A DNA stretch of 64,000 nucleotides from Pararhizobium sp. YC-54 (lineage in GTDB: Bacteria > Pseudomonadota > Alphaproteobacteria > Rhizobiales > Rhizobiaceae). The notes under the pieces are model-generated. The model worked only from the letters and a program-made list of their open reading frames with translations, was not told where the DNA came from and did no database searches. A program made the position numbers and the translations under genes. The stretch spans positions 62,001 to 126,000 of the forward strand of contig NZ_JAOYTH010000018.1 in assembly GCF_025847205.1 (NCBI RefSeq), given 5' to 3'. This document shows positions 1 through 64,000 of this stretch, one piece after another (position 1 is the first letter of the stretch; every line of letters begins with the position of its first letter).

Positions 1-45
1 TCGGGCGAAAAAGCGGAACTTGTCCGGTTCGAGGTGACGGCATGA
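1..45 (+). CDS. 3' end of upstream gene, probably xdhA (xanthine dehydrogenase small subunit), partial
   Basis: Fourteen codons followed by TGA at 43-45 stay open in the frame that begins at base 1. The tail is Lys/Glu/Val-rich (ending ...RFEVTA). The next gene on the same strand is xdhB, and in rhizobia the FAD/2Fe-2S subunit xdhA lies directly before it. The identity rests on position; the fragment is too short to recognise by itself. Confidence 0.4.
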   Translation, partial: SGEKAELVRFEVTA

Positions 46-60
46 GCGGCCGGGCGGGCT

Positions 61-210
61 TTCCTCTTCTCCCCTGCGGGGAGAAGTGCCGAGTGAAACG
101 AGGCGATGAGGGGGTCTTACGGCAAACTCCAGCCTGCGTGGCTCCCCCTCATCCGGCCCTGCGGGCCACCTTCTCCTCGCTGGGGAGAAGAGAACGAAGC
201 GAAGGAGCCT
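61..210. repeat. RIME-like palindromic intergenic repeat cluster
   Basis: The gap between the xdhA tail and xdhB holds two palindromic modules built on CTTCTCCCC...GGGGAGAAG, plus the module CCCTCATCCGGCCCTGCGGG. The same modules recur at 6616-6760 and 11733-11880. This matches the Rhizobium-specific intergenic mosaic elements (RIME). It separates two genes that would normally be adjacent in one operon. Confidence 0.75.
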
Positions 211-214
211 GCTG

Positions 215-2557
215 ATGGACAAGTCCACCTTCGAGGAACGCAAGACGATTGCCGGGCCGATGCATTCGGCGCTGCGCCACGACAGCGCCCACAAGCACGT
301 GTCGGGCACCGCCGACTATATCGATGACATTCCGGAACCGGCAGGAACATTGCACGGCGCCTTGGGCATGACCGACCGTGCCCATGCGGAAATCGTTTCC
401 ATGGATCTGTCGGAGGTCGAGGCGACGCCCGGCGTCGTCTGCGTCCTGACGGCAAAGGACATGCCGCACTCCAACGATATCAGCCCGAGCCATCTCGACG
501 ACGAGCCGGTGCTGGCCGATGGCCTGGTACAGTTCCACGGCCAGCCGGCATTTGCCGTGATTGCGCAGACGCGTGACATTGCCCGGCGCGCCGCCCGCAA
601 GGCGAAGATCACCTATCGCGACCTGCCGCATCACACGGATATTCTCGATGCGCTGGAAAACGGTGCCGAGGTCGTCACCAAGCCGCTGACATTGTCGCGT
701 GGCGATGCCGAGGCGGAACTGGAGCTTTCACCGCGCCGCCTCACCGGCCGGATGCGGATCGGCGGGCAGGAACATTTCTACCTCGAAAGCCATATCGCCA
801 TGGCCATCCCGGGCGAGGACGACGAAATCACCGTCTGGTCTTCGACCCAGCATCCGAGCGAAATACAGCACATGGTCGGCCATGTGCTTGGCGTTCCCTC
901 CAATGCCGTCACCGTGCAGGTCCGGCGAATGGGCGGCGGTTTCGGCGGCAAGGAGACGCAGGGCAACCAGTTTGCGGCGCTCGCCGCCGTTGCTGCCAAG
1001 AGGCTCAACCGCGCCGTCAAGTTCCGGCCGGACCGCGACGAGGACATGACCGCGACCGGCAAACGGCACGATTTCCTCGTCGATTACGATGTCGGCTTCG
1101 ACGATGACGGCCGCATCCATGCGGTCAAGGCCAATTACGCGGCGCGCTGCGGCTATTCCTCGGACCTGTCCGGCCCGGTCACCGACCGCGCGCTGTTCCA
1201 TGCCGACAGCTCCTATTTCTATCCGCATGTGAAACTGACCTCGCAGCCCTTGAAGACCCACACCGTCTCCAACACCGCCTATCGCGGTTTCGGCGGACCG
1301 CAGGGCATGATCGGCGGCGAGCGGATCATCGAGGAGATCGCCTATGCGCTGGGCAAGGACCCGCTCGATATCCGCAAACTGAATTTTTACGGCGAGAAAG
1401 GTTCCGGCCGAGACCTCACGCCCTATCACCAGCATGTCGAAGACAACATAATCCAGCGCATCGTTGCGGAACTGGAGACAAGCGCCGACTATCAGGCGCG
1501 GCGCAAGTCGGTCATCGATTTCAACAAAACGAGCCGCATCATCCGCAAGGGCATTGCGCTGACGCCGGTGAAATTCGGTATCTCCTTCACCATGACCGCC
1601 TTCAACCAGGCGGGTGCGCTGGTGCATGTCTATCAGGACGGATCGATCCACCTGAACCATGGCGGCACGGAAATGGGCCAGGGCCTCTACACCAAGGTGG
1701 CGCAGGTTCTGGCGGACAGTTTTCAGGTCGACATCACCAACGTCAAGATCACCGCCACCACGACCGGCAAGGTGCCGAACACCTCGGCCACCGCCGCCTC
1801 CTCCGGCTCCGACTTGAACGGCATGGCCGCCCATGACGCAGCCCGCCAGATTAAGGAACGCTTGGTCGATTTTGCCGCCGAGCGCTGGCAGACAGAGCGG
1901 GAAAACATCGCCTTCGTGCCGAACCACGTGAAGATCGGCGACGAGCTTGTCCCCTTCCCGACCTTCATCAGCCAAGCCTATTTCGCCCGCGTGCAGCTGT
2001 CGGCCGCCGGCTTCTACAAGACGCCGAAAATCCACTGGGACCGCAATACCGGCCGTGGCACGCCGTTCTACTATTTCGCCTATGGCGCCGCCGTCTCCGA
2101 GGTTTCCATCGACACGCTGACCGGCGAATACATGGTCGATCGCGTCGATGTGCTGCACGATGTCGGCAAGTCACTCAATCCGGCGATCGATATCGGCCAG
2201 GTCGAGGGCGCCTTCGTGCAGGGCATGGGCTGGCTGACGACCGAGGAATTGTGGTGGGACGAAAAGGGGCGGCTGCGCACCCATGCGCCCTCGACCTACA
2301 AGATACCGCTCGCCTCCGACCGGCCAAAAATCTTCAACGTCAAGCTGGCGGAATGGGCCGAGAATGCCGAGATGACCATCGGCCGCTCGAAAGCGGTCGG
2401 CGAACCGCCGTTCATGCTGCCGATCTCGGTGCTGGAAGCCCTGTCGATGGCCGTTGCCAGCGTCGCTGGTTATCGCGAGTGCCCACGGCTCGATGCGCCG
2501 GCAACGCCGGAACGCGTCCTGATGGCTGTCGAGCGCCTGAGATTCTTGTCGCGCTGA
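215..2557 (+). CDS. xdhB: Xanthine dehydrogenase, molybdopterin-binding subunit
   Basis: 780 aa, the usual length for the separate large subunit XdhB of bacterial xanthine dehydrogenase, which oxidises hypoxanthine to xanthine and xanthine to urate in the cytoplasm. The ATG follows AAGGAG at good spacing. The molybdopterin contact motif GGGFGGKE lies at residues 240-247. A second glycine-rich cofactor segment (GTEMGQGLYTK) and a C-terminal KAVGEPPFM stretch are also typical. It needs XdhA (FAD and 2Fe-2S), whose tail appears to be at 1-45. The insertion chaperone xdhC, often next in line, is absent here. The gene supplies the urate used by PuuD downstream. Confidence 0.95.
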   Translation: MDKSTFEERKTIAGPMHSALRHDSAHKHVSGTADYIDDIPEPAGTLHGALGMTDRAHAEIVSMDLSEVEATPGVVCVLTAKDMPHSNDISPSHLDDEPVLADGLVQFHGQPAFAVIAQTRDIARRAARKAKITYRDLPHHTDILDALENGAEVVTKPLTLSRGDAEAELELSPRRLTGRMRIGGQEHFYLESHIAMAIPGEDDEITVWSSTQHPSEIQHMVGHVLGVPSNAVTVQVRRMGGGFGGKETQGNQFAALAAVAAKRLNRAVKFRPDRDEDMTATGKRHDFLVDYDVGFDDDGRIHAVKANYAARCGYSSDLSGPVTDRALFHADSSYFYPHVKLTSQPLKTHTVSNTAYRGFGGPQGMIGGERIIEEIAYALGKDPLDIRKLNFYGEKGSGRDLTPYHQHVEDNIIQRIVAELETSADYQARRKSVIDFNKTSRIIRKGIALTPVKFGISFTMTAFNQAGALVHVYQDGSIHLNHGGTEMGQGLYTKVAQVLADSFQVDITNVKITATTTGKVPNTSATAASSGSDLNGMAAHDAARQIKERLVDFAAERWQTERENIAFVPNHVKIGDELVPFPTFISQAYFARVQLSAAGFYKTPKIHWDRNTGRGTPFYYFAYGAAVSEVSIDTLTGEYMVDRVDVLHDVGKSLNPAIDIGQVEGAFVQGMGWLTTEELWWDEKGRLRTHAPSTYKIPLASDRPKIFNVKLAEWAENAEMTIGRSKAVGEPPFMLPISVLEALSMAVASVAGYRECPRLDAPATPERVLMAVERLRFLSR

Positions 2558-2599
2558 ACGCGCAGTAACGTTGCTGATTGCAATCCCGCAGTAAAATTG

Positions 2600-2633
2600 C
2601 GCCGCCAGAACATCGGGATATGTTCTGGCGGCG
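2600..2633. terminator. Strong hairpin after xdhB
   Basis: A perfect 14-bp inverted repeat (2600-2613 with 2620-2633, loop CGGGAT) lies 42 bases past the xdhB stop. No T tract follows, so it may be a 3' stabilising hairpin or a weak terminator. Confidence 0.55.
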
Positions 2634-2642
2634 AGCGGCAAC

Positions 2643-2748
2643 TAAAGCATGTCGCGCAAAAGTGTGCAGCGGTTTGCGATAACGACATGCGTAAAATCAA
2701 AGACCTAAAGCGCGAGAAGCGAATCTGAAAGATCGCGATGCGCTTTAA
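2643..2748 (+). repeat. Rhizobial intergenic repeat, copy 1
   Basis: A block of about 100 bp running from TAAAGCATGTCGCGCAAAAG to GATCGCGATGCGCTTTAA. A near-identical copy lies in the opposite orientation at 35162-35259. Both copies sit at the 3' end of genes. The last bases of this copy supply the stop codon of the small minus-strand gene at 2745. Confidence 0.75.
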
Positions 2749-2948
2749 CGGGTCAAATCCGAATCCTCACGCGGGTCTCGCCCGTCCATGAAACCCAGGT
2801 CTCTCTTCATGTACTCGGACATTACTTCAAGATCGAGCTTGGGATAGTTCGGCTGGAGGCGATACAGCAATTTCGCCAGCCGAAGTCGCCATCCGCCCGT
2901 GCTCGCTTGCGCTATTGGTTGATATCTTTCAATTGCTTGGCAATCCAT
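2745..2948 (-). CDS. Small DUF1127-like protein
   Basis: 67 aa from the ATG at 2948, which has AGGTG just upstream. The C-terminal half (LDLEVMSEYMKRDLGFMDGRD) resembles the short DUF1127 family of alphaproteobacteria, whose members carry a conserved L-x-D-I/L-G core and an arginine-rich helix. Some DUF1127 proteins affect RNA turnover and nutrient responses, but this sequence is divergent and no function can be assigned. It is divergent from the LysR gene, with about 100 bp between starts. An upstream ATG at 3029 would add 27 residues and overlap the LysR promoter region. Confidence 0.5.
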   Translation of the reverse strand: MDCQAIERYQPIAQASTGGWRLRLAKLLYRLQPNYPKLDLEVMSEYMKRDLGFMDGRDPREDSDLTR

Positions 2949-3048
2949 GACGGCACCTGTTGTTTTCCTGAATGTGATTGCAGCATGCGCGCAAACGTGC
3001 TCCAATTCCAATCGAACAACCGTCTGCATGCATCAAGAGAACTTATCC

Positions 3049-3957
3049 ATGAAAATGTCGAAACAGTTTCCGCTGAATGCGCTTCGGGTGTTCGAAGCGG
3101 CGGCACGGCTGGGCAGTTTCACCAAGGCAGGCGCTGAGCTCGGCATGACGCAGACGGCAGTCAGCTACCAGATCAAGCTGATCGAGGAGAATGTCGGCGA
3201 GCCGCTGTTCCTGCGGCGGCCGCGGCAGATCGTGCTGACCGACGTTGGCCAGCAGCTCGCCCCACGCGTGACCGAAGCCTTCGAGATGTTGCAGGAAGCT
3301 GTTTCACCGGCGCGCGGCGATGTGAACAGCGCCTTGCTTATCAGTTCGACGGCAACCTTTGCGTCGCAATGGCTCGCGCGCAATATCGGCTCCTTTCAAC
3401 TGGCGCATCCGAACATCGCCGTGCGCCTGACGACCGGCGAGACAATAATCGATCTCTCGATGGGAGCGGCTGACCTTGCCATCCGATCCGGTACCGGCGT
3501 CTGGCCGGGCCTCGACAGCCATCCGCTGATGCGCATCGAGTTCACGCCAATGCTGAGCCCGGCGCTCGCCGAAACGATCGGCGGCATCCACTCGCCACGC
3601 GATCTCCTGAAACTGAGGATCATCGACGCCGCCGATCCCTGGTGGCGACTCTGGTTCGAAGCCGCCGGCGTCAAGGACCCGGACCTCGACGGCAGGCCGA
3701 GAAGCAGGCTCGGCGCGCAAACCTTCGAAGCACGCGCGGCGGTCGCAGGCCAGGGCGTCGCCATCCTGACTCCTGAATTCTACACAGACGACGTAGCGCT
3801 CGGCAGGCTCTACCAGCCGTTTGAGCTACGCTGCAGTGATGGCCACAATTACTGGCTCGCCTATCCGCATGCGCGCCGCAACACGCCGAAAATCCGCATG
3901 TTTCGCGACTGGATTCTGGGCGAACTCAATCCGGAAGCCAGCGGCTTTACCAAATAG
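3049..3957 (+). CDS. LysR-family regulator (GcvA-like)
   Basis: 302 aa. The N-terminal winged helix begins with PLNALRVFEAAARLGSFTKAG and the recognition helix region QTAVSYQI; a periplasmic-binding-like effector domain fills the rest. The N-terminus matches the GcvA/AmpR branch of LysR proteins. The ATG at 3049 was chosen because it places the helix-turn-helix at the normal distance from the N-terminus; the frame is open further upstream to 2947. It lies between xdhB and puuD/guaD on the same strand, so a role in controlling purine catabolism is a reasonable inference, but the effector is unknown. Confidence 0.85.
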   Translation: MKMSKQFPLNALRVFEAAARLGSFTKAGAELGMTQTAVSYQIKLIEENVGEPLFLRRPRQIVLTDVGQQLAPRVTEAFEMLQEAVSPARGDVNSALLISSTATFASQWLARNIGSFQLAHPNIAVRLTTGETIIDLSMGAADLAIRSGTGVWPGLDSHPLMRIEFTPMLSPALAETIGGIHSPRDLLKLRIIDAADPWWRLWFEAAGVKDPDLDGRPRSRLGAQTFEARAAVAGQGVAILTPEFYTDDVALGRLYQPFELRCSDGHNYWLAYPHARRNTPKIRMFRDWILGELNPEASGFTK

Positions 3958-4040
3958 CGCTTGACGATCAAATGGCCTCTTCCCCCACCGTGCATTTTTG
4001 CGCAAGGTGCAGAGACGGAGCATGAAAAGGGGACTTTCAC

Positions 4041-5279
4041 ATGTATGAATTCGCCATTGCCTGGGAATGGCTCGCCTTTGCGGTCCGCTGGCTGCATGTG
4101 ATCACGGCGATTGCCTGGATCGGCTCGTCCTTCTATTTCATCGCGCTCGATCTCGGTCTGGTGAAGCGCGACCACCTGCCCGCCGGCGCCTATGGCGAGG
4201 AATGGCAGGTGCATGGCGGCGGCTTCTATCACATCCAGAAATACCTGGTCGCACCCGCGACCATGCCGGACCATCTCACCTGGTTCAAATGGGAGAGCTA
4301 TGTCACCTGGCTGTCCGGCTTTGCCATGCTCTGTCTGGTCTATTACGGCGGCGCCGATCTCTTCCTGATCGACCGGCATGTGCTCGACATCTCCTCGACC
4401 ACGGCGATCCTCATCTCGCTTGCCTCGCTCGCGATCGGCTGGATCTTCTACGACCTGCTGTGCAAATCGCCGCTCGGCAAGAATACCTGGACGCTGATGG
4501 GCATTCTCTATGTCGCGCTTGTCGTCATGGCCTGGGGCTATACGCAAGTCTTTTCCGGCCGCGCCGCCTTCCTGCATCTCGGCGCCTTCACCGCGACGAT
4601 CATGTCGGCCAACGTCTTTTTCATCATCATGCCGAACCAGCGCGTCGTGGTCGCGGACCTCATCGCCGGGCGCACGCCGGACCCGAAATATGGCGTCATT
4701 GCCAAGCAGCGTTCGCTGCACAACAACTACCTGACCCTGCCTGTCATCTTCTTCATGCTGTCGAACCATTATCCGCTCGCCTTCGCCACCGCCTATAACT
4801 GGGTGATCGCAGCCCTTGTCTTCCTGATGGGCGTCACCATTCGGCACTGGTTCAACACAACCCATGCCCGCAAGGGACACCCGACCTGGACCTGGCTGGT
4901 GACCCTGTTGATCTTCATCGTCATCATGTGGCTTTCGACCGTGCCGAAGGTCCTGACCGGCGAAGGCACGGCGGAAGTCGCGCCAGCCTTCCGGCAATTC
5001 GCCGCCAACGCGCATTTCCCGGCTGTGAAAGACGCGATTTCGACGCGCTGTTCCATGTGCCATTCCGCCGAACCGGTCTATGAAGGCATCAACCGGCCGC
5101 CGAACGGCGTGATGTTGGAAAACGACGCGGAGATCGCCGCCCATGCCCGCGAAATATACATCCAGGCCGGCCGCAGCCACGCGATGCCACCCGGCAATAT
5201 CACCGACATGACCAATGACGAGCGCAAGCTGTTGACCGCATGGTTCGAAAGCTCGGTTTCGGAAGGCAAGACAGAATGA
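4041..5279 (+). CDS. puuD: Urate hydroxylase PuuD (membrane urate oxidase with cytochrome c domain)
   Basis: 412 aa. About eight hydrophobic segments fill residues 1-300 (the PuuD/DUF989 membrane domain). A C-terminal cytochrome c domain follows with one haem motif, C337-S-M-C340-H341. PuuD oxidises urate to 5-hydroxyisourate and passes electrons to the respiratory chain, unlike the soluble cofactor-free uricase. The ATG at 4041 follows AAAAGGGGA. Its stop overlaps the guaD start (ATGA), so the two are translationally coupled. The product is taken up by UraH, encoded at 16.1 kb. Confidence 0.93.
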   Translation: MYEFAIAWEWLAFAVRWLHVITAIAWIGSSFYFIALDLGLVKRDHLPAGAYGEEWQVHGGGFYHIQKYLVAPATMPDHLTWFKWESYVTWLSGFAMLCLVYYGGADLFLIDRHVLDISSTTAILISLASLAIGWIFYDLLCKSPLGKNTWTLMGILYVALVVMAWGYTQVFSGRAAFLHLGAFTATIMSANVFFIIMPNQRVVVADLIAGRTPDPKYGVIAKQRSLHNNYLTLPVIFFMLSNHYPLAFATAYNWVIAALVFLMGVTIRHWFNTTHARKGHPTWTWLVTLLIFIVIMWLSTVPKVLTGEGTAEVAPAFRQFAANAHFPAVKDAISTRCSMCHSAEPVYEGINRPPNGVMLENDAEIAAHAREIYIQAGRSHAMPPGNITDMTNDERKLLTAWFESSVSEGKTE

Positions 5280-6598
5280 CCGCCACCCTCATCCGCGGAC
5301 GCACCTTGAGCTTCAGCCGTGCCCCTTTGAGCCTCGACGACACCGGCGCCTATACTTATGAGGCCGACGGTGCGCTGCTGGTCGAAAACGGACTGATTGT
5401 CGCCAGTGGTAGCTATGAGGCCGTCAAGGCGCAGGCAGCCGGTGACGTCAGTGAAATCGACCACCGCCCGCATCTGATCCTGCCCGGCTTCATCGACACG
5501 CACCTGCATTTCCCACAGATGCAGGTGATCGGCTCCTATGCCGCAAATCTTCTGGAATGGCTGAACACCTATACGTTTCCGGAGGAATGCCGCTTCGTCG
5601 AGACGGCGCATGCTGAGCGTATTGCCGGAAAATTCTTCGACGAGATGGTCCGCCACGGCACGACGACGGCGGTTGCCTATTGCTCGGTGCACAAGGCCTC
5701 CGCCGATGCTTTTTTCGCCGAGGCGCTGAACCGCAACATGCGCATGATCGCCGGCAAGGTGATGATGGACCGCAACGCGCCGCAGGGCCTGCTCGATACG
5801 CCTCAAATGGGTTACGACGAAACCCGCGCCGTCATCGAACAATGGCATGGCAAGGGCCGCAATCACGTCGCCATCACCCCGCGCTTTGCCATCACCTCGA
5901 CGCCCGAGCAGATGTCGGCCGCCGAAGCGCTGGTGCGCGAATTTCCGGACCTACACGTCCAGACGCATCTTTCGGAAAACCGCGACGAGATCGATTTCAC
6001 CTGTGCGCTCTACCCGGACGCGATCGACTATACCGACGTCTACGCCCGCTACGGTCTGCTCGGTCCGAAAACCCTGTTCGGCCACTGCATCCACCTGTCC
6101 GAGCGCGAGATGGATGTGATGAGCGAGACCGGCTCGATTGCCGTTCATTGCCCGACCTCCAACCTCTTCCTCGGTTCCGGCCTGTTTCCGCTCAGGCGGC
6201 TGACGACCCGCGAAAAGCCCGTGCGCGTCTCCTTCGCCACCGATATCGGCGGCGGCACCAGCTATTCGATGCTGCGCACCATGGACGAGGCCTACAAGAT
6301 CCAGCAGTTGCAGGGCGAGCGGCTGAACCCATTCGAAAGCTTCTATTACATGACGCGTGGCAATGCCGAAGCTCTGTCACTTGCCGACAAGATCGGCACG
6401 CTGGAGCCCGGCACCGACGCGGATTTCATCGTGCTGAACATGGCGGCGACCCCGGCCATGGCGCTGAAGGCGGAGGTCGTCACCTCGCTCGCTGACGAAC
6501 TGTTCCTGTTGCAGACAATGGGGGATGACCGGGCGATTGCCGAAACCTATGTGGCAGGTGTGGCGGCGAAAGCGGGGCTTGGGACACCCTCCCCTTGA
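5276..6598 (+). CDS. guaD: Guanine deaminase
   Basis: 440 aa amidohydrolase that converts guanine to xanthine and ammonia. Metal-binding residues are visible: H76-x-H78 in FIDTHLHFP, the histidine of HLSENRDEID, the GHCIHLSE motif, and the aspartate in FATDIGGG. These are standard for the guanine deaminase branch of the zinc amidohydrolases. The ATG at 5276 overlaps the puuD stop by four bases. Together puuD-guaD and the upstream xdhAB cover guanine to 5-hydroxyisourate. Confidence 0.93.
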   Translation: MTATLIRGRTLSFSRAPLSLDDTGAYTYEADGALLVENGLIVASGSYEAVKAQAAGDVSEIDHRPHLILPGFIDTHLHFPQMQVIGSYAANLLEWLNTYTFPEECRFVETAHAERIAGKFFDEMVRHGTTTAVAYCSVHKASADAFFAEALNRNMRMIAGKVMMDRNAPQGLLDTPQMGYDETRAVIEQWHGKGRNHVAITPRFAITSTPEQMSAAEALVREFPDLHVQTHLSENRDEIDFTCALYPDAIDYTDVYARYGLLGPKTLFGHCIHLSEREMDVMSETGSIAVHCPTSNLFLGSGLFPLRRLTTREKPVRVSFATDIGGGTSYSMLRTMDEAYKIQQLQGERLNPFESFYYMTRGNAEALSLADKIGTLEPGTDADFIVLNMAATPAMALKAEVVTSLADELFLLQTMGDDRAIAETYVAGVAAKAGLGTPSP

Positions 6599-6815
6599 GG
6601 GTAGATGGCAAGTTCGCTCCCTCTTCTCCCCGGCGGGGAGAAGGTGGCCCGCAGGGCCGGATGAGGGGACGGCTGGCTCCGAAATTGCAGAAAGAGCCCC
6701 CTCATCGCCTCGCATATGCTCGGCACTTCTCCCCGCTGGGGAGAAGAGGGAGACTGCGGTGGCGGCATTCGATCCATATGCGATGGACCTCTCCCCTCAA
6801 GGGAAGGTAGAGTCC
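6599..6815. repeat. RIME-like repeat cluster between convergent genes
   Basis: The gap between guaD and the GH42 gene is almost wholly made of RIME-type modules. These are CTTCTCCCC..GGGGAGAAG palindromes at about 6622-6641 and 6725-6750, a reverse copy of the CCCTCATCCGGCCCTGC module at about 6642-6668, and CTCCCCTTGAGGG / CTCCCCTCAAGGG outer arms at about 6588-6602 and 6790-6804. The outer arms are inverted relative to each other and frame the whole block. Confidence 0.75.
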
Positions 6816-6840
6816 ACCATATTCGCCGAAACTCGACTTA

Positions 6841-8772
6841 TCAGTCTTTCCACGCCGCAACTGCCTGCGGCTTGACGTCCGCCTCGCCGAGAATGACCGT
6901 GCCAACTGCCGGGCTTGCCCAGACCTCCGTCCCGTAGTTGAAGGCAAACGTCACTCCGCCGCGCTCGCGCAGCCGAATATGGTCGGGAAGCGCTATCGTT
7001 TCGAGACCGGCTTTTGCGGCCAGATGAGCGACCGTCTGTTGCAACAGGTCCTGATCCGGCCAACAAGCGAGATAGTGGTGCAATCCCTTCGCCGTGAGCG
7101 CCGGATCGTCGTTGCCAAAGCGCGCAAGCACCTCGCCGTCCGTCTCGACATATTCGCGCCAGCGGATTGCCGCCCCCGAAACGCTGCCGCAGACCGCATC
7201 CTCCAATCCCGGACGCAATGACGAAACCTGTGTGACACGAACGCCTGTAAGCGCGGCAAGCGTACCCGGCGGCAGGTTTTCCGGAATGGCGAATTGCCGC
7301 GTGCGCGAACCGGAGCGCGGACCGTAGAGCACGATGCCTTTTGCGGCGCTGAAGGCCTGCAGGGCCGCGTCCGAGACCATCATCAGCGAAGGAACCAGCA
7401 CCAGCCGGTAGCCATCAAGCGGTGCGCCCGGGGGGACGAAATCGACGTTGACGCCGAGTTTTCGAACCGCCTCGTACCAGCGGAAGGCGAGATCGTGGTA
7501 CTGGAAATCCCTGCCCTGCGGCTGAATGACAGAGGCCCAATAGGTTTCGTAGTCATAGACGATGGCGACCGCGGCCTGTTCGGTTGCCGGCAGTTCGCCC
7601 GTCTCGATGATCTCGCGGCCGGTGATCTCCGCTTCGCGGCCGCCGGCGGACAGCTCGTCCGAGCCCGGCAGGTTGAGGCCCGCATGCATCTGCTCCTGCG
7701 CAAACGGTGCCTGACGCCAGCGGAAGTAACTGACGACTTCGGCACCATGCGCCAAAGCCTCCCAGGTCCACAGCCGCACCATGCCCGGCTTCGGCACAGG
7801 GTTCCACGGCGCCCAGTTTACCGGTCCCGGCTGCTGCTCCATGACCCAGAAACGGCCGCGGCCGACGCCGCGGTAGAGATCGTGGTGGAACGGCGCGATA
7901 TCCGGATGCGAGGTCTCCGCCCAGCGGTTCTTCTCTTCCTGGCTGAATGGAAATTTTTCGACGAAACCGATTGGATAGCTGTCCCACGAGGCGACATCGA
8001 GATTTTCGCCGACCTTCCAGTGGTCGAAATCATTGACGAAGCCCATGAAGTTATGGGTGATCCAGCGGCCGGGCGAATGCTTGCGGATGATCTCGCACTG
8101 CATCTTGTCGTAGGCAGCCACCTGCCCCGACTGGAAGCGCCAGAAATCGAGCCGTGCTGCCGGATTGGTCTCGGTGACGGTCAGGTTCGGCAGCACGACA
8201 TCCTCGAAACTGTTCACCTCCATCGACCAGAAGACATTGCCCCAGGCCTCGTTCAGCTGGTCGGTCGACTGGTAGCGCAGCCTCAGCCAGCGGCGGAAGG
8301 CCTTCAGGTCCTCCGGGCCCCAGGATTGCGTCGTGTCGTGGCAGCCATATTCGTTGTCCGTCTGCCAGCCGTCGAGTGCCGGATGTTCGCCATAGCGCTT
8401 GGCGATGATCTCGACGATGCGCGCACTTTCGCGCCACCAGATTTCCGAGGAGAACGTATAGTGCCTACGCGAACCGAAGCCGCGTACATGGCCCTGTTGA
8501 TCGACCGGGGCGATCTCGGGATATTCGTCCATCAACCATTTCGGCGGCGTCGCCGTTGGCGTACCGAGCACGACTTTCAGGCCCGCAGCACCGAGCGTGT
8601 CCATCGCCCGGTCGAGCCAGCCGAAATCGAACGCGCCCCGCCTCGGCTCCAGCCGCGACCAGGCAAATTCACCGATGCGCACGAAGGAAATTCCCATGTC
8701 CCGCATGCGGCGGGCATCCTTTGCCCACCACGCCTCTGGCCAATGTTCCGGATAATAGCAAACGCCCAGCAT
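6841..8772 (-). CDS. Beta-galactosidase, glycoside hydrolase family 42
   Basis: 643 aa, the usual GH42 length. It opens with GVCYYPEHWP and has the (beta/alpha)8 hallmark residues: the acid/base Glu141 in the TDNEYG motif and the probable nucleophile Glu312 in WVMEQQPG. There is no signal peptide, so it is cytoplasmic. It is the last gene of the minus-strand sugar ABC operon; its ATG shares one base with the TAA of the ATPase gene (TAATG), which indicates coupled translation. The likely substrate is an imported beta-galactoside such as lactose or a plant-derived galacto-oligosaccharide. The order differs from the classical Agrobacterium lacEFGZK, where the hydrolase precedes the ATPase. Confidence 0.92.
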   Translation of the reverse strand: MLGVCYYPEHWPEAWWAKDARRMRDMGISFVRIGEFAWSRLEPRRGAFDFGWLDRAMDTLGAAGLKVVLGTPTATPPKWLMDEYPEIAPVDQQGHVRGFGSRRHYTFSSEIWWRESARIVEIIAKRYGEHPALDGWQTDNEYGCHDTTQSWGPEDLKAFRRWLRLRYQSTDQLNEAWGNVFWSMEVNSFEDVVLPNLTVTETNPAARLDFWRFQSGQVAAYDKMQCEIIRKHSPGRWITHNFMGFVNDFDHWKVGENLDVASWDSYPIGFVEKFPFSQEEKNRWAETSHPDIAPFHHDLYRGVGRGRFWVMEQQPGPVNWAPWNPVPKPGMVRLWTWEALAHGAEVVSYFRWRQAPFAQEQMHAGLNLPGSDELSAGGREAEITGREIIETGELPATEQAAVAIVYDYETYWASVIQPQGRDFQYHDLAFRWYEAVRKLGVNVDFVPPGAPLDGYRLVLVPSLMMVSDAALQAFSAAKGIVLYGPRSGSRTRQFAIPENLPPGTLAALTGVRVTQVSSLRPGLEDAVCGSVSGAAIRWREYVETDGEVLARFGNDDPALTAKGLHHYLACWPDQDLLQQTVAHLAAKAGLETIALPDHIRLRERGGVTFAFNYGTEVWASPAVGTVILGEADVKPQAVAAWKD

Positions 8773-9869
8773 TACTTCGTCAAATCCCCGTTGATGATGG
8801 CGACGCCCTTAGCGTCGAAGAGGTGGCAGGCCTTGGGCGGGATGCCGATGCGGAAATCCGCCCCTGGTTTTGCCGTGGCAAGCCCATCGGCCTTGACGGC
8901 GATGTCGCTGCCATCGGAAAGGCTCACATAGAACATGGTCTCGGAGCCGAGATACTCGGCGAGCCTCAACTTGGCCGACAGGATGGCGCCGTCCTTCCCG
9001 TCAGCATCGATATGCTCGGGGCGAATACCGAGCGTCACCGCCTGGCCTTCGCCAACCTTCGCATTGCCGGCCGGCAGCAGGATATCGACACCGCCCGGCA
9101 GCGTGACGCGAATCTGATCGCCTGCAGGCGACGCCGTCGCCTGCAGAAAATTCATCTTCGGCGAGCCGATGAAACCGGCGACGAAAATATTGTTCGGCCG
9201 GTGGTAAAGCTCCAGCGGCGAGCCAATCTGCTCGATCGAACCGGCGCTCAGGACCACGATCTTGTCGGCCATGGTCATGGCTTCCACCTGATCGTGGGTG
9301 ACATAGATCATCGTTGCCTTCAGGTCCTGATGCAGCGTGCTGATCTCGGTGCGCATCTGGACGCGGAGCGCTGCATCAAGGTTGGACAGCGGTTCGTCGA
9401 ACAGGAAAACTTCCGGATTGCGCACGATAGCGCGACCGATGGCGACACGCTGGCGCTGGCCGCCGGAGAGTTGTGACGGCTTGCGGCCGAGCAGCGGTTC
9501 GAGCTGCAGCATCTTCGCCGCGCGGGCCGTGCGCTTTTCGATCTCGGCCTTGTCGTGGCCGGTCATGCGCAGGCCGAAGCCGATATTATCGGCGACGGTC
9601 ATATGCGGATAGAGCGCATAGGACTGGAACACCATGGCGACGCCGCGCTCGGACGGGCCGACATGGGTCATGTCGTTGCCGCCGATCTTCAGTTCCCCGG
9701 ACGAGATTTCCTCAAGGCCGGCAATCATCCGTAGCAACGTGGACTTGCCGCAGCCGGAGGGGCCGACGAAGACACAGAACTCGCCATCGGCAATCGAGAA
9801 ATCGACACCCTTGATGACGCTGACGGCGCCGAACTGCTTGGTGACATTGCGGAGCGTGACATCAGCCAT
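8772..9869 (-). CDS. Sugar ABC transporter ATP-binding protein (UgpC/MsmK/LacK type)
   Basis: 365 aa. Walker [10 protein letters not shown] at residues 36-44, signature LSGGQRQ at 134-140 and Walker B FLFDEP at 155-160 are intact. The length and the C-terminal OB-fold (TOBE) region, with [11 protein letters not shown], mark the MalK/UgpC/LacK subfamily that powers CUT1 carbohydrate importers. It acts as a dimer on the cytoplasmic face of the two permeases encoded just upstream. It overlaps the GH42 gene by one base. Confidence 0.93.
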
Positions 9870-9914
9870 GGGCCCTGCCTTTCGATGAATGTTGAAATGT
9901 GGAAATCGCGGCGA

Positions 9915-10766
9915 TCATCCCTTGGTCGCTCCCAGCGTCAGCCCGGCGATGAAATGCTTCTGCATCAGGAAGAACATCAGGACGGGCGGCATGGCAGCGA
10001 CGATCGAGCCGGCCGAGACCAGATGCCAGGCGGCGATCCATTGGCCGTTCAGCGAATAGAGCCCGGCCGTCACCGGCATCGCATGCTGGCCCTGCACCAG
10101 GACGGTCGCCCAAAAGTAGTCGTTCCAGATGAAGGTGAAGACCAGCACCGAAAGGGCAGCGATCGCCGGGCGCATCAGCGGCAGGACGATATAACGGAAG
10201 ATCCGCCACTCGCTGACGCCCTCGACGCGAGCGGATTCGATCAGCGCGAAGGGTAGCGACTTGATGAAGTTGCGCATGAACAGCGTGCAGAAACCGGTCT
10301 GGAAGGCGATATGGAAGAGTACGAGGCCGGAGACGCTGTCGTACAGCCCCGCCTTCAGCGTCATGTCGCGGACCGGTACCATGAGGATCTGGAACGGAAT
10401 GAAATTGCCCGCAACGAACATGAAGAAGACGACGAGATTGACGCGGAACTTGTAGACCGCCAGCGCAAAACCGGAGAGGCAGGCAAGGCCGACCGCGCCG
10501 ATCACCGTGGGGATCGTCACCTTGAAGGAGTTGAGGATGTACCAGCCGATCGGCGAATCCCTGAAGACCGCTGTATAGTTCTCGATACCGGCAAAGCGCG
10601 AGGGCATGCCGAAATAGTTGCCGGCAGCGAGATCGCCGGACGGGCGGATCGAGGTGATGGCGACGCCGATCAGCGGCAAGAGCCAGACGATGAGCGCGAT
10701 CGGCAGGATGATCGTATAGGCGTGGCGCACCCAGGGGGCGGCCTTCTGGACAGGCGTTGGAAACAT
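9915..10766 (-). CDS. Sugar ABC transporter permease (LacG/MalG type)
   Basis: 283 aa with six predicted membrane helices and the EAA-loop signature IESARVEGVSEWRIFRYIVLPLM in a typical position for CUT1 permeases. The ATG at 10766 overlaps the TGA of the preceding permease (TGATG). The frame is open far upstream, but the coding start at 10766 fits the family N-terminus (TIILPIALIVWLLPLIG). It pairs with the permease at 10766-11674. Confidence 0.92.
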   Translation of the reverse strand: MFPTPVQKAAPWVRHAYTIILPIALIVWLLPLIGVAITSIRPSGDLAAGNYFGMPSRFAGIENYTAVFRDSPIGWYILNSFKVTIPTVIGAVGLACLSGFALAVYKFRVNLVVFFMFVAGNFIPFQILMVPVRDMTLKAGLYDSVSGLVLFHIAFQTGFCTLFMRNFIKSLPFALIESARVEGVSEWRIFRYIVLPLMRPAIAALSVLVFTFIWNDYFWATVLVQGQHAMPVTAGLYSLNGQWIAAWHLVSAGSIVAAMPPVLMFFLMQKHFIAGLTLGATKG

Positions 10767-11674
10767 CAGGCGTTCCTTTCCTGCATCAGCATGCGCACGA
10801 TGAACAGCGTGATGAACACCATCATGATCATGAACAGAACCACCGCGATCGCCGCGCCATAACCCATGCGATAGCCGTATTCCGACAGCGCCTGCTCGTA
10901 CATGTAGAAGGACAGGACGCGGCTCGATCCGTAAGGGCCGCCATCGGTCATGATCGACACCAGGTCGAAGGAACGCAGCGCGCCGATAACGGTGACGACG
11001 ATGGCGATGAAGGTCGCAGGCCCAAGCTGCGGCAGGATGATGTTCCAGAGCAGCGACCAGCCCTTGGCGCCATCCATGCGGGCGGCTTCCACTTGTTCCG
11101 GATTGATGTTGTTGAGGCCCGTCAGGTAGAGGATCATGCAATAGGCGATCTGCGGCCAGAGACCGGCGGCGATGATGCCGAGCGTAACGTAGCGCTCGTC
11201 GGCGAGAATGGCGATGTTCTCGCCGCTCACCGCCTTGATCAGCGCCGAGAGCAGACCGAAATCCGGCGCATAGAACCAGGTGAAGATCAGGCCGACGACC
11301 ACCTGGCTGATGACGAAGGGAAAGAAGAACAGCGACTTGTAAAGCCGAATGCCGGTGACCGTCTGATTGAGGAACAGTGCCACGGCAAGACCGGCCGGGA
11401 CTGCCAGCAGATAAAGCACCAGCCAGAGGATGTTATTCTTCAGCGACGTGTAGAACGCCTCGTCATCGAGAAGCTCGACATAGTTGGCCATGCCGATCCA
11501 GGTTTTGGCGCCCAGCCCGTCCCAGTCGTAGAAACTGATCCAGATCGACTGGAAGATGGGGATGATCACATAGATCGAAAACATGATCATGCCGGGCGCC
11601 AGAAACAGCCAGGGCGCAAGGCGCTGCTGGTTGCGCTTCCAGGAACTCGACGTTGCGGGAACGGTGCTGCTCAT
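10766..11674 (-). CDS. Sugar ABC transporter permease (LacF/MalF type)
   Basis: 302 aa with six membrane helices. It starts PWLFLAPGMIMFSIYVIIPIFQS, the common N-terminus of CUT1 LacF/UgpA permeases, and carries the EAA-type motif around EAARMDGAKGWSLLWNIILP. It is translationally coupled to the second permease by a TGATG overlap. A RIME-like element separates it from the binding-protein gene, which may set different expression levels for the binding protein and the membrane parts. Confidence 0.92.
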   Translation of the reverse strand: MSSTVPATSSSWKRNQQRLAPWLFLAPGMIMFSIYVIIPIFQSIWISFYDWDGLGAKTWIGMANYVELLDDEAFYTSLKNNILWLVLYLLAVPAGLAVALFLNQTVTGIRLYKSLFFFPFVISQVVVGLIFTWFYAPDFGLLSALIKAVSGENIAILADERYVTLGIIAAGLWPQIAYCMILYLTGLNNINPEQVEAARMDGAKGWSLLWNIILPQLGPATFIAIVVTVIGALRSFDLVSIMTDGGPYGSSRVLSFYMYEQALSEYGYRMGYGAAIAVVLFMIMMVFITLFIVRMLMQERNA

Positions 11675-11732
11675 CGCGGCCCCTTTGCTTTGAAGTAGTT
11701 TGAAAACAATTGACGCATTCCGGGCAACTGCC

Positions 11733-11880
11733 CCTCACCCTAACCCTCTCCCCGCAGGCGGGGAGAGGGAACCACAGAGGTTGCCACGCCCCCGTTTCCA
11801 AGCGAGGCCACCGGGGGGCTGCCACTTGTCCCTTCTCCCCGCTTGCGGGGAGAAGGTGCCCGACAGGCCGGATGAGGGGC
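11733..11880. repeat. RIME-like palindromic repeats inside the sugar ABC operon
   Basis: Two palindromic modules, CTCTCCCCGCAGGCGGGGAGAG (11752-11770) and CTTCTCCCCGCTTGCGGGGAGAAG (11832-11855), are followed by the GGCCGGATGAGGGG module. They share core sequence with 61-210 and 6616-6760. The location, after the binding-protein gene and before the permeases, is where transcript-stabilising hairpins occur in many ABC operons. Confidence 0.75.
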
Positions 11881-11896
11881 AAAAGTCAGATGCTGG

Positions 11897-13123
11897 TTAC
11901 TTGTAAATCCGCCCGCGTGCCTTTTCGAGCCGCGCAAGGATCGCATCGACATTGTCCGGCTTGACCATGAACTGCTGGAAGCCTTCCATGCCGGCCTTTG
12001 CCATTTCGGCTGGTGCATCGCGATCGTAGAACTGGGCGAGCGCATAGGCGTTCGCCAGCATCTCGAACCCGGCCTTGAGGAACGGATCATTCGATTTTGC
12101 CGACTGGTTGTTGACCGGAAGCTGGCCGAGGACCTCGTTCATCTTGGTCTGCGCTTCAGGCGTTGCCAGATAGGCGAGAAACTTGCGGGCATCTTCCTTG
12201 TTCTTCGCACCCGACGGGATATGGAAGGACTCGGTCGGCGCATCCTCGGCCATCGGAATGCCGGCGGTGATTTCGGGGAACTGCAGGAAGCCGATCTGGT
12301 CTGCCTTCAATCCGCCGTCCACCATCGCGGCAACGGCGAAATTGCCCATCAGATACATCGGCGCCTTGCCCTGCACGAACTGCGGAATGGCATCCTGCCA
12401 GTCGATCGCGGCGTGGTTTTCGAGGAAATAGCCCGGCTTGACCAGTTCGGCCCATTTCTCGAAGACGGCCTTCACCTTCGGATCGGTGTAGGGCACCTTG
12501 CCGGCGGTGAGGTCCATATGGAACTCATAGCCGTTGACGCGCAGGTCGAGATAGTCGAACCAGCCGCCGGTCGGCCAGAGCGCCTTGGTGCCGATTGCAA
12601 ACGGCGTCATACCGGCTGCCTTGATCTTTTCGCAGGCGGCAATCAGCTCCGCCCAGTTCTTCGGCGGCGTGATCCCTTCCTTCTCGAAAATGTCCTTCCG
12701 GTAGTAGATGCCCCACTGATAGTAGGAATAGGGAATACCCCATTTCTTGCCGTCGATTTCCATCGACTTGACGGCCGATTTCAGCTGGTCGTCCAGCTTG
12801 TTTTCGGCCCAGAGGTCAGAGACGTCCTCGAACAGCCCGGCCTTGACGAAGGGGGCCATGCGGTTGCCGGAATACCAGGACACCACGTCGGGCGCGTCGG
12901 CGGTCAGGAAGTTGCGGATCGCCGACTTGTAACCTTCATGGTCGAAATTGTTCCACTTGACCGTCACGTCCGGATGGGCAGCCTTGAACCCTTCGATCAG
13001 CGTTTCCATTGCCTTTTTCGGCGCCGGATCGGTCTGGTCGGAATTGACGACGAGTTCGCCTGCGAACGCGGTCGAGACGGTCAGTGCATAGCCGAGCGCG
13101 AGCGCGGCTTTAAAAGAATTCAT
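11897..13123 (-). CDS. Sugar ABC transporter substrate-binding protein
   Basis: 408 aa solute-binding protein of the MalE-like cluster B type. The ATG at 13123 follows GGGAGGATATC, a strong ribosome site. A Sec signal peptide (residues 1-21, ending AFA-GE) directs it to the periplasm. The mature part starts VVNSDQTDPAPKKAMETLI and contains GKVPYTDPKVKAVFEKWAEL, common in rhizobial sugar-binding proteins. As first gene of the operon it is divergent from the AraC regulator at 13283. Likely ligand: a galactoside or galactose-containing oligosaccharide, inferred from the GH42 gene. Confidence 0.9.
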   Translation of the reverse strand: MNSFKAALALGYALTVSTAFAGELVVNSDQTDPAPKKAMETLIEGFKAAHPDVTVKWNNFDHEGYKSAIRNFLTADAPDVVSWYSGNRMAPFVKAGLFEDVSDLWAENKLDDQLKSAVKSMEIDGKKWGIPYSYYQWGIYYRKDIFEKEGITPPKNWAELIAACEKIKAAGMTPFAIGTKALWPTGGWFDYLDLRVNGYEFHMDLTAGKVPYTDPKVKAVFEKWAELVKPGYFLENHAAIDWQDAIPQFVQGKAPMYLMGNFAVAAMVDGGLKADQIGFLQFPEITAGIPMAEDAPTESFHIPSGAKNKEDARKFLAYLATPEAQTKMNEVLGQLPVNNQSAKSNDPFLKAGFEMLANAYALAQFYDRDAPAEMAKAGMEGFQQFMVKPDNVDAILARLEKARGRIYK

Positions 13124-13282
13124 GATATCCTCCCAAGGATCAGCGTGTGGTGCCGTTGCGTCCCGCAGGTCGTCTTGTTCCTCTATCCCGCATGAACGCC
13201 TTGACCTTGCGGCCGAAACCCGCAATCTACTTCCGACATTTCGGCATAGACTTCCGGTTTCCTAACATCAGCAGGATATGAA

Positions 13283-14248
13283 ATGACCCGCCGTCCGAAA
13301 CTCATAAACAGGCTCGGGGCGACACCGGTTCATCCGGAGCGCGATCCGGCACATCCGCTGGTGGTCTTTGGCGATCACCGTTTCTGCGCTGGCGACAATA
13401 TCAATGTGCGGCGGATGACAGGCCCGCACATGCACAGCCAGATCGAGCTCAACTTCGTGCTCGAAGGCGAAATGACCTACTGGTTCGACGGGCGCGAACT
13501 CAGCGTTTCGGAAGGCCGTCTCTGCCTGTTCTGGGGGATGATCCCGCATCAGGTGACCGATATCAAAGAGCCGACGCGGTTCATCTGCCTCTACGTGCCG
13601 ATGTCGGTCTTCCTGGCGCTCCCAAGCCTCAGCCGCTTTCGCGATGCCGTCTTTCGCGGCGCGATGATCGAGGCGCTCGACATCCGGCCCTATGACCGCG
13701 ACGTCTTCATGCGCTGGCGCGAAGAGTTGCTGTCCGGTGACGAGGAACTGGAGCAGATCGTCCGCGAGGAGCTCGGCGCCCGTGTGCGCCGCCTTGACCG
13801 CGAGGGCTGGCGCGATCTGCGCGAACAGGGATCGGCCATCGCCTCCTTCGAGCATCACGACGCCGACCGCATGTTCCATGTCGAGCGGATGATGCGCTTC
13901 ATCACCGAACATGCACTGGAGAACATATCGGCCGACGATGTCGGCAGGGACGTCGGCCTTCACCCCAACTATGCAATGGGCATCTTCAAACGCACGGTCG
14001 GCGTGACCATCAATCAATCCATCGTCCGGCACCGCCTCGACACGGCGCAATCGCTGTTGATCTCCACCGACCTGCCAATCACCTCGATCGCCTTCGAGGC
14101 AGGCTTCGGCTCCCTCTCCCGCTTCTACGAAGCCTTTCACGACCGGTTCGGCACCAAGCCCGGCACATTCCGGCGCCGTCTTGCCAAGCCGCCCAGAGCG
14201 CGCGAGGTCCTTGCGACGGTGAACGGGCAGATCGCCGACGATAACTGA
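13283..14248 (+). CDS. AraC-family regulator with cupin sensor domain
   Basis: 321 aa. Residues 20-120 form a cupin-like sugar-sensing domain (GDHRFCAGDNINVRRM, HMHSQIELNFVLEG). Residues about 200-305 hold the two helix-turn-helix units of AraC proteins, ending in the conserved TSIAFEAGFGSLSRFYEAFHDRFG region. It is divergent from the beta-galactoside operon with a 159-bp shared intergenic region, so it is most likely the activator of that operon. Confidence 0.9.
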   Translation: MTRRPKLINRLGATPVHPERDPAHPLVVFGDHRFCAGDNINVRRMTGPHMHSQIELNFVLEGEMTYWFDGRELSVSEGRLCLFWGMIPHQVTDIKEPTRFICLYVPMSVFLALPSLSRFRDAVFRGAMIEALDIRPYDRDVFMRWREELLSGDEELEQIVREELGARVRRLDREGWRDLREQGSAIASFEHHDADRMFHVERMMRFITEHALENISADDVGRDVGLHPNYAMGIFKRTVGVTINQSIVRHRLDTAQSLLISTDLPITSIAFEAGFGSLSRFYEAFHDRFGTKPGTFRRRLAKPPRAREVLATVNGQIADDN

Positions 14249-14253
14249 TAACC

Positions 14254-14286
14254 CCAAAAGAGGTAAAAATATTTTACCTCTTTTGG
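14254..14286. terminator. Perfect 15-bp palindrome after the AraC gene
   Basis: Left arm CCAAAAGAGGTAAAA (14254-14268), loop ATA, right arm TTTTACCTCTTTTGG (14272-14286); no mismatches. It starts 6 bases after the araC-type stop. It could be a terminator, although the A/T-rich stem lacks a clean T tract after it; alternatively it could be a dyad operator for lldD, whose start is 72 bp downstream. Confidence 0.6.
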
Positions 14287-14357
14287 TTTCCGCTCTTAAC
14301 AACGGTTCCTGAAACATGGTATGGCCGGGCCATCCCTAGAGTTGGAAAACCCGCGCC

Positions 14358-15494
14358 ATGGCCAAAATCCTCGAAATCAGCGACCTGAAGGCACTCGCCA
14401 AGCGCCGCGTGCCGAAGATGTTCTTCGACTATGCCGACAGCGGCGCCTGGACCGAGAGCACCTATCGCGCCAACGAGGAGGATTTCCGCAAGGTGAAGCT
14501 GCGCCAGCGGGTGCTGGTCGACATGACCAACCGCTCGCTCGAAAGTACGATGATCGGCCAGAAAGTTTCGATGCCGGTAGCATTGTCTCCGACCGGCCTC
14601 ACCGGCATGCAGCATGCCGATGGCGAAATGCTGGCGGCAAAGGCGGCCGAGGAATTCGGCGTTCCGTTCACGTTGTCGACCATGAGCATCTGCTCGATCG
14701 AGGACGTCGCCTCGGTGACGACCAAGCCTTTCTGGTTCCAGCTCTATGTCATGCGCGACCGGGAGTTCGTCAAAAACCTGATCGACCGCGCCAAGGCCGC
14801 CAAATGCTCGGCGCTGGTGCTGACGCTCGACCTGCAGATCCTCGGCCAACGCCACAAGGACCTGCGCAACGGCCTTTCCGCCCCGCCCAAATTCACGCCA
14901 AAGCATATCTGGCAGATGGCGACGCGGCCGCTCTGGTGCATGCAAATGCTCAAGACCAAGCGCCGCAGCTTCGGCAACATCGTCGGCCACGCCAAGAACG
15001 TCTCCGATCTCTCATCCCTGTCGTCGTGGACAGCCGAACAATTCGACCCGCAACTGTCCTGGGAAAATGTCGAGGAAATCAGGAAGATGTGGGGCGGACC
15101 GCTGATCCTCAAGGGCATTCTCGATGTCGAGGATGCGAAGATGGCGGCGCGCACCGGCGCCGATGCGGTCATCGTCTCCAATCACGGCGGCCGCCAGCTG
15201 GATGGCGCACCCTCGTCGATCAGCATGCTGCCGAGAATCGTCGATGCCGTCGGCGACCAGATCGAGGTTCATGTCGATGGCGGTATCCGCTCCGGTCAGG
15301 ACGTGTTGAAAGCCGTGGCGCTTGGCGCCAAGGGAACCTATATCGGCCGCCCCTTCCTCTATGGCCTCGGCGCCGGCGGCAAGGCTGGCGTGACCACCGC
15401 ACTCGATATCATCCGCAAGGAACTCGACATCACCATGGCACTCTGCGGCAAGCGCGATATCCGCGATATCAACCGGGATGTGATTGCGGAGTGA
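14358..15494 (+). CDS. lldD: FMN-dependent alpha-hydroxy-acid oxidase / L-lactate dehydrogenase
   Basis: 378 aa member of the FMN-dependent alpha-hydroxy-acid dehydrogenase family. Visible motifs: FDYADSGAWTESTYRANE at the N-terminus, the FMN-contact region SPTGLTGMQH, the catalytic SNHGGRQLD (His base plus Arg), and DGGIRSGQDVLKA near the C-terminus. The length and N-terminus match LldD, which oxidises L-lactate to pyruvate at the membrane and feeds the quinone pool. Glycolate or another 2-hydroxyacid is also possible. The stop codon abuts that of yoeB on the other strand. Confidence 0.88.
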   Translation: MAKILEISDLKALAKRRVPKMFFDYADSGAWTESTYRANEEDFRKVKLRQRVLVDMTNRSLESTMIGQKVSMPVALSPTGLTGMQHADGEMLAAKAAEEFGVPFTLSTMSICSIEDVASVTTKPFWFQLYVMRDREFVKNLIDRAKAAKCSALVLTLDLQILGQRHKDLRNGLSAPPKFTPKHIWQMATRPLWCMQMLKTKRRSFGNIVGHAKNVSDLSSLSSWTAEQFDPQLSWENVEEIRKMWGGPLILKGILDVEDAKMAARTGADAVIVSNHGGRQLDGAPSSISMLPRIVDAVGDQIEVHVDGGIRSGQDVLKAVALGAKGTYIGRPFLYGLGAGGKAGVTTALDIIRKELDITMALCGKRDIRDINRDVIAE

Positions 15495-15752
15495 TCAGTA
15501 ATGCGACCGGCACTGTACAACGATCAAAACTCGCTTCTCTGAAGGTCCTTCAACTTTATAAACCAAACGGTGTTCTTGCGTTATGCGTCGCGACCAATAG
15601 CCTTTGAGTTGATTTCGCAAAGGCTCTGGCTTGCCAATACCTTCGAAAGGGTGGCGAAGCATATCCCTAATGAGATCGTTGATACGCAATACGACTTTGG
15701 GATCTGTCTCTTGCCAATAAATGTATTCGTTCCACCCAGCCGGTTCCCACAT
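15495..15752 (-). CDS. yoeB: YoeB-type toxin (Txe family mRNA interferase)
   Basis: 85 aa from the ATG at 15752; a GTG at 15773 in frame is an alternative start. The sequence follows the YoeB pattern closely: YWQETDPK, INDLIRD, HPFEGIGKPEPL, YWSRRITQEHRLVY, and the C-terminal C-R-S-H84-Y85. YoeB cleaves mRNA at the ribosome A site; the Glu of TQEHR, basic residues and the penultimate His are the catalytic set and all are present. It lies just downstream of its antitoxin gene. The end meets lldD end to end, without a base between the stop codons. Confidence 0.92.
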   Translation of the reverse strand: MWEPAGWNEYIYWQETDPKVVLRINDLIRDMLRHPFEGIGKPEPLRNQLKGYWSRRITQEHRLVYKVEGPSEKRVLIVVQCRSHY

Positions 15753-15778
15753 GAGTGAAGTACCGGAACTCACAGCTG

Positions 15779-16063
15779 TTAACGCGATGCTTTAGAGGCG
15801 GCGTAGTCCCCCGGTTCGATAAGGTCGTGTGCTTCGTACTTGCCGGCCTCGACATTCTCGACGGCTTCCATCAGCCGTTTGGCGTTGGCTGGTGTAGACA
15901 TCAAATAAAGCGTCTCCATCATCCCGTCATACTCTCGCTTGTCGATCAGGATTGCGGAGGCCTTGTCGCGACGCATAATCTCAACGGCCGTTCGATCATT
16001 AGCCACTTCATCAAGCAGACTAGCCAGCTCGTCTCTCGCTTTTGAAAACATAACCGTGCGCAT
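15779..16063 (-). CDS. yefM: YefM/Phd-type antitoxin
   Basis: 94 aa. It starts MRTVMFSKARDELASLLDEVAND, the N-terminal DNA-binding Phd/YefM fold. The middle (VEIMRRDKASAILIDKREYDGMMETLYL) is standard, and the acidic C-terminal tail would neutralise YoeB. The ATG at 16063 has GGAG six bases upstream and is preferred to the ATG at 16075. It is the first gene of the pair and probably represses its own promoter through the palindrome at 16084-16111. Confidence 0.92.
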   Translation of the reverse strand: MRTVMFSKARDELASLLDEVANDRTAVEIMRRDKASAILIDKREYDGMMETLYLMSTPANAKRLMEAVENVEAGKYEAHDLIEPGDYAASKASR

Positions 16064-16083
16064 ATGCGTCTCCATCCCAACGA

Positions 16084-16111
16084 GGACTTGTACAATATAT
16101 CGTACAAGTCC
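16084..16111. promoter_or_regulatory. yefM-yoeB operator palindrome
   Basis: Arms GGACTTGTAC (16084-16093) and GTACAAGTCC (16102-16111) are perfect complements around an 8-base A/T centre. The element includes TGTACA (16089-16094) and CGTACA (16101-16106). TGTACA is the core described for the E. coli YefM-YoeB operator. It lies about 20 bp upstream of the antitoxin start, overlapping where the promoter should be. Confidence 0.75.
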
Positions 16112-16133
16112 TGAATTTTGTCAAGATTCCTGC

Positions 16134-16496
16134 TCAACTCCCCCGATAGGTCGAATAGCTGAACGGCGAAAGCAGCAGCGGTACATGATAGTGGCTGCCC
16201 GCGTCGGCGATGCCGAAGCGCAGCGGGATGAGATCGAGGAAGGCGGGCTCTGCCAGGACAGCGCCGGTTGCGCGCAGATAGTCGCCCGCATGGAACAAAA
16301 GCTCGTAGGTGCCGGCTGCAAAGGCCTCCCCCTCGAGCATCGGCCCATCGACGCGGCCGTCACTATTGGTTTTGACCGTGCGCAGCAGGCGGCGCCCCTC
16401 GCCCTCGATCAGAAAGAGGTCGATGGTCAGGCCCTCGGCCGGCTTGCCCAGCGCAGTGTCGAGGACATGGGTGGTCAGGCGGCCGGACGTGCTCAT
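16134..16496 (-). CDS. uraH: 5-hydroxyisourate hydrolase
   Basis: 120 aa, transthyretin-like. It begins [20 protein letters not shown] and ends in the diagnostic C-terminal tetrapeptide Y-R-G-S, preceded by [15 protein letters not shown]. Conserved His (LTTHVLD), Arg and the terminal YRGS form the active site. It hydrolyses 5-hydroxyisourate (the PuuD product) to OHCU. Last gene of the minus-strand puuE-uraD-allA-uraH run, 16 bp after allA. Confidence 0.95.
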
Positions 16497-16512
16497 GGAA
16501 ACCTCTTGTGCG

Positions 16513-17010
16513 TCAGAAGGGATTGGCGATGACGAAGGGTTCGTCGTAGAAAACCTCTTCCAGATTGTTGCCCGGCCCGTCGCGATCGACAACCAGAAAA
16601 TCGCTGACCGCGCCGACAGCCATCAATGGATGATGCCAGACATTGCGGCCGTAATTAACCCCTTGCGCACCGGTAGCCAGAAAGACGCGTGGCAATCCCG
16701 GCTTTCCGCCCTCATCCGGCGCGACGACGGCAAGCCACGAGCCGCCGCCCACAGGCGAAAAGCTCTGTGAGCCCAGCGGATGGCGCTCCATCATCGTCAC
16801 GGCGTAGGGAAAGCTGCGCGGCTGGCCGCGGAAAATATTGATGATCACCCGCGCATCTTCGCCGGCGACATCGGCCCGACCGAGCGCATGAAACCGCTCG
16901 GTCGACCCGCCATTGATGAGCCGCATCGTTTCCGGATCAGCCTCGATAACAGTACCGAAAGGCGAAAATGCCGCCTGTGTCAGCGGCTCGATCGTCAGGA
17001 CATGTGGCAT
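16513..17010 (-). CDS. allA: Ureidoglycolate lyase
   Basis: 165 aa from the ATG at 17010. The first residues ([20 protein letters not shown]) align with the E. coli AllA start, and [26 protein letters not shown] and DFLVVDRDG are the family hallmarks. AllA splits ureidoglycolate into glyoxylate and urea. The ATG shares its first base with the TGA of a 16-codon frame that starts at 17060 (see the separate entry). No allantoicase gene, which would make its substrate, is in the window. Confidence 0.93.
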
Positions 17011-17060
17011 CAGATCGTCCGTCCCGCCGTAAAATGGCATGGCGGTTTAGTCTTAAGCAT
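17010..17060 (-). CDS. Possible 16-codon leader frame coupled to allA
   Basis: ATG at 17060 follows AGGAG with a 6-base spacer, reads 16 codons (starting MLKTKPP) and stops with a TGA whose last base is the first base of the allA ATG (TGATG). The start lies within the last codons of uraD. No known peptide was recognised. It may be a coupling device that carries ribosomes from the uraD end to allA, or chance. Confidence 0.25.
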   Translation of the reverse strand: MLKTKPPCHFTAGRTI

Positions 17061-17556
17061 TGTCTTCTCCTGGAAGCAGTGAACGCAAACGCAAAAGCGC
17101 GATCTTTTCGACCTGCGCAGAAGCCGTTTCAAATTCCTCTTCCGGGCTGTTGTCAATCCGCCTTTCGAAGGCAGCGAGAATATCGTCCTTGTTCAGCCCT
17201 TTCACCGCGATGATGAACGGGAAGCCGAATTTGTCCGTGTAGGCGGTATTCAGCCCGGTAAAACGCGCGTGTTCCAAGGCACTGAGACGGTCCAGCCCGG
17301 CGCCGGCCTGCTCAGCCTTGGAATCTTCCGTCAGTCCCCCGGCGATCGCCAGTTTGCCGGCAAGATCCGGATGGGCTCTCAAGACCGCCAGACGCTCGGC
17401 ATGGGAGGCCGCGCGAAACGGGGCAACAAGGGCGGCATGCACGGAGCCCGCCGTCAAGACAAGCTGCGGGTTCGCATCGAAAGCCCGCTCTGCCACCCAT
17501 GGCGAATGTTCGAAGACGCCGCCGAACCGCGCGACAAATTCATCCCGCGCCAACAT
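17053..17556 (-). CDS. uraD: 2-oxo-4-hydroxy-4-carboxy-5-ureidoimidazoline (OHCU) decarboxylase
   Basis: 167 aa. Motifs of the OHCU decarboxylase family: FVARFGGVFEHSPWVAERAF, LRAHPDLAGKLA (catalytic His), and FGFPFIIAVKG. It turns OHCU into S-allantoin. The ATG at 17556 overlaps the puuE stop (TGATG); a GTG one codon earlier is possible. It acts between UraH and PuuE. Confidence 0.94.
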   Translation of the reverse strand: MLARDEFVARFGGVFEHSPWVAERAFDANPQLVLTAGSVHAALVAPFRAASHAERLAVLRAHPDLAGKLAIAGGLTEDSKAEQAGAGLDRLSALEHARFTGLNTAYTDKFGFPFIIAVKGLNKDDILAAFERRIDNSPEEEFETASAQVEKIALLRLRSLLPGEDNA

Positions 17557-18485
17557 CACAGGCCGCCTGCCGGCTTGTGATGTTCATGCCAGTGCCGGGC
17601 GATGTCGATGCGCTTCGGGGTCCAGACCTTTTCGTGGCCGAGAACATAATCGACAAAACGGGCCAGAGCCGCAGCCCGGCCCGGCCGGCCGACGAGGCGG
17701 CAATGCAGGCCGACATTCATCATCTTCGGGCTGCCTTCCTTGCCCTCGGCATAGAGCACGTCGAACGTGTCCTTGAGATAGGCGAAGAACTGGTCGCCGG
17801 AATTGAACCCCTGCGGCGTTGCAAAGCGCATGTCGTTGGCATCGAGCGTGTAGGGAATGATCAGGTGCGGCTTGTCCTTGGTGAGGCCGGGTACCCAATA
17901 GGGCAGTTCGTCGGCATAGCTGTCGGAGGAATAGACAAAGCCGCCCTCTTCGATCACCAGCTTCAGCGTGTTGTCGGATGGCTTGCCCTGATACATGCCA
18001 AGCGGATGCGATCCCGTCAGTTCGGTGTGCAGGCGCACGGCCTCGCGGATATGCTTGCGCTCTTCTTCCTCCGAGAAATCCTTATATTCAAGCCAACGGT
18101 AGCCGTGGCTGGCGATTTCCCAGCCCGCTTCCTTCATGGCGGCGACCGCTTCCGGGTTGCGCGCCATGGCAAGCGTCACGCCATAAACCGTGACATCGAC
18201 ATTGCGGCTGGTGAACATGCGCCAGAGCCGCCAGAAGCCGGCGCGCGAGCCATATTCGTAGATCGATTCCATATTGAGATTGCGCTGGCCGGGCCAGGGC
18301 TGCGCACCGACGATTTCCGACAGCAGCGATTCGGACGCCTTGTCGCTGTCGAGAATGCAGCTTTCGCCACCCTCTTCGTAGTTGACCACGAACTGTACAG
18401 CGATGCGCGCATCGCCCGGCCAGCGGACCTGCGGAGGATTGCGGCCGTAGCCGACGAGATCGCGTGGATAGGATTGTTCTGTCAT
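17556..18485 (-). CDS. puuE: Allantoinase PuuE (polysaccharide-deacetylase fold)
   Basis: 309 aa. Metal-independent allantoinase of the NodB/CE4-like fold: VNYEEGGE, EYGSRAGFWRLWRMF, GWEIASHGYRWLEYKD, VYSSDSYADELPYW and GLHCRLVGRPGRAAAL are hallmark stretches. It hydrolyses allantoin to allantoate. The ATG at 18485 has GGGTG upstream and starts the usual MTEQSYPRDLVGYGRNPP. First gene of the puuE-uraD-allA-uraH operon. Confidence 0.95.
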   Translation of the reverse strand: MTEQSYPRDLVGYGRNPPQVRWPGDARIAVQFVVNYEEGGESCILDSDKASESLLSEIVGAQPWPGQRNLNMESIYEYGSRAGFWRLWRMFTSRNVDVTVYGVTLAMARNPEAVAAMKEAGWEIASHGYRWLEYKDFSEEEERKHIREAVRLHTELTGSHPLGMYQGKPSDNTLKLVIEEGGFVYSSDSYADELPYWVPGLTKDKPHLIIPYTLDANDMRFATPQGFNSGDQFFAYLKDTFDVLYAEGKEGSPKMMNVGLHCRLVGRPGRAAALARFVDYVLGHEKVWTPKRIDIARHWHEHHKPAGGL

Positions 18486-18605
18486 CAAATCACCCTTCGA
18501 ATTTTGCCGGAACGGTAGCATCAGCGACCGGAAAATCGAAGTCAAAATGGTGGTCAGTACTAAACTGTCCAAAGAATAGGCAATACCGTTCAGGCCGGTA
18601 GAGCC

Positions 18606-19406
18606 TCAGCAGCTCGCCTGCAGCCGACGGGCAGCGACTGCCGCCTTCGATTCGGAAATGTGTGGCCCGTCGGCGAGCGTAGCGCTGGCTTTGGCCTTGA
18701 CTGCCGGCCGATGCGCCGAGAGCTTGCCGAGCGGATGCTGCGAATGGACCCGCAACGGCGCGCCGGGTTCCTGCTCGATGAACAAGGCGAGGCTGGAGAT
18801 TTTCAGCGGCTCGGCGATCACCGGCTCGAAGAAATCGCGCAATGCGGCCTCGAAGCGCGCGTTGAGATTGGCGTTCACCGGCCCTGTCAGCATCATGTGA
18901 AAGCGGAACTCCTCCATCACATAGGGATAACCCCAGCGGTGCAGGTTGGCAAACTGCGGTGCAGTCAGGCGGTCCGGGTCCCGCCGCTCGATCTCGATAT
19001 CGCTCAACGGCGCCCGAAATTCATCGAGCGCCTGAACCACGCAAGCGGCGAGATGGTTCATCTGTTCGCAGGGAACTGACGGCACAAGGCCGAAAAACTC
19101 GCCCAGCCGCGCGATTTCCATCTTTGGAATTTCGAATGGGCTCATCGTGCTGGCGAAATGCATCAGCGATTTCAGCAGCGCCGGTTCGCTGGTGTCATCA
19201 TGCAGGTGGAACGGTGCCTTGATCGTCCCGTGAAATCCGTAGCGGCGCGGCACGGCCGTGTGAAACGCCAGTTCCTGGCGGCTGAAACCGGCAATGGAGG
19301 GCGCCTCGGGGGCTTCCCCGGAATAGACGTTGCGACCAAGCCAGCTAGCCGCAGCGACCGACAGCGGATCATACAGCGACGGCGTGAAATAGATGGCGTA
19401 CCGCAT
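18606..19406 (-). CDS. DUF1045 protein, 2H phosphodiesterase-like
   Basis: 266 aa. The sequence YGFHGTIKAPFHL (first H-x-T element) and FRFHMMLTGPV (second His element), together with DIEIERRDPDRLTAPQFANLHRWGYPYV, place it in DUF1045, a branch of the 2H phosphoesterase superfamily usually found beside phosphonate (phn) genes. No phn genes are here. The second element reads H-M-M rather than the H-x-T of the 2H signature. The last 45 residues (basic, alanine-rich) extend beyond the fold. Function unproven. Confidence 0.8.
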   Translation of the reverse strand: MRYAIYFTPSLYDPLSVAAASWLGRNVYSGEAPEAPSIAGFSRQELAFHTAVPRRYGFHGTIKAPFHLHDDTSEPALLKSLMHFASTMSPFEIPKMEIARLGEFFGLVPSVPCEQMNHLAACVVQALDEFRAPLSDIEIERRDPDRLTAPQFANLHRWGYPYVMEEFRFHMMLTGPVNANLNARFEAALRDFFEPVIAEPLKISSLALFIEQEPGAPLRVHSQHPLGKLSAHRPAVKAKASATLADGPHISESKAAVAARRLQASC

Positions 19407-19610
19407 GGGCCCCGCTCCGTTGAAACTCGTTCTGAGGCCGGGGTTAAGCGATTTGCGTGACAGAATGACGAAGAATAGGCCTGGCTTCCCGGGCTCGCCC
19501 GTCCTTGCGGTTCAGAAAACGGAAATCCGGGCCCAAACAAAGATTTTGACCGGAACCAACCGGCTTTCGTTTCGTTTTCTTTCCAGTAACGGCAAAAACG
19601 GAGAAGAATC

Positions 19611-20000
19611 ATGACCTACCAGGATACCACCCACCAGGACGCCTCCATCCGGGAAACCCATGATCTCATCGCCAGCGACAAGGTCGAAGGAACACGGGTC
19701 TACGGGCGCGATGGCAACCATATCGGCTCCATCGAGCGGGTCATCATCGAAAAGCGCAGCGGCCGGGTTTCCTATGCGGTCATGAGCTTTGGCGGCTTCC
19801 TTGGTTTGGGCGAAGGTCACTATCCTTTGCCCTGGTCCAAACTCAGCTATGACGAAACTCTCGGCGGCTATCGCACCGACGTGACACGCGAGCAGGTCGA
19901 AGGAGCGCCGAAATATCACGGCGACGAAGAGTATGAGTGGAACAAGGAAAACGGCCGCCGCGTCTACGATTACTACGGCGTGCCCCCTTACTGGATGTAG
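19611..20000 (+). CDS. PRC-barrel domain protein
   Basis: 129 aa. A single PRC-barrel spans about residues 17-90 (LIASDKVEGTRVYGRDGNHIGSI, AVMSFGGFLGLGEGHYPLPW). The remainder is acidic and tyrosine-rich. Such proteins are common, stress-associated and cytoplasmic in rhizobia, without an assigned reaction. The ATG follows GGAGAAGAATC. A Rho-independent-type hairpin follows at 20036. Confidence 0.88.
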   Translation: MTYQDTTHQDASIRETHDLIASDKVEGTRVYGRDGNHIGSIERVIIEKRSGRVSYAVMSFGGFLGLGEGHYPLPWSKLSYDETLGGYRTDVTREQVEGAPKYHGDEEYEWNKENGRRVYDYYGVPPYWM

Positions 20001-20035
20001 TGAGGACTGGATGTAATAAGGCTGGGCACATGGTT

Positions 20036-20067
20036 CGGCCCCGCGATTGCGGGGCCGTTTGCGTTTA
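20036..20067 (+). terminator. Rho-independent-type terminator after the PRC-barrel gene
   Basis: CGGCCCCGC (20036-20044), loop GATT, GCGGGGCCG (20049-20057), then TTTGCGTTTATTTT. It lies between the convergent PRC-barrel gene and the FAD oxidoreductase gene and could serve both. Confidence 0.75.
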
Positions 20068-21210
20068 TTTTGCAGCCTCTTTGCGCAGTAGCTCGATGTG
20101 CGTCTGGCATCGAAAGGAAGACGGCAGACCTTGATCGGTGCCGCCCACTATTTCGCCCACAACTGCCGAAGCCAGCCTATGTGCGATGCCGAAGCTGATC
20201 TTGAAGCCGCCCGCAAGGGCATGGATTCGAGGGTGATCGGGATGGCGCCCCGCCATCGGATCGCGGCCGATTGCCTTTGGCCGCAGCCCGGCCCAGCGTT
20301 CGATCACCGGAGCCCTACGAATGAGAGGAACCAGCTCCGCCGCCTGCCGCAACAGGTCATCGAGTTGCCCGTCTGTCGAAGCTGCATTCTCAAAGGTGTT
20401 TTCACTCGTACTGCCAACCGCGACCAGACCGTTTTCGTGGGCAACGACATACAGGCCATCGGTAAAGACGACGGGAAGATCGGGATCGATATCGGCCTGG
20501 AGAAGTGCAGCCTGGCCTTTCACCGGCACGCCACTGACGCCGGGCACCTTTGTCAACTCGTCGATAAAAGGAAACGCCTGAACGCCATTGGCGAGAATGC
20601 AGGCGCCGAAGGAAAGGGTACTTCCGTCGATAAATGTGGCGCGACCGGCGACCGGATCGATATGGACAACCGCCTGCCCTTCCTCGATGCGGACGTGGCG
20701 CGAGCGGCGCAGATGACTGGCGAGCATGGCAAGAAACGGGCGAGGAGCAACGCGGGCGGCCAGCGTGTCGAAGACCACCCCGCTTTCTGCGGCGTCCGCG
20801 TTCAGCCAGCCGCCGTCATGAAACCGATCCTGCACATGCCAATGAAATTGCCGACCGCCCGAACGCCAGTTGACCAGCGCATCCTGCTCGTGACGAAGCG
20901 CGATGGTTCGCAGATGCGGCTTTGCCAACGGCATGATCCGGCCTGAGCGGCGATAACCCGCTGAAAGACCAGTCTCCGCTTCGAGCGCCGCGATCTCCGT
21001 TTCAAGAGAGATCAGCGCTTCGAACTGGAACTGCTTCTTGGCGTTCCAGCGATCCGGCATATGTGGCATCAGGGCGCCGAGCACACCGCCGCTCGCGCCA
21101 GCGCCGATCCTGTCGCGCTCGACAAGGACCGTTTCGAGGCCGGCCCGATCAGCCATGACGGCTGCCCAGAGCCCCATGATCCCGCCGCCAACAATCAGCA
21201 GATCCGCCAT
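20065..21210 (-). CDS. FAD-dependent oxidoreductase, MnmC C-terminal-domain-like
   Basis: 381 aa DadA-type flavoprotein. N-terminal dinucleotide-binding fold LLIVGGGIMGLWAAVMADRAG with the acidic end of strand 2 (LVERD), and C-terminal RWAGLRPKAIGRDP...HPRIHALAGGFKISF. The best clue to function is its divergent neighbour mnmD, which makes the other half of bifunctional MnmC. It may therefore oxidise carboxymethylaminomethyl-uridine 34 of tRNA, but an amino-acid oxidase role is possible. The ATG at 21210 is 38 bp from the mnmD ATG. Confidence 0.8.
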   Translation of the reverse strand: MADLLIVGGGIMGLWAAVMADRAGLETVLVERDRIGAGASGGVLGALMPHMPDRWNAKKQFQFEALISLETEIAALEAETGLSAGYRRSGRIMPLAKPHLRTIALRHEQDALVNWRSGGRQFHWHVQDRFHDGGWLNADAAESGVVFDTLAARVAPRPFLAMLASHLRRSRHVRIEEGQAVVHIDPVAGRATFIDGSTLSFGACILANGVQAFPFIDELTKVPGVSGVPVKGQAALLQADIDPDLPVVFTDGLYVVAHENGLVAVGSTSENTFENAASTDGQLDDLLRQAAELVPLIRRAPVIERWAGLRPKAIGRDPMAGRHPDHPRIHALAGGFKISFGIAHRLASAVVGEIVGGTDQGLPSSFRCQTHIELLRKEAAK

Positions 21211-21248
21211 CGATTGACCTTCTTGAATGTGGAGATTATCGGTTCGCC

Positions 21249-21998
21249 ATGACCCGCGATCATTTGGACATAACGCCCGCGCCGGACAGGCAAACTCCTG
21301 ACCGGCAAACGCTTGAATGGCACGAGGGCGATATGCCCTATTCGCAAGAATTTGGCGACCATTTTTATTGTCGTGAGGACGGCCGGGCGGAGTGCGGGCA
21401 TGTCTTTCTCGCAGGCAACGGTCTGCCGCAACGCTGGCGGCACCGCAGCGTGTTCCGGATCGGCGAACTCGGGTTCGGCACCGGGCTGAATTTCTGCGAA
21501 ACATGGCGGCAATGGAAGGAGACGCGCATCGAGGGGGCAAACCTGCATTTCGTCTCGTTCGAACGGTTTCCGATGCTGGCACCCGACATCGGCCGGGCAC
21601 TATCGCACTGGCCGCAGATTAAGGCGGAACGGCTGGCCCTTTGTGCTGAGTGGCCTGACCTTCCGCAAGGCCGCATCGACCTCGATTTCAAAGATGGAAT
21701 GCGTCTCACCGTCATGTGCGGTGCCGCCCTTGAGGAGATCGGTGGGTTTCCGGAAAAATTCGACGCCTGGTATCTCGATGGCTTCGCGCCCAAACGCAAT
21801 CCCGACATGTGGTCGCAGGAGTTGATGCGGCTTGCCTATGAAAAGACCGTCGAGGGCGGCACGTTTGCGACCTATGCCGCCGCCGGCTTCGTCCGCCGCA
21901 ACCTCCAGGCCGCAGGCTTCACCGTCGAACGCCGACCTGGTTTTGGCAGCAAGCGCGAAATGCTCTGCGGCGTGAAATCGACATCCGGCGTCGCTTAA
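21249..21998 (+). CDS. mnmD: tRNA (5-methylaminomethyl-2-thiouridylate) methyltransferase MnmD
   Basis: 249 aa SAM-dependent methyltransferase (DUF752 / N-terminal domain of MnmC). Characteristic stretches: DMPYSQEFGDHFYCREDG, the SAM loop IGELGFGTGLNF, the FERFPM motif, and AWYLDGFAPKRNPDMWS. It completes mnm5s2U34 in the wobble position of several tRNAs. It is a stand-alone protein here, with the oxidase half on the opposite strand. Confidence 0.9.
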   Translation: MTRDHLDITPAPDRQTPDRQTLEWHEGDMPYSQEFGDHFYCREDGRAECGHVFLAGNGLPQRWRHRSVFRIGELGFGTGLNFCETWRQWKETRIEGANLHFVSFERFPMLAPDIGRALSHWPQIKAERLALCAEWPDLPQGRIDLDFKDGMRLTVMCGAALEEIGGFPEKFDAWYLDGFAPKRNPDMWSQELMRLAYEKTVEGGTFATYAAAGFVRRNLQAAGFTVERRPGFGSKREMLCGVKSTSGVA

Positions 21999-22112
21999 AA
22001 ACCAGCCCTTAAACTGCCCTTCTCTTTCAAGGAAATTTGCTGTCGCAAATGGTGGCGCCTTTGGGACGTAGAAACGGCAACATGACGCTCTGTCCAAACC
22101 GATGGAAAAGCC

Positions 22113-23699
22113 ATGAGCGAGAACGAATTTCCGCAAACCTCCGCAACCGAGGCAGACGCGCCGGTCGAGCGGCGCCGCAGAACCGGCGGGCGTGGCGCCG
22201 ATCGTTCGCGCAAGGGCAGCGGCAGTTCGAAATACCTGAACCTCGTCAACACGATGGAAAAATCCGCCGTGCTCTCCGAAGACGCGCTCGAGGCCATTCA
22301 CAATGCCTCTCTGACAATCCTTGAAGAGATCGGCATGGACGTTATCCTGCCCGAAGCCCGTAACCGGATGAAGGCTGCCGGCGCCGATGTGATGCCCGGC
22401 ACGGATCGGGTGCGTTTCGATCGCGGCCTGATCATGGACATGATGGCGTCCGTGCCATCAGGCTTCACCATGCATGCGCGAAACCCGGTGCGCAATGTTG
22501 AGATCGGCGGCAACAACCTGGTGTTCGCGCAGATCGCCTCGGCACCGTTCGTTGCCGACCGCGAAGGCGGACGGCGCGCCGGCAACCAGGAGGATTTCCG
22601 CAAGCTGGTCAAGCTCGCTCAGTCCTATGACATCATCCACACGACCGGCGGCTATCCGGTCGAGCCGATCGACATCCACGCGTCCGTGCGCCATCTCGAC
22701 TGCCTGTCGGATATGGTGAAGCTCACCGACAAGGTGTTCCACTGCTATTCGCTTGGCCAGCAGCGCAATATCGACGCGATCGAGATCGCCCGTATCGGCC
22801 GCGGCATTTCCGCGGAACAGATGGAACGCGAGCCGTCGCTGTTCACTATCATCAACACCTCCTCGCCGCTGCGCCTTGATGGGCCGATGCTGCAGGGCAT
22901 CATCGAAATGTCATCGCGCAACCAGGTGGTCGTCGTCACGCCCTTTACGCTGGCCGGCGCCATGGCGCCTGTGACGATCGCAGGCGCCATCGTGCAGCAG
23001 AATGCCGAGGCGCTGGCAGGCATTGCGTTTACACAGATGGTCCGGCGCGGGTCACCCGTGATGTATGGCGGTTTCACCTCGAATGTGGATATGAAAACCG
23101 GGGCGCCCGCCTTCGGCACGCCGGAATACATGAAGGCCGTGATTGCCGGCGGACAGCTCGCCCGCCGCTACAAGGTGCCCTACCGCACCTCCAACACCAA
23201 CGCCTCCAACACGCTCGATGCGCAGGCCGCCTATGAATCGGCCCTGTCGCTCTGGGCGCTGACGCAAGGGGGCGGCAATTTCATCATGCATTCGGCCGGC
23301 TGGAGCGAGGGGGGGCTGACCGCCTCCTTCGAGAAATTCATTCTCGATGTCGACATGCTGCAGATGGTCGCCGAATTCCTGACGCCGCTCGATGTCAGCG
23401 AGGATGCGCTGGGGCTGGATGCCGTGCGCGATGTCGGCCCCGGGGGGCATTATTTCGGCACCGCCCATACGCTCGCCCGCTACGAGACGGCCTTCTATTC
23501 GCCGATCCTGTCGGACTGGCGCAATTTCGAGACCTGGACGGAAGCCGGACGACCGACGACCTACGATCACGCCAACCGCGTCTTCAAGGAAAAGCTGAAC
23601 GAATATGAGAAGCCGCCGCTCGATCCGGCCATCGAGGAGGAGCTTGACGCGTTTGTTGCCCGCCGGAAAGCCGAAGGCGGCGTTCCGACGGATTTTTAG
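22113..23699 (+). CDS. Trimethylamine methyltransferase (MttB) family protein, non-pyrrolysine type
   Basis: 528 aa. The MttB/COG5598 fold covers residues 50-510, with GMDVILPEARNRMKAAGA, IINTSSPLRLDGPML and MHSAGWSEGGLTASFEKFILD. The reading frame is uninterrupted, so there is no amber pyrrolysine codon. Rhizobia carry several such paralogues; characterised non-Pyl members demethylate quaternary amines such as glycine betaine or carnitine onto a corrinoid protein. No corrinoid protein or reductive activator is near, so the substrate is open. The N-terminal 45 residues are basic and low-complexity. Confidence 0.85.
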   Translation: MSENEFPQTSATEADAPVERRRRTGGRGADRSRKGSGSSKYLNLVNTMEKSAVLSEDALEAIHNASLTILEEIGMDVILPEARNRMKAAGADVMPGTDRVRFDRGLIMDMMASVPSGFTMHARNPVRNVEIGGNNLVFAQIASAPFVADREGGRRAGNQEDFRKLVKLAQSYDIIHTTGGYPVEPIDIHASVRHLDCLSDMVKLTDKVFHCYSLGQQRNIDAIEIARIGRGISAEQMEREPSLFTIINTSSPLRLDGPMLQGIIEMSSRNQVVVVTPFTLAGAMAPVTIAGAIVQQNAEALAGIAFTQMVRRGSPVMYGGFTSNVDMKTGAPAFGTPEYMKAVIAGGQLARRYKVPYRTSNTNASNTLDAQAAYESALSLWALTQGGGNFIMHSAGWSEGGLTASFEKFILDVDMLQMVAEFLTPLDVSEDALGLDAVRDVGPGGHYFGTAHTLARYETAFYSPILSDWRNFETWTEAGRPTTYDHANRVFKEKLNEYEKPPLDPAIEEELDAFVARRKAEGGVPTDF

Positions 23700-23706
23700 C
23701 GAAGGA

Positions 23707-24153
23707 TCAGTTCGACATCGCGGCACGAACCGACGAAATCAGCTTGTCTGTCGGAAGATTGCTGTAGTCCTTGCTGATCTCCACGGTTGTCTTGGCGCGC
23801 GTTGCGGCGGAAAGCATCGAACGCAGATCGCCAAGCGTCTGGGGAGCTGCGCAAACGACCAGGCGGTCGAATGCGCCCTCCTGCTCATAGGTGTCTATTC
23901 TGCTGGCAACGTCAGCCGTGAACCTCTGCTGTTCCTCCCGGACCGGATCGCTGGGATATTCCATCGCCGAGCGGCCATGTCCGACAGACGAATGGCTGCG
24001 CCCCGGTTTGTCGGCCATGATGTCCTGGGCGCGCTTGGTGTCCAGCTGAAAAATCTCCTGCTCGGGGCTCTGGTGTCCATTTTTGAGAAAATTCACGCCC
24101 TTCAGAAGACGTGCCTGATTTCCGTCGGCGGCAAGAATCCATGTGATGGTCAT
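23707..24153 (-). CDS. Host-attachment family protein
   Basis: 148 aa matching the host_attach family (similar to Agrobacterium AtsE-type proteins): TWILAADGNQARLLKG at the start, a polar middle (SHSSVGHGRSAMEYPSDP), and DRLVVCAAPQTLGDLRSML...KDYSNLPTDKL at the end. The C-terminal part resembles eRF1 domain 3-like folds. The name comes from an attachment phenotype in Agrobacterium; the molecular role is unknown. Convergent with the MttB-family gene, 7 bp apart. Confidence 0.8.
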   Translation of the reverse strand: MTITWILAADGNQARLLKGVNFLKNGHQSPEQEIFQLDTKRAQDIMADKPGRSHSSVGHGRSAMEYPSDPVREEQQRFTADVASRIDTYEQEGAFDRLVVCAAPQTLGDLRSMLSAATRAKTTVEISKDYSNLPTDKLISSVRAAMSN

Positions 24154-24733
24154 TGTTCACTCCTCGAGCAGAGCCTCAACGCTCATAGGTCGCGGCACCG
24201 GCGGCGCCGGGACTGAACGCACACCGTGCCTCCCCCCAAGACGAGACACGCAATGGACTCAACGCGCCGGGAAAAGGGAATGTTCCGTAAAAATTTCGCT
24301 GCCCGCAAAAATATGGTGGCCGAAATCCCGCCCCACCCACACCGACGATCCAGATGACGCGCCAGTATGCGATGCGCGTCAACGGCGCCCCTCTGGCCGG
24401 CGTGACTTCCAGCTTTTCATGCCGCGATCCACCGGGTCTCTTCGCACCTGCAAAAAACTATCCCTTGACTTTTGACGGGAAAACAACGACATGGGGGCCA
24501 GCGTCACCTTCTGGCCGCCGCGTGAGCGAGCCCTGCGGGATCCAACCGATCCGTAACGAAGGATAAGCGCAACTACAGAATGTCCTGCCAAACGCGGCAG
24601 GATGCATGCGCTAGACGAGATTAATCAACCCACAAGTTCCCAAATCACGCGGGGTTCTTGACGCGAAGCGAAACCGGAACCGCATGGTGCAGTTCCGGCG
24701 TTGTTCGTTTTGCGCCCCCGAAAAGGTATTACA
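24154..24733. other. 580-bp intergenic region upstream of the DEAD-box gene
   Basis: No convincing gene seen. It holds a hairpin TCCTGCC-AAACGC-GGCAGGA at 24583-24602 and a 7-bp dyad CCGGAAC/GTTCCGG at about 24673-24697, just ahead of the helicase start. A long structured leader is common for cold-inducible RNA helicase genes, so this may be the 5' untranslated region. Confidence 0.4.
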
Positions 24734-26293
24734 TTGACCACTTTCAAAGACCTTGGCCTCTCCGAGCACGTGCTTTCGACCCTCGCCTCCCTGGGTTTCG
24801 AAACACCGACGCCGATCCAGGCCGAAGCAATCCCGCTCGTGATGGAAGGCCATGACCTGATCGGTCTTGCCCAGACCGGCACCGGCAAAACCGCCGCTTT
24901 CGGCCTGCCGATGATCGAAAAGATGATGGCCGACGGCAAGCGCCCCGATCCGCGCAACATCCGCGCGCTGGTTCTGGCGCCTACCCGCGAACTGGTCAAC
25001 CAGATCGCAGCCAACCTCAAGGACTTCGTCAAGAAGACCCCTATCAAGATCGGCCTCGTCGTCGGTGGCGCCTCGATCAACAAGCAGTCCGAGCAGCTTT
25101 CCCGCGGCGTTGACATCCTCGTCGCTACCCCCGGCCGCCTCCTCGACCTGATTGCCCGCAAGGCCGTCACCCTGACGCAGGCCCGTTACCTGGTTCTCGA
25201 CGAAGCCGACCAGATGCTGGACCTCGGCTTCATCCATGACCTGCGCAAGATTTCCAAGCTGGTGCCGAAGAACCGCCAGACGCTTCTGTTTTCGGCCACC
25301 ATGCCGAAGGCGATCGCCGATCTGGCAGCCGAATATCTGAGCAACCCGAAGCGCGTCGAAGTTTCGCCTCCGGGCAAGGCTGCCGACAAGGTCGAACAGT
25401 TCGTCCATTTCGTCCAGGGCGCCAGCCAGAAGACCGAGATCCTCAAGAAGACGCTGACCGAAAATCCCGATGGCCGCGCCATGGTTTTCTCGCGCACCAA
25501 GCATGGCGCCGAAAAGCTGATGAAGCACCTGGACCACGTCGGCTTCTCCGTCGCCTCGATCCACGGCAACAAGAGCCAGGGCCAGCGCGAACGCGCCCTC
25601 AAAGCCTTCCGTGATGGCGAGACCCGCGTTCTCGTTGCAACCGACGTTGCGGCCCGCGGCATCGATATTCCCGGCGTCACCCACGTTTACAACTACGACC
25701 TGCCGGAAGTGCCTGATGCCTACGTTCACCGGATCGGCCGTACCGCCCGCGCCGGCCGCGACGGTATCGCCATCGCTTTCTGCGCACCGGACGAAATCCG
25801 CCTGCTGCGCGACATCGAACGCCTGATGAAGATCGACATCGCTGTCGCCAGCGGTGACGTTCCGGCCGACCGCGCCCGCCCGAAGGGTGCTCGCGGTGGC
25901 AACGGTGCCCGCAACGCTTCCCGCCCCGCTGGCAACGGCCACAATGAGCGCCGTCCGCGTCCGCAGGGCGGCAGCGACAACGTGCACCGCACCGAGCGTT
26001 CGGCTCCGAGCCCGTTTGCCGGTGACGACCTTTTGGCCGGTGACAACCAGGCGAAGAAGCAGCACCGCAAGGGCCAGGGCCCGGCCGCACAGGCAGCGCA
26101 CGAGCAAGCTCTTGCCAAGCGTCCCGGCGGCAACCGCAACGGACGTCCCGGCGGCAAGCAGGGCGAATGGCGCAACCGCAACCACGGCGGCAACGCCGCT
26201 GGCGGCCAGAACCGCGAAGGCGGCAACGGCGCCGGTGCCCAAGGCCAGCGCCGCCGTGCCAACGGCAACGGACCGCGCCGCGACGAGGCGTAA
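24734..26293 (+). CDS. DEAD-box RNA helicase (RhlE-like)
   Basis: 519 aa from a TTG at 24734 that has AAAAGG upstream at proper spacing. All helicase motifs are present: Q motif FETPTPIQ, I AQTGTGKT (46-53), Ia PTRELVNQ, II VLDEADQML, III SATMP, and VI HRIGRTARAGR. From about residue 380 the tail is rich in Gly, Asn and Arg (for example GGNGARNASRP), typical of RhlE-type proteins that bind and remodel RNA in ribosome assembly and mRNA decay. No ATG fits the N-terminus; an upstream TTG at 24701 would add 11 residues. Terminator at 26325. Confidence 0.92.
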   Translation: MTTFKDLGLSEHVLSTLASLGFETPTPIQAEAIPLVMEGHDLIGLAQTGTGKTAAFGLPMIEKMMADGKRPDPRNIRALVLAPTRELVNQIAANLKDFVKKTPIKIGLVVGGASINKQSEQLSRGVDILVATPGRLLDLIARKAVTLTQARYLVLDEADQMLDLGFIHDLRKISKLVPKNRQTLLFSATMPKAIADLAAEYLSNPKRVEVSPPGKAADKVEQFVHFVQGASQKTEILKKTLTENPDGRAMVFSRTKHGAEKLMKHLDHVGFSVASIHGNKSQGQRERALKAFRDGETRVLVATDVAARGIDIPGVTHVYNYDLPEVPDAYVHRIGRTARAGRDGIAIAFCAPDEIRLLRDIERLMKIDIAVASGDVPADRARPKGARGGNGARNASRPAGNGHNERRPRPQGGSDNVHRTERSAPSPFAGDDLLAGDNQAKKQHRKGQGPAAQAAHEQALAKRPGGNRNGRPGGKQGEWRNRNHGGNAAGGQNREGGNGAGAQGQRRRANGNGPRRDEA

Positions 26294-26324
26294 GCCTTTC
26301 GCAAACGTGAATTGAGATGAAGAA

Positions 26325-26351
26325 CGGCGGGCTGGACCCGCCGTTTTTTTT
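26325..26351 (+). terminator. Rho-independent terminator
   Basis: CGGCGGG (26325-26331), loop CTGGA, CCCGCCG (26337-26343), then eight T. It ends the helicase gene and overlaps the 3' end of the convergent EamA gene. Confidence 0.92.
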
Positions 26352-27240
26352 ATGCCGGAACCGCCGCCGGTTTACGATTGGTGAGATAGACGCCGGTGAC
26401 CGCGATGACTGTCCCCACAATCATTGGCGGCGTCAGGGCTTCGTCAAACAGCAGCCAGGCCTGCAATGCTGCCAGCGGCGGCACCAGATAGATCAGCGAC
26501 GCGGCCTTCGAGACCTGTCCGCGCCGGATAAGATAAAGCAGCAGCGCGATTGCCCCCATCGACAGGCCGAGCACCGCCCAGGCCAGGGCCGCAAACAGCT
26601 GCACGCTCCAGATCACCCGCATGTCCTCAAGCAAGAACGCCGCAGGGAGCGTGACGATCAGTGCGCCGACATATTGCAGGGTCGCGGTCGAGCGGATGTC
26701 TCCGGCCTGGAGGTGCCGTTTCTGATAGAGGGTGCCGTAGGTGACGGCCGCCATGCCGAGCACATTGATGACCACCGGAAACAGATGGATCGGCGTCACG
26801 CCGGTATCGATTGCGAGCATCTTGGGAACAACGGCCAGCGCGATCCCGAGAAAGCCGAGCGTTAGGCCGAGCCTCTGCTGAACCGACAGGTTTTCGCCGA
26901 TCAGGGCCGGCGCGGCAACCGCCGTCATCAGCGGCTGCAATCCGGCGATAATGCCGGAAATCGCCGCCGGCACTCCTTGCCCGATCGCCCACCAGACGGC
27001 GCCGAGATAGAGCCCGTGCAGGAAGATGCCGGAAACGACCGCATGTCCGGCCGCCGTCCAGGTCTTCGGCCATGCGGCACCGGTTGCCAGACAGAAGCCG
27101 ATAAACAAGAGCGTCGCGAGAAGATAGCGCATCACCAGGAATGTCAGCGGATCGGCATAGATGCCGGCATATTTCGCCATCACCCATCCCGTCGACCAAA
27201 GCAGAACGAAAATGGCCGGGGCCAGGCGGTCGAGGGTCAT
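26350..27240 (-). CDS. EamA/DMT-family transporter
   Basis: 296 aa with about ten hydrophobic helices arranged as two EamA repeats (first around FVLLWSTGWVMAKYAGIYADP, second starting after AAVTYGTLYQKRH). Drug/metabolite exporters of this class are inner-membrane proteins; the substrate cannot be told from sequence. The ATG at 27240 follows TGGAG at 5 bases; upstream in-frame codons exist but lack a site. Confidence 0.88.
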   Translation of the reverse strand: MTLDRLAPAIFVLLWSTGWVMAKYAGIYADPLTFLVMRYLLATLLFIGFCLATGAAWPKTWTAAGHAVVSGIFLHGLYLGAVWWAIGQGVPAAISGIIAGLQPLMTAVAAPALIGENLSVQQRLGLTLGFLGIALAVVPKMLAIDTGVTPIHLFPVVINVLGMAAVTYGTLYQKRHLQAGDIRSTATLQYVGALIVTLPAAFLLEDMRVIWSVQLFAALAWAVLGLSMGAIALLLYLIRRGQVSKAASLIYLVPPLAALQAWLLFDEALTPPMIVGTVIAVTGVYLTNRKPAAVPA

Positions 27241-27596
27241 GCGAACTCCAGAGGTGATCTTTGCGTCGCCGACTGCGATAGAGGGCCCGATGGTGATGGT
27301 CAAAGCAAAATTCCTGATGTTTATCTTCAGCGAGGACCCGGATCACGATCCGCCGGCTGCACAAAAATCAGGCACTCAATAGATTTCCAACTCCCGGCGA
27401 GGGACCGGAATGCAACTGCTTGGCCACTCCGGCGCGAAGACATGATGAAAAGGGCGGCAGCTCCGGGACTCACACCTCAGGGTCAGCCCAAAAAAGCGGC
27501 GATCACCAGCCGAAATTTCTTTTGCCCTCCAATGAGCATGCTTCTTGCATTGCCCCTGTTGTTGTACTCAAATGGCAAAAAAAGGGGATCACACCG
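27241..27596. other. 356-bp intergenic region, divergent promoters
   Basis: Separates the EamA gene from the ATP-grasp operon. I see no gene, RNA or clear palindrome in it; it should hold promoters for both directions. The segment 27560-27590 is A/G-rich and includes the GGGGA ribosome site for the TTG at 27597. Confidence 0.4.
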
Positions 27597-29006
27597 TTGG
27601 CATTTGACGAAATGATGAATGCGGACAACAGCCCGCGCCAGCCGTACTCGACTTACAATGATTGGTACTCAGCCCAGGACAAAGCCCGCCTGATTGCAAA
27701 ATCGAAAGAGGCCGAAAACATCTTCCGCAAGACGGGTATTACCTTCGCGGTCTACGGACACGCGGACAGCTCCGAGAAGCTCATCCCCTTCGACCTCATC
27801 CCCCGTATCATTTCCGGCCGTGAATGGCGCAAGCTGGCCCAGGGCATCGAACAGCGGGTCATTGCGCTGAACGCCTTTCTCGACGACATCTATCACAAGC
27901 AGGAAATCATCAAGGCCGGCCGCGTGCCGCGCGAACTGATCGAGCGCAACGTCGCCTTCCTGCCGCAGATGATCGGCTTCCGGCCGCCGGGCGGCGTCTA
28001 TACCCATATCGTCGGCACCGACATCGTGCGCACCGGCGAAGACCAGTTCTACGTGCTGGAAGACAATGCCCGCACGCCCTCCGGCGTTTCCTACATGCTG
28101 GAAAACCGCGAGACGATGATGCAGATGTTCCCGGAACTCTTCCATCAGAACCGCGTCCGCCCGGTCGAGAACTATCCCTATCTCCTGCGCCACAGTCTCG
28201 CCTCGCTCGCCCCTCCCGGCTGCGAAGGCAAGCCGCGCGTCGCGGTGCTGACGCCCGGCATTTACAATTCGGCCTATTACGAGCACGCCTTCCTCGCCGA
28301 TATGATGGGTGTCGAGCTTGTCGAAGGCTCGGACCTGCGCGTCATCGACGGCAAGGTGAAGATGCGCACCACGCGTGGCTACGAGGCGATCGACGTGCTC
28401 TACCGCCGCGTCGACGACGACTATCTCGATCCGCTGACCTTCAAGCCGGAATCGGCACTCGGCATTCCCGGCATCATGGATGTCTACCGCGCCGGCAATA
28501 TCACCATCGCCAATGCGCCGGGCACCGGCATCTGCGACGACAAGGCGATCTACTCCTACATGCCGGAGATCGTCGAGTTCTATACCGGCCGCAAGGCCCT
28601 GCTCGAGAACGTACCGACCTGGCGCTGTTCAGAAGACGACAGCCTGAAATACGTGCTCGAAAACCTTGCCGACCTCGTCGTCAAGGAAGTGCATGGCTCC
28701 GGCGGTTACGGCATGCTGGTCGGGCCGACCGCATCCAAGAAGGAACGTGCTGCTTTTGCCGAAAAGCTGAGAGCGCGCCCTGCCAATTACATCGCACAAC
28801 CGACGCTTTCTCTGTCGACCGTGCCGATCCTCGTCAACAAGGGCATCGCTCCGCGCCATGTGGACCTTCGCCCTTATGTCCTCGTTTCCGACAAGGTGCA
28901 GATCATTCCAGGCGGGCTGACCCGCGTGGCTTTGAAGGCCGGTTCGCTGGTGGTGAATTCCAGCCAGGGCGGCGGCACCAAGGATACCTGGGTTCTGGAG
29001 GACTGA
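27597..29006 (+). CDS. Circularly permuted ATP-grasp protein
   Basis: 469 aa. The sequence (IPFDLIPRIISGREWRKLAQGIEQRVIALNAFL..., FYVLEDNARTPSGVSYMLENR, VKEVHGSGGYGML, RPANYIAQPTLSLSTVPIL) is the CP-ATP-grasp type 2 family, formerly DUF404/DUF407. Comparative genomics predicts these enzymes ligate amino groups to carboxylates, building or tagging a peptide together with alpha-E and transglutaminase-like partners. The TTG at 27597 has GGGGA upstream and is preferred; the ATGs at 27612/27615 lack a site. The stop overlaps the next start (TGATG). Confidence 0.88.
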   Translation: MAFDEMMNADNSPRQPYSTYNDWYSAQDKARLIAKSKEAENIFRKTGITFAVYGHADSSEKLIPFDLIPRIISGREWRKLAQGIEQRVIALNAFLDDIYHKQEIIKAGRVPRELIERNVAFLPQMIGFRPPGGVYTHIVGTDIVRTGEDQFYVLEDNARTPSGVSYMLENRETMMQMFPELFHQNRVRPVENYPYLLRHSLASLAPPGCEGKPRVAVLTPGIYNSAYYEHAFLADMMGVELVEGSDLRVIDGKVKMRTTRGYEAIDVLYRRVDDDYLDPLTFKPESALGIPGIMDVYRAGNITIANAPGTGICDDKAIYSYMPEIVEFYTGRKALLENVPTWRCSEDDSLKYVLENLADLVVKEVHGSGGYGMLVGPTASKKERAAFAEKLRARPANYIAQPTLSLSTVPILVNKGIAPRHVDLRPYVLVSDKVQIIPGGLTRVALKAGSLVVNSSQGGGTKDTWVLED

Positions 29007-29950
29007 TGCATATGCTTGGAAGAACTGCAAACGGCCTCTACTGGATGTTCCGCTATATCGAGCGGGCCGAAAACAGCGCCCGGCTGATCGATGCCGGCCT
29101 GCGCATGTCGCTCACCCGCTCGGAGGCAACGGAAGACGATTGGGACGGCGTGCTGCAAAGCTCGGGCGTCCGCGATATCTACGACGATCTCTACGAAAAA
29201 CTGACGAGCGCCGACGCCATCGACTTTCTGCTGCGCGACCGGGCCAATCCTTCGAGCGTGATGTCCTGCATCGATTCGGGCCGCAACAATGCCCGCATGG
29301 TGAGAACAGCGCTGACGCGGGAAACCTGGGAAGCCACCAACGAATGCTGGCTCGACCTCAAATCCACCCTTTCCCGGCGCATCAGGCCGGCCGACCTTCC
29401 CGAAGTCATCGACGGCATCAAGCGCATGACGGGCCTGATCCGCGGCGCGTTTCACGGGACGATGCTGCGCAACGAGATCTTCAACTTCTCACGCATCGGC
29501 ACCTTCATCGAGCGGGCCGACAACACTGCCCGCATTCTCGACGTGAAATACTACGTCCTGCTTCCGGCGGTATCGCAGGTCGGCTCCTCGATCGACAACG
29601 TCCAGTGGGAATCGATCCTGCGCTCGGTTTCGGCGCATCGCTCCTACGGCTGGGTCTACGAGGCGGAATACAAGCCATCCAACATCGCCGATTTCCTGAT
29701 CCTCAACGGCCGCATGCCCCGCTCGCTTGCCTATTGCTACGACAAGATCGTCAGCAATCTCGGCTATCTCGCCCGCGAATACGGCGAAGGCCATGCAGCA
29801 CACGCAACGGCGGAAGAAACGCTCTCCTCCCTGCGCAATCACTCGATCAAGGACGTGATGGACCAGGGGCTGCACGAGTACATCGAGAATTTCATCAGCC
29901 ACAACAACCGTCTGGGACAGGAAATCTCCGACGGCTACCGGTTCAACTGA
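29006..29950 (+). CDS. Alpha-E domain protein
   Basis: 314 aa, all helical. It begins LGRTANGLYWMFRYIERAEN, the signature of the alpha-E (DUF403) family, and repeats a related element at FNFSRIGTFIERADNTARIL. The family always accompanies CP-ATP-grasp and transglutaminase-like genes; no reaction has been shown. GGAGG precedes both ATG 29006 (4 bases, TGATG overlap) and ATG 29012 (10 bases); the latter would drop two residues. Confidence 0.9.
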   Translation: MHMLGRTANGLYWMFRYIERAENSARLIDAGLRMSLTRSEATEDDWDGVLQSSGVRDIYDDLYEKLTSADAIDFLLRDRANPSSVMSCIDSGRNNARMVRTALTRETWEATNECWLDLKSTLSRRIRPADLPEVIDGIKRMTGLIRGAFHGTMLRNEIFNFSRIGTFIERADNTARILDVKYYVLLPAVSQVGSSIDNVQWESILRSVSAHRSYGWVYEAEYKPSNIADFLILNGRMPRSLAYCYDKIVSNLGYLAREYGEGHAAHATAEETLSSLRNHSIKDVMDQGLHEYIENFISHNNRLGQEISDGYRFN

Positions 29951-29971
29951 GATTCGGATGGGAGAGAGTAC

Positions 29972-30790
29972 ATGCGTCTGAAGATCAGCCACACCACCGA
30001 ATATACCTATGACGAACCGGTGCAGTATTCGCTGCAGCGCCTGCGCCTGACGCCGCTGTCGCAGCCAGGGCAGACCGTCATCAGCTGGGAAACCGCCGTC
30101 GAGGGCGCCAAGATGGAGGTCGGCTATGACGACCATTTCGGCAACCGGGTAAACCTCGTCAGCGTCCACGGCGACCAGACGTCCATCCGCATCACGGCTT
30201 CAGGCGAAGTCGAGACGGAAGACAAGGCCGGTGTCTACGGCCCCCACCAGGCCTATGCGCCGCTCTGGCTCTATTTGCGCGAAACACCGCTGACGAAGAT
30301 GACCAAGCCCATCCGCAACCTCGCCAAGGCAATGAGCGGCGATACGGATCTTGCCAGGATGCATGCGCTGATGGGCAAGATCAATGAGATCGTCGAATAC
30401 CGGCAGGGCGAGACAGGAACCGAGACAACGGCCGAGCAGGCCCTCCTGCAAAAGAGCGGCGTCTGCCAGGATCACGCCCATATCATGATCGCCGCCGCGC
30501 GCACGCTCGGCCTGCCCGCGCGCTATGTTTCCGGATACCTGATGATGGAAGATCATCCGGAGCAGACGGCCAGCCACGCCTGGGCCGAAGTGCACCTCAA
30601 CGGTCTCGGCTGGGTCGGCTTCGATGCCGCCAACAAGATGTGCCCTGACGACCGCTATGTCCGTATCGCCTGCGGGCTGGACTATCGCGACGCAGCGCCG
30701 ATTTCCGGCCTGATCCACGGTTCAGCGAGCGAAGCACTGAAAGTCTCGGTGACTGTTGAGCAGCAGGAACAGAGCCAGAGCCAGTCCTGA
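29972..30790 (+). CDS. Transglutaminase-like cysteine protease/amidase domain protein
   Basis: 272 aa. N-terminal beta domain (LKISHTTEYTYDEPVQYSLQ) followed by the transglutaminase core with catalytic Cys165 (SGVCQDHAH), His202 (SHAWAEV) and Asp218 (GFDAANK). Third gene of the ATP-grasp/alpha-E/transglutaminase operon, 21 bp after alpha-E, with GGGAGAGAG upstream. It lacks a signal peptide, so it works in the cytoplasm. Predicted to hydrolyse or re-form the amide bonds made by the ATP-grasp partner. Confidence 0.9.
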   Translation: MRLKISHTTEYTYDEPVQYSLQRLRLTPLSQPGQTVISWETAVEGAKMEVGYDDHFGNRVNLVSVHGDQTSIRITASGEVETEDKAGVYGPHQAYAPLWLYLRETPLTKMTKPIRNLAKAMSGDTDLARMHALMGKINEIVEYRQGETGTETTAEQALLQKSGVCQDHAHIMIAAARTLGLPARYVSGYLMMEDHPEQTASHAWAEVHLNGLGWVGFDAANKMCPDDRYVRIACGLDYRDAAPISGLIHGSASEALKVSVTVEQQEQSQSQS

Positions 30791-30825
30791 CCGGCTCCGG
30801 CGTTTGGATCACCCGGCCCCTACTG

Positions 30826-30938
30826 CATAATTCCTTAAACCGGAATCGATTTAAGGAAAAATTATGCAGCAAATTTAAAGTGTTACAGCGACATTTGCGC
30901 GTCATGAATGATGCGCGGCGCTGTAGAGGCCGGGTGAA
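30826..30938. repeat. Composite palindromic rhizobial repeat
   Basis: First arm pair: CTGCATAATT...CCTTAAA with TTTAAGG..AATTATGCAG (about 30823-30872), with a 3-base bulge. Second: TTACAGCG ... GCGC-GTCAT / ATGAT-GCGC ... CGCTGTA (about 30887-30927). This two-hairpin unit, with the second part GC-rich, is of a kind common between rhizobial genes. It lies between two converging gene ends and may act as a terminator. Confidence 0.6.
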
Positions 30939-30944
30939 AGCGCA

Positions 30945-32396
30945 TCACGCCGCCATGCCGGCGAAAATGTCCTTCTTGACGATGGCGTGCACGCCCCAGT
31001 TCCCATCGACCACCTGGGTGATGCCGAAATCGACGCCGATGGACATCAGCGAGATCGCCTCGTCTTCCGTCAACCCCTTGGTCTTCATCAGGAAATGGCG
31101 CATCTTCTTGAAGGCATCGCGCAGCGCCAGATCAACCGACGACTTCGAGTAGATCTCGGTCTGCGCACCGGAGCCCAGTTCCTGCAGGTAGTTGGCGAAG
31201 CTGAAGCCGTGAACCAGCCAGTCGTCCTTGGTTTCCAGCATCGGATAGTTCAGCTCCTCCAGCGGCGTGCCGGCGAGGTCCGCCTTCTTGTGAACGATGA
31301 GCTGGAATGTGCCGGTCAGCGAGCATTCGATCGCCGTTCCGCACAGTTCGCTGTCGCCTTGCGAGGCATGGGGATCCCCGACCGAGAGCATGGCGCCAGC
31401 GACAGAGACGGGATAGTACATCGTCGCCCCCTTGCCGATGCGCCAGTTGTCGATATTGCCGCCGGTATAGCTGGGCGGAATCGTATCGACGAAATCCACC
31501 TCGGCGGGCGCAAGGCCAAGTGTGCCGAAGTGCGGCCGGATCGGCAGCCGCACACCCTTCAGCACGTCGTAATTGCGCTTGGTGGTGCTGTGATCGACGG
31601 GCACGCCGGGATAGTCGATCGTCTCGTGCATGACGCCGAACGGGTCTTTCTGCGGCACCCACTGGAAATTATAGGCCGCCTGCGCCCAGTTGCGGCCACC
31701 CGTTGCATCGATCTCATAGATCGTGATGACCTCGCGCTTCTTGCCGTCCAGAAGATGGTTGTAGTGGAAACCCCAATTGGCCGCGGCATTGGACCCGAAG
31801 GCCTTGCCCTTGAAGTCCGGATTGGCTGACGGGCGCGGCACGCAATCGATGATGCGCACTTCCAGAATATCGCCCGGCTCGGCGCCACGCACATAGACAG
31901 GACCGGTCATGATGTGCACGCCCATGCCCTCGCCGGAACCCTTCTTGTAGACGGCGGGGTCGGTCGGTCCGGCGCCGCGCCGGTCGACGCCCTTCTTGTC
32001 CTTGGTCCAGAGATAGACGCTTTCCGCCCCTTCGTCGCCCTTGACCATGCGCTCCAGATCGTCGGCCGCATGATGCGTCAGCGTCTCGATGGTGATGATG
32101 TCACCGCTATCTACTTCCACCTGCGGCTTCAGCGTCTTGCTGAAATAGCCCCAGTGCACCGTATCGGCGTTGGCGGGCAGATAGTGATAGGATTGCTTGG
32201 CGGGCTGCTTGGCGGCGCTGGCCTTGGCCAGCTCGGGCGTGACCAGCGTCATCGTTCCCGCGCCAAGGGCGGCCAGACCGCCGGCAGCCGCAAAACTGCT
32301 CTTCAGGAAGCCGCGCCGCTCGACGTTCATATCTTCCTTGAATGTCTTGTAGTGCACCGCAAAATGCGGGCAATTCACGTCGTCTCCATGGCACAT
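30945..32396 (-). CDS. Acetamidase/formamidase family protein, Tat-exported
   Basis: 483 aa. A twin-arginine signal (E-R27-R28-G-F-L-K, then AAAGGLAALGAGTM) directs it out of the cytoplasm. The FmdA/AmdA fold follows: YHYLPANADTVHWGYFS, the ETLTHHAADDLERM region, and the metal/active-site-like stretch GDPHASQGDSE. The family hydrolyses short amides or formamide to ammonia and acid. ATG 32396 has AGGA upstream, but ATG 32330, just before the Tat motif, also has AAGGA and would give 461 aa; the shorter form is the more usual signal length. Divergent from the AraC-acetamidase fusion. Confidence 0.85.
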   Translation of the reverse strand: MCHGDDVNCPHFAVHYKTFKEDMNVERRGFLKSSFAAAGGLAALGAGTMTLVTPELAKASAAKQPAKQSYHYLPANADTVHWGYFSKTLKPQVEVDSGDIITIETLTHHAADDLERMVKGDEGAESVYLWTKDKKGVDRRGAGPTDPAVYKKGSGEGMGVHIMTGPVYVRGAEPGDILEVRIIDCVPRPSANPDFKGKAFGSNAAANWGFHYNHLLDGKKREVITIYEIDATGGRNWAQAAYNFQWVPQKDPFGVMHETIDYPGVPVDHSTTKRNYDVLKGVRLPIRPHFGTLGLAPAEVDFVDTIPPSYTGGNIDNWRIGKGATMYYPVSVAGAMLSVGDPHASQGDSELCGTAIECSLTGTFQLIVHKKADLAGTPLEELNYPMLETKDDWLVHGFSFANYLQELGSGAQTEIYSKSSVDLALRDAFKKMRHFLMKTKGLTEDEAISLMSIGVDFGITQVVDGNWGVHAIVKKDIFAGMAA

Positions 32397-32728
32397 TTTT
32401 TTCGTTCCTTTCCCCTTAAAAGTGCTTCGACGGGGCAAAGTATTTGTGACGGATTGAGCGATGACAATGGCCCTCACCGGCCGGCGTTAGCGGCGTTTGG
32501 CACCGGGTACAGAGCGAAAAATTAAAATTAATCAAATAATTTCATATATTTAAACTAAAACCTAAAATTATCGCGCATGCCGGGATCAGCCCGCGCGGCA
32601 TCGCGAGGCAAGAGATTGTTCGTCTGGGAACAAGAAAAATTGCTGCAGTGCGGTTAAACTTGCCCCAGCGTGCTATCCTGAGGGCGCGCAACGGCAGCGC
32701 GCTTGCGGCACGCAAGGAAGGGATTTGC
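32397..32728. promoter_or_regulatory. Divergent promoter region between the two acetamidase genes
   Basis: 332 bp. The centre (about 32515-32575) is strikingly A/T-rich against a high-GC background, with runs such as AAAATTAAAATTAATCAAA and TTTAAACTAAAACC. It is the natural place for promoters and for the binding site of the AraC-type fusion protein. No single clear dyad was picked out by eye. Confidence 0.45.
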
Positions 32729-35062
32729 ATGGATCAGGCAGCCGAGCATATCGCGATCGATCAGTTTCCGGCCGAGGCCCGCCAGAATGCCTGGCTGGGT
32801 GCGCTGACGGCATTGTCGCTCGATTGCCGGATGCCGGAAAGCGGACCGGCGAGCGGTTCGATCACGCTGCGGCATTCGCAGAGCGGCGCCGTCCTGGCGC
32901 TTCTCCATTCGCGGCCCCAGCAGCTGCAGAGCATTGTGCAGGCAGGCGTCAACAGTCCGGTCTCCCTCATCCTCTGTCTATCCGGACGCGGGCGGCTGAT
33001 CTGCGGGCGCAAGTCCATCGAGCTGGCGGAAGGCGTTCTGTGCGCGCTCGACATGGCGGACCGCTGGACGATCGATTGGCGCAGCGATTTCGAGATCCTG
33101 ATCCTGCGGCTGCCGCGCACCGGCTTCGCATCGCGGCTTGGCCGCGCAAGGGTGACCTTTCCCGTCGCACTGGGCAAGACGGTCGCTGCCATCGCCGTGC
33201 GGCCGATCCTGCGGACCCTGGCGGGCCATATCGACCTGATCGACCAGGCCGACCTGAGCGTGGCGGAGACGGCAGTCACCGAACTTGCCGCAAGCGCCCT
33301 GCTGTCCGAACTGAAGGCGGACGAAGGCGGCGTGACCCAGGTGCAGGCCGCGCATTTCCGGCGGGTTTCGGCCGCCATCGAGCGCCAGCTTCAGGACACC
33401 GATCTCGGCATGACCGAAATCGCGGCGAAGGAAGGCATGTCCGTGCGTTACCTGCAGCGCCTGTTTGAAAAGCGCGGCGAGAGCTTTTCGGATTATGTCC
33501 GCAACCTGCGCCTCGAGCGGTGCCGCGCCGACCTGATCGATCCAAACCACAATGCCGAAAGCATTGCCGAAATCGGCAATCGCTGGGGCTTTCGCGATCA
33601 GGCTCATTTCTCCCGCGCCTTCAGCACCGCCTTCGGCATTTCGCCGCGCATCCTGCGCCGCAATCTGTCCGACACCGAGGAGGTTCGCCGGCAAAGAGGC
33701 AAGCCACCCGTGCAGGGCGGCCGCAGCGGCGTGACGCCCAGCCGCCCGAAACCCGTACAGTTTGCCGCCGGCGACACCGCCGAGGTGGAAATCCGGGACA
33801 AGACCCCGCGCCACCATTATCTGCCGGCCAACCGCTCGACGGTGCATTGGGGATATCTCAGCCGCCTTCTGGCGCCGGTGCTGAGGGTCGGCTCCGGTGA
33901 GCGCGTCACGATCGAGACCTTGACACAGCATGCCTATGACGACCACGAACGGATGATCAAGGGCGATCCCGGTGCCGAAAGCGTGTTCGAGTGGACATCG
34001 GAATACAAGGCTATCGACCGCCGTGGCGCCGGTCCCATCAACGCCTCGGTGTTCGGGCGCGGCGCTGGCGAAGGTTTCGGCGTGCACATCTGCACCGGAC
34101 CGATCCACGTGCGCGGCGCCGAGCCGGGCGATATACTCGAAGTGGAGATACTCAGTATCAGCCCCCGCCCTTGCGCCAATCCGGACTTTGCCGGCAAGGC
34201 CTTTGCCAGCAACGCTTCGGCCTGGTGGGGTTTCCAGTATCACGACCTGCTCGACCAGACCCGCCGCCGCGAAACGGTGACCATCTATGAAATCGACCTT
34301 CAGGATGCGGCGCATGCACAGGCGCTCTACAGCTTCGAGTGGACGCCGCAGACCGATCCTTTCGGCGTCGTGCACGCCACGATGGATTACCCCGGCATTC
34401 CGGTGGACCGCGCCAGCATCCAGCCCAGGAACCGGCTTCTCGAAGGCGTGCACGTCCCTGCCCGGCCGCATTTCGGCTTCATCGCCGTCGCGCCGCGGGA
34501 AGCGGAGATCATCGATTCCATCCCGCCCGGCTATTTCGGCGGCAATATCGACAACTGGCGCGCAGGTCCCGGATCAAAGATTTACCTGCCCGTTTCCGTT
34601 CCCGGCGCCCTTCTGTCGATCGGTGACGGACATTTCGCGCAGGGCGACGGCGAGATCAACGGCACCGGGCTTGAATGCTCGCTCACCGGCGACATCCGCG
34701 TCAGGCTGCACAAGCAGCATGAGCAGCTGCCGCCGCATCTGCGCGGGTTCGGCGCGCCGCTGATCGAGACGGAGGATTGCTGGGTCATCCAGAGCTTCAG
34801 CTATCCGCAATATCTGCGTGATCTCGGCCGCAACGCGCAGGCCGAGGTCTACGGCCGCTCCACGGTGGACCTTGCCCTGCGCAATGCCTTCCAGCAGGCG
34901 CGCCGGTTCCTGATGGATACCTATGCGCTGAGCGAGGACGAAGCCATGAGCCTGATGTCGCTGGCGGTCGATTTCGGCATCACACAGGTGGCGGACGGCA
35001 ATCTCGGCGTCCATGCAACCATCCGCAAATCGCTTTTTGCCGGGCGGGCAGAAAAGAAATAG
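32729..35062 (+). CDS. Fusion protein: AraC-family regulator + acetamidase/formamidase
   Basis: 777 aa in one uninterrupted frame from the ATG at 32729 (AAGGAAGGGA upstream). Residues 1-200: AraC-binding-like sensor domain. Residues about 211-312: two helix-turn-helix units of AraC type (EIAAKEGMSVRYLQRLFEKRG; SIAEIGNRWGFRDQAHFSRAFS). Residues 313-360: polar linker. Residues about 361-777: a complete FmdA/AmdA enzyme domain starting HHYLPANRSTVHWGYLS and carrying GDGHFAQGDGEI near residues 631-644, so it looks catalytically intact. It has no signal peptide. The enzyme half is clearly paralogous to the divergent Tat-exported gene. Possible role: a regulator that senses or consumes its own amide inducer. 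Confidence 0.88.
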   Translation: MDQAAEHIAIDQFPAEARQNAWLGALTALSLDCRMPESGPASGSITLRHSQSGAVLALLHSRPQQLQSIVQAGVNSPVSLILCLSGRGRLICGRKSIELAEGVLCALDMADRWTIDWRSDFEILILRLPRTGFASRLGRARVTFPVALGKTVAAIAVRPILRTLAGHIDLIDQADLSVAETAVTELAASALLSELKADEGGVTQVQAAHFRRVSAAIERQLQDTDLGMTEIAAKEGMSVRYLQRLFEKRGESFSDYVRNLRLERCRADLIDPNHNAESIAEIGNRWGFRDQAHFSRAFSTAFGISPRILRRNLSDTEEVRRQRGKPPVQGGRSGVTPSRPKPVQFAAGDTAEVEIRDKTPRHHYLPANRSTVHWGYLSRLLAPVLRVGSGERVTIETLTQHAYDDHERMIKGDPGAESVFEWTSEYKAIDRRGAGPINASVFGRGAGEGFGVHICTGPIHVRGAEPGDILEVEILSISPRPCANPDFAGKAFASNASAWWGFQYHDLLDQTRRRETVTIYEIDLQDAAHAQALYSFEWTPQTDPFGVVHATMDYPGIPVDRASIQPRNRLLEGVHVPARPHFGFIAVAPREAEIIDSIPPGYFGGNIDNWRAGPGSKIYLPVSVPGALLSIGDGHFAQGDGEINGTGLECSLTGDIRVRLHKQHEQLPPHLRGFGAPLIETEDCWVIQSFSYPQYLRDLGRNAQAEVYGRSTVDLALRNAFQQARRFLMDTYALSEDEAMSLMSLAVDFGITQVADGNLGVHATIRKSLFAGRAEKK

Positions 35063-35075
35063 GTCTCCGGCAGGT

Positions 35076-35118
35076 TGAGCTGCCCCCGAAAGGGGTTGCC
35101 AACTTTCGGGGCAGCTCA
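35076..35118. terminator. Hairpin after the fusion gene
   Basis: TGAGCTGCCCCCGAAAG and CTTTCGGGGCAGCTCA pair with one bulged C around a 10-base loop. It lies 14 bp past the fusion stop. There is no T tract, so factor-independent termination is uncertain. Confidence 0.5.
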
Positions 35119-35161
35119 GTGAACCTGGCGGGATTTCCGTTTCGCGACGCTGCCAGCGCGT

Positions 35162-35259
35162 GTCGCGATCTTTCCGATTCGCTTCTCGCGCTTTAGGTCT
35201 TTGATTTTACGCATGTCGTTATCGCACAACCGCTGCACACTTTTGCGCGACATGCTTTA
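35162..35259 (-). repeat. Rhizobial intergenic repeat, copy 2 (inverted)
   Basis: Reads on the minus strand TAAAGCATGTCGCGCAAAAG ... GAAAGATCGCGAC and matches 2643-2748 with only a few differences over about 95 bp. It touches the 3' end of the repeat-protein gene at 35257. Confidence 0.75.
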
Positions 35260-35958
35260 GCGCGAAGCGCTTGCCTGCAGCAGGCGGCAGAGACTGACCA
35301 GGCTGGCATCATAACCTGACGAGCCCGTGATATCCCGGCATCGGCGAATGAGACGGCGCTGTTCGCCGGGTGACAGTTTGTTGAACGCGGTTAACGATGG
35401 CGTTGCAGGCTTCACGCCGGGATTACCCGTGGCTGGATTGGTGCCATCACCGCCACCGGGATTTGGCGTCACCGATGTACCGCCACCATTGCCAGCCTTG
35501 CTTCCGACGCCAACGCCGACACCTATGCCCTGACCGCCGCCTACGCCCGCCCCCACAGCGGCATTAATGCCACGCGATCCGCCAAGGCCAAGGCCGGCAT
35601 CGGCTGTGATGCCCCTGCTCCCTCCGGCGCTCGCATTGACGTTTGCTGCCAAGCCCCGGCTACCACCGGCATTGGCATCGACATCGGCATTGATGCCGGA
35701 CCTCCCGCCCACCGAGGCTGTGGCCGCGGCGGAAACGCCTTTCGTTCCACCCACCGAAGCATTTACGCCAGCATTGACACCCTTGTTGCCACCCAGCGAC
35801 GCTCCAACATCGGTGTTGATGCCATTTTTGCCGCCGATCGATACACTCGCACCGAGGCCGAGATCATTGCCGTGCTTGTCGCCTGCTTCCGCAAGCGGCA
35901 CAAACGCCACGGTTGCGGCGAAAAAACCAAAAGACAGGCTTATGATGTTGATTTTCAT
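35257..35958 (-). CDS. Secreted protein with seven 14-residue Gly/Ala/Asn repeats
   Basis: 233 aa. Sec signal peptide at residues 1-25 (ending LAEA-GD). From residue 52 to 149 there are seven consecutive 14-residue units of pattern x-A-S-x-G-G-x-x-G-I-N-A-x-V, with a looser unit at 36-51. A Gly/Pro/Thr linker follows, then a C-terminal domain (LSPGEQRRLIRRCRDI...SLVSLCRLL) with two cysteines. The regular spacing suggests a beta-solenoid or extended surface-exposed fibre. No known family was recognised. Sigma-type signals were not identified. Confidence 0.8.
   Translation of the reverse strand: MKINIISLSFGFFAATVAFVPLAEAGDKHGNDLGLGASVSIGGKNGINTDVGASLGGNKGVNAGVNASVGGTKGVSAAATASVGGRSGINADVDANAGGSRGLAANVNASAGGSRGITADAGLGLGGSRGINAAVGAGVGGGQGIGVGVGVGSKAGNGGGTSVTPNPGGGDGTNPATGNPGVKPATPSLTAFNKLSPGEQRRLIRRCRDITGSSGYDASLVSLCRLLQASASR
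35512..35853 (-). repeat. 42-bp tandem coding repeats
   Basis: DNA encoding residues 36-149 of the secreted repeat protein. Units of 42 bp are diverged at the base level but keep codons for GG-x-x-G and the alternating Ala/Val positions, showing selection on the protein pattern. Confidence 0.7.
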
Positions 35959-36111
35959 GACGTTCTCCTTCCTGAATGCCGGAGCAGGATTGGTCCGGCG
36001 ACGGAGAATGAACGCTTAAAACGGGTATTCGTTCCCGATGCAACTTGGATTCCAAGCCACGCCGAAACAGGTAGGCTGGCGCCGCTGACAGAGACGCGAT
36101 CTACAAAAATT

Positions 36112-36137
36112 CCCCGCCATATCAAGATATGGCGGGG
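36112..36137 (-). terminator. Rho-independent terminator of the arabonate dehydratase gene
   Basis: Perfect 12-bp stem CCCCGCCATATC / GATATGGCGGGG with a 2-base centre, followed on the minus strand by AATTTTTGT. It ends the long minus-strand chvE-ggu-arabonate gene run. Confidence 0.85.
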
Positions 36138-36146
36138 TGCAATGAC

Positions 36147-37886
36147 TTAGTGGCTATCCTTGCCGACCGCGTTTCCACGACATCCCTTGAGGAAGTCGAG
36201 GTCGGCGCCGGTATCGGCCCCTTCGACATGCTGCTGGTGCAGGAAAGCATAGCCCGATGTCGGCAGGTCGTGGTTCGGCTGCCACTCGGCAAGCCGCCGC
36301 GCCAGTTCCGCTTCGGAAATGTCGAGATGCAGGCGGCGGTTCGGCACGTCGAGCTCGATCATATCGCCGTTCTTCACCACGGCGAGCGGGCCGCCGACCG
36401 CGGCTTCCGGCGACGTGTGCAGCACGACCGTGCCGTAAGCCGTGCCGGACATGCGGGCGTCGGAGATGCGCACCATGTCGGTGATGCCCTTCTTCAGCAC
36501 TTTCGGCGGAAGACCCATGTTGCCGACTTCGGCCATGCCGGGATAACCCTTCGGTCCACAGTTCTTCATGACCATGATGCAGGTCTCGTCGATGTCGAGA
36601 TTGTCATCGTTGATCTTGGCCTTGTAGTCGTCGATGTCCTCGAACACGACCGCACGGCCCCGATGCGTCAAGAGATGCGGCGAAGCAGCCGACGGCTTCA
36701 GCACCGCGCCCTTCGGTGCCAGATTGCCGCGCACCACGACGATTCCGCCCGACTGCGTCAGCGCCTTGTCGGCAGGCAGAATGACGTCCTCGTTCCAGTT
36801 GACGACGTCCTTGACCTCGTCCCAAACGGTTTCGCCGGAAACCGTCAGCGCGTCCTTGTGCAGAAGGCCGGCCTCGCCGAGGCGCTTCAAGACCACCGGC
36901 AGACCGCCGGCATAGAAGAACTCTTCCATCAGGTATTTGCCCGACGGCATCAGGTTGACGATGGTCGGCACGTCGCGGCCACAACGGTCCCAATCATCCA
37001 GTGTCAGGTCGATGCCAACGCGGCCGGCCATGGCCAGCAGGTGGATGACGGCATTGGTCGATCCGCCGATCGCCGCATTGGTGCGGATGGCGTTCTCGAA
37101 GGCCTTCTTTGTCATGATGTCGGAAGGCTTCAGATCGTCCTTGACCATCTGCACGATCCGCCGTCCGGTGAGCTGCGCCATGACCTTGCGGCGAGAATCG
37201 ACGCCCGGGATCGCGGCATTGCCGGAAAGCGCCATGCCCAGCGCCTCGGCCATGGAGGCCATGGTGGAGGCGGTGCCCATGGTGTTGCAGGTGCCCGACG
37301 AACGGCTCATCGAGGCTTCCGCCTCCAGGAACTCGTCCTGTGTCATCTCGCCGGCCTTCACCATCTCGGAGAACTTCCACAGATGCGTGCCCGAGCCGAC
37401 GCGTTCACCGCGGAAATAGCCGTTCAGCATCGGCCCGCCGGTGACGACGATCGAGGGCAGGTCGACGGAGGCGGCTGCCATGATCAGCGATGGCGTGGTC
37501 TTGTCGCAACCGACCAAAAGCACGCAGCCATCCATCGGCTGGCCGCGGATCGTCTCTTCGATAGCCAGCGCCGCCAGGTTGCGATACATCATCGCGGTCG
37601 GGCGGAAGGTGTTTTCCGATGCCGAGAATACCGGCACCTCCATCGGGAAGCCGCCAGCCTCCCATACGCCGGCCTTCACCTTTTCGGCGAGCTCGCGCAG
37701 ATGGCCGTTGCACGGCGTCATATCCGACCAGGTGTTGAGGATGCCGATCACCGGACGTCCGTCGAACAGGTCGTGCGGGTATCCCTGGTTCTTCATCCAG
37801 CCGCGATGGTAGATCACGTCGCGGCTCGTGCCGCCATACCATTCCTGCGAGCGCAGCCTGCGCGGCCATTCCGCTTTCTTCGTCAT
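36147..37886 (-). CDS. L-arabonate dehydratase (IlvD/Edd family, 2Fe-2S)
   Basis: 579 aa, the same length as the structurally studied Rhizobium leguminosarum L-arabinonate dehydratase, which it matches closely as recalled. The three iron-sulfur ligands fall at Cys59, Cys127 and Cys200. Other family stretches include VIGILNTWSDMTPCN, SRSSGTCNTMGTA and CGPKGYPGMAEVGNMG. It removes water from L-arabonate (and probably D-fuconate or D-galactonate) to give 2-keto-3-deoxy-L-arabonate. Last gene of the run, 55 bp after the aldehyde dehydrogenase. Confidence 0.95.
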   Translation of the reverse strand: MTKKAEWPRRLRSQEWYGGTSRDVIYHRGWMKNQGYPHDLFDGRPVIGILNTWSDMTPCNGHLRELAEKVKAGVWEAGGFPMEVPVFSASENTFRPTAMMYRNLAALAIEETIRGQPMDGCVLLVGCDKTTPSLIMAAASVDLPSIVVTGGPMLNGYFRGERVGSGTHLWKFSEMVKAGEMTQDEFLEAEASMSRSSGTCNTMGTASTMASMAEALGMALSGNAAIPGVDSRRKVMAQLTGRRIVQMVKDDLKPSDIMTKKAFENAIRTNAAIGGSTNAVIHLLAMAGRVGIDLTLDDWDRCGRDVPTIVNLMPSGKYLMEEFFYAGGLPVVLKRLGEAGLLHKDALTVSGETVWDEVKDVVNWNEDVILPADKALTQSGGIVVVRGNLAPKGAVLKPSAASPHLLTHRGRAVVFEDIDDYKAKINDDNLDIDETCIMVMKNCGPKGYPGMAEVGNMGLPPKVLKKGITDMVRISDARMSGTAYGTVVLHTSPEAAVGGPLAVVKNGDMIELDVPNRRLHLDISEAELARRLAEWQPNHDLPTSGYAFLHQQHVEGADTGADLDFLKGCRGNAVGKDSH

Positions 37887-37941
37887 AGTGCTTGTCCTTT
37901 AAGAGCGATCGGACCGGGCCGGGCCCAGTCCGGAAACGTCG

Positions 37942-39375
37942 TTACGCCAGCGTATAAGCGGTCTTCACCACGGTGAAGAACTCGGCCGCATACTTGCCCT
38001 GCTCGCGCGAGCCGAAGGAGGAAGCCTTGCGACCGCCGAACGGCACGTGGAAATCGACACCGGCCGTCGGCAGGTTGACCATCACCATGCCGGCTTCCGA
38101 ATTGCGCTTGAAATGCGTCGCATGCTTCAGGCTCGTCGTCGCGATACCCGCCGACAGGCCGAACGGCGTGTCGTTGGCAACCGAGAGCGCTTCCTCGTAA
38201 TCCTTGACCCGGATGACGGAGGCGACGGGGCCGAAGATTTCTTCGCGGCTGATGCGCATCTGGTTGGTTGCCTCGGTAAACAGCGTCGGCTGCAGGTAGA
38301 AGCCCGGATTTTCGCGCGTAATCGTCTCGCCGCCGAAAGCGAGCTTGGCGCCTTCCTGGCGGCCGATGGCAATATAATCGGTGTCGGTGGCAAGCTGGCG
38401 CTCATCGACGACCGGACCGATATGGGTTCCTGCCTTCAGCGCATCGTCGACCACCAGTGTCTTCAGCTTTTCGGTCAAGGCTGCGACGAACTTGTCGTGG
38501 ATGCCTTCGGTGACGATCAGGCGCGACGACGCCGTGCAGCGCTGGCCGGTCGAGAAGAAGCCGGAATTGGCCGCGGCTTCGACAGCGACAGTGAGATCGG
38601 CATCATCCAGAACCACCATCGGGTTCTTGCCGCCCATTTCCAGCTGGAACTTGCGGTTATGCTCGATGGAGGACGCGGCGACCCGCTTGCCGGTGCCCGT
38701 CGAGCCGGTAAAGGTGATGCCGGCCAGATCCGGGCTATCGAGCATGGCCTGGCCAACGACCGAGCCCTTGCCCATGACGAGGTTCAAGACGCCCTTCGGC
38801 AGGCCTGCACGGTTGAGAATATCGGCAATCGCCCAGGAGCAGCCAGGTACCAGCTCAGCCGGCTTGAAGACGACGGTGTTGCCGTAGCAGAGCGCCGGGG
38901 CGATCTTCCAGGCCGGAATGGCGATCGGGAAATTCCACGGCGTGATGATGCCGATGACGCCGATCGGCTCGCGGGTGATCTCGACGCCGATGTTCGGGCG
39001 TGCCGACGGCAGCACCTCGCCTGCCAGGCGCAGAGCCTCGCCGGCGAAGAAATCGAAAATCTGTGCCGCACGGATGGTCTCGCCGATCGCTTCCGGCAGC
39101 GTCTTGCCTTCTTCGCGGGCGAGCAGGTTGCCGAGCTCTTCCTTGCGGGCGAGGATCTCGTCGGCGGTTTTCTTCAGGATCGCATGACGCTCGAGAATGC
39201 CCGAGCGCGACCAGGCCGGAAACGCGGCCTTTGCGGCGGCAATCGCGGTCTTGGCATCGTCGGCGCTGGCGGTGGCATAAAGACCGACGATCTCGTTTGT
39301 GTTCGACGGATTGATGTTTTCAACGCCGTTGCTGCCGACCCATTCGCCGGCGATCAGGTTGTGATGGAGTGTCAT
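37942..39375 (-). CDS. Aldehyde dehydrogenase, probable alpha-ketoglutarate semialdehyde dehydrogenase
   Basis: 477 aa ALDH superfamily protein with general base Glu246 (LEMGGKNP) and catalytic Cys280 (STGQRCTAS), plus the NAD-binding FTGSTGTGK. Sitting between arabonate dehydratase and the GguC gene, it most likely oxidises 2-oxoglutarate semialdehyde to 2-oxoglutarate, the last step of non-phosphorylative L-arabinose breakdown. Confidence 0.9.
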   Translation of the reverse strand: MTLHHNLIAGEWVGSNGVENINPSNTNEIVGLYATASADDAKTAIAAAKAAFPAWSRSGILERHAILKKTADEILARKEELGNLLAREEGKTLPEAIGETIRAAQIFDFFAGEALRLAGEVLPSARPNIGVEITREPIGVIGIITPWNFPIAIPAWKIAPALCYGNTVVFKPAELVPGCSWAIADILNRAGLPKGVLNLVMGKGSVVGQAMLDSPDLAGITFTGSTGTGKRVAASSIEHNRKFQLEMGGKNPMVVLDDADLTVAVEAAANSGFFSTGQRCTASSRLIVTEGIHDKFVAALTEKLKTLVVDDALKAGTHIGPVVDERQLATDTDYIAIGRQEGAKLAFGGETITRENPGFYLQPTLFTEATNQMRISREEIFGPVASVIRVKDYEEALSVANDTPFGLSAGIATTSLKHATHFKRNSEAGMVMVNLPTAGVDFHVPFGGRKASSFGSREQGKYAAEFFTVVKTAYTLA

Positions 39376-39444
39376 GGGCTCAAAGCCTCCTTGGTTTCAG
39401 CGAACACCCTGAGATCGGCACCCGCAGTCAAATGCATGAACGGA

Positions 39445-40437
39445 TCAGAGCTGACCGATCGTGATCTCGTCTTCGCTGGCGATCGCCAGCGCGTTGCGCA
39501 GCGGCAGACCGAATTCGGACGCCTCGATTTCGAAGATATCGCCCGCTTCGGTCTTGATGCCATCGCCGAAGGACAGCGTCGCCGTCCCGAACATATGGAC
39601 ATGAACATCGCCCGGCGCACGGAAAATTCCATACTTGAAGTGGTGATATTCGAGATTGGCGAACGTATGGGACATGTTGGCTTCGCCCGACAGGAACGGC
39701 TTTTCCCAGAGAACCGCGCCGTCGCGGATGATCCGCGAACTGCCGCGAATATCGGCGGGCGGTTCGCCGACCCGGATTTCCGGGCCGAAGCTCGCGGGCC
39801 GCAGCTTGGAATGGGCCAGATAGAGATAGTTGACCCGTTCGGTCACGTGGTCGGAAAATTCGTTGGCGACGGCAAAGCCGATGCGGAACGGTGCGCCCTT
39901 GTCGGAGATCACGTAGATGCCGGCCATTTCCGGCTCTTCGCCGCCATCCTCAGCAAAGGACGGCGAGACGAGTTCCCCGCCTGGAGCGACTGTCTGGGAG
40001 CCGTTGCCCTTGTAGAACCATTCCGGCTGCACGCCCTTCTCGCCCGGCTTCGGCTTGCCGCCTTCCAGACCCATCTTGAACATCTTCATCGTGTCGGTGG
40101 CGCCTTCCTCGACCTTCGACACCGCAGCATGCATCGCATCGCGCGTCGATGCGGAGCCGAGATGGGTGAGACCGGTACCCGTCAAATGCAGATGCGCGTC
40201 ATCCGGATGGGTGATCGGCGGCAGGAAAAGCCCCTTGGCATAGACGTCCTGAAGATCGACTTCGTCGCCAAGACCATGGGCCGCGACGACGGCCTTCAGG
40301 CTCTTGCCCGAATTGGCCGCTTCCATCGCCAGCGCGTAGACGCTGGCCGCACCCTTCACGGCGCGGGCACCCTCGCCCAATTCACGAACGGCCACCGTGA
40401 TCGAGCCGTCATTGTTCTTCACCTGAGAAATCAGCAC
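39445..40437 (-). CDS. gguC: AraD1/GguC-family protein (fumarylacetoacetase-like fold)
   Basis: 330 aa from a GTG at 40437 with AAGGACAAGG upstream. The C-terminal two thirds have an FAH-like fold (YVISDKGAPFRIGFAVANEFSDHVTERVNYLYLAHSKLRPASFGPEI, DIFEIEASEFGLPL). The family includes 2-keto-3-deoxy-L-arabonate dehydratase AraD1 and Agrobacterium GguC, encoded next to gguAB. It would turn the dehydratase product into 2-oxoglutarate semialdehyde. This links the transporter to catabolism. Confidence 0.9.
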   Translation of the reverse strand: MLISQVKNNDGSITVAVRELGEGARAVKGAASVYALAMEAANSGKSLKAVVAAHGLGDEVDLQDVYAKGLFLPPITHPDDAHLHLTGTGLTHLGSASTRDAMHAAVSKVEEGATDTMKMFKMGLEGGKPKPGEKGVQPEWFYKGNGSQTVAPGGELVSPSFAEDGGEEPEMAGIYVISDKGAPFRIGFAVANEFSDHVTERVNYLYLAHSKLRPASFGPEIRVGEPPADIRGSSRIIRDGAVLWEKPFLSGEANMSHTFANLEYHHFKYGIFRAPGDVHVHMFGTATLSFGDGIKTEAGDIFEIEASEFGLPLRNALAIASEDEITIGQL

Positions 40438-40664
40438 AGCCTTGTCCTTTTCTAGATCCGGGCGGTTTGATCGGCGTCCAGCGGCTGGCTTTCAGCAACA
40501 ACAACCCGTTGGGAGACATGACATATGCTCCCGTTCATGGCGGCAAGCCGCCGTTTTCGTTATGATGCGCGGGCCGGAGCATCTCGCCAAACGTCAGCGC
40601 GACAACCGCTCCGGCACCGTTTGCGCAGTCAGAAAACCTGATGCGCGGGACTGACCGGAACCGG

Positions 40665-41873
40665 TCAGCCCTTGTTCTTGTTGTAGACGTCGAAGAACAC
40701 GGCAGCGAGGAGCACGAGGCCCTTGACCAGTTGCTGGTAGTCGATGCCGAGGCCCATGATCGACATGCCGTTGTTCATGACGCCCATGATCAGAGCGCCG
40801 ATGACAGCGCCGGTGATCTTGCCGACGCCGCCCGACGCCGAAGCGCCGCCGATGAAGCAGGCCGCGATGACGTCGAGTTCAAAGCCGACACCGGCCTTCG
40901 GGGTCGCCGAATTCAGGCGTGCCGCGATGATCATGCCGGCAAGAGCCGCAAGCACGCCCATGTTGACGAAGGTGTAGAAGGTCAGCCGTTCGGTGTTGAT
41001 GCCGGAGAGCTTTGCCGCCTTCTCATTGCCGCCCATCGCGTAGATGCGGCGGCCGATCGTCGAGCGCGTGGTGACGAACGTGTAGAGCGCGATGAGCAGG
41101 GCCATGACGACCAGGACGTTCGGGAAGCCCTTGTAGGTCGAGAGCTGGAAGCCGAGGAAAATCGCTACGGCGGCAATGATCGCCATCTGGCCGGCAAAGA
41201 ACGCAAATGGTTCGTTTTCCGTGCCGTGCCTTTCATTGGTCCGGCGATCGCGCAGACCGTAGTAAATGGCCAGAGCAACCAGCGCCACGACGACGACCAG
41301 CGAGAAGAAGTTGGTGATCGTGCCCGGCAGTGGATTGAGGAAATACAGGAAGTCAGGGACGAAGCCGGTCGACAGCGACTGGAAATCCTTCGGGAACGGA
41401 CCGATCGGCCGATTCTGCAGGATGAGGTAGGTCAGACCGCGAAAGACGAGCATGCCGGCCAGCGTCACGATGAAGGCCGGGATTTTCTGGTAGGCGACCC
41501 AGTACCCTTGCGCAGCCCCGACGAGACCGCCCAAAATCAGGCAAAGCGGCACGACGATGGAGTAATGGATGCCCCATTTCACCAGCATGATCGCCGACAG
41601 GCCGCCGGTGAAGGCAACGATCGAGCCGACGGACAGATCGATATGGCCGGCAACGATGATCAACAGCATGCCCAGCGCCATGATGACGATGAACGAATTC
41701 TGCAGGATGAGGTTGGTCAGGTTGACAGGGCGGAACAGAACGCCATCGGTCAAGTACTGGAAGAAAAGCATGATGACCACGAGCGCGACGAGCAGGCCGT
41801 ATTCGCGGATATTGTTCTTGAGATATTCCCCGATGGAGGGCGTGGTTTTCTGAGCGCTGGTTTCGGCGACCAT
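40665..41873 (-). CDS. gguB: Sugar ABC transporter permease GguB
   Basis: 402 aa with about ten membrane helices. [30 protein letters not shown] and GGASASGGVGKITGAVIGALIMGVMNNGMS are the RbsC/XylH/GguB permease signatures. It forms the membrane channel for sugars delivered by ChvE. Its ATG shares one base with the gguA TAA (TAATG). Confidence 0.94.
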   Translation of the reverse strand: MVAETSAQKTTPSIGEYLKNNIREYGLLVALVVIMLFFQYLTDGVLFRPVNLTNLILQNSFIVIMALGMLLIIVAGHIDLSVGSIVAFTGGLSAIMLVKWGIHYSIVVPLCLILGGLVGAAQGYWVAYQKIPAFIVTLAGMLVFRGLTYLILQNRPIGPFPKDFQSLSTGFVPDFLYFLNPLPGTITNFFSLVVVVALVALAIYYGLRDRRTNERHGTENEPFAFFAGQMAIIAAVAIFLGFQLSTYKGFPNVLVVMALLIALYTFVTTRSTIGRRIYAMGGNEKAAKLSGINTERLTFYTFVNMGVLAALAGMIIAARLNSATPKAGVGFELDVIAACFIGGASASGGVGKITGAVIGALIMGVMNNGMSIMGLGIDYQQLVKGLVLLAAVFFDVYNKNKG

Positions 41874-43408
41874 TAGTGTTTCTCCCCGGAGCGCATGATG
41901 GCGCGCATAATGGATTCCTGGCTTGCTTCCTGCTTCGAAAGCTCGGCGACGATGCGGCCTTCGTTCATCACGTAGATCCGGTCGCAGGTTCCGAGAAGTT
42001 CGGGCATTTCCGATGAGATCATCAGGATACCCTTACCTTCTGCGGCAAGCTGATTGATGATGGTATAGATTTCATACTTCGCCCCGACATCGATGCCGCG
42101 GGTCGGCTCGTCGAGGATCAGGACTTCCGGCGTGGTGAACAACCACTTGGACAGGACGACCTTCTGCTGGTTGCCACCCGACAGATTGACGGCTTCCTGA
42201 TAGATCGAATGGGACCGGATACGCAGCTTCGACCGGTAGTCGGTCGCGACCTTGCGCTCCTTGTGGTCATCGATCACGCCGTTGCTTGCAACCGCATTCA
42301 GATTGGCAAGCGTCGTGTTGTGCATGATGTTGTTGTTCAAGACCAGGCCGAGCTGCTTGCGGTCTTCGGTGACATAGGCAAGGCCGGCATCGATGGCGCG
42401 CGGGATGGTGCTGACATCAACGAGCTTGCCATGCATGTGAACTTCGCCGGTGATCTTGTGACCCCAGGACTTGCCGAAGATGCTCATCACCGTTTCCGTG
42501 CGGCCGGCACCCATAAGGCCGGCGATGCCGACGACTTCGCCGGCGCGCACGTTGAAATTGACATCGTGCAGGAACTGGCGGTCGCGGTGCTGCTGGTGGA
42601 AGACGTTCCAGTTCTTCACTTCCAGCAGGATCTCGCCGACCTTCGGCTCGCGCGGCGGGTAGCGGTCTTCCATATCGCGGCCGACCATGCCCTTGATGAT
42701 CCGGTCTTCGCTGATGTCCTCGTTGTGACAGTTCAGCGTTTCCACCGTGCCGCCATCGCGCAGGATGGTGATCTTGTCGGCGACCTTCTTGATCTCATTC
42801 AGCTTGTGCGAAATGATGATCGAGGTCATGCCCTGCTTGCGGAATTCCATCAGGAGCTTCAGAAGCGCGTCGGAATCGGTCTCGTTGAGCGAAGCCGTCG
42901 GTTCGTCGAGGATCAGCAGGCGGACCTTCTTGGACAGCGCCTTGGCGATCTCGACAAGCTGCTGCTTGCCGACGCCGATATCGGTGATACGGGCCGATGG
43001 CGCCTCTTTGAGGCCAACCTTTTCAAGCAGGCCCTGCGTGCGCTGAAAAGTCTGCTTCCAGTCGATGACGCCGTTGGTGGCGATCTCGTTGCCGAGAAAG
43101 ATGTTTTCGGCAATCGACAGCAGCGGCACCAGCGCCAGCTCCTGGTGAATGATGATGATGCCGAGATGCTCGCTATCCGAAATCGTCGAGAAATGGCGAA
43201 CTTCGCGATCGTAATGGATTTCGCCGTCATAGGTTCCAGCGGGATAGACACCGCTCAAAACCTTCATCAGCGTTGATTTGCCGGCCCCGTTTTCGCCGAC
43301 CAGCGCGTGAATTTCACCCTCGTGAACCTTCAGGTTAACGTTGTCCAAGGCCTTTACGCCCGGAAACGTCTTGGTGATGCCCCGCATTTCGAGAATGATG
43401 TTGTCCAT
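41873..43408 (-). CDS. gguA: Sugar ABC transporter ATPase GguA (two ABC domains)
   Basis: 511 aa with two ATPase modules, as in RbsA/MglA/AraG. First Walker [10 protein letters not shown] at 38-46; the second half has [15 protein letters not shown] and [18 protein letters not shown]. The ATG at 43408 begins [22 protein letters not shown], the usual start. The weak ribosome site and the terminator hairpin upstream suggest lower output than chvE. Confidence 0.94.
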
Positions 43409-43480
43409 GTTCAGGTAATCCTGCGGCAGTCCGTGAATGATGAGGCCAGACACAATGACAATACAAGTCTCTCATCAAGA

Positions 43481-43509
43481 TAAAAGGGCCCGCAACTGAT
43501 CGCGGGCCC
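43481..43509 (-). terminator. Terminator/attenuator between chvE and gguA
   Basis: On the minus strand GGGCCCGC, loop GATCAGTT, GCGGGCCC, then TTTTATCTT, 18 bp after the chvE stop. A perfect 8-bp G/C stem followed by T marks intrinsic termination. Partial read-through would give abundant ChvE and less GguAB. Confidence 0.85.
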
Positions 43510-43527
43510 CGGATGGAAAAGACGGGA

Positions 43528-44595
43528 TCAGTTGTTGATCTGGTCTTCCGTGTAGTAGCCGGCGCCGACCAGAACGTCCTTGACGTTGGTCTTGTCGACG
43601 GAAACCGGCTTCAGGAGGTAGGACGGAACAACCTTGACACCGTTGTCGTAGGTCTTGGTGTCGTTGATTTCCGGCTCCTTGCCGCCCATGATGGCGTCCG
43701 TCATGTTGACAGCAACCTTGGCGAGCTCGCGGGTGTCCTTGAAGACCGAGGAATACTGTTCGTCAGCGAGTATCGACTTGACCGACGGAAGTTCGGCGTC
43801 CTGACCGGTGACGACCGGCATCGGCATGTCGCCCGAGCCGTAGCCAACGCCCTTCAGAGCCGAAATGATGCCGATGGACAGACCATCGTAAGGCGACAGA
43901 ACGCCGTCAACCTTGGCATCGGTATAGGTCGAGGAGAGCAGGTTTTCCATGCGGGCCTGTGCAACAGCACCGTCCCAGCGCAGCGTACCAACCTTGTCCA
44001 TGCCCGTCTGGCCGGACTTGACGACGATCTTCTTGGCGTCGATCAGCGGCTGCAGAACCGACATGGCGCCATCGTAGAAGAAGAAGGCGTTGTTATCATC
44101 CGGCGAACCGCCGAACAGTTCGATATTCTTCGGCTCGGTCGCGCCATCAAGCTTCAGGCCGTTGACCAGCGAGGTCGCCTGGAGAACGCCGACCTGGAAG
44201 TTGTCGAAGGTCGCATAGTAGTCGACATTGCCGGAATCGCGGATCAGGCGGTCGTAAGCGATGACCTTGACGCCGGCTTCATGAGCCTTGGCCAGGATGT
44301 CGGAGAGCGTCGTGCCGTCGATGGCGCCGATGATCAGAACCTTGGCACCCTTGGTGACCATGTTCTCGATCTGGGCCAGCTGGTTTGGAATGTCGTCGTC
44401 AGCAAACTGCAGGTCCGGGGTATAGCCGGCTTCCTTGAACAGCTTTTCCATGGTCTCGCCGTCGGAAATCCAGCGGGTCGAGGTCTTGGTCGGCATCGAG
44501 ATGCCGACGGTGCCCTTGTCCTGGGCGATCGCCGGAACGACGAACGACGCCACGCTGAGCGCTGCGGCGGCGAGAAGCGAAGTAATCAATTTCAT
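43528..44595 (-). CDS. chvE: Periplasmic sugar-binding protein ChvE
   Basis: 355 aa. Signal peptide residues 1-24 (ending PAIA). The mature protein starts [22 protein letters not shown] and includes [35 protein letters not shown] and [30 protein letters not shown], all ChvE/GguS-like. It binds galactose, arabinose, glucose and related sugars; in Agrobacterium it also docks with VirA in virulence signalling, but no vir gene is in this window. GGAGAGATAC precedes the ATG. Confidence 0.95.
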
Positions 44596-44887
44596 GTATC
44601 TCTCCCTGAGTGTTGATCCAGGCGGCAGCCAGCCAGCCTCGATATGCAGCGCTTCGCGTAGCCGAGAGACTAAAGCCTCTTGGCGGAGGTTTAAGGGGTG
44701 AAAGAAAGCCCTCCCAGGCCTTACACGCTCCCAAGCACGCTGGCGCACATCGGCGCAAACTGGAATCAAACATCATAACTGTCAAATACAATATAAGTGT
44801 ATCAGCATCACAATTTTGGTATATCATGACGCAACAGTGTGACTTTTTGCACATGCGAAGGGATTTTTCTCGGAATAGGAGTAAAAT

Positions 44888-45865
44888 ATGGACGATTCAG
44901 CGCCACTCTCATCCGTGGCTGTGGATTATTCGGAGCGGGGAATTTTTCGCTTAGGCTTAAAAATGAGTCATCTGCAGCTGATTCTCGCCATCGAAGAACA
45001 TGGTCAGATTAGCGCAGCGGCCGATTCTCTGAGCATTTCACAGCCGGCAGCGTCGCGCATGCTGGGCGAAGTCGAGGCGATTCTAAAGGCGCCTCTGTGT
45101 GCCCGCGTCGCCCGCGGCGTCGAACTGACACAATATGGCAGGGCGCTGGCGCGGCGCGCGCGGACGATCTTTCTGGAACTTCGGGAAACGACGCGCGAGA
45201 TCAACGAACTGAAGACGGGCAGCGGCGGCTCGGTCTCGCTCGGTTCTGTCACGGGGCCTGCCCTTAATCTGGCCGTTCCGGCCATCCGCCAGGTCTCGAC
45301 CGCCTATCCCGGCATCGAGATCAACATCCAGATCGAAAACAGCAATGTGCTCGTGCGCGAGCTGCTGGCAGCCCGGCACGACTTCGTCATCGGCCGGATA
45401 CCGGACGACATGGATCCCCGGCAATTCAACCTGATCGAGATCGGCGAGGAAGATGTCTGCCTGATCGTTCGCGCGGGCCATCCGCTGCTCGACAAGGGCA
45501 TCATCAGCTCAGCCGATCTTCCCGGCTACGACTGGGTTTTCCAGCCATCCGGAACGCTGCTGCGGCGTGCCGTCGAGGACAGCTTTCTGTCGGCCGGCAC
45601 GCCCCTGCCCTCAACCATCATCAACACGTCGTCCACCATCCTGACGGTTTCCATCGTCCACCACACCAATGCCATCGCTCCCGTCGCCCGGGACGTTGCC
45701 ACTCTGATTGCCGGAAGCGGCAGCCAGGCGGGCGAAATCCGCGTCCTTCCGACAGATTTCAACATCAAGATCCGGCCCTACAGCCTGATCACCGCCCGCG
45801 GCCGGGCGCTGCCGCCGAGCGCCAAGCTTCTCTACGACCTGATCCTGAAGCAGAGCACCGCCTGA
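44888..45865 (+). CDS. gbpR: LysR-family regulator GbpR
   Basis: 325 aa. The winged helix region is LQLILAIEEHGQISAAADSLSISQPAASRML, followed by a LysR effector domain (GGSVSLGSVTGPALNLAVPAI). It is divergent from chvE over a 292-bp intergenic region, the arrangement of gbpR-chvE in Agrobacterium, where GbpR activates chvE in response to sugars. The N-terminus has about 25 extra residues before the helix-turn-helix, as GbpR does. Confidence 0.9.
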   Translation: MDDSAPLSSVAVDYSERGIFRLGLKMSHLQLILAIEEHGQISAAADSLSISQPAASRMLGEVEAILKAPLCARVARGVELTQYGRALARRARTIFLELRETTREINELKTGSGGSVSLGSVTGPALNLAVPAIRQVSTAYPGIEINIQIENSNVLVRELLAARHDFVIGRIPDDMDPRQFNLIEIGEEDVCLIVRAGHPLLDKGIISSADLPGYDWVFQPSGTLLRRAVEDSFLSAGTPLPSTIINTSSTILTVSIVHHTNAIAPVARDVATLIAGSGSQAGEIRVLPTDFNIKIRPYSLITARGRALPPSAKLLYDLILKQSTA

Positions 45866-45916
45866 TCAGGCCCGCAAAACCCTGACATGCTCTAAAGCCG
45901 GAAAATGGAGAGACAG

Positions 45917-46384
45917 ATGTTCGGGATATCGGTGTTCCAATCGGTTCTGGAGCGGTTGAAGGCGGAAGAGGACGGCGAGGAAGTGGCTTCGAAAGAGGAC
46001 CGGCCGTCCGCCGCCATACGCGGCTTCAACGCGGGCTTGGTGGGTAATCCTGAAACGTCAGCAATGGCCGGAAACGGAGCGGTCCAACGCGCCTATTTCG
46101 ATACGGCAAGCGATGAGATGCTCGCCCCCGCCAAACCCGTGCCCAAACCCGTCATGCCGGAGCATCTCGGCAGGATCCGCCCGGAACAGATTGCCGCCGA
46201 CCTGGCGCTGACGGAAACGGAAACGCTCCAGACACTGGCCGATAAACGCCGCCGTTTTGCCGCTGAAAACCACCCGGACCGCCATGATCCCGACTACCGG
46301 GCCAATGCCACACTGCGCATGAAGGTCGCCAACATGCTGATCGACGAAGCGCAAAGGCGGCTGCGCCAGATGCAGCGCCGGTGA
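45917..46384 (+). CDS. J-domain protein (DnaJ-like)
   Basis: 155 aa from the ATG at 45917, which has GGAG six bases upstream; an ATG at 45905 would add four residues. The C-terminal 70 residues form a short J-like domain with the H-P-D tripeptide (AENHPDRHDPDYRANA) between two helices, the contact that stimulates DnaK ATPase. The N-terminal half is low in structure. It lacks the Gly/Phe and zinc regions of true DnaJ, so it is an accessory co-chaperone or a J-like adaptor. Confidence 0.8.
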   Translation: MFGISVFQSVLERLKAEEDGEEVASKEDRPSAAIRGFNAGLVGNPETSAMAGNGAVQRAYFDTASDEMLAPAKPVPKPVMPEHLGRIRPEQIAADLALTETETLQTLADKRRRFAAENHPDRHDPDYRANATLRMKVANMLIDEAQRRLRQMQRR

Positions 46385-46387
46385 CGA

Positions 46388-46615
46388 TCAGGCCGGATCG
46401 TCGGTCTCTTTCTCTTCGACAGCCCCGGTCTTCGGCTTGAAGAAGATGATCAGCACGCAGGCCGTATAGGCAGAGACTGCAAGGAAGATCATCCCCCAGG
46501 TGTCGGCTCCGTTCCAGAATTCGACGGCGGTCCACGCACAGCAGAGCACCACGATCAGAAGCCGGACCCAAAGCGGCTTGTAGAACGGATGATCCGGATC
46601 GATGAACTTCATCAT
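46388..46615 (-). CDS. Small membrane protein, DUF3329-like
   Basis: 75 aa. Starts MMKFIDPDHPFYKPLWVRLLI with two hydrophobic helices (residues about 17-35 and 40-60) and a charged tail. The pattern DP-x-HPF-x-PLW resembles small alphaproteobacterial inner-membrane proteins annotated DUF3329. Convergent with the J-domain gene, 3 bp apart. Function unknown. Confidence 0.7.
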   Translation of the reverse strand: MMKFIDPDHPFYKPLWVRLLIVVLCCAWTAVEFWNGADTWGMIFLAVSAYTACVLIIFFKPKTGAVEEKETDDPA

Positions 46616-47003
46616 GCAAACTGTCCTTGAGGATGTGCCCGGCCATTCGGGCCCTGCATCAAAGGCCACAGCTTTATGTCCAAATGGACATTTGCTGCAA
46701 GAGGCCGACGGTTTAACAGCTTGACGGCCGCGAACTAAATAGAATAAATATTCCGAAAATTAGCATTGTTACGTTTTCATTCCGATTTCGCATGCGCCGG
46801 AGGAGATATACGGTCCATACGTGCCCGGACATGAAAGGAACAGGGAGAGAGATTAAACCTGTCCGCAACACGGCGGATCGGCAAATACCGGAAACCACCT
46901 CAAGAGCATCAGCGCGGACCTGTCTTCCGCAACGCCTGTCCGGAGTGAGCGTCATCACCCCGTCCCTTCGCGGCGCTTTGCCGCTCGTCAAAAAGAGATG
47001 AAC
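46616..47003. promoter_or_regulatory. Intergenic region upstream of idhA with a 7-bp dyad
   Basis: 388 bp without a credible gene. A palindrome ATGTCCA-AA-TGGACAT lies at 46676-46691, and an A/T-rich tract (about 46735-46775) that could hold promoter elements follows. The dyad is the only operator-like site I see. Confidence 0.45.
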
Positions 47004-47999
47004 ATGACCGTCAGATTTGGTCTTCTCGGTGCCGGCCGTATCGGCAAGGTTCACGCCAAAGCCGTCAGCGGCAATCCGGATGCCGTCCTCGTCGCCGTTG
47101 CCGACGCCTTTCCCGAGGCGGCCGACGCGATCGCCAGGCAATATGGCTGCGCTGTCCGCACGATCGAGGAGATCGAAAAGTCAGCGGATATCGATGCCGT
47201 CGTCATCTGCACTCCGACGGATACCCATGCCGACCTGATCGAGCGTTTCGCCCGCGCCGGCAAGGCGATCTTCTGCGAAAAACCGATCGATCTCGACGTC
47301 GGCCGCGTGCGCGAATGCATGAAGGTTGTCGAAGAGACCAAGGGCAAGCTGATGGTCGGCTTCAACCGCCGTTTCGATCCGCATTTCATGGCGGTGCGCA
47401 AGGCGATCGACGACGGCAAGATCGGCACGGTCGAAATGGTCACGATCATCTCGCGCGATCCCGGCGCCCCGCCTGTCGATTATATCAAGCGCTCCGGCGG
47501 CATTTTCCGCGACATGACCATCCATGATTTCGACATGGCCCGCTTCCTGCTCGGTGAAGAGCCGGTCGTCGTCACGGCCCACGCGGCTGTTCTCGTCGAT
47601 CCGGAGATCGGCAAGGCAGGCGACTATGACAGCGTCTCGGTCATTCTGGAGACTGCCTCCGGCAAGCAGGCGATCATCTCCAATTCCCGCCGCGCCACCT
47701 ACGGCTACGACCAGCGCATTGAAGTGCACGGGTCGAAGGGCGTCGTCTCCGCCGAGAACCAGCGCGCCGTCTCAATCGAGATCGCCAATAGTGACGGCTA
47801 TACCCGCCCGCCGTTGCATGATTTCTTCATGACGCGCTACACCGAAGCCTATGCCAACGAAATCGCCGGTTTCATCTCCGCGATCGAAAAGGGCACGAAG
47901 ATCACGCCTTCCGGCGCCGACGGCCTTGCAGCGCTGGCTCTCGCCGACGCCGCCGTGAAGTCCGTGACGGAAAAGCGCCAGATCCGCATTGGCGCCTGA
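47004..47999 (+). CDS. idhA: Inositol 2-dehydrogenase (Gfo/Idh/MocA family)
   Basis: 331 aa. NAD-binding GLLGAGRIGKVHAKAV at the N-terminus, the EKPIDLDVGR motif (catalytic Lys), and GGIFRDMTIHDFDMARFL (conserved Asp/His pair). This matches rhizobial IdhA/IolG, which oxidises myo-inositol to scyllo-inosose with NAD. ATG 46998 is an alternative start two codons earlier. Other iol genes are not in the window, as is common in rhizobia. Confidence 0.92.
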   Translation: MTVRFGLLGAGRIGKVHAKAVSGNPDAVLVAVADAFPEAADAIARQYGCAVRTIEEIEKSADIDAVVICTPTDTHADLIERFARAGKAIFCEKPIDLDVGRVRECMKVVEETKGKLMVGFNRRFDPHFMAVRKAIDDGKIGTVEMVTIISRDPGAPPVDYIKRSGGIFRDMTIHDFDMARFLLGEEPVVVTAHAAVLVDPEIGKAGDYDSVSVILETASGKQAIISNSRRATYGYDQRIEVHGSKGVVSAENQRAVSIEIANSDGYTRPPLHDFFMTRYTEAYANEIAGFISAIEKGTKITPSGADGLAALALADAAVKSVTEKRQIRIGA

Positions 48000-48015
48000 A
48001 CGATTTGGCTCGACG

Positions 48016-48043
48016 AGGAAAGGCCGGGTTCGCCGGCCTTCCT
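48016..48043. terminator. Bidirectional terminator between idhA and the ROK gene
   Basis: AAGGCCGG (48020-48027), loop GTTCG, CCGGCCTT (48033-48040), with GG/CC outer pairs around a bulged A. It lies between converging stop codons; T tracts are poor. Confidence 0.6.
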
Positions 48044-49278
48044 CAAGCCGGGTCTGCGGCGGGCGGTAGCGGCCTGAAGGCCGCGATGTCGTGATCCATA
48101 TCGGTCAGGGCCCGGTCCAAATGCCCCTCGAAAACCAGTCTCTGTTCATCGAAGATCACCGAAATCTCCGGCCGGCCCTGCAGGCGGACCTCATGCGATT
48201 GCTCAAGCCCCTCATCGATGCCGCGCTGCAAAAGATCGAAGTAACGCGTTCCCGGTCCGGTTATGGAGATCGGCATGCGTTCGTAGAGGCTGAGCAGCCG
48301 GGAAAGGCCATTGCCGAGCGCTATGCCTGCCTGACGGAAAGCGTAGCCCGCCATGCGGTTTCCCTGGCGCGCACTGGTGGCGATCTTGTCCATTTCCGCC
48401 AGCGGCACGAATTTGGCCGGGATCGTATCGGGCGGCACTTCAAACGCCGAGCGCAGGATGCCGTAGAATCCGGCCGACGCCTCGATGCAGCCAAAGGAGC
48501 CGCAGCGGCAAAGGCAACCGTTGGCAGCATGCAGCATGTGACCGAAATTGGGAGCCGTTACCTCCAGTTCGCCGAACCGGTCCTTGCGGGCAATGCCAAG
48601 CCCGATACTGTGTCCAAGCGACAAAGCGGCAAGCCCGCGGAACGAACCAGCCTGACTTGCATCCGCCTTCATCCCCAGTGCCTGCGCGACCAAAAGGGTT
48701 TCGTTGTTCAGCGTGACCTTGGCGCGCCATCGAGGCGCCAGCAGCGAAACGAAATCGATCTGCTCGCCGCCAAACACCGGCGACCACAAAAGCCGCTTGC
48801 CATCGGCATCGACGGTGCCCTTGCTGGAGATCGAGATGGCGAGGATTTGTGCCTTGTCCAATTGCGACCGTTCAATGAGGCGGTCCAGCGCAACGAGGAA
48901 ACCCTCGGCAAAAGGCTGCGTTCCGACAATCTTATGATTGCGCGGCTCCTCGAAACGGTCGATCAGCCGGCCGGAATAATCTACCAGGGAATATTGCACC
49001 ACATCCGAGGAGATGCGCACGGCGATCAGATAGCCGCTGTCGCGACGCTGCGCAAACAACACCCGCGGCCGTCCGCGTCCCGACGGCGCCTGCTGTTCCG
49101 CCTTCTCGATGACCCCTGCCCGCTCCAGTTCGGCGGTGATCGCCGAAACCGTCGCAGAGGCCAAGCCGGTATGCTCGGATATGTCGGTATGAGACAGCGG
49201 CCCAAGGCGCCGCAACGTCGCAAGCACGAGCGCGCTGTTTTGCTGACGCACCAATTCGGTGCTTGATTTGCTCAGCAT
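48043..49278 (-). CDS. ROK-family transcriptional repressor (XylR-like)
   Basis: 411 aa. N-terminal winged helix (RQQNSALVLATLRRLGPLSHTDISEHTGLASATVSAI) joined to a sugar-kinase-like ROK domain with the Cys-rich zinc site CLCRCGSFGCIE. Divergent from xylF, so most likely the xylose-responsive repressor of xylFHG. The ATG at 49278 starts MLSKSSTELVRQQN, as in other rhizobial XylR proteins. Confidence 0.88.
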   Translation of the reverse strand: MLSKSSTELVRQQNSALVLATLRRLGPLSHTDISEHTGLASATVSAITAELERAGVIEKAEQQAPSGRGRPRVLFAQRRDSGYLIAVRISSDVVQYSLVDYSGRLIDRFEEPRNHKIVGTQPFAEGFLVALDRLIERSQLDKAQILAISISSKGTVDADGKRLLWSPVFGGEQIDFVSLLAPRWRAKVTLNNETLLVAQALGMKADASQAGSFRGLAALSLGHSIGLGIARKDRFGELEVTAPNFGHMLHAANGCLCRCGSFGCIEASAGFYGILRSAFEVPPDTIPAKFVPLAEMDKIATSARQGNRMAGYAFRQAGIALGNGLSRLLSLYERMPISITGPGTRYFDLLQRGIDEGLEQSHEVRLQGRPEISVIFDEQRLVFEGHLDRALTDMDHDIAAFRPLPPAADPA

Positions 49279-49395
49279 TGCGCATCCCTGTGATTCACGA
49301 ATTCCACAAACACATGCTCCTCCCAAAGCATCTGCCCGATGTCAAACTGCATTATCCAAAGCGTTGTTGACAGCCCCGAAAAACTCTGACATCTA

Positions 49396-49416
49396 TTTTC
49401 TCGACTGTCGAGAAAA
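49396..49416. promoter_or_regulatory. Putative XylR operator
   Basis: Perfect 10-bp dyad TTTTCTCGAC-T-GTCGAGAAAA (49396-49416) in the ROK-xylF intergenic region, 93 bp upstream of the xylF start. The size and symmetry suit a dimeric ROK repressor. Confidence 0.65.
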
Positions 49417-49508
49417 AAACTCTTTCGGGTTGACGACAGGCAATTTTGCTGGCCGGGGGCCGTGCGGGAGGTTCGCACGGACGGCCAGCGGTCACTTGGG
49501 AGGACTTC

Positions 49509-50549
49509 ATGAAATCAGTTTTGACACTGATGGCAGGCGCTGCCATCATCGTATCCCTGCACACGGCAGCCATGGCCAAGGATCTGGTCGTCGGCGTTTC
49601 CTGGTCGAACTTCCAGGAAGAACGCTGGAAGACCGACGAAGCCGCCATCAAGGCAGCCCTCGAAGCATCCGGCGACAAGTACATCTCCGCTGACGCCCAG
49701 GCATCGGCTGCAAAGCAGCTGACCGACATCGAATCGCTGATCGCCCAGGGCGCCAACGCCATCATCGTTCTGGCGCAGGATTCGGAAGCCATCGGCCCGG
49801 CCATCGAAAAGGCTGCTGCTGAAGGTATTCCGGTCGTCGGCTATGACCGCCTGATCGAAAACCCGGCCGCCTACTACATCACCTTCGACAACAAGGAAGT
49901 CGGCCGCATGCAGGCTGCCGAAGTGTTCAAGGTCAAGCCGGAAGGCAACTACGTCTTCATCAAGGGCGCTTCGACTGACCCGAACGCAGACTTCCTGTTC
50001 TCCGGCCAGATGGAAGTGCTCAAAGCCGCCATGGACGCAGGCAAGATCAAGAATGTCGGCGAAGCCTACACGGACGGCTGGAAGCCGGAAGCTGCCCAGA
50101 AGAACATGGAACAGTTCCTGACCGCCAACGACAACAAGGTTGACGGCGTCGTCTCCTCCAACGACGGCATGGCCGGCGGTGTTGTCGCAGCGCTCGAAGC
50201 CCAGGGCCTCGCAGGCTCGGTTCCGGTTTCAGGCCAGGACGGCGACAAGGCCGCTCTGAACCGCGTTGCCCTTGGTACCCAGACCGTATCCGTCTGGAAG
50301 GATAGCCGCGAACTCGGCAAGAAGGCCGGCGAAATCGCCGTAGCCCTTGCTGGCGGCGCTTCGATGGACTCCATCCCCGGCACCGTCAAGTTCTCCGGCG
50401 GCCCGAAGGGCGTCGAAATGCAGTCGTTCTTCATTGCGCCACAGCCGATCACCAAGGAAAACCTGAACGTCGTCATCGACGCCGGCTGGATTTCCAAGGA
50501 AGAAACCTGCCAGGGCGTGAAGGCCGGAACCGTTGCGGTCTGCAACTGA
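49509..50549 (+). CDS. xylF: D-xylose-binding periplasmic protein
   Basis: 346 aa. Signal peptide 1-23 (ending AAMA-KD). The mature sequence has [53 protein letters not shown] and a C-terminal Cys pair ([14 protein letters not shown]), all features of XylF. GGAGG precedes the ATG. First gene of xylFHG. Confidence 0.94.
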
Positions 50550-50586
50550 TCCGAACCTGAACATGGGCAAATAAGGTCCCGTCACG

Positions 50587-50614
50587 AGCGCCGCAGCGAT
50601 CACGTTGCGGCGCT
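50587..50614 (+). terminator. Hairpin between xylF and xylH
   Basis: AGCGCCGCA (50587-50595) pairs with TGCGGCGCT (50606-50614) over a 10-base loop, followed by TCTCC. It may trim or stabilise the xylF message and lower xylH expression, as at chvE/gguA. Confidence 0.6.
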
Positions 50615-50666
50615 TCTCCAATGTGCGGTACTTTAAACACAAGAATAAAGGGGGAGTAATCAGCAA

Positions 50667-51980
50667 ATGGCGAACACCACCATTGCAACGCCTTCCAGCA
50701 GCGTGCGCCAGACACAGGGAACCGCCCTGCAGCGGTTCCTGCAGGCGACCGAGATCGATACCCGGCTTCTCGGGATGATCGCAGCGCTGCTGTGTATCTG
50801 GCTCGGCTTTCAATATTTCACCGGCGGGCTTTTCCTGACACCGCGCAATCTGTGGAACCTCACGGTCCAGGCTGCTTCGGTCTCGGTCATGGCAACGGGC
50901 ATGGTGCTCGTCATCGTCACCCGCAATATCGACCTGTCGGTCGGCTCGATCCTCGGCTTTGTCGGCATGATCATGGCAATCACGCAGGCGAAAATCCTGC
51001 CGCCGCTGATCGGCTTCGACCATCCGGCCACCTGGATCATAGCGCTCATGGTCGGCATCGCACTGGGAACCGCCATCGGCGCGTTTCAGGGCATCATCAT
51101 TGCCTTTCTCAATGTCCCCGCCTTCATCGTCACGCTCGGCGGCCTGCTGATCTGGCGCGCGGCGGCCTTCCTCGTCATCTCCGGTGCAACCGTTGCCCCG
51201 ATGGACTCGACATTCCGCCTGATGGGCGGCGGCGCGGAAGGATCGATCGGCGCCACGGCAAGCTGGGTCGTCGGTGTCATCGCCTGCGTCATCATCGTCG
51301 CCTCGATCATCAACTCACGCAAGCAGCGCAAGCGCTTCGGCTTTCCGCTGCGTCCGATGTGGGCGGAATACTTCCTCTCGTTCGTCGGCTGCGTCATGGT
51401 GCTGGCCGCCGTCTGGGTGCTCAACAGCTATTACATGCCGGTCAACCTCGCCAAGAAATATGCCGAGGCCAACAACATTCCCTGGCCTGAAGGCGGGCTG
51501 CAGATCCCGCTCGGCATCGCCATTCCGGTCCTGATGGCGGTCGGCATCGCCATCGCCATGAGCTTCCTCACCACGCGCACGCGCTTTGGCCGTTATGTCT
51601 TTGCAATCGGCGGCAATCCGGAAGCGGCGGAACTGGCCGGCATCAAGACCCGCTGGGTGACGGTACGCATCTTCGCGCTGATGGGCGCGCTCTGCGCCAT
51701 CGCCGCCGCCATCTCGACGGCCCGCCTGAACGCGGCAACGAATGCGCAGGGCACGCTCGACGAACTCTATACGATTGCTGCGGCCGTCATCGGCGGCACA
51801 TCGCTCGCCGGCGGCATGGGGACGATCTCGGGAGCGGTTCTCGGAGCCATCGTCATGCAGTCGCTGCAGTCCGGCATGGTGCTGTTGCGCATCGACACAC
51901 CGCTGCAAAGCATCGTCATCGGCATCGTGCTGGTCATGGCCGTCTGGCTGGATACCGTTTATCGCGGCCGAGCCAAGTAG
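50667..51980 (+). CDS. xylH: D-xylose ABC transporter permease
   Basis: 437 aa, longer than GguB/RbsC, as usual for XylH. About ten to twelve helices, [28 protein letters not shown], and [29 protein letters not shown]. Forms the inner-membrane channel for xylose. 14 bp before xylG. Confidence 0.94.
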
Positions 51981-51993
51981 AGGAGTTCGAACA

Positions 51994-52779
<786 letters not shown>

Positions 52780-52803
52780 GTTTCCCTTCTGTCCGAAAAT
52801 CCG

Positions 52804-52835
52804 ATGCCGCGCTCAAAGAGCGCGGCATTTCTTTT
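52804..52835 (+). terminator. Rho-independent terminator of xylFHG
   Basis: ATGCCGCGCTC (52804-52814), loop AAA, GAGCGCGGCAT (52818-52828), then TTTCTTTT. Perfect stem; ends the xylose operon. Confidence 0.92.
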
Positions 52836-53009
52836 CATGCCGGCAAATCGTGCAGAATGCCACTCCTCCGCACTGGCAGCCCGGTGCGAACTGGACCGCA
52901 TTCAATCCACGGGATTTTCCTGCTGCCGAAACGCTTTCACCATTGATGCGCCGTCTATCCTAGGCTATGAACCGGTCACAGCCTGCTTCGACGCCTTGCC
53001 GTCGCGGAT

Positions 53010-53086
53010 GCACCCGTAGCTCAGCTGGATAGAGTGCTGCCCTCCGAAGGCAGAGGTCACTGGTTCGAATCCAGTCGGGTGCACCA
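53010..53086 (+). tRNA. tRNA-Arg (anticodon CCG)
   Basis: 77 nt cloverleaf. Acceptor GCACCCG pairs with CGGGTGC, discriminator A and encoded CCA (53084-53086). D-arm TAGCTCAGCTGGATAGAG, anticodon stem CTGCC/GGCAG with loop CTCCGAA giving anticodon CCG at 53044-53046, T-arm GGTTCGAATCC. Reads codon CGG. The accessory patch that follows starts right at its 3' end. Confidence 0.97.
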
Positions 53087-53150
53087 ATCCACCGTTTGGA
53101 GATTCGAACCGAAAATTGTCTCGCATTGCGACGCATGCTTGGATAGCCCC

Positions 53151-54458
53151 TCAAGCCGCTGTAGCGCGACGAGCCAGCAGATGCCCCGCATTGCGGATGA
53201 CAAGTGAAGCCAAAGCGCCAATAGCTGCCGACGCCGCATAGCCAGGCAGAAAACCCGGCACGAAATCGGGATGAGTCCAATAGTCTATCGCAAGCGCGGT
53301 CAGGCGGTCAGGGCCGAAATTAGCGGCTTCAATGAGCAGCATGGTGAGGCACCCCGTGCCAAGGCCGATCAGGGTTGCCAGAACAGCCATGCGCACTTCG
53401 CCGCCAAGTCTTGACGGCAACGCCGGCCGCAGAAAACCGGCGGCCGCTCCTGCGCCTGCCAGTCCCGCCCACCATAGAGAGATGCGTTGCAGAGCAGTGC
53501 CGTCCGCAAACATCGATACTTCCTCACCATAGCCGGGCTGTGCGAGCAAGGTGGCCAGCAGAGCAGCAACAAGCGCGATGCGCCAGCCGAAGAGCGCGCC
53601 GATGACCAGCGCTGAGTATGTCCAGATACCCAACGGCATAGCGAGCGGCGGCTTCGGAGCGGCAAACAGCAACAGCATCAGGAGCGTCGCGAGTGCAATT
53701 CCAGCCCATGATGCAAGCCGCCTTTCAGTGAGCCACTTGCTGATGCTCAGTCCAACCGTCATCGTGGAAAGCGCCAGTCGGTCGATTGTACGCCAAACCA
53801 ACTGCGTTAGCGGCACCCCGACCACGACCAGCATAGACGCGAGTGTTGCCTTGGCAACGTCGGCGGCCATCCTCACCATCCCCGGCAAGTTTTCCGCAAT
53901 CCGCACGTATGCTGGCTCCAGGAGGAGGCCCGCTGTCGGCAATGTCAACAGCAAGGTGCCCGTCAGCCACAGCAGGATTTGGCTGGGCGCGACGGCAACC
54001 AAAAAAGCTGCTGTGCGTGCCCATGGGCGCAGCGCTCTGTAAAGCGGCACGCGTCGTAATGCCGTCCATAGAGCGAGCCAGGATAGTGCAAAGCACGCTA
54101 TCAGGAACGCGTGACCAGCACCAAAAGGATGAGCCACAGCATAGAACAAGTGACCCCAAACGGTCCAGAGCGCATGCGTAGCCTCAACGGCAAACCGCCA
54201 GACAGCGTACAGGAGAAGCAGCACGCATCCCGCGCTGAATAGCTTGGCGAGCGCTTCGCCGAGATTGCCCGAGCCCCCTTGGTTTTCCCATCCAAAGGTT
54301 TGCTGATTTTGCCGCTCCGCTGCATTGCGGTAGTCATTCCACCGCTGCGCATCCTCCTGGGCCTTCCGCTCCGCGACGCGGTCATCGTAGGCGCGGACCT
54401 GATATGAGTAGTGACCGTGCTGGGACGCCAGTCGGTCACGCTCCATATCGTTGCCCAT
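53151..54458 (-). CDS. Polytopic membrane protein of unknown function
   Basis: 435 aa. Residues 1-70 are polar, with a charged Q/N/R-rich stretch (RVAERKAQEDAQRWNDYRNAAERQN) likely to form a coiled coil in the cytoplasm. About ten to eleven hydrophobic segments follow to the C-terminus. No family was recognised. It lies 64 bp past the tRNA-Arg, on the opposite strand, at the edge of the accessory patch and upstream (in its direction) of no obvious partner. Confidence 0.7.
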   Translation of the reverse strand: MGNDMERDRLASQHGHYSYQVRAYDDRVAERKAQEDAQRWNDYRNAAERQNQQTFGWENQGGSGNLGEALAKLFSAGCVLLLLYAVWRFAVEATHALWTVWGHLFYAVAHPFGAGHAFLIACFALSWLALWTALRRVPLYRALRPWARTAAFLVAVAPSQILLWLTGTLLLTLPTAGLLLEPAYVRIAENLPGMVRMAADVAKATLASMLVVVGVPLTQLVWRTIDRLALSTMTVGLSISKWLTERRLASWAGIALATLLMLLLFAAPKPPLAMPLGIWTYSALVIGALFGWRIALVAALLATLLAQPGYGEEVSMFADGTALQRISLWWAGLAGAGAAAGFLRPALPSRLGGEVRMAVLATLIGLGTGCLTMLLIEAANFGPDRLTALAIDYWTHPDFVPGFLPGYAASAAIGALASLVIRNAGHLLARRATAA

Positions 54459-54541
54459 AGCACCTGCCCTCTTTTGCCTTGCAGCCTCACCTTTGGATCA
54501 GAACAGCCGGAGCCATAAAACCGTGACGCAAGGCTCTCCCG

Positions 54542-55468
54542 CTATCGCAGTTTGATCCCTTGCCACCCAAGGATGGGAAACCGCTCTCCAGTATTTGTGG
54601 TCACACCAGAAAGCGCTTTAGCCAAATCTGCGACGAACGCCCGGTATTCCGCCCTCTGGCTGGACTGGTAGCATCCGTTGTTCTCGCCAACCGTACGTTC
54701 AAACGTTTGCCGCCAACCGCAGTACTTGAAAGAAAAGAATGCATAGACGGCGGCGCTGAACTCGGCGGCCTTCACCGGAGCGATGCCACTGTGGGGCTGC
54801 TGAAAAACCCCATGGGTACCCATACGCATGGCAAGTCCCGAGGCATAGGCATCGGCAATAACCTTTCCGGCCGCATCGGTCACGATAAGGACGCCATGGG
54901 GCTCGGCGAAATACTTGAACGCTCCGGATTCTGCCATCACGTCGACGCGAAGAAACCCGCGTCCGTCCGAAAACTCCGTTACCTCTGCTGAAGCGTCTCC
55001 CCCAGTGTAGGACCACCGGTCTCTCTCGAAGAACTTGGCGATCACGCGGCCTTTATCGTTCTTGTCTGGTGCCGGTTCGTTGTCAGGGCTGCCAGACCTC
55101 TTACGTTCAAGAAGCCTGACTTCCTGTTGGAGACTGGTGATCCCTTGCTTGTATGCTCGGATCAGACAGGATTCACGCGCCCCGCAGCGGGCATTCAATT
55201 TGTCAAGCCACTTGGTCAGGCGATCTGTGAGCCGCTGTTGGGCGCTTTGCTCTGAGCCTGCCTTCGCCCGCAACGTGTCGATCACCGCGCTGATTTCTCT
55301 ATCCAGGGCGAGCAGGGAAGGACTTTTGCAAATGGTGACTTGCGCGCGGCCAGCGGCGTGTCGGCACTCGAAGGTCTGCGCCGCAGATGCCGGGCCTGCA
55401 TTGGAGCTGAACAGCATGGCCACGCCGAAACCCGCGACGGAACCCCACCACCACCACCGACTAGACAT
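54542..55468 (-). CDS. Secreted protein with LprI-like N-terminal domain
   Basis: 308 aa. Signal peptide at residues 1-29 (SSRWWWWGSVAGFGVAMLFSSNAGPASA). Residues 30-120 carry four cysteines in the spacing of the lysozyme-inhibitor LprI / DUF1311 domain: FECRHAAGRAQVTICKS, then NARCGARESCLIRAYKQG. The second half is unrecognised (FFERDRWSYTGGDASAEV ... YCGWRQTFERTVGENNGCYQSS). It would act in the periplasm; the LprI likeness suggests interaction with a lysozyme or other envelope protein, but that is inference. Confidence 0.7.
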   Translation of the reverse strand: MSSRWWWWGSVAGFGVAMLFSSNAGPASAAQTFECRHAAGRAQVTICKSPSLLALDREISAVIDTLRAKAGSEQSAQQRLTDRLTKWLDKLNARCGARESCLIRAYKQGITSLQQEVRLLERKRSGSPDNEPAPDKNDKGRVIAKFFERDRWSYTGGDASAEVTEFSDGRGFLRVDVMAESGAFKYFAEPHGVLIVTDAAGKVIADAYASGLAMRMGTHGVFQQPHSGIAPVKAAEFSAAVYAFFSFKYCGWRQTFERTVGENNGCYQSSQRAEYRAFVADLAKALSGVTTNTGERFPILGWQGIKLR

Positions 55469-55581
55469 AAGAAGCCCTCAATAGCTTATGGAAAATAAAC
55501 GCTCTCCCGATCGCATGCCATTCTGATCCCAGACGTGCGCGTAACCTCCGCGTGTTTCACGCGATCTGTCATGCCGCGCAA

Positions 55582-56899
55582 TCAAAGTCTTGAAGCTTGA
55601 AAAATCGGCTCCAATTCCTGTGTATTGGCAGGGCACTTTCCGACGGCACTCTTCCCGAGAATGGCAAAGGGGTGCTCATCACCGCTCACCTCGTAACTCG
55701 GAATACCCTCCGGAACGCGCTCCGCCCAGAATTGATACACTTGAAAGCCCGTTCCGTCGCTTTTGAATGGGCCGTAGCTACAGGTCAGTATTTTATACTC
55801 GTTCGACTGAATCAGCGCCAAGACGCGATTGCACGCTTCGATCCTACTTGGATAGTTTTGGATACCGCACCGCCCCGCCAACGCGCCCCAGTAAAGACCA
55901 AAGACTTGCTCCTTGTACAAGGGAGCCGTTTCCGCCTCCGTTGGCTGACTTTTTTCGCTTCTCTGCTTGCGATCTCCGAGGCCTGCTTCGATGATCTTGG
56001 GCAATTTCTCCCACGAGCCGACGACATTTTCGACTATTTTTATGGCTATTGGACTCTTGCAGGTGTAGCGCTCCATCAGGATGCGGGCGTCGCGCGCGCC
56101 CTGATCCTGAACCCAACTGGACGTAACCAAGGCGATGACCACGTCCGCCATGCCCTCTTCGCTCTGCATGCTCATCAAAAAGCTGATGAACCGCTGAACG
56201 CCATTTATCGTTCCGCTAAGCGACGTAACCATCCCCTGGCAGCGCTGGTCGATGAAGAATACCGTCGTTCCGCCCAGTTCCTCCGAAAAAGCTCCGACAT
56301 ACATGAGAAATTGAAGCGGATTTCCGAGCTTGTCGAAATTGCCCTCGTACATCCGTTTCATGTACTCCTGGTTCTGAAATCCGGACGGGTCGAAGCGAAG
56401 GCTCGCCAGGACCGCTTGGGCCTCGTCAACTGCCTTCTGTGCCTCCTTGTAGCCGTTCTTGAGGGCTTCCTGATACCACGCGACAGCGCTGTCCAGACTC
56501 TGCACCTCCCCTTGCGGAAGCCCCCCGTCCTTCGTTGTAAGCATCGCCTATGAACTTCATAGCCGGCGCATAGCCTCTTTTGGCTGCCTCGACGAAAGCC
56601 GCAAAGGCTTCATCGTCGCGCTGAGCTACCCAGTAGGCGCGCCCGAGTTGAAACCACGAGCGGGGAAGCTCCGGGTCGCCATCGACCGCAGCCCTGCAGG
56701 CTTCGATGGCCGCGCCGGGAGCAAACTGCTCGTCGGTCACGCCGGCAGCGTATCGTCCAGGGTCTTTAGGGTGCGATGCGAGGGCATCGCAACGGGCAAT
56801 GCTATCGTCTGCCGCCGCCCTCACTGCACCGGCCGTCAGCAATGCGGTCAGCACTATTGCACAAGTTGCCAACTGATGCCTTAATCCCACCGAATGCAT
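55582..56899 (-). pseudogene. Sel1-repeat secreted protein, frameshifted at a poly-C/poly-G run
   Basis: Two overlapping frames form one protein. The first (from ATG 56899) has a signal peptide (LATCAIVLTALLTAGAVRA) and Sel1/TPR-like helices (PRSWFQLGRAYWVAQRDDEAFAAFVEAAKRGYAPAMKFIGDAY). The second continues the next Sel1 unit (LDSAVAWYQEALKNGYKEAQKA) and about 250 more residues of unknown type. The switch lies at the six-C run 56521-56526 (six G on the coding strand); five would restore an unbroken E-G-R-G-L-P-Q-G-E-V. Either a real frameshift, a phase-variable tract or a base-calling error. Without repair, the first frame ends at 56426. Confidence 0.75.
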
Positions 56900-56927
56900 C
56901 AAACTCATCCCCGCGAGAGAGTTTATC

Positions 56928-57467
56928 ATGCGCAGCTATTTGCAATTTCGTCCAGTCCTGACGCTGTTCTTGTGCTCCCTGATGATTTGGGCGCCCCAGG
57001 CGGAAGCAGGGAAAATCTTCCGTCGCCCCGGGCAGGAAGTCGGCCGCGATGTCAAATCCGAAGGCCTGAAGGCCGAGCGCGGGAAAGAGCGCGAGCCTGC
57101 CACAAGGAGCGAAAAGTGGCGTAACAGCGAGTTGCCGAATAAACCCAGCCGAGACTTTCGCGATGCGTCAAAGCTTGATGCAGCTATAAAGGCGCAAAAA
57201 ATAAAAAGAGATGTCATAATCACAAACAAGATAAGAGATCAAATGGCCGAAAGAAATTGGACAGCGAAAGAAATAAACGATCTGTCTAAAACGGCACCGA
57301 CCGGGAAAAGTATAGATAATACTGGAGGCAAGAGGTCTCCGGCGACGGTTTATGGAACTCCATCGAGACACATAATAGTAAGTGATTTTACTAGACATGT
57401 AGTGCAAATTAGCGGAGGAGTAGGCTGGAAGGTGGACCCAAGAATACAATGGGCGAAAGCAGAATGA
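56928..57467 (+). CDS. Secreted toxin with colicin E5-type tRNase domain
   Basis: 179 aa. A Sec signal peptide (residues 1-27, APQAEA-GK) and a basic linker are followed from about residue 99 by a domain that matches colicin E5 catalytic domain point by point: KIRDQMAERNWT, SPATVYGTPS, VSDFTRHVVQIS, GWKVDPRIQWAK. Colicin E5 cuts the anticodon of tRNAs for Tyr, His, Asn and Asp between positions 34 and 35. The DNA becomes A/T-rich from about 57190, where the toxin domain starts, while the first 260 bp look like the host. The stop overlaps the immunity gene start (ATGA). Confidence 0.85.
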   Translation: MRSYLQFRPVLTLFLCSLMIWAPQAEAGKIFRRPGQEVGRDVKSEGLKAERGKEREPATRSEKWRNSELPNKPSRDFRDASKLDAAIKAQKIKRDVIITNKIRDQMAERNWTAKEINDLSKTAPTGKSIDNTGGKRSPATVYGTPSRHIIVSDFTRHVVQISGGVGWKVDPRIQWAKAE

Positions 57468-57790
57468 CCATTTATGGACATTGGGAAGTTCATTCCGACG
57501 CCGAAGATTTTTTTCGCAAGAAAAGGATAAGCCTAACCGCCAACGCTGCAGTTGATGTTTGCCGATTGGCAACAGAGCGTGGCCTACTTATTAGCCGGAT
57601 CGAGGGCGGACTTGGCGACGCACGCGGGTTTGAGTCGCGTTTGGACTGTATTTGGGATGGAGACGATCCACCCGTTGACCGGAACCGTATGCGTCAAAAC
57701 AATCTCCATGCCGCAACCTACGTCAGAGAAAAGGCCGGCTCCCACAATGCGTTTGTTTTACTGGCTGTGCCCTTTGACCGTACAGCCTAA
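57464..57790 (+). CDS. Colicin E5-type immunity protein
   Basis: 108 aa from ATG 57464, which overlaps the toxin stop (ATGA); ATG 57449 in frame would add five residues. Residues 22-105 (ISLTANAAVDVCRLATERGLLISRIEGG...FESRLDCIW..., NNLHAATYVREKAGSHNAFVLL) follow the colicin E5 immunity protein, which starts LSPKAAIEVCNEAAKKGLWILGI. It should block the toxin by mimicking its tRNA substrate. The N-terminal 21 residues are extra. Confidence 0.8.
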   Translation: MTIYGHWEVHSDAEDFFRKKRISLTANAAVDVCRLATERGLLISRIEGGLGDARGFESRLDCIWDGDDPPVDRNRMRQNNLHAATYVREKAGSHNAFVLLAVPFDRTA

Positions 57791-58062
57791 GATCGCTTCG
57801 CCCACGCTCCTTAGCGCCTTGGTCGTGTCACATTGATTCTTGTTTGGTTGCATGGCCCAAGCCTACCATCCCGCGGCCCCGCTAGCCACGCGATGCAAAG
57901 ATGCGGCACATTATTTTTCCAACCGTTGAAACTCGCACGCCGCCGCAAGGAGCCTTACAAATCTATATCCACCGCAATGACATAGCGGTGCCCAGTTTCA
58001 TCTCGTCCGGCCTTTGCGCAATTCCGGACGCAAAACCGCTATGCACTTTTACTGGCGTTACT
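57791..58062. other. Right edge of the accessory patch, no gene seen
   Basis: 272 bp between the immunity gene and the convergent FAD oxidoreductase gene. No recognisable gene, hairpin terminator or copy of the tRNA-Arg 3' end. Short open frames here look like chance. Confidence 0.4.
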
Positions 58063-59496
58063 CTAACCCGCTTCGCCTCTCGGCAGGACGTTCTGGTTCA
58101 TGCGGAACAGATTGTGCGGATCATATCGCCGTTTGATCTCGCAGAGCCGCTGATAGTTGCTGCCATAGGCCGCCGCAACGCGATCCCCCTCGTCTTCCGG
58201 CATGAAATTGATGTAGGCCGTTCCGACCGAATAGGGTTTTGCGGCCTCGAAGAGCCGGCGCGCCCAACCGATACAAGCCTCGTCTCCCGCCGGTTCGCGC
58301 CAGCGCGCGTGCACATTCATGATGAAATGCGCGTTGCGTTGCGGGAAGGCAGTAGCGCCGGTTGCAATGCGGCCGGCAGCGCCGCCGACATGAGCGATGA
58401 AAATCTCGCATTCCGGCCCTGGCAGCCTGCGGACGGCATCAAGCAGAATTCCGATCGTCGTATCGGAAAGCTCCATGAAATCATGGCTCTTCCAGTAGTT
58501 TCGCGCGCCGGGCGTCAGCAGCGGATCGAATGCCTGCTGCCAGCCGGCAAACGGACAGGGGCCGACGACGTCGGCGATCGGCTTGCCGATCGAGCGCAAC
58601 CGGGCGGTGGCCGTTTCGGCTGAAGCGGCATCACCGCAATAACACATGGCGAGAACCAGCACCTCCTTGCCGTGCCATTCCTCAGGCAGAAATGGCAGCG
58701 GTGGCGCAGCCCGCATCACCGCCCAGCAGGTCAGTTCGTCCGGCGCGGTTTCGAGCGCTTGCCGGTATTGTTCGAGCACCGTTTGCGCATCCTTAAACGG
58801 ATGCACGACGAGACCGGCTGTAACCTGCGGGCCGAGATCGTGGAGCTTGAATTCGAATGCCGTGACGATGCCGAAATTCCCGCCGCCGCCCCTCAGCGCC
58901 CAGAATAGATCACTGTTTTCCGTCTCGCTGGCACGCACCAGATTGCCGTCTGCGGTGACAACATCGGCGCAGACGAGACTGTCGATCGTCAGGCCGAACT
59001 TGCGCGTGATCCAGCCGAAGCCGCCGCCCAGCGTCAGTCCGGCAATGCCCGTCGTCGAGTTGATCCCGGTTGGCACCGCAAGTCCGAAGGACTGGGTTTC
59101 GCTGTCGACATCGGCCAGCGTCGCCCCGGGTTCGACCCAGGCACGCTTTGCCGCGACGTCGACACGCACGGACTTCATCGGCGACAGGTCGATCATCAGG
59201 CCACCGTCACAGACCGCATTGCCGGCGATGTTGTGTCCGCCGCCACGCACCGCGACAAGCAACCGGTTGTCGCGGGCAAAGCGCACGGCTCGAACAACGT
59301 CGGCAGCACCGGCGCATTGCACGATCAGGGCCGGCTTGCGGTCGATCATGCTGTTCCAGATGGCGCGCACTTCGTCATAGGACGCGTCGCCAGCATCCAG
59401 CAGGCTGCCGCGCTGTTGCCCCGCGAAAGCCTCGATGGCCGCCGCGCTCACGGTCGTGTTTCCTGCCTGCAGATTCATGAGGCTGATGTCGTTCAT
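58063..59496 (-). CDS. FAD-binding oxidoreductase, berberine-bridge-enzyme type
   Basis: 477 aa. PCMH/VAO FAD-binding domain: VAVRGGGHNIAGNAVCDGGLMIDLSPMKSV carries the His that can link FAD covalently; TGIAGLTLGGGFGWITRKFGLTIDSLV follows. C-terminal BBE element YGSNYQRLCEIKRRYDPHNLFRMNQNV. The natural substrate may be a sugar or alcohol. The ATG at 59496 has GGAGGGGT upstream. No signal peptide. Confidence 0.9.
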   Translation of the reverse strand: MNDISLMNLQAGNTTVSAAAIEAFAGQQRGSLLDAGDASYDEVRAIWNSMIDRKPALIVQCAGAADVVRAVRFARDNRLLVAVRGGGHNIAGNAVCDGGLMIDLSPMKSVRVDVAAKRAWVEPGATLADVDSETQSFGLAVPTGINSTTGIAGLTLGGGFGWITRKFGLTIDSLVCADVVTADGNLVRASETENSDLFWALRGGGGNFGIVTAFEFKLHDLGPQVTAGLVVHPFKDAQTVLEQYRQALETAPDELTCWAVMRAAPPLPFLPEEWHGKEVLVLAMCYCGDAASAETATARLRSIGKPIADVVGPCPFAGWQQAFDPLLTPGARNYWKSHDFMELSDTTIGILLDAVRRLPGPECEIFIAHVGGAAGRIATGATAFPQRNAHFIMNVHARWREPAGDEACIGWARRLFEAAKPYSVGTAYINFMPEDEGDRVAAAYGSNYQRLCEIKRRYDPHNLFRMNQNVLPRGEAG

Positions 59497-59652
59497 GACG
59501 TACCCCTCCAAGGGGGCCCCAAGCCCCAGCCCGCGTACTTTGCGCCTTTCTAATGAACGACGCAAGGCGGGGCGGCCTGAGTGCAATGAACGGTTGTCGA
59601 TGGTGCAGAGGAGCCGCGGACGAACCGGCGTCCCAGGCGCCAGATAATAACT

Positions 59653-60414
59653 TCAGGCCACGCTTGCGTCCCGAACGAACCCCTTGCTCGCCACCATCAG
59701 GTTCTTCGTATAGTCTTCCTTGAGGCGGCCCGCCACGAGATCGGCTGACGACAGCCGTTCGACGACCTTGCCGCCCTTCATCACCGCCAGCCGTTCGCAC
59801 ATATGGGTGACGACGCCGAGGTCGTGGCTGACCATGATATAGGTCAGCTTGCGGTCGCGTCGGACCTGTTCCAGGAGGTTGAGGACTTCGGCCTGGACAG
59901 AGGCATCGAGCGCCGAGGTCGGCTCGTCGAGCAGCATGATCTGCGGTTCGATGATCAGCGCCCGGGCAATGGCGATGCGCTGGCGCTGGCCGCCGGACAA
60001 CTGGTGCGAATAGCGGAAGCGGAAGGAGGAACCGAGGCCGACCTCGTCGAGCGCCCGCAGGATGCGGCGTTCGGCATCGGCGATGCCGTGAATGGCGAGC
60101 GGTTCCTGCAGCAACCGGTCGACCGTCTGGCGGGGATGCAGCGAACCATAGGGATCCTGGAAAACCATCTGCACCTGGCGATAGAAAGCCTTGTCTCGAT
60201 ACTTGACATCCAGCGGCTTGCCGTCAAGCACGATCCGGCCTGACGTTACCGGCGAGAGACCGGCCACGGCGCGCAACAGCGTCGATTTCCCGGATCCGGA
60301 TTCGCCGACGAGGCCGAAGGATTCGCCCGGTTTCACATCGATGCTGACATTGTCGAGCGCCAGGAAATCGTCGAAGGAGACGGTCAGGTTTTCAGCCGAA
60401 ACGATTGCCGTCAT
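59653..60414 (-). CDS. Dipeptide/oligopeptide ABC transporter ATPase (DppF/OppF type)
   Basis: 253 aa. Walker A GESGSGKST, signature [16 protein letters not shown], Walker B IMLLDEPTSALD. Last gene of the five-gene peptide ABC operon. ATG 60414 overlaps the previous stop by four bases. Shorter than usual OppF at the C-terminus (no long Cys-rich tail seen). Confidence 0.92.
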   Translation of the reverse strand: MTAIVSAENLTVSFDDFLALDNVSIDVKPGESFGLVGESGSGKSTLLRAVAGLSPVTSGRIVLDGKPLDVKYRDKAFYRQVQMVFQDPYGSLHPRQTVDRLLQEPLAIHGIADAERRILRALDEVGLGSSFRFRYSHQLSGGQRQRIAIARALIIEPQIMLLDEPTSALDASVQAEVLNLLEQVRRDRKLTYIMVSHDLGVVTHMCERLAVMKGGKVVERLSSADLVAGRLKEDYTKNLMVASKGFVRDASVA

Positions 60415-61244
60415 AGCGCCCACTCCGGCTGGCGGTCGAGCACGGGCAGCGGGTGCCTATCGGTGCCGAGCGTCGGCATGCAATTGAGCAGGCCTTGCGT
60501 ATAGGGATGTTTCGCATTGCCGAGATCGGAGGCTGCCAGTTCCTCGACGATCTTGCCGGCATACATGACGATGACGCGGTCGCAGAAGGACGACACCAGC
60601 CGCAGGTCATGGGAGATGAAAATCAGCCCCATGCCGCGCTCGGCAACAAGCTTGTCGAGAATGCCGAGCACCTCGAGCTGCACCGTCACATCGAGCGCCG
60701 AGGTCGGCTCGTCGGCGACCAGCAATTCGGGCCCGGCGATCAGCATCATGGCGATCATCGCCCGCTGGCCCATGCCGCCGGAGACTTCGTGCGGGTGAAG
60801 GTCGAAGACACGGCCGGCGTCGCGGATCTGCACAGCCTCCAGCATGGCAATGGCGCGGTCGCGGGCCTCGCGCTTGCCGACATTTTCATGCGTGCGCAGC
60901 GTCTCGACGATCTGGCGACCGATGCTCATGACCGGATTGAGCGAATATTTCGGGTCCTGCAGGATCATGGCGATGCGGCTGCCGCGCAGGCTTCGCCTGA
61001 CCTTGGCCGGAGCCGTCAAAAGATCGATGCCGTCGAAATTCAGCGTGTTCGCCGATATCCTGGCATGCGCGGGCGTCAGCCCCATGATCGCCCTGCCCGT
61101 CTGGGATTTTCCCGAGCCGCTTTCACCGACGATGCCAAGCCGTTCGCGGCCAAGTTTGAAGGAAACGCCACGCACGGCCTCGATCAGGCCCGTGCGGGTG
61201 GGAAAAGAGACCCTGAGGTTATCGACCGTCAGCATCGTGCTCAT
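60411..61244 (-). CDS. Dipeptide/oligopeptide ABC transporter ATPase (DppD/OppD type)
   Basis: 277 aa. Walker A GESGSGKSQTG, the PHEVSGGMGQRAMIAMML signature of the DppD type, and Walker B LLVADEPTSALDVT. It starts at ATG 61244, overlapping the permease stop. Partner of the ATPase at 59653. Confidence 0.92.
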   Translation of the reverse strand: MSTMLTVDNLRVSFPTRTGLIEAVRGVSFKLGRERLGIVGESGSGKSQTGRAIMGLTPAHARISANTLNFDGIDLLTAPAKVRRSLRGSRIAMILQDPKYSLNPVMSIGRQIVETLRTHENVGKREARDRAIAMLEAVQIRDAGRVFDLHPHEVSGGMGQRAMIAMMLIAGPELLVADEPTSALDVTVQLEVLGILDKLVAERGMGLIFISHDLRLVSSFCDRVIVMYAGKIVEELAASDLGNAKHPYTQGLLNCMPTLGTDRHPLPVLDRQPEWAL

Positions 61245-62176
61245 TGGCCGCTCTCCCGTGGATCGAGCGCATCGCGCAGGCCGTCGCCCAGAAGATTGAA
61301 GCCGAGGCTGACGATGAGGATGGCGATGCCGGGCATGGTGGCGACCCACCACTGGTCAAGGATAAACCGGCGGCCGGACGCAATCATCGCGCCCCATTCC
61401 GGCAACGGCGGCTGTGCGCCAAGGCCAAGAAAGCCAAGGCCGGCGGCGGTGAGGATAATACCCGCCATATCAAGCGTGACGCGGACGATCAGCGACGAAA
61501 CGCACATCGGCATGACATGCCTGAGCACGATGCGGAACGGCGACGCCCCCATCAGTCGCACGGCGGCAATATAGTCGGAGTTGCGCACGCTGAGCGTCTC
61601 GGCGCGGGCGATGCGGGCATAGGGCGGCCAGGAGGTGATGGCGATGGCGAGGATGGCGTTTTCGATGCCCGGTCCCATCGCAGCCACGAAGGCGAGCGCC
61701 AGCACCAGCTTCGGGAACGCAAGGAAGATGTCGGTGATCCGCATCAGCACCGCATCGACCCAGCCGCCGGCATAGCCGGAGACGGCACCGACCAGGAGGC
61801 CGATCGGCGCGGCGATGATCGCAACGAGGACGATGACCAGCAATGTCAGCCGCGATCCATGCAGCAGGCGCGAGAGAATATCCCTGCCCTGATCGTCGGT
61901 GCCGAGCAGATAGCCCTCGCTTCCCGGTGGCAACAGCCGCGCACCGCCGAGATCGCCGATCACGGGCGAATGCGGCGCCAGCACATCGGCAAAGATCGCG
62001 ATGAGGATGAGCAGAAGGATGATGCAGAGACCGGCAACGGCAAGCCTGTTGGCCGAGAACCGCTGCCAGGTCATGTAGGCGCGGCCGAGACGAGCCTGCA
62101 GGCGCGATTGCGGCCTGTCGGACATCAGCCATTGGCGGCGGGTCATAGGACTGGTTTGGAGGCTGGACTGGCTCAT
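61241..62176 (-). CDS. Dipeptide/oligopeptide ABC transporter permease (DppC type)
   Basis: 311 aa with about six helices. N-terminal RFSANRLAVAGLCIILLLILIAIFADVLAPHSP and LLGTDDQGRDILSRLLHGSRLTL are DppC/OppC signatures. Overlaps both neighbours by four bases. Confidence 0.93.
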   Translation of the reverse strand: MSQSSLQTSPMTRRQWLMSDRPQSRLQARLGRAYMTWQRFSANRLAVAGLCIILLLILIAIFADVLAPHSPVIGDLGGARLLPPGSEGYLLGTDDQGRDILSRLLHGSRLTLLVIVLVAIIAAPIGLLVGAVSGYAGGWVDAVLMRITDIFLAFPKLVLALAFVAAMGPGIENAILAIAITSWPPYARIARAETLSVRNSDYIAAVRLMGASPFRIVLRHVMPMCVSSLIVRVTLDMAGIILTAAGLGFLGLGAQPPLPEWGAMIASGRRFILDQWWVATMPGIAILIVSLGFNLLGDGLRDALDPRESGQ

Positions 62177-63240
62177 CGCGCGCGCGTCCTTGGGTCAAGT
62201 GTCCGGTAGAGAAGATCGGACAGGATATTGATGGCGATGAAGACGGAACCGATAACGATGGTGCCGCCCAAAACCGCGTTCATGTCGGCATTCTGCAGCG
62301 AATTGGTGATGTAGAGCCCGAGGCCCGGCCAGGCAAAGACCGTCTCGGTCAGGACAGAGCCTTCGAGAAGCCCGGCATAGGACAGCGCAATCACCGTCAC
62401 CAGCGGCACGGCGGCATTGCGCAGGGCGTGGCCCCAGATGATCCGGGTTTCCGACAGGCCCTTGGCACGCGCCGCGACGATATACTCCTGCCCGAGTTCG
62501 TTGAGCATGAAGCTGCGGGTCATGCGGCTGATATAGGCAAGCGAGAAATAACCAAGCAGGCCTGCCGGTAGAATGATGTGGCGGAAGACATCGCGGAACA
62601 CGTCCCACTGCCCCTGCCAGAAAGAATCCAGCAGATAGAGGCCGGTCACCGGCGTAAAACTGTATTCGTAGACAATATCGATGCGACCCGGATAGGCGAC
62701 CCATCTGAGCTTGGCGTAGAAGAACAAAAGCGACAGCAAAGCCAGCCAGAAGATCGGCACGGAATAGCCGACAAGCCCGACGACGCGAACGATCTGGTCG
62801 GCGATCGAGCCGCGCTTGACGGCTGCAAGCACACCGAGCGGCACGCCGAAAAGACTGCCGATGATGGTGCCCAGCGTCGCAAGTTCCAGAGTGGCGGGGA
62901 AGACGCGGCGGATATCGGCCATCACGGGATTGGTCGTCAGAACCGAGGTGCCGAAATTGCCCGTTAGAGCATCCTGGACATAGATGAAAAATTGCACGTA
63001 AAGCGGCTTGTTGAAGCCCATCAGCTCGCGCGTCCGTTCGACGACATGCGCTGGCGCCCGGTCGCCGAGAACGGCGAGCACCGGGTCGATCGGAATGACG
63101 CGGCCGATGAAGAAGGTCACGGCCAGAAGTCCGAGATAGGTCGTGACGATGATGACCAGGAAGCGCAAGATGCTCTTTGCCCAGCCGTTGGCGCGGGCGC
63201 GTGTGCGCCCGGCCGTTGGTACTGTTTGGGGAATGCTCAC
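62173..63240 (-). CDS. Dipeptide/oligopeptide ABC transporter permease (DppB type)
   Basis: 355 aa from a GTG at 63240 with GGAG seven bases upstream. FGTSVLTTNPVMADIRRVFPATLELATLGTIIG and LEGSVLTETVFAWPGLGLYITNSLQNAD are DppB hallmarks. The first cytoplasmic stretch (residues 1-22) is basic. It pairs with the DppC-type permease. Confidence 0.93.
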   Translation of the reverse strand: MSIPQTVPTAGRTRARANGWAKSILRFLVIIVTTYLGLLAVTFFIGRVIPIDPVLAVLGDRAPAHVVERTRELMGFNKPLYVQFFIYVQDALTGNFGTSVLTTNPVMADIRRVFPATLELATLGTIIGSLFGVPLGVLAAVKRGSIADQIVRVVGLVGYSVPIFWLALLSLLFFYAKLRWVAYPGRIDIVYEYSFTPVTGLYLLDSFWQGQWDVFRDVFRHIILPAGLLGYFSLAYISRMTRSFMLNELGQEYIVAARAKGLSETRIIWGHALRNAAVPLVTVIALSYAGLLEGSVLTETVFAWPGLGLYITNSLQNADMNAVLGGTIVIGSVFIAINILSDLLYRTLDPRTRAR

Positions 63241-63254
63241 CGGCTATCTCCGGG

Positions 63255-64000
63255 TCAATCCTTGGAAACCGTGAAGACGTAGTTGGTATCGAAGCTCGGC
63301 CCGAGCTTGAACCCCTTCACATTGGCGCGGATACCTGCAACTTCCGTCTGCTGGAAGATGATCACGAACGGGCTCTTCTCAAGCACCTTCTTCTGCAGGT
63401 CCTGGTACATTTCAGCGCGCTTGGCCGCATCCTTTTCGAGAAGGGCAGCCTTACTCTGTTCAGTCCATTCCTTCGGAACATCCCAGGTGTTGCGCCAGGC
63501 GAGCGTCTTGTTCTTGCCTTCGTCGGAATTGTCCGGGTTGACGGTGAAGGTCTCGGCATTCGAGTTCGGATCGAAGTAATCCTGACCCCACTGACCGATA
63601 TAGATGTCGTGCGTGCGGGCGCGGTACTTGGTCAGCGTCTGCTTGCCGTCGCCGGGGATGATTTCCATCTTGATGTTGGCCTGGGCCAGCGTCTGCTGGA
63701 TGGATTCGGCAATACCCGTGATCGGCTGGGTGTTGCGCACGTCCATCGTCACCGAGAAACCATCGGCAAGACCGGCCTTGGCCAACAGTTCCTTGGCCTT
63801 GGCGACATCGAGCTTGTAGGGATTTTCCGGCAGTTCACCCAGAACGCCCTTCGGCAGGAAGCTCTGATGGATTTCGCCGATGCCCTTGATCAGGGTCGAG
63901 CCGATCGCATCGTAATCGACCAGATACTTGAAGGCTTCCGCCACTTCCGGCTTTGCCAGATTGGCGTTCTTCTGGTTGAGGCTGAAGTAATAGACCGTGC
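63255..64000 (-). CDS. Peptide ABC transporter substrate-binding protein (DppA/OppA type), partial
   Basis: The 3' 248 codons; the 5' end lies beyond base 64000. VAEAFKYLVDYDAIGSTLIKGIGEIHQSFLPKGVLGELP and NPYKLDVAKAKELLAKAGLADG are typical of cluster C (SBP_bac_5) binding proteins, and YIGQWGQDYFDPNSNAETFTVN forms the ligand-lid region. First gene of the peptide operon, 14 bp before the DppB-type permease. Confidence 0.9.
   Translation of the reverse strand, partial: TVYYFSLNQKNANLAKPEVAEAFKYLVDYDAIGSTLIKGIGEIHQSFLPKGVLGELPENPYKLDVAKAKELLAKAGLADGFSVTMDVRNTQPITGIAESIQQTLAQANIKMEIIPGDGKQTLTKYRARTHDIYIGQWGQDYFDPNSNAETFTVNPDNSDEGKNKTLAWRNTWDVPKEWTEQSKAALLEKDAAKRAEMYQDLQKKVLEKSPFVIIFQQTEVAGIRANVKGFKLGPSFDTNYVFTVSKD

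Follow-up and report, generated by a model that had tools for sequence, protein, structure and literature searches.

The open frame at positions 32729 to 35062 of the window (the whole 64,000-nucleotide stretch of Pararhizobium sp. YC-54 analysed here) encodes a protein in which an AraC-type sensor and DNA-binding region is joined to a complete acetamidase/formamidase (FmdA/AmdA) domain. We propose, with a rough probability of 0.55, that this fusion is a one-component regulator that also controls its own gene, in which the amidase-fold half binds the inducing amide and probably hydrolyses it less well. The existence of a local circuit, composed of the fusion, a partner gene and a promoter element, is well supported. 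We infer that the fusion binds DNA, that its enzyme half senses with weakened catalysis and that the ligand is an amide; by analogy with the AraC family, it would probably activate rather than repress.

Domain organization of the fusion protein

The initial annotation described one unbroken frame containing an AraC sensor, a double helix-turn-helix and a full FmdA/AmdA domain, which is borne out by the open frame, the Pfam domains and the full-length relatives. The features of the fusion, all on the forward strand, are:

32729..35062 (+): fusion regulator of 777 aa (AraC-FmdA); the coordinates include the stop codon
32738..33322 (+): AraC-type cupin-like sensor domain, N-terminal, residues ~4-198
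33338..33673 (+): AraC double helix-turn-helix, residues ~204-315
33671..33802 (+): linker, residues 315-358, with low pLDDT and poor conservation
33803..35059 (+): FmdA/AmdA domain, residues ~359-777
33926..33928 (+): codon of Gln400 (His in free-standing enzymes); Gln in 345/350 fused and His in 213/214 free sequences
34622..34654 (+): GDGHFAQGDGE, residues 632-642, including Asp633, His635, Asp640 and Glu642, four residues kept in 350/350 fused halves

The last line corresponds to the GD-x-H-x-x-QGD-x-E stretch, which is indeed kept as annotated. The Pfam scan of the fusion (E up to 0.001) retrieved AraC_binding_2, HTH_18, HTH_AraC and FmdA_AmdA only, without any methyltransferase or DJ-1/PfpI domain. 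The protein has both the two-helix-turn-helix DNA-binding domain and the cupin-like N-terminal effector/dimer domain that define AraC/XylS regulators. Its FmdA_AmdA (PF03069) score is 98.4 against a gathering score of 27 bits, and the enzyme half has the fold of solved members of this family together with the core residues common to free enzymes and short FmdA relatives. Two narrower models were not reached by the fusion: the FeaR equivalog (NCBIfam NF007243; 126.8 against a cut-off of 199 bits) and the formamidase FmdA equivalog (NCBIfam NF045496; 64.7 against 500 bits, with 69 for the paralogue). An internal start producing a separate enzyme was also considered and rejected, as residues 300-372 offer only GTG and CTG codons in the window, and a Met within the 45 residues before the enzyme half occurs in just 114/350 fusions and is not conserved.

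Distribution and origin of the fusion

The search for the same domain architecture in relatives, suggested by the initial annotation, retrieved full-length fusions in alpha-, beta- and gammaproteobacteria. Among the 120 listed of 2743 protein matches, identity ranges from 54 to 98%, and nearly all are full length with the same domains; a query from a second group gave 120 further listed relatives. HTH_18 and FmdA are present in all 120 + 120 listed relatives, and AraC_binding_2 is absent from the precomputed Pfam list in 15/120 relatives of the window query and 48/120 of the second-group query. These misses may be threshold effects; in one locus (L064), AraC_binding_2 scores 29.9 against 27. 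The best 80 of 569 named loci span the same three classes, which we presume from their organism names. An assembly artefact or a chance read-through is ruled out by these loci together with the 54-98% identical relatives.

At a match threshold of E up to 1e-60, and with the own genome included each time, the fusion was found in 9/297 sampled genomes of the family (one cut by a contig edge), 20/397 of the order and 8/398 of the phylum. The four other genomes of the same genus among those listed in the family sample gave no fusion match. The distribution of the fusion is widespread but patchy. A tree was built from the 91 enzyme domains left by an 80% redundancy filter, of which 65 are fused, 17 free and nine short FmdA relatives that serve as outgroup. 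All 65 fused domains (65/65) group together in it with support 1.0, which is the pattern that a single fusion event would give; the branching order of the free enzymes is weakly supported. As a separate observation, on the Rhizobium johnstonii plasmid pRlX5 (L097, 7295-9704), the fusion match does not begin before residue 207, and the annotation places a separate "hypothetical protein" immediately upstream of it, which would reflect either a natural split or a frameshift.

Genomic context and partner genes

On the other side of the promoter region of the window, the following features were found:

30945..32396 (-): free-standing FmdA/AmdA paralogue, 483 aa, Tat-type signal; 58% identical; PDB 3b9t relative at E 3.3e-218
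32301..32321 (-): ERRGFLK twin-arginine motif of the paralogue, from its sequence
32439..32467 (-): candidate sigma-70-like promoter of the paralogue, a weak match from a consensus scan that is not in itself evidence of function

Consensus matches of the last kind numbered three in 30700-35400, against 1.1 expected. The identity and the ERRGFLK motif confirm that the divergent gene is a paralogue of the enzyme half with a twin-arginine signal, as previously annotated. Its leader shows the twin-arginine motif and then a hydrophobic stretch, ERRGFLKSSFAAAGGLAALGAG, for which Tat export is predicted; an RR-type motif (broad pattern) occurs within the first 45 residues in 117/120 paralogue relatives. 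A conserved stretch MCxGDDxxCP, unusual-looking for a Tat leader, precedes the twin-arginine motif in Tat-type paralogues (window 32367-32396, minus strand), and a Met-Cys...Cys start was detected by pattern in 105/120 Tat-type paralogue relatives (P0123-P0242).

The genomic context was compared in 99 unique loci obtained from 109 fetched fusion stretches, a set that leans toward relatives of the window because the named loci are the best 80 of 569. An FmdA-family gene adjoins the fusion in 76/99 loci: a close paralogue within 1 kb in 64 (37 divergent, 22 upstream on the same strand and five convergent), which shows that the partner gene of the window is conserved, and a shorter FmdA-family gene in 12. 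In another 15/99 loci (including L054, L056, L057, L091, L103 and L111), a divergent operon encoding the TRAP transporter DctP-DctQ-DctM and a gamma-glutamyltransferase (TRAP/GGT hereafter) takes the place of the amidase; these loci are not independent, since 9/15 are from Ancylobacter. Two of the TRAP/GGT genomes were checked for further members of the FmdA family, and nothing closer than distant matches (38 and 42%) was obtained. The paralogue is further away in 4/99 loci and no partner is nearby in another 4/99, although each of these four partnerless genomes proved, in a whole-genome search, to encode a free paralogue or a short FmdA relative at another site. An SBP_bac_3 amino-acid ABC system is present in 30/99 loci and a RidA-type gene in 21/99. 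In ABC-operon loci (L061-L065, L071, L072), the free enzyme has mostly 413-417 residues and starts directly with the enzyme domain. Therefore, an exported partner such as that of the window represents just one of several arrangements, and the periplasmic hydrolysis initially proposed fits the window without being general, given these leaderless enzymes and the TRAP/GGT loci. As for the substrate, the linked genes suggest amides or gamma-glutamyl compounds, which would enter the cell via amino-acid-type or TRAP transporters.

Other genes of the window are recorded here for completeness. Genes for a circularly permuted ATP-grasp, an Alpha-E and a transglutaminase-like protein lie in a row at 27420-30790 (+). 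At 35257-35958 (-), a 233-residue glycine-rich protein has repeated GG-containing units, a leader-like start and no Pfam match; no DNA tandem repeats were found in 35200-36000. The interval 36147-43453 (-) contains a row of genes for an IlvD/Edd dehydratase, an aldehyde dehydrogenase and a 330-residue protein that has no Pfam match, and then frames that, by eye, resemble ABC sugar-transporter genes.

A conserved element in the promoters

The region shared by the two divergent genes of the window contains a further feature:

32607..32636 (+): GGCAAGAGATTGTTCGTCTGGGAACAAGAA, an operator-like element that is conserved and faces the fusion gene; leave-one-out score and genome pattern search

This 30-bp element lies 93 to 122 bases upstream of the fusion start and follows the pattern GnCAAGnnnTTGTkCGynnnnGnCAAr, in which CAAG is repeated at 22 bp with TTGTkCG in between. 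When near-identical sites are removed, the leave-one-out score of the window site is 26.8, against a highest value of 14.3 in 1000 shuffles, and 33/36 divergent-paralogue loci beat all 60 of their own shuffles. In the genome of the window, the exact pattern matches this site only, and there is a single one-mismatch match, at the level of the reversed control.

Counts of spaced 4-mers gave a strong signal in the TRAP/GGT promoters (15/15) and a signal that is weak alone in the paralogue promoters, where the strongest pairs reach 12-17/37 against a shuffle best of 9-12 (TTGTGCGC was present in 12/37 in the first motif count). One shared element was recognised because the TRAP/GGT group was added and the sites were lined up. 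A matrix built only on the paralogue loci placed 13/15 TRAP/GGT promoters above the 99% shuffle level. The reciprocal matrix, built only on the TRAP/GGT loci, recovered 16/37 divergent-paralogue promoters and 0/17 loci with a paralogue only, and missed the window site (7.6 against a threshold of 12.1). With a joint matrix, counting sites that score 17 or more near the target gene, the element was recovered in 31/36 divergent-paralogue and 15/15 TRAP/GGT loci, together 46/51 divergent promoters, and no site was found in the 17 loci with a paralogue but without the fusion (31/36 against 0/17, Fisher p 8e-10). The count of 31/36 involves some circularity, as the same loci had gone into the matrix, and the leave-one-out score is the fairer test. 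The same matrix found the element to be much rarer outside the divergent arrangements (12/48: ABC-type 6/30, other-paralogue 6/11, short-FmdA 0/3, partnerless 0/4), and detected seven other sites elsewhere in 1.45 Mb, against 1.0 per set in shuffles. An independent count in ABC-type loci found the 22-bp spaced ACAA/CAAG repeat in 11-12/30, little above the shuffles (at most 9).

The element has a preferred direction. Of the sites in divergent promoters, 46 point to the fusion and two to the divergent paralogue; the other 14 near-target sites face the gene they precede (seven SBP, six same-strand paralogue and one short FmdA genes). The element stands before ABC genes in several fusion loci. 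A weaker second copy facing the paralogue is present in several loci, mainly from Bradyrhizobium and Xanthobacteraceae-like genomes. Three of the seven remaining sites lie directly before a gene of outer-membrane type. In L148 (by Pfam) and L162 (by sequence likeness) this gene is porin-like, and in L153 it encodes a TonB receptor. The element, its direction and its absence where the fusion is missing argue for an AraC-type regulator of its own transcript and its neighbours. Regarding the self-contained circuit initially suggested, the conserved partner, the conserved element in the shared promoter region and its sole exact match genome-wide support the local part of the idea, the roles of the enzyme half being a matter for the following section.

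The enzyme half and its possible roles

Ten core positions (His401, Asp404, Asp468, Asn606, Asp608, Asp633, His635, Asp640, Glu642 and Glu649) are all kept in 349/350 fused and 213/214 free sequences, of which 317 and 197, respectively, have distinct enzyme parts. One position separates fused from free enzymes: at position 400, next to His401, only five fused sequences (four distinct) keep the His and a single free one has Gln. These His-His fusions were first thought to be limited to partnerless loci, an idea dropped since L060/L131 has His-His beside a paralogue; they occupy 3/4 loci without an adjacent partner, though all four of those genomes hold a free paralogue or short relative elsewhere. 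TauD-type and Rieske oxygenases, together with isochorismatase-type hydrolases, are encoded close to His-His or related fusions in L153, L166 and L170 (by Pfam) and L175 (by sequence likeness only). These clusters hint that a nitrogen compound is degraded through a longer catabolic pathway.

Conservation within the fusion is highest in the enzyme half, with 79/413 invariant columns and a mean pairwise identity of 0.64, and the sensor is the least conserved folded domain (0/196 invariant columns, identity 0.27). AraC sensor domains often diverge faster than their helix-turn-helix, and thus low conservation is no proof of an idle sensor. In the 37 loci where both could be compared, divergence is nevertheless faster among the fused halves than among the free paralogues (653/666 pairs; mean identity 0.675 against 0.793). 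Our literature search on the catalytic residues of FmdA/AmdA enzymes found nothing decisive, and one report (PMC5353710, 2017) states that the mechanism of 2WKN remained elusive.

In the mechanism that we propose, the fusion would bind the candidate operator at 32607-32636 in the shared promoter region and activate both its own gene and that of the divergent Tat-type amidase; among relatives, the target would be the linked operon of ABC-amidase or TRAP/gamma-glutamyltransferase type. The ligand would be read by the amidase-fold half, which would bind the amide (or product) of the partner enzyme and pass the signal on to the AraC half. The His-to-Gln change next to the core would weaken or slow hydrolysis, separating the signal from substrate turnover, and this half may perhaps still turn over the inducing amide slowly. 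We place the sensing in the enzyme half because it is constrained, keeps its core and carries a residue change particular to fused halves, and because it persists where the regulated operon has no FmdA-family amidase.

Nevertheless, an intact core is equally expected of a fully active enzyme, and the main rival is a self-limiting one, in which the cupin-like domain senses the amide and the fully active enzyme half destroys it in the cytosol, ending the response. The near-fixation of Gln400 in fused halves, set against its single occurrence in free ones, argues against this reading, as does a sensor domain without any invariant column. Moreover, the ABC-operon loci already hold a second enzyme without an exported start, and therefore inducer destruction there would need no fusion. 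Altogether, we consider this explanation unlikely, while taking it more seriously than the others.

It is also conceivable that the AraC half regulates and the enzyme half is a plain amidase, the join only equalising their amounts without any cross-talk. The long, poorly conserved and low-confidence linker would suit such an arrangement, and each half matches a stand-alone family. However, the fused halves group as a single clade, carry a fixed residue change of their own and diverge faster, and the fusion is retained beside a free paralogue in 64/99 loci. No split version was found in the 17 paralogue-only loci either, which contain no AraC gene above 70 bits to the AraC half of the window. 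These observations make a fusion for co-expression quite improbable. Finally, the large size and strong conservation of the enzyme half could also reflect a scaffold that mainly oligomerises the AraC heads on DNA without any ligand role, but retention of the core in 349/350 sequences is unexpected from scaffolding alone, and we give this reading very little credence.

Returning to the enzyme half as ligand reader, its broader evolutionary form is more tentative and, in our opinion, somewhat short of even odds: an AraC regulator may have captured a hydrolase fold once and kept it as a sensor across three proteobacterial classes. The nearly fixed His-to-Gln change would have made a relative of the target enzyme a substrate reader, since re-used on unrelated operons (Tat amidase, amino-acid ABC with amidase, TRAP with gamma-glutamyltransferase and perhaps porins) by moving one operator.

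Comparison with known systems

A regulator with an enzyme fold is already known as a kind. For the AraC-acetamidase/formamidase fusion itself, no description was found in searches of one open-access library, nor for the residue switch or the promoter element. The initial annotation did not recognise such fusions as described either; however, JGI already names the architecture "acetamidase/formamidase/AraC-like DNA-binding protein". Other names, such as "acetamidase/formamidase family protein", mask a likely transcription factor and could be corrected. The presence of a free enzyme beside a fused, residue-switched relative, together with a conserved promoter element, makes the question of how an enzyme becomes a sensor directly testable, and the fusion may provide an amide-responsive regulator with a defined 30-bp site.

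Each half resembles a known family. The fusion shares with AraC/XylS regulators carrying AraC_binding_2 (FeaR-like; NCBIfam PRK09685) the sensor and double helix-turn-helix, a divergent or linked target and a repeated operator-like element, and differs from them in its additional, complete FmdA/AmdA domain and in scoring below the FeaR equivalog cut-off. It shares with FmdA/AmdA amidases (PF03069), such as PDB 3b9t, the fold and the core residues, and differs in being joined to a regulator and in having Gln where close free relatives have His.

Sensors that derive from enzymes are known for a small number of folds. MocR/GabR (aminotransferase-like sensor), DJ-1/GATase1-like AraC proteins and Ada (AraC-type helix-turn-helix with a methyltransferase) are regulators fused to enzyme folds, which serve or affect sensing. 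They differ from the present fusion in the fold concerned; in addition, the fusion has a complete cupin-like sensor, and its free paralogue is usually the neighbouring gene. The trigger enzymes PutA, BirA and NadR likewise combine an enzyme and gene control in one polypeptide, a layout that the fusion would share if its enzyme half is catalytic.

The nearest functional parallel in the literature found is the fmdCABDEF cluster of Methylophilus methylotrophus, which, according to a review, encodes a formamidase, a porin and ABC uptake proteins and is inducible by formamide and urea (PMC10781810). This combination of an amidase with uptake genes and a porin has a counterpart in some fusion loci, the element preceding a porin-like gene in L148 and L162 and ABC genes in several others. 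In contrast to the fusion, the putative positive regulator of fmdCABDEF is reported to be separate and not fused (PMC10781810).
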